A stretch of 11,149 nucleotides of DNA from Candidatus Zixiibacteriota bacterium (GCA_030628225.1 DAOVRJ010000058.1:1-11149), one strand, 5' to 3'; counted from the stretch's first letter, positions 1-11,149 are shown. Translations and numbers: made by a program. Notes: a model not told the origin generated them from the sequence alone.

Positions 1-11
1 CAGGTTTTCTA

Positions 12-188
12 ACCAGTATCCAGCATCGGTCTTTGTTTTCTCGAGTCTCGAGTCTCGAATCTCGGCCTTTAACCAGGATCAAGGATCGGTTCTATCTTCT
101 CATCCAGCATCCAGAATCCAGTATCCAGAATCGGTTTTTCTTTTCTCGACTCTCGAATCTCGAGTCTCGGCTCTTTATCCAGGATCCG
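12..188. repeat. Alternating blocks of two 7-base-period tandem repeats
   Basis: Two kinds of heptad alternate here. Type A is built on ATCCAG(N): blocks at about 12-30, 72-90, 101-135 and 177-188. The 101-135 block reads ATCCAGC, ATCCAGA, ATCCAGT, ATCCAGA and ends in ATCGGT. Type B is built on TCTCGA(N): 39-65 (TCTCGAG twice, TCTCGAA, TCTCGG) and 144-170 (TCTCGAC, TCTCGAA, TCTCGAG, TCTCGG). The order is A-B-A-A-B-A with short pyrimidine-rich spacers, so the 12-90 and 101-188 halves look like copies of one compound unit. No convincing protein is encoded: an open frame at 33-374 is a by-product of the low complexity and collides with the well-supported gene at 268. Function unknown; slippage-prone intergenic repeat is the plain reading. 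Confidence 0.8.
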
Positions 189-267
189 CCTTTCTCACCA
201 GCTTCGACAACGTCAACCCGGCATCGAGCTTCCTCACAATCACGATCCACATTAAGGAGGTTTCTTT

Positions 268-804
268 ATGGGCTGGTATGTGGAATTGGTAAAAGCACAT
301 CCCATCTGGATGGCCATGGTGCAGTTCGCCATTTTAGGCACCTTTGGAGATATCATCTCCAAGTGGATCATTAAAAGAAAGGTTTTTGCCCCCTATAAAG
401 TTCCCACGCTGTTGTTGAAAATGGTCGAATGGGCGATTCTGGCGGTGGGCATCAAATATGCTTTCGTGGGCATCATTGGTTTTGTGGAAAGCCTGGTCCA
501 GCATAATATGCTGCCGGAGCTGAACAGGCTGACCTGGGCTTTTTCAATATCGGTGACCCTGAATTTGCAATTCGGGGTATTTCTGGTCTTATTTCATCGC
601 GTATTGGACAACTTGGTTGCCCGGGAGAAGAACTGGGATAATCTGGACAAGGCGCTGCTCTCATTGCTCTGGTTCTGGATACCGGCACATACCATAACTT
701 TCACCTTGCCGGGACATTTCCGCATCGGATTGGCGGCGGTCTGGTCAGTGGCCCTGGGCGTTATTTTGGGGTTTTACAATAGAAAGAAGATCGCAAAACC
801 GTGA
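268..804 (+). CDS. Mpv17/PMP22-like small integral membrane protein
   Basis: A 178-residue, very hydrophobic protein with about four membrane segments (roughly residues 12-33, 48-75, 88-112 and 130-168). The N-terminal stretch starting HPIW and containing GD at residues 27-28 resembles the opening of Mpv17-family proteins. The C-terminal stretch has the spacing typical of the family signature: W-x-P at 137-139, F at 145, P at 148, R at 152, W at 159 and a final LG. Mpv17/PMP22 proteins are best known from mitochondrial and peroxisomal membranes, where they are thought to form channels; bacterial relatives have no established role. The start is firm: AAGGAGG lies eight bases before the ATG. 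The gene stands alone, facing the fibre operon, between two repeat patches. The family call rests on reading the motifs by eye and could be wrong; a multi-pass membrane protein is certain. Confidence 0.6.
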   Translation: MGWYVELVKAHPIWMAMVQFAILGTFGDIISKWIIKRKVFAPYKVPTLLLKMVEWAILAVGIKYAFVGIIGFVESLVQHNMLPELNRLTWAFSISVTLNLQFGVFLVLFHRVLDNLVAREKNWDNLDKALLSLLWFWIPAHTITFTLPGHFRIGLAAVWSVALGVILGFYNRKKIAKP

Positions 805-810
805 TTTAAA

Positions 811-873
811 GAGTTTAGCGAGTTTAGAGAGTTGAGAGAGTTCAGAGAGTTTGGAGAGTCGAGAGAGTTTAAC
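811..873. repeat. 9-base tandem repeat, seven copies
   Basis: Seven consecutive 9-base units of the form GAGTTxxxA begin seven bases after the stop of the upstream gene: GAGTTTAGC, GAGTTTAGA, GAGTTGAGA, GAGTTCAGA, GAGTTTGGA, GAGTCGAGA, GAGTTTAAC. The first four bases, GAGT, are invariant. On the opposite strand it would read as a Leu-Asn-Ser-like low-complexity peptide, which I do not take as coding. The unit differs in length and sequence from the 7-base repeats at the left edge. Confidence 0.85.
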
Positions 874-884
874 ACAGCTCTGTA

Positions 885-902
885 GGCGCAGCATGCTGCG
901 CC
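885..902. repeat. 18-base perfect palindrome
   Basis: GGCGCAGCATGCTGCGCC is its own reverse complement. It is preceded by TCTGTA (879-884), and the same TCTGTAGG lead-in precedes the larger palindrome at 960-989, so the two may belong to one repeat family. It lies in the non-coding gap between two convergent genes. Confidence 0.8.
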
Positions 903-959
903 CGCGCGTTCGGAAATGCCGGACGCGATCAGTTGACACCGGCAACTGTTAGGATTTTC

Positions 960-989
960 TGTAGGGGCGGTTGGCCAACCGCCCCTACA
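960..989. repeat. 30-base perfect palindrome of the GTAGGGG type
   Basis: The arm TGTAGGGGCGGTTGG is followed directly by its exact reverse complement, ending in CCCCTACA; there is no unpaired loop. ATTTTTG follows at 990-996, so in RNA it would make a very stable hairpin with a short U run and could also act as a terminator for the gene at 268-804. Palindromes beginning GTAGGGGC are, to my knowledge, common dispersed intergenic repeats in many environmental bacterial genomes. Whether this one is repeated elsewhere cannot be seen here. Confidence 0.85.
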
Positions 990-1026
990 ATTTTTGTGGG
1001 AGAAATCTCCCGATGTCGATAATTTG

Positions 1027-1067
1027 CAGGTGGCGTCAAGTCGCCGTACCCGACGCCGCAAGACCTG
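1027..1067. repeat. Interrupted inverted repeat (stem-loop)
   Basis: CAGGT (1027-1031) pairs with ACCTG (1063-1067), and GGCGTC (1032-1037) pairs with GACGCC (1052-1057), leaving GCAAG (1058-1062) as a one-sided bulge. An alternative inner pairing is GTCG (1040-1043) with CGAC (1051-1054). This is the third hairpin-forming element within 180 bases and looks like another intergenic repeat rather than a gene. Confidence 0.6.
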
Positions 1068-1099
1068 GTTCGGTTCGTTAAAAAAGCGTGTCAAAACAC

Positions 1100-1141
1100 A
1101 GGCCTCGATTCCAGCGTGCCGGGAGTTGAGGCCTTTTGTTT
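1100..1141. terminator. Probable rho-independent terminator between convergent genes
   Basis: AGGCCTC (1100-1106) pairs with GAGGCCT (1128-1134) around a 21-base loop. On the plus strand it is followed by TTTTGTTT. On the minus strand the same stem is followed by GTGTTTTGA, a weaker tail. It lies between the stop of the Mpv17-like gene (804) and the end of the usher-like gene (1203), where both transcripts must stop. The long loop lowers confidence. Confidence 0.5.
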
Positions 1142-1202
1142 GCCGGCTGGTTTCAGGCAGGGTCCGTGACTTTTTACCGGCAATAACTGGTTGTTAAGCA
1201 AT

Positions 1203-4004
1203 CTATTTTTTCTCTTCTTCCAGTAGAATCTCGCCTTCCTCTATGATGTTGATTGGGCGCTTCTTTTGGAGTACTTTTACCAAGATTTCCTTTCTTTCCC
1301 CGGGCTTTAATTCAAAGTTGAATGTATCCCTCTCAAAATAATGGTACTTAGGTAAATTATCTTCGTAGATTTTAAGTGTCCATTCCCTTGGACGAACCTC
1401 TTCAAACTCAAAGCGTCCTTCCCTATTTGTCAGGCGGCGCATCACTTCAGAGCCATTCCTGAGCTCAACAAGGATATTTGCTATCCCCTGAGCCTGGACC
1501 AATTTTGATTCTCCGTTGATGAAAGAACCGTTGTTATCGCCTTCACCGACGACATGCAGATTTCCATTCATATCTCCCGGAAATTTATTGTTGTGGTTAT
1601 TCTCATGGCCATAGAGCATAACCTGGCCAATAAGAGAAGCAAACCGGGTGATACCAACCTCAACCCGGGTTTCTTTTCCACCTTCAACAATAAGTTCCCT
1701 GGGGGTTTTCTGGACCGTAATTCGGTCCAGACCAATCCTTGCCGTGGATACGTCAAGGTAGTGTATACCCGGTTTTAAGGCAGGGAAGCTGAATTTACCC
1801 TTCTTATCGGTTACTGCAGTGGCACCATCGATTTTGAGAATCGCATCTGATATCGGTTGCTTGTTTTCTTCATCATAAACATATCCCCTTACCCTTCCAA
1901 CATCCTTCTTTCTAGCTGCCGGTAGGCCGAAAGGAATGGTGACTTCGACCTTAAAAGCGCTTTCATATTGGCCCCCAAAACTTCCGTATGACGTCCGACG
2001 ACCGCGCAACTGGATCTCACTCTGATTGCGAAATCTGTGACTCAAATGCAACTCTAGAACATCCCTATCTCCATCGGGAGATCCTTCATAGTCACTAGTT
2101 TGAAAATTAAGGGAAAAGATTGTACTGTTGGCAATTCGGAGGGAACTGTTCAGGCCTGCAGTTATACGGCGTCTCCTTTCTTCCGCATAATCGCCGCTAT
2201 CGTCACTGTAGATATATCCGCTGGAAGAGAGTTTATGAGTTGGCCTAAAATAGGCAGAGACCTTATATCTATCCAGTTGAGAGAATTGGTTACTCAACTC
2301 ATCCTTTCTTTGACCTGATTCAGCAGAAGCATTAAGGCGTAACTTTTTGAAACTCTGTCCTACGCCGAAAACAACGGTCTCCTCCCGGTAGCGGAATTCG
2401 GAATTGGGAAGCCGGTCTTCTCGGCTGCGGTCCCGCCAGTATGCATAAAAGCTGGTGCCGGTTTTGAGCCTATAGTCAAATCCCAATTTGTAGGACTTTT
2501 CCAGAGGGGCAGAGTTAAGGGTCGGGTCCATATCAAGATTTTTCTTTTCTTGCGTAAAGCTAGCCTTTAATCTAAGATTATGTTTTAAGCGAAATGCAAG
2601 ACCGCTTGAGATAAAATCCCTATCACGATAATGGGCCGGGCAGTCAGGCTCTGCGTGAACAAATCTTGAGGCGTAGGAAATCCAGTTCCAACGACTGGAA
2701 ACTCCTAACAGGTAGGCATCGCTCCTCTCTCTGTTTTTTTCTCCCGTTGCATACTCAAGCTCAACACTGGTGTTTCCAATAGGCCCAAGTCGGCATTCTA
2801 TACTGGCGATGTTTTCATCTTCACCGTCGATTTCTTTGTTAAGATAATTGAGGCCTATCTGAAATTTATCCAAAATTTGATAATCGATGTAGCTGGCAAT
2901 ATGTACCTCCTCTGGTTCAGACCAGCGCGTCACCGTGTGGTAGGCTCCTACTCTGAAATTGTTTAGGTTAAGCTTACCTTCAATTCCCCTTCCGTAACGG
3001 TAATTTTCAATTAAAGGCGAGAGAGAATGAATGAGGTCGCCAAAACGAAGTTCATAATATCTTGTCCAAAAAGTTAAACGGTATTCGTCGTACCGGCCAA
3101 AGATAGACTTATCCTGAACGTCCGGCCCTATGAAGAGAAATCTAACCCCCTTCTTACCCTCTTCGTCTAATGTTCCCGATCCGGAGATCTCTGCCTGAAA
3201 TCCAGCATCGTCTTCCTCATTTCTCTTGGTGACATACCTGAAAGTCATCTCAGTTGGAATCTTATGAAAACGCTGCTCCACCCCGGTTGTCCTGGGAAGA
3301 ATTTCCACATAGCTTGTAGCTTGAGCTTTTATCTCTTGGTCTTTGAGGGCTTGGGCGGTTAATCGGAGATGATACCTCAACAGCTCTTTCCTGTTTACAT
3401 CAGTGCTTACAACTACCTCAAGCCTTCTTGATTCGCCGGGAGTGAGTTCGAACTCTTCAGCATCGACAGCAAAGGGTAGGTTTTCTCCGCTATCAATTTT
3501 TATGCTGACCTTGCTTTCTGTATTACTTCCATTAATAACTGCAAAAGAGGTCTGGTAATCCTGCCCGGCAATCACAAATTCCGGAGCCTCCAACAATTTC
3601 ACGTCTAATTTCCTGACTGGCAGAACCACCACATCAATGGTATAAGAGTCCGTGAAGGAAGGAAGTTTTCTTCCTTTCACGAAATAGGTGAGCTCATATT
3701 GGCCGGCCAATGCGCTTTGGGGGACCAAGAAACTCACCAATCTGGTATCGCTTTCATGCGGACCTAATTCAAAAGAGGGATGGTTAGTTATAAGCGTCCA
3801 TCCCTGGGGAAGTTTCACCTCGGAGAGGAACTTTTCCTTCTCGGAGGTCTCATTGGTTACCTGAAATACAGCGGTCGCTATCCTTCTTGGTTCCGTCTCC
3901 AGCAGGTCTATTCCACTGGGTCTCACTTCCACACCGTTCTCTTGAGCCCCAAGGCATGGAGCGCACAAGAGAAGAGAGATAACAATGTGATAAAAAGTTT
4001 TCAT
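1203..4004 (-). CDS. Usher-like outer-membrane beta-barrel protein with flanking beta-sandwich domains
   Basis: A 933-residue exported protein. Residues 1-20 are a signal peptide (cleavage after CLGA). Two Ig-like/NEW3-like beta-sandwiches follow at about 25-128 and 133-236. About 250-690 is a run of alternating polar/aromatic strands with charged turns, ending in VEVTIPFGLP, which I read as a beta-barrel. FGDLIHSLSPLIENYRYGRG (321-340) recalls the GD...G pattern in the early barrel of ushers. About 703-783 is a carboxypeptidase-regulatory-like domain (VRGYVYDEENKQPISDA, then KKGKFSFPALKPG). About 787-912 is a second such domain carrying an Asn/Gly-rich insert (800-832). The tail is acidic. 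True ushers also have an N-terminal domain, a large barrel and two C-terminal sandwiches, so the layout matches even though I see no clear FimD/PapC sequence. The ATG overlaps the chaperone stop (ATGA). Role inferred: secretion and assembly platform for the upstream subunits. Alternative: a large outer-membrane protein of other function. Confidence 0.6.
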   Translation of the reverse strand: MKTFYHIVISLLLCAPCLGAQENGVEVRPSGIDLLETEPRRIATAVFQVTNETSEKEKFLSEVKLPQGWTLITNHPSFELGPHESDTRLVSFLVPQSALAGQYELTYFVKGRKLPSFTDSYTIDVVVLPVRKLDVKLLEAPEFVIAGQDYQTSFAVINGSNTESKVSIKIDSGENLPFAVDAEEFELTPGESRRLEVVVSTDVNRKELLRYHLRLTAQALKDQEIKAQATSYVEILPRTTGVEQRFHKIPTEMTFRYVTKRNEEDDAGFQAEISGSGTLDEEGKKGVRFLFIGPDVQDKSIFGRYDEYRLTFWTRYYELRFGDLIHSLSPLIENYRYGRGIEGKLNLNNFRVGAYHTVTRWSEPEEVHIASYIDYQILDKFQIGLNYLNKEIDGEDENIASIECRLGPIGNTSVELEYATGEKNRERSDAYLLGVSSRWNWISYASRFVHAEPDCPAHYRDRDFISSGLAFRLKHNLRLKASFTQEKKNLDMDPTLNSAPLEKSYKLGFDYRLKTGTSFYAYWRDRSREDRLPNSEFRYREETVVFGVGQSFKKLRLNASAESGQRKDELSNQFSQLDRYKVSAYFRPTHKLSSSGYIYSDDSGDYAEERRRRITAGLNSSLRIANSTIFSLNFQTSDYEGSPDGDRDVLELHLSHRFRNQSEIQLRGRRTSYGSFGGQYESAFKVEVTIPFGLPAARKKDVGRVRGYVYDEENKQPISDAILKIDGATAVTDKKGKFSFPALKPGIHYLDVSTARIGLDRITVQKTPRELIVEGGKETRVEVGITRFASLIGQVMLYGHENNHNNKFPGDMNGNLHVVGEGDNNGSFINGESKLVQAQGIANILVELRNGSEVMRRLTNREGRFEFEEVRPREWTLKIYEDNLPKYHYFERDTFNFELKPGERKEILVKVLQKKRPINIIEEGEILLEEEKK

Positions 4005-4819
4005 TTTTTAAACTTCAAGGCATAGGTGGCGCCAAAGAGGTCATCACCACCACAATCTGCTACCACCAAAACGTGGTATTTGCCCTCGTCCACCGGACTC
4101 AAATCAATAACACATCTGGCAGATGTTCCGGGATAGATGCGCAACCTCCCCCCTTCAAACCTCCCAATATAACTACCCTTTTCGTCATAGAGTTCAGCCC
4201 ATAAGAATGGTCTCAGCCATCTTTCACCGCTGTTTTCTATGCCTATCTGTAAAATTCTTCCTTCCTCCTCTCTCAGCAATTTTGTATTCAAGAATTCAAG
4301 TTGGCGGGCCCCCATATTGCCAATATGTGTGACCATCTGAATTCCGTAGCGCACGACCTGCCTTATGGCCAGCCTGACTTCACCCTGCTCTTCTCCTGTA
4401 GCTTCAGGTGAATCATTGGAAATGCCTTCTATCATGAGCATACTCCAGTAGGTTCCTACTAGGGTTTCATCGTCAGGCACCTTCACAGTATAATACACCT
4501 CAGATGTCCCTTTAGATGGAATGACCAGCCGATGCGAGCTAAAGGATATCCAATTGGCGTTGGAGCGGGGGCCGTCACCCGGCTCACCATATATGTTTCT
4601 TCCGTCAAAAAAGAATAGATAGTCGGTCTGATACACCTTTACCTCTTGTGGCTCTTCACCGGCATTACTGAGCAGGATAGCACCCTGGTAAGTTTCACCC
4701 ACCTTGGTAGTTATTTCATGTGTTAAACTACCTTTAACAGATACCTTAGCCTCGGATACATAGGGCATCAGCCAAAATAAAAGGAAAACCGGGAGAGCAA
4801 TTCCTGTTTTTGACTTCAT
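4001..4819 (-). CDS. Two-domain Ig-like periplasmic chaperone candidate
   Basis: A 272-residue exported protein. A signal peptide (MKSKTG, a hydrophobic core, cleavage near SEA) precedes two predicted beta-sandwich domains at about 25-155 and 160-272. The first domain carries a pattern seen in pilus chaperones and in DUF916-type domains: a W-x-x-F segment (NWISFSSHRLVIP), then a strand ending YYTVKVPDDE and GTYWSMLMIE. The second begins VRYGIQMVTHIG and includes EFLNTKLLREEEGRILQIGIENSGERW, as in a second Ig-fold. Two cysteines sit in the last 40 residues (RCVIDL, ADCGGDD). I place the start at the ATG at 4819, with AAGGAAG about seven bases upstream; a TTG immediately before it is less likely. 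The next gene overlaps the stop by four bases, so the two are translationally coupled. Likely role: holding the secreted subunits in the periplasm for the usher-like protein. I do not see the classic PapD signature. Confidence 0.6.
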   Translation of the reverse strand: MKSKTGIALPVFLLFWLMPYVSEAKVSVKGSLTHEITTKVGETYQGAILLSNAGEEPQEVKVYQTDYLFFFDGRNIYGEPGDGPRSNANWISFSSHRLVIPSKGTSEVYYTVKVPDDETLVGTYWSMLMIEGISNDSPEATGEEQGEVRLAIRQVVRYGIQMVTHIGNMGARQLEFLNTKLLREEEGRILQIGIENSGERWLRPFLWAELYDEKGSYIGRFEGGRLRIYPGTSARCVIDLSPVDEGKYHVLVVADCGGDDLFGATYALKFKK

Positions 4820-4834
4820 CAACTTTCTTCCTTG

Positions 4835-5296
4835 TTATTTGTCCACAACGGTATAATAAACCATAGTTGAGTAAGTATTCGGTGGGACTTGTATGGAAAC
4901 ACCGCTAAGCTTAAATTGTACATGTATATTAGATCTATCATGCCGTCTACTAAAGAAGGTTTCATTAACATGGGTTGCCTCTTGATAAGAAGTTCCCCCT
5001 GAGATACTACCGCTGCCAGATCCATCGGATGTCCTTTTGACGTATAAGTTACAACTACTATGCCAGTTAGTGTCGACCTTGTTAACATCAATCATCCAGT
5101 CTCCCTCAAGGAAAGTGTCAATATCGATTTCAATTGCATCCCGGGCACTTTCATGGTTATCAATTAAGTTTTTTCCGGCACCAGTCTGTAAATTTGATGC
5201 ATCTGATGCATCTATAGACTTAGACCAGCTACTCGTTACGGTGATTGATACGATAGCCTGGGCCTCTTTGCTCCCCCAAATTACCGTTGCTATCAA
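4835..5296 (-). CDS. Second secreted subunit, with a disrupted signal-peptide frame
   Basis: The open frame encodes about 153 residues from a TTG at 5296. The beginning, ...IATVIWGSKEAQA, is the back half of a signal peptide with no basic N-terminus. The missing front half is present in another frame: an ATG at 5330 gives MKIITRFCTLFL, and skipping one base at about 5294 joins them into a normal signal peptide cleaved after AQA. The mature part is polar, starts with a strand (IVSITVTSSW), has one cysteine (SSCNLYV) and a Ser/Gly loop, and ends with PPNTYSTMVYYTVVDK, a typical last strand of secreted beta-sandwich subunits. It lies between the major subunit and the chaperone candidate, so it is probably a minor or adaptor subunit. 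No clear SD precedes either start. Either there is a one-base insertion or sequence error, or the gene is broken. Confidence 0.6.
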   Translation of the reverse strand: MIATVIWGSKEAQAIVSITVTSSWSKSIDASDASNLQTGAGKNLIDNHESARDAIEIDIDTFLEGDWMIDVNKVDTNWHSSCNLYVKRTSDGSGSGSISGGTSYQEATHVNETFFSRRHDRSNIHVQFKLSGVSIQVPPNTYSTMVYYTVVDK

Positions 5297-5330
5297 GGAA
5301 TAGAGTACAAAATCTTGTTATGATTTTCAT
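5297..5330 (-). other. Out-of-frame front half of the second subunit's signal peptide
   Basis: The ATG at 5330 opens M-K-I-I-T-R-F-C-T-L-F-L, a basic n-region and start of a hydrophobic core. This frame then runs into unrelated residues and stops within about 20 codons. The neighbouring frame carries the rest of the hydrophobic core plus AQA and is closed upstream by TAA (5318-5320) without an ATG. The two pieces fit together perfectly if one base is removed. Confidence 0.55.
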
Positions 5331-5350
5331 TTTACTATTTTTGCAGGAAA

Positions 5351-5376
5351 AGGGCGGACATGAGAAGATCCGCCCT
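5351..5376 (-). terminator. Hairpin terminator after the major subunit gene
   Basis: AGGGCGGA and TCCGCCCT form a perfect 8-base stem around a 10-base loop, beginning 13 bases after the subunit stop codon. On the minus strand the stem is followed by TTTCC and then an A-rich stretch. The short T run suggests partial termination, which would make much subunit mRNA and less of the three downstream genes, as in many pilus operons. Confidence 0.6.
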
Positions 5377-5389
5377 TCTTCTGCCTCAA

Positions 5390-5890
5390 TTAGGGAGCCG
5401 CTGTAATAATGGTGTAGGTAACCGTGTGCACGTCGTTTCCCGTTCCGGCTGCCGCAGTGGCGCTTCCGGTGTACTGGATGTCGCAGCCGCCAGTAGTTAC
5501 ATTCACCTTAGTGACGAAATCCTTGGCATCGGTGTTATTAAGAGTTGCTTCTGGGGCTGGCACGCCGCCGGTGACATTCTGAGCGACAACCTTCAGGGTG
5601 AAATGCTGATCGGCAAGATCAGTCTGCACGGTGATCTTCTTGCCTATCTCGTTGGTGGTCCAATCAAGGTCACAGGTGGTATTGTCCACTGCATCATCGG
5701 GATCTGACCCGGCAGTGGCGCTATTAATGGTCAGGGTGACAGCCCCGCCGATAATAGCGACCTCGTTAATCGCCAGTACTTGTACGGTGACAGAATGATT
5801 ATCCGTAGAGCTTCCTAAGACCACTCCGGTCAGTCCCAGGCACAGGGCAGCGCTTAACACCATAATGAGTGTTGGTGGCCGTATTTTCAT
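5390..5890 (-). CDS. Major secreted subunit (pilin-like beta-sandwich protein)
   Basis: A 166-residue exported protein: basic start MKIRPP, a hydrophobic core to about residue 25, likely cleavage at VLG/SS. The mature domain is rich in Thr, Val, Ala and Asp and has alternating beta patterns: NHSVTVQVLAINEVAI, VTLTINSATAG, KKITVQT, FTLKVVAQNVTGG. Two cysteines (73 and 136) occur in matching contexts, CDLDWTT and CDIQYTG, and may form a disulphide. The end, DVHTVTYTIITAAP, resembles the last strand of secreted Ig-like subunits and parallels the end of the neighbouring subunit. I recall similar uncharacterised secreted proteins in environmental bacteria but no named function. The start is firm: AGGAGGTGA, a near-ideal SD, lies seven bases before the ATG. 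It is first in the operon and followed by its own terminator, the usual position of the most abundant subunit. There is no lipobox. Other possibility: a non-polymerising surface or periplasmic protein. Confidence 0.65.
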   Translation of the reverse strand: MKIRPPTLIMVLSAALCLGLTGVVLGSSTDNHSVTVQVLAINEVAIIGGAVTLTINSATAGSDPDDAVDNTTCDLDWTTNEIGKKITVQTDLADQHFTLKVVAQNVTGGVPAPEATLNNTDAKDFVTKVNVTTGGCDIQYTGSATAAAGTGNDVHTVTYTIITAAP

Positions 5891-5897
5891 TTCTTAC

Positions 5898-5906
5898 TCA
5901 CCTCCT
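5898..5906 (-). promoter_or_regulatory. Near-ideal ribosome binding site of the major subunit
   Basis: On the minus strand AGGAGGTGA, complementary to almost the whole anti-SD sequence, is followed by seven bases (GTAAGAA) and ATG. It fixes the start and suggests strong translation. The second subunit, in contrast, has no recognisable SD. Confidence 0.85.
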
Positions 5907-5926
5907 TTTATGAGTGTTGTTGACCG

Positions 5927-5991
5927 TTTTGGAATCTTAATTACCTTCTTTTGGAGATGCGATGTAGGACTTTTGGAGATGTAATGTGGGA
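5927..5991 (-). promoter_or_regulatory. Three TCCAAAA boxes at exact 22-base spacing upstream of the fibre operon
   Basis: On the plus strand TTTTGGA (minus strand TCCAAAA) occurs at 5927-5933, 5949-5955 and 5971-5977, so steps are exactly 22 bases, about two helical turns. The outer two boxes lie in a full tandem duplication, 5948-5969 and 5970-5991, which differ at three of 22 positions; the box nearest the gene keeps only the core. Same-face spacing suggests binding of a protein array. If the candidate promoter at 6002-6030 is right, the boxes lie just downstream of its start, so they would act as repressor sites or in the RNA leader. Confidence 0.5.
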
Positions 5992-6001
5992 AATTTATGC
6001 C

Positions 6002-6030
6002 AGAATAGCTTAAGTTGTAGCAGATAACAA
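6002..6030 (-). promoter_or_regulatory. Candidate sigma-70 promoter of the fibre operon
   Basis: On the minus strand TTGTTA (6030-6025) and TATTCT (6007-6002) are separated by 17 bases. Each matches four of six consensus positions. Transcription would start near 5995, giving a leader of about 105 bases before the major subunit. Suggestive only. Confidence 0.35.
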
Positions 6031-6111
6031 GCGAATCAGCTTTTCCGCAATAAGATGAAGCGATTAAATTAGGTTGAGATTAAACAGACAGGAAAATGCG
6101 CACATAGTACC

Positions 6112-6283
6112 CATTGTAAATTGCGAAACCTTTCATGCATTTTGAGAGGTCTAGAAAAAGCAAAGGCAGTATTACAACTGATTCTGTCCGCTGGTGTCTG
6201 AAGGTCATCGCAATTTGTAGGGCACCTTTCGAATTTTGATAGATTAAGGAAAAGCAACGGTAGGGTGACGCTGATTATGTCTG
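6112..6283. repeat. Degenerate direct repeat, two copies about 96 bases apart
   Basis: The copy at about 6112-6190 and the copy at about 6208-6283 align over roughly 75 bases with small gaps. Shared blocks include CAT-G-AA-TTG, ACCTTTC, TTTTGA-AG, AAAAGCAA-GG-AG and CTGATT-TGTC-G. This fills much of the 480-base gap (5891-6370) between the divergent operons. An open frame crosses it on the minus strand (6350-6069), but its composition and lack of a usable SD do not support a gene. The remainder of the gap holds the boxes and promoters listed separately; I see nothing else in it. Confidence 0.45.
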
Positions 6284-6306
6284 GTTCAGAGATGGAGCAG
6301 AACCCC

Positions 6307-6335
6307 TTGACTTTCCCACCACTTTTTATTAGCTT
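6307..6335 (+). promoter_or_regulatory. Weak candidate promoter for the plus-strand operon
   Basis: TTGACT (6307-6312), a 17-base spacer and TAGCTT (6330-6335) lie about 36 bases before the ATG of the hydrolase gene. The -35 is good, the -10 poor. It is the only reasonable pair I see in the last 60 bases of the gap. Confidence 0.3.
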
Positions 6336-6370
6336 AACATTCGACCTCATTTACAAAGAAAGGGACATCT

Positions 6371-7144
6371 ATGGCAAAAGTGACCATCATCGGATCGGCC
6401 TCCGGCATGCCCGTGGCCACCCGGGCCCACGCCTCCTTTTTATTGGAGATGGAGGAAATTTCCTATCTGTTCGACGTGGGCGAGGGCTGTGCCTCATCCC
6501 TGCTGCGCTGCGGTGTAAACCACGACAGGATCTTCGCGGCCTTCATCAGCCATATGCACCCGGATCACTGCATTGGTCTGCCCATGCTTCTGCAGATGAT
6601 GCACCTGAGCGGGCGTGAGCATCCCCTGACGGTTTACCTCCCCGCCGAGGCCGTATCTGCTACCCGTGAATATCTGGACGCGCTGTATGTTTCCCTGGAT
6701 AAGCTGCCCTTCGAGCTTAAGCTGGAGCCCATCCGGCCCAATCCCATTTACCGGGATGCCGAGCTGACCGTATCCGCTTTTCAGAATTGCCATCTGGAGG
6801 GTTATAAGCAATGGGCCGCCGAATGCCATCCGCAGAGCCACCTGGAGTCTTACAGCTTCGTGATCATAGCCGATGGTAAAAGGCTGGTCTACTCGGGAGA
6901 TGTTGGCGGGATCGATGACCTGAAGGATGTGCTGGCTCAGCCCGATCTGCTGATCACCGAGTGCATGCATATGGACCCCGAAGAGCTGATGGCCTGTTTG
7001 GTCGAGAAACAGGTATCCAGGGTCGTTCTCACCCACCTGCCGGTGGAGTTGGAGGGCAAAGAGCCTTATCTGCTGCAGTTAGCGCAGAAGCACGGGGTCG
7101 AGAATCTCCTGGTGGCCCATGATGGACTCAGCATTCACCTGTGA
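6371..7144 (+). CDS. RNase Z-like metallo-beta-lactamase-fold hydrolase
   Basis: A 257-residue cytoplasmic protein, no signal peptide. All metal ligands of the RNase Z/ElaC-type branch are present: HMHPDH at 61-66 (H-x-H-x-D-H), H141 in QNCH, D177 in YSGDVGG and H222 in LTHLP. The N-terminal GSASGMP and FDVGEG (34-39) match the family's first strands. The protein is shorter than typical RNase Z (about 300), and I do not see the extended exosite arm needed for tRNA 3' processing, so the substrate is uncertain; it could cleave a phosphodiester or an ester. The start ATG at 6371 has AAAGGGA about six bases upstream. It is the first gene of the plus-strand group and nearly abuts queH, with an overlap if the longer queH start is used. 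Fold and two-metal site are sure, the reaction is not. Confidence 0.85.
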   Translation: MAKVTIIGSASGMPVATRAHASFLLEMEEISYLFDVGEGCASSLLRCGVNHDRIFAAFISHMHPDHCIGLPMLLQMMHLSGREHPLTVYLPAEAVSATREYLDALYVSLDKLPFELKLEPIRPNPIYRDAELTVSAFQNCHLEGYKQWAAECHPQSHLESYSFVIIADGKRLVYSGDVGGIDDLKDVLAQPDLLITECMHMDPEELMACLVEKQVSRVVLTHLPVELEGKEPYLLQLAQKHGVENLLVAHDGLSIHL

Positions 7145-7184
7145 TGGGCCGGCTTCGGCCAGAGGCCCTTTAGCGGAGCGTGGC

Positions 7185-7811
7185 GTGAAGCGTCGGGGTG
7201 ACCGAAAGACCGGTTTCCAACAGAGTCTGCTGCTGCATGTCTGCTGTGCCCCATGCGCCGCTGGTGTCATCGACGTTTTGGGGGAGGAGTTCGAGCTCAC
7301 CGCCTTTTTCTACAATCCCAACATCTATCCGCCCGGTGAGCATTTCCGCAGAGCCGATCAGGTCCGGCGACTGTGCCGGCAACTGGGTGTGGAGATTATC
7401 GCCGGCGAGTACGATGCCCACCGCTGGTCCCGGCGGATGCGCGGACGGGGAGCGGACCGGGAGGGTGGGCCGCATTGTGCCGTTTGTTTCCAGATACGCC
7501 TGGCCCAAACGGCGGTGGTGGCCCAGGAACGGGGTTTCGATTATTTTGCCACCACCCTGACCATCAGCCCGCACAAGAGCGCCCGGATCATCAACCGGGT
7601 GGGGCAGAGAGTGGCCCGGGAACTGCGCACGAAGTTCTATCCGGCCGATTTCAAGAAGAGGGATGGTTTTAAGAAAAGCTGCCAGCTGAGCAGAAAATAC
7701 GGGCTTTACCGCCAGGATTACTGCGGCTGCATATACAGCCTCCGCGAGCGAGAGGAGAGGAAAGCCGGGAGATCTGATTCTACAAGGGCTGGAGCAAGGG
7801 GAGATGTGTGA
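7185..7811 (+). CDS. queH: Epoxyqueuosine reductase QueH
   Basis: Non-homologous alternative to QueG: reduces epoxyqueuosine to queuosine in tRNA, the last step of queuosine synthesis, in the cytoplasm. The family's cysteine set is complete: LLLHVCCAPC near the N-terminus, HCAVC in the middle (after REGG) and YCGC near the C-terminus, which bind an Fe-S cluster and a second metal. Other conserved stretches are AFFYNPNIYP, FDYFATTLTISPHKS and KKSCQLSRKYGLYRQDYCGC. I choose the GTG at 7185 (GGAG six bases upstream), giving about 208 residues, close to the usual size. An in-frame ATG at 7119 would add 22 unconserved residues and overlap the hydrolase gene, but cannot be excluded. The last 25 residues are a charged tail beyond the family core. 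No other queuosine gene is in the window. Confidence 0.92.
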   Translation: MKRRGDRKTGFQQSLLLHVCCAPCAAGVIDVLGEEFELTAFFYNPNIYPPGEHFRRADQVRRLCRQLGVEIIAGEYDAHRWSRRMRGRGADREGGPHCAVCFQIRLAQTAVVAQERGFDYFATTLTISPHKSARIINRVGQRVARELRTKFYPADFKKRDGFKKSCQLSRKYGLYRQDYCGCIYSLREREERKAGRSDSTRAGARGDV

Positions 7812-7873
7812 AGTTCGAGGGCATCGAGTACCTGGCCCGGTGTGGGTCTTCGGGGCATGGGTCCGCGGCCTGA
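7808..7873 (+). CDS. Possible 21-codon leader peptide or gene remnant
   Basis: A GTG at 7808 overlaps the queH stop (GTGA), the arrangement typical of coupled genes, and AAGGGGAG lies four bases upstream. It reads V/MKFEGIEYLARCGSSGHGSAA and stops at 7871-7873, 22 bases before galT. The first eleven residues look like the start of a normal protein and the rest does not. It might be a short coupled peptide or the stub of a deleted or frameshifted gene; it might equally be chance. Confidence 0.25.
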   Translation: MKFEGIEYLARCGSSGHGSAA

Positions 7874-7895
7874 ATTGGCAACCGGGGGAACGAGA

Positions 7896-8927
7896 ATGTC
7901 CGTGCTAAGACAGAACAGGGCCACAAAGAACTGGGTCATCGTGGCCGGGGAAAGATCCCGGCGTCCGGACGATTTCAAGATGGTGGAGACCGCAGAGCCG
8001 CTTCCAGCCCATGATCCGCTCTGTCCTTTTTGTACTGGGAACGAGTCGCAGACCCCTCCGGAGATCATGGCTCTGAGGAAACCCGGTTCACCGTCCAACG
8101 GCCCCGGCTGGCAGCTGCGGGTGGTGCCCAACAAGTTTCCGGCCCTCCAACCGGCGGGAGATCTGGAGCGCCGGGAGAAATACGATTTCTTCCGCGAGAT
8201 GGACGGTCTTGGGGCGCATGAGGTGATCATCGAGTCGCCGGCCCACAACGAGACCGTGGGCACCATGAGCTATGCAAAGGTGGAGCAGATCATCCTGACC
8301 TATCGGGATAGATACCTGCACCTGGAGAAAGATTCCCGGTTTCAGCTGGTGACCATTTTCCGGAACAACGGCCTGCGGGCCGGCACATCTCTGGCCCATC
8401 CTCATTCCCAGCTTATTGCCACGCCCATCGTGCCTGCCCGCACGCGCCACCTTCTGGAAGAGGCTATGCGGTACTACGATGACCGGGGCAGCTGTGTTTT
8501 CTGCGATATGATCCAGGAGGAGCTGAGGGCCAAAAAGCGGATAGTTCTGGAGACGGCGGACTTTGTGGCTTTCCAGCCCTTCGCCTCCCGGGTGCCTTTT
8601 GAGACCTGGATCCTTCCCCAAAAGCATGATGCCTCTTTCGGCAATATCTCTGTTGCGAAGGCTAAAAAATGTGCCCGAGTTCTGCGCCGGATCCTGGGCT
8701 CTCTGCACCGGCTTCTGGGGAACCTCGACTATAACTACGTCATCTGTACCGTGCCTTTCAAGGATGCCGACGAGAACTACTACCATTGGCACATCGAGAT
8801 CTTGCCCCGGCTGACCACCCCGGCCGGGTTCGAGCTGGGCTCGGGAATCTACATCACCGTCGCCTTTCCGGAGGAAACGGCCAGGTATTTAGTTCGGGCC
8901 ATTGAAGATGGGGGCCGGGAGGGATGA
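7896..8927 (+). CDS. galT: Galactose-1-phosphate uridylyltransferase (GalT)
   Basis: Transfers UMP between UDP-glucose and galactose-1-phosphate in the Leloir pathway, or acts as a related hexose-1-phosphate nucleotidyltransferase, in the cytoplasm. The 343-residue protein, of normal family length, shows the HIT-superfamily catalytic motif HPHSQ (168-172), where the second His is the nucleophile. It also has zinc-type cysteine pairs CPFC (43-46) and CVFC (200-203), the N-terminal RQNRATKNWVIVAGERSRRP and a C-terminal HWHIEILPR (from 297). I choose the ATG at 7896 because MSVLRQNRATKNW is the usual family start and GGGGGAA lies about six bases upstream; an in-frame ATG at 7842 would add 18 atypical residues. 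The TGA overlaps the next start (ATGA). No galK or galE is present, so the substrate may be a different hexose phosphate. Confidence 0.93.
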   Translation: MSVLRQNRATKNWVIVAGERSRRPDDFKMVETAEPLPAHDPLCPFCTGNESQTPPEIMALRKPGSPSNGPGWQLRVVPNKFPALQPAGDLERREKYDFFREMDGLGAHEVIIESPAHNETVGTMSYAKVEQIILTYRDRYLHLEKDSRFQLVTIFRNNGLRAGTSLAHPHSQLIATPIVPARTRHLLEEAMRYYDDRGSCVFCDMIQEELRAKKRIVLETADFVAFQPFASRVPFETWILPQKHDASFGNISVAKAKKCARVLRRILGSLHRLLGNLDYNYVICTVPFKDADENYYHWHIEILPRLTTPAGFELGSGIYITVAFPEETARYLVRAIEDGGREG

Positions 8928-10459
8928 GAGTACCATTTTACAACGGTCCTTTTCTATATTGCGACTACTGGGCCAGCGTTCTGGGGCTCAGGGGTTTGGT
9001 GAACCCGCGACTTCTGGAGCGGGGAGCCATCTCCCTGGGGCAGTTCAAAAACGGCCTGGATCGGCCTCAGGCCGGATTGCCCAAACTGCGGTATTATCTG
9101 ATCACCTTTCTGGCCGGCCCCCTTTTTTTGACCTATCACCTGGCTGCCCAGCTGGGCTTTGCCCTGCGCAGCCGGACTAAGGTGGACACCACTTTTCGCG
9201 AAGCCCTGGCCAAATTTCAGCTCTCTCTGGCCCAGGACCGTGACGACAGACGATATGTTCGTGTGACCGGCGACCGGGAAGGTCTGCATCAAAGGCTGCT
9301 GAACCCTGATAAGATGAGCGTCGTCACCAGCCTTTTCTATCCCACCTACAAGGTGTTCATCGCCTCTCTGCTCACCGTTCTGCTCACCGTGATCCTGATT
9401 CCGCTGCTTAATAACATCAATTTTCTCTCAGCCATCATGCCTTTTTTCGAGGCCCTGACCTATCCGCTGCTCTTTGTGATTCTGTATCTTATTTTCCGGG
9501 ATCTGACGACCGCTTTTCTGGCCCCCATGCCCCTTTTTGCCGTTCGTTTCCTTTTGCGCCACTCGGGGACCATGCCCCCGGAGAATTGGGCTCCTTTTTT
9601 TCTGGGCATGGCTGGCTGTGCTCTGGTCTTCTACCTGGCGGAATGGTTTTTTATCCCCCGGCCCCTTCCGCCCACTCTTTTCCTTTATGTCAATGATCCC
9701 CAGGACCCCAATTTTCCCTACCGGCCGGAGCATGCTCCCTACTGGCTCCGGGGACGGCATTACTGGGTATGGCGTTTTGTGACCCTCTTTCCGGCGGAGC
9801 TCAACAAACCGTGGGAGCCGGACTGGGAGCGGCTGGAGATATGGATTCGGGCCGACGAGGGCGAGCAGATGGGCATGATCGAGTGGCTGGTTACCGATGT
9901 TCACTACCGGGAGCTGTGGATCGACTATGGGCGAATGGTGCCGGAGAAGGAAAAGAGGTCTCATCGGCAGTGGCTGTCGCGGCACTGGCAGGATGGAGAC
10001 AAGAGAGGGGCCTGGCTCATCGAGGCGGATGCGCATCTGGTGTATCACTCTCAATTTGTCCGGGGAATCTTCCCCATGCACCTGGAGCGGGGTTGGGTGC
10101 GGCAGCGCCTGTGGGAGCTGATCAGATCGGCGAGGACATACCGGGCCCGGGACAGGCGCCAGGATTTCCTGAAGGTTCTGCGGGACATGGAGGTATCCGG
10201 TGAGGTGGTGCTGGGGGAGATCCCCGAACATCTGCGCAAATTCAGCCTGCGTGAGCTACTGTCCATACCCTGGGATTACTGGCGGTATCCGGAGGGGGCT
10301 ACATCGGCGAAGATCTCATATCTGTATGCTGCGGATAGCTGGCCAGAAAAAAGGCTGGTCAGGGCCAGCGAGCCCAGGCTGCAGATTAAAGAGATCGCCC
10401 GCCGGGGCAAACGGGATCAAACCCAGATCGACCAGACCATCCCAGGTGATGGCCGGTAA
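8924..10459 (+). CDS. Unrecognised multi-pass membrane protein with aromatic-rich C-terminal domain
   Basis: I do not recognise this 511-residue protein. It has no cleavable signal peptide. Membrane segments are likely at about 57-80, 144-163, 175-193 and 222-243, with a further hydrophobic stretch near 199-210. A polar loop (82-140) follows the first segment. From about 245 onward the protein is soluble and very rich in Trp, Tyr and Arg, for example YWLRGRHYWVWRFVTLFP and the region 300-335. The C-terminal 20 residues are polar. The ATG overlaps the galT stop by four bases and GGGAGGG sits just upstream, so it is co-translated with galT; the TrkA-C-like membrane gene follows 38 bases later. 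Context hints at sugar-nucleotide or envelope metabolism or at a partner of the following transporter-like protein, but no catalytic motif supports either. Confidence 0.8.
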   Translation: MRVPFYNGPFLYCDYWASVLGLRGLVNPRLLERGAISLGQFKNGLDRPQAGLPKLRYYLITFLAGPLFLTYHLAAQLGFALRSRTKVDTTFREALAKFQLSLAQDRDDRRYVRVTGDREGLHQRLLNPDKMSVVTSLFYPTYKVFIASLLTVLLTVILIPLLNNINFLSAIMPFFEALTYPLLFVILYLIFRDLTTAFLAPMPLFAVRFLLRHSGTMPPENWAPFFLGMAGCALVFYLAEWFFIPRPLPPTLFLYVNDPQDPNFPYRPEHAPYWLRGRHYWVWRFVTLFPAELNKPWEPDWERLEIWIRADEGEQMGMIEWLVTDVHYRELWIDYGRMVPEKEKRSHRQWLSRHWQDGDKRGAWLIEADAHLVYHSQFVRGIFPMHLERGWVRQRLWELIRSARTYRARDRRQDFLKVLRDMEVSGEVVLGEIPEHLRKFSLRELLSIPWDYWRYPEGATSAKISYLYAADSWPEKRLVRASEPRLQIKEIARRGKRDQTQIDQTIPGDGR

Positions 10460-10497
10460 AACATATTCCTTTTTTTAGGTCAAGGGAGGTGGACTGA

Positions 10498-11149
10498 TTG
10501 CACATTACGCTGCTGTTTTTCTTCATTGTCATCTCCTTTCTGATCGTCAGGGTGGGAGCCGTGGCCTTGGAGCTGACCGGGCTGGAAAGGAATAAGGCGC
10601 TCTTTCAAGCTCTTTCCGCCTTCACCGGGACGGGGTTCACCACCCGGGAGTCGGAGATGATCGTCAGCAATCACCAGCGGCGGAGGGTCGTGACCATCCT
10701 GATGGTTCTGGGCAATGCCGGCATCGTTTCCGTTATCGCCACTTTTGTTCTCTCCATGGTTAGCTCCGGGGGCGTCTGGAGGCCATCGCTGAAGTTGGTC
10801 GGGATCGCCCTCTTCGTCCTGGCCTTTTTCTGGCTCGTCTCGCGGGAGAGGATCATCGGCGCCCTGACCGACAAGATCAGGCAGAAACTGGTGTCCCACA
10901 TGGATCTGGAGAGAGTCACCGTTGAGGAGATTCTCCATCAGGCCCGCGGGTATGGCATCGCCATCGTGGGAGTTTCCAAGTTGAGCAAACTCGCCGGGAT
11001 CACCCTGGCCAGATCGGGTCTTCGGGAACAGGGGATCACGGTGCTTTCCATCGAGCGCGATGGTATGCCCATTGCCATTCCCTCAGCCCAGGAGGAGATC
11101 CACGCCAACGACCGCCTGGTCTGCTATGGCCTGTTGAAGAGCATCCAGG
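10498..11149 (+). CDS. Membrane protein with TGTGFTT motif and TrkA-C-like domain (3' end cut by window)
   Basis: The frame is open from a TTG at 10498 to the window end (217 codons). The TTG follows directly after an in-frame TGA and has GGGAGGT seven bases upstream; no ATG exists further up, so the rare start is well supported. Hydrophobic segments lie at about 2-25, 66-89 and 98-115. Between the first two is SAFTGTGFTTRESE (40-53), resembling the glycine-containing pore segments of K+ uptake proteins. From about 150 a soluble domain begins; GITLARSGLREQGITVLSIE followed by GMPIAIPSAQEEIHANDRLVCYG matches the TrkA-C/RCK_C pattern, which binds small ligands in K+ transport regulators. I know this as a family of small TrkA-C membrane proteins of unknown exact function. 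A link to potassium or other cation movement is inferred. The reverse-strand frames here are not genes. Confidence 0.75.
   Translation, partial: MHITLLFFFIVISFLIVRVGAVALELTGLERNKALFQALSAFTGTGFTTRESEMIVSNHQRRRVVTILMVLGNAGIVSVIATFVLSMVSSGGVWRPSLKLVGIALFVLAFFWLVSRERIIGALTDKIRQKLVSHMDLERVTVEEILHQARGYGIAIVGVSKLSKLAGITLARSGLREQGITVLSIERDGMPIAIPSAQEEIHANDRLVCYGLLKSIQ

Follow-up and report, generated by a model that had tools for sequence, protein, structure and literature searches.

Does the gene cluster on the minus strand of this contig encode a non-canonical chaperone-usher fiber system, or a surface assembly of another kind? The window, that is, the whole stretch of 11,149 nucleotides that was analyzed, comes from the 2.3-Mb draft genome of a Candidatus Zixiibacteriota bacterium, and the operon lies on one of the contigs of this genome. 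A first-pass annotation had placed a four-gene operon at positions 1203-6030. Four reading frames, in the transcription order sub1, sub2, chap and barrel, were found on the minus strand, and the coding part stops at 5890 instead of 6030. The region 1203-5890 encodes two secreted proteins of about 150 residues, a two-Ig-domain exported protein, and an outer-membrane barrel of 933 residues. The features are listed below in transcription order.

5898..5905, minus strand: strong, near-perfect Shine-Dalgarno sequence of sub1, GGAGGTGA; its motif AAAAGGAGGTGA lies 7 bases before the sub1 ATG
5390..5890, minus strand: sub1, secreted subunit of 166 aa (open reading frame), C-terminus HTVTYTIITAAP; family A3 with 32 members, no Pfam family
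5343..5384, minus strand: terminator-like hairpin behind sub1 and ahead of sub2, its 12-bp inner stem followed by TTTT
4835..5296, minus strand: sub2, second secreted subunit (open frame of 153 aa), C-terminus NTYSTMVYYTVVDK; family A4
4001..4819, minus strand: chap, periplasmic chaperone-like protein of 272 aa with two Ig domains and a signal peptide
4334..4378, minus strand: chap residues 148-162, G1-like putative donor strand in which hydrophobic residues alternate, from the profile alignment to FimC
1203..4004, minus strand: barrel, outer-membrane barrel protein of 933 aa (open reading frame; AlphaFold2 pLDDT 86.5), its ATG overlapping the chap stop
3297..3932, minus strand: barrel residues 25-236, predicted as two periplasmic Ig-like (NEW3/FixG_C) domains from PF11614/PF10633, DSSP and profile similarity to chap
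1911..3269, minus strand: barrel residues 246-698, predicted as about 26 transmembrane strands with no inserted plug domain (DSSP of the model)
1266..1898, minus strand: barrel residues 703-913, C-terminal pair of transthyretin-like (CarboxypepD_reg) domains from PF13620

The very strong Shine-Dalgarno sequence and the terminator that had been claimed for sub1 were both present, the hairpin 3' of the gene having an MFE of -26.9 kcal/mol (z -5.9 against shuffles). It was absent from a generic terminator scan because of the loop-length and T-run rules of that scan. With read-through into the remaining genes, the hairpin would make sub1 the abundant subunit. The second secreted subunit of the first-pass annotation exists as an open frame that has no good in-frame start. 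As a signal-peptide-like sequence goes with just one ATG (5330), which is out of frame with sub2, this copy of the gene seems to carry a frameshift in the signal peptide, unless the contig contains an error at that place. The stop codon of chap (4001-4003) and the ATG of barrel (4004-4002) overlap as ATGA at 4001-4004, as had been noted before, and the same -1 overlap occurs in the related loci L006, L007 and L008.

The GC content was 0.54 for sub1, 0.41-0.46 for sub2, chap and barrel, and 0.59 for the right flank. The nearest relatives of the operon were found in Desulfobacterota MAGs with 63-66% identity. From this GC gap to the flank and these closest relatives, horizontal acquisition is plausible. 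In the host genome chap, sub1 and the full-length barrel protein each occur as a single copy, and the classical Usher and SCPU models gave no match there; classical ushers were present in one of 98 genomes sampled around that of the host.

A scan of genome contigs based on chap yielded 23 related loci in Desulfobacterota, Bacteroidota, Ignavibacteriales, Armatimonadetes, Elusimicrobia, Verrucomicrobia and others; the isolates Pseudarcicella hirudinis and Emticicia sp. are among the Bacteroidota carriers. Most of these loci are from draft MAGs, and their reading frames were called mechanically. A barrel gene followed the chaperone-like gene directly and on the same strand in 22 of the 23 loci, two of these barrels being split into two ORFs and some being cut by a contig end. 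One to five subunit genes of the sub1 type, usually in front of the chaperone gene, were present in all but one locus, which lies at a contig edge. Among 386 genomes sampled across the domain the chap profile matched 51, some of these hits being WxLIP-type proteins, and the barrel profile matched 17, of which 15 also have a chaperone-like protein (hypergeometric P 1e-12). The 45 distant chaperone hits were followed in 31 cases by a same-strand ORF of at least 600 aa within two genes downstream, and small ORFs were located upstream in 26; the 14 hits with no large ORF behind them include some cut by contig ends and some of WxLIP type. The four-gene unit is thus real and conserved, it recurs in bacteria of many phyla, and its order is more than chance because the same order is found in distant genomes. 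The expectation that the genes stay together elsewhere was borne out by these loci.

By its modeled fold and its profile matches, the product of the third gene is a PapD/WxLIP-type chaperone. It had been described as a two-domain Ig-like exported protein, and the AlphaFold2 model (pLDDT 89) predicts two Ig domains in a PapD-like fold; within the mature protein, confidence is lowest in the loop 134-156, ahead of strand 157-166. The C-terminal end is modeled as a beta strand, and neither a lipobox nor a C-terminal TM helix was found. The closest solved structure was WxLIP of Enterococcus faecium with a Z of 17.3 over 232 residues, followed by CfaA, FimC and CsuC with Z values of 12-13 over both domains (Foldseek, VIA-align). 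In profile comparisons with small reference sets the chap family (63 members as hhalign query, shuffled controls at most 0.2%) matched ten E. coli K-12 pilus chaperones with a probability of 95.3 (E 2.3e-8, 206 columns) and two WxLIP-type proteins with a probability of 99.5, while an earlier, smaller set of pilus chaperones had given only 53%. None of 25 family members matched the PapD_N or PapD_C models, and a distant relative in locus L093 reached only an E of 0.03 with the PapD models. The L093 chaperone is a bridging sequence that matches both the chap family (2e-29) and the pilus chaperones (2e-5), and a true archaic chaperone-usher chaperone in locus L125 matches the chap family (A1) at 5e-5.

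Alternating hydrophobic residues in chap suggest a donor strand. V148, L150, I152, Q154, V156 and R157 align with L103, L105, I107, S109, I111 and K112 of FimC, with the same hydrophobic alternation and the same break in it; this residue alignment was taken from the smaller comparison, in which hhalign gave only 53%. Arg157 (codon 4349-4351), which is aligned to FimC Lys112, is kept in 24 of the 25 family members. FimC K112 contributes to the binding of the subunit carboxylate. The alignment showed no counterpart of the classical Arg8 anchor across the chap family; the classical anchor pair is likewise missing from archaic and alternative chaperones (PMC4654587). The alignment pairs the proline that is invariant in the chaperones of chaperone-usher systems (PMC4654587) with the P of the FSP motif of the chap family; many members have this P, whereas chap itself does not. 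The G1 strand of such chaperones is the donor strand (PMC4654587), and chap probably lends its subunits the missing strand in the same manner.

The structural matches of chap would also fit a Gram-negative WxL-like surface complex, in which chap would be a permanent scaffold on the subunits, as WxLIP is on WxL, and the barrel would only export or anchor the complex, with no polymerization. In fold and in profile chap comes closest to WxLIP and not to PapD, and the consensus of its family matched WxLIP_PGBD (DUF916) with an E of 4e-5 and 24.0 bits, below the cut-off of 27.3. By prediction, a hairpin of WxLIP enters WxL and completes it (PMC10599100), and loci often combine a small protein and a larger one that share a C-terminal motif, as in WxL clusters. 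We nevertheless regard this complex as unlikely: chap has no TM helix or lipobox of the kind just mentioned, no WxL match was obtained among the subunits, and the presence of as many as five copies of a subunit in one locus, with a barrel behind, suits the export of many subunits better.

The sub1 and sub2 families matched no Pfam family, SCPU, DUF4402 and WxL being among the models with no match, so that membership in DUF4402 was rejected. An apparent link to SCPU (hhalign 87%) disappeared after removal of the signal peptides (0.3-2.6%). The two families matched each other with an hhalign probability of 95%, and of 67% when the signal peptides were left out. Nearly all subunits have a C-terminal strand of the type VTYTI or YSTxVYYTV. 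Of the genes close to a chaperone gene, 35 of 168 have the C-terminal motif [GNSD]x[YF]..[VIL]x[YF]T, as do 3 of 173 far from one; this pattern was written post hoc with the data already seen. ORFs of 260-520 aa with the same end lie near the chaperone gene in loci L085, L088, L090, L091, L094, L097 and L109 and are candidate two-domain adhesins. Archaic pilins have a similar end (GTYSDTVTITV); full-length homology to the subunits was not found with signal peptides removed.

The top structural match of the barrel was MtrB with a Z of 22.3 and an rmsd of 4.2 over 415 residues, and PapC was second with a Z of 17.4 in an alignment that takes in the C-terminal domains and reaches residue 914 (VIA-align). 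Apart from this coverage of the C-terminal domains, the usher Z of 17 was no better than that of TonB receptors (16-17). For the whole chain, the top Foldseek matches were full-length FimD and PapC (E 4e-16). Comparison of sequence profiles, including enriched ones, detected no homology to ushers (hhalign probability 7-11%), and the Usher Pfam model reached an E of 0.011, below the cut-off, in one of 18 barrel-family members. This agrees with the first-pass remark that the PapD, FimD and SCPU signatures are missing; among the four proteins no Pfam match to PapD, SCPU, Fimbrial, DUF4402 or WxL was obtained. The N-terminal Ig pair resembles the chap family by profile (hhalign 96%), and gene duplication and general Ig similarity would both be compatible with this. 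A plasmid search with the barrel gave no match. Three barrels appear to have an in-frame TAG; in loci L009, L011 and L015 the frame that opens directly after a stop near the gene start continues with no common start codon.

The MtrB-like barrel and a Porin_4 match above the cut-off might indicate a cluster of porins or other outer-membrane proteins unrelated to assembly, with the Ig protein as an accessory stabilizer. Such a cluster is hardly credible in view of the tight, ordered co-occurrence with multi-copy secreted subunits and of the transthyretin-like domains (PF13620) in all 18 barrel-family members, most of which also have the Ig domains. No heme protein and no CxxCH motif was found among the four proteins, and an MtrB function was rejected on this ground. 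Of the ordinary porin with neither plug nor chaperone interface that the first-pass annotation had named as the contrary outcome, one half, the missing plug, is seen in the model.

A true but highly diverged archaic or alternative chaperone-usher pathway, with an usher that no longer has a plug, would explain the gene order, which is that of fimA-fimI-fimC-fimD, the full-length Foldseek matches to FimD and PapC and the match of the archaic chaperone to family A1. We consider it very unlikely, as the plug, the strand number and the types of the N- and C-terminal domains are all unlike those of ushers, sequence similarity of the barrel to ushers is lacking, and no PapD, Usher or SCPU Pfam match exceeded the cut-off. 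By the features tested (plug, strand number, end domains and sequence) the barrel as modeled is not an usher; its strand count and the absence of a plug derive from one predicted model.

The reading that we prefer, and consider likely, is a donor-strand system of a chaperone-usher-like kind, in which surface subunits are secreted, and probably polymerized, through a plug-less pore. It is favored because of the fold and profile matches of chap, the register of its G1 strand, the bridging sequences, the co-occurrence of the genes, the mutual match of the sub1 and sub2 families, the shared subunit motif and the first rank of FimD and PapC in Foldseek. The earlier proposal of a chaperone-usher-like system stands for the chaperone, its donor-strand-like G1 and the linkage of the genes, but not for the barrel as an usher; a tie of the subunits to SCPU pilins was not found by sequence with the signal peptides removed. 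Sub1 and sub2, each presumably an incomplete beta-sandwich, would reach the periplasm by Sec, where chap would bind a subunit and complete its sandwich with the G1 edge strand (donor-strand complementation); Arg157 would be the likely anchor of the C-terminal carboxylate of the subunit. The complex may then dock at the N-terminal Ig domains, the C-terminal transthyretin-like domains, or both. The subunits would cross the pore and be linked, most likely by donor-strand exchange, to give a surface fiber or a multi-subunit adhesin at the cell surface. Several observations speak against this reading: the plug-less 26-strand barrel, the missing sequence links between barrel and ushers and between subunits and SCPU, the absence of Arg8, the apparent frameshift in sub2 and the 14 of 45 distant chaperones with no large ORF behind them.

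A broader proposal is put forward tentatively, with somewhat more doubt than belief: the genes may represent a separate, broadly distributed outer-membrane secretion and fiber-assembly pathway, with a pore not descended from ushers and a donor-strand chaperone ancestry common to Gram-positive WxL/WxLIP surface complexes and Gram-negative chaperone-usher pili, linking both. If true, many phyla with no annotated chaperone-usher system would have a surface-fiber or adhesin assembly pathway, an evolutionary bridge would lead from the Gram-positive WxLIP to the PapD-type pilus chaperones, and it could be tested whether a plug-less 26-strand barrel can serve as an usher. The cultured carriers P. hirudinis and Emticicia put the proposal within experimental reach. 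When single proteins and profiles were searched against Pfam, NCBIfam and PDB sequences, none of the four proteins as a whole received a family name, and a literature search limited to openly accessible published papers found no description of the operon.

Compared with known systems, the operon shares with the WxL/WxLIP (DUF916-DUF3324) clusters of Gram-positive bacteria the fold of both Ig domains of chap, its sequence profile, a cluster of small secreted partners and a flexible F1-G1 hairpin that, by prediction, completes the partner sandwich. It is not assigned to them: chap lacks their TM helix, its partners are not WxL by Pfam, and an outer-membrane barrel is present. With Fim, Csu and CFA/I pili it shares the order subunit-subunit-chaperone-barrel, a profile-homologous two-Ig chaperone with a basic residue at the place of FimC Lys112, and a barrel protein built, like ushers, of an N-domain, a barrel and two C-terminal beta-sandwich domains. 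An usher, however, is a 24-strand barrel with a plug between strands 6 and 7, whereas about 26 strands and no plug are predicted here, with Ig domains in place of the usher NTD and transthyretin-like C-domains; in contrast to pilins, sub1 and sub2 match neither Fimbrial nor SCPU families. The operon is placed outside the chaperone-usher pathway because the features that define an usher are absent from the barrel model. The MtrB outer-membrane sheath has the same 26-strand fold but differs in its cytochrome partner, in its gene neighbors and in lacking the extra Ig and transthyretin-like domains. The system possibly bridges WxL/WxLIP and chaperone-usher systems; no existing name applies to it, and its predicted parts resemble a diverged form of the machinery for adhesive hairs, fitted with another kind of pore.

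The N-terminal Ig pair of the outer-membrane barrel protein (residues 25-236; window 3297-3932, minus strand) gave a profile match to the chaperone family (hhalign 96%). This hints that the pair may have originated from a duplicated chaperone that was fused to the pore. In the barrel genes of three related loci (L009, L011 and L015) a common start codon was not found at the N-terminus, and a likely signal peptide was located in a different frame from the barrel N-terminus. The source genomes of these loci (G256, G383 and G119) apparently represent one genus.

The signal peptide of sub2, the second secreted subunit, seems to be out of frame with the body of the protein, judging from the reading frames in window 5270-5345. 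The ATG at 5330 reads MKIITRFCTLFLDSNG, and the frame of the body is read from the TTG at 5296. The signal peptides were uninterrupted in the relatives L004 and L006.

Repeats were present left of the operon in the window:

13-66 and 118-171: 54-bp direct repeat, CCAGTATCCAG/TCTCGAGTCTCGA type
805-867: 9-bp repeat in five copies, GAGTTTAGA type
960-989: perfect 15-bp inverted repeat without a loop, TGTAGGGGCGGTTGG/CCAACCGCCCCTACA

The copies of the direct repeat were 89% identical at a spacing of 105 bp.

Extra domains occurred in related loci. In L087, the chap-family chaperone (6662-7804) was fused at its C-terminus to a peptidoglycan-binding SPOR domain, which spans 302-366. SPOR or LysM domains were also present in some barrel-family members. 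Directly behind the barrel of L089, an 857-aa protein (10614-13184) contained metallo-beta-lactamase, Big_5 and type IX secretion sorting domains.

Ig proteins resembling WxLIP, the Gram-positive two-Ig surface protein with the solved fold closest to the chap model, were found with a C-terminal TM helix in L111 (G062, genome of 0.8 Mb) and L113 (G248, 9.2 Mb), adjoining secreted proteins of 516 and 441 aa, respectively. No barrel gene was located directly downstream of the WxLIP-like proteins in either locus. Both secreted proteins also contained the C-terminal motif of the subunits, [GNSD]x[YF]..[VIL]x[YF]T.
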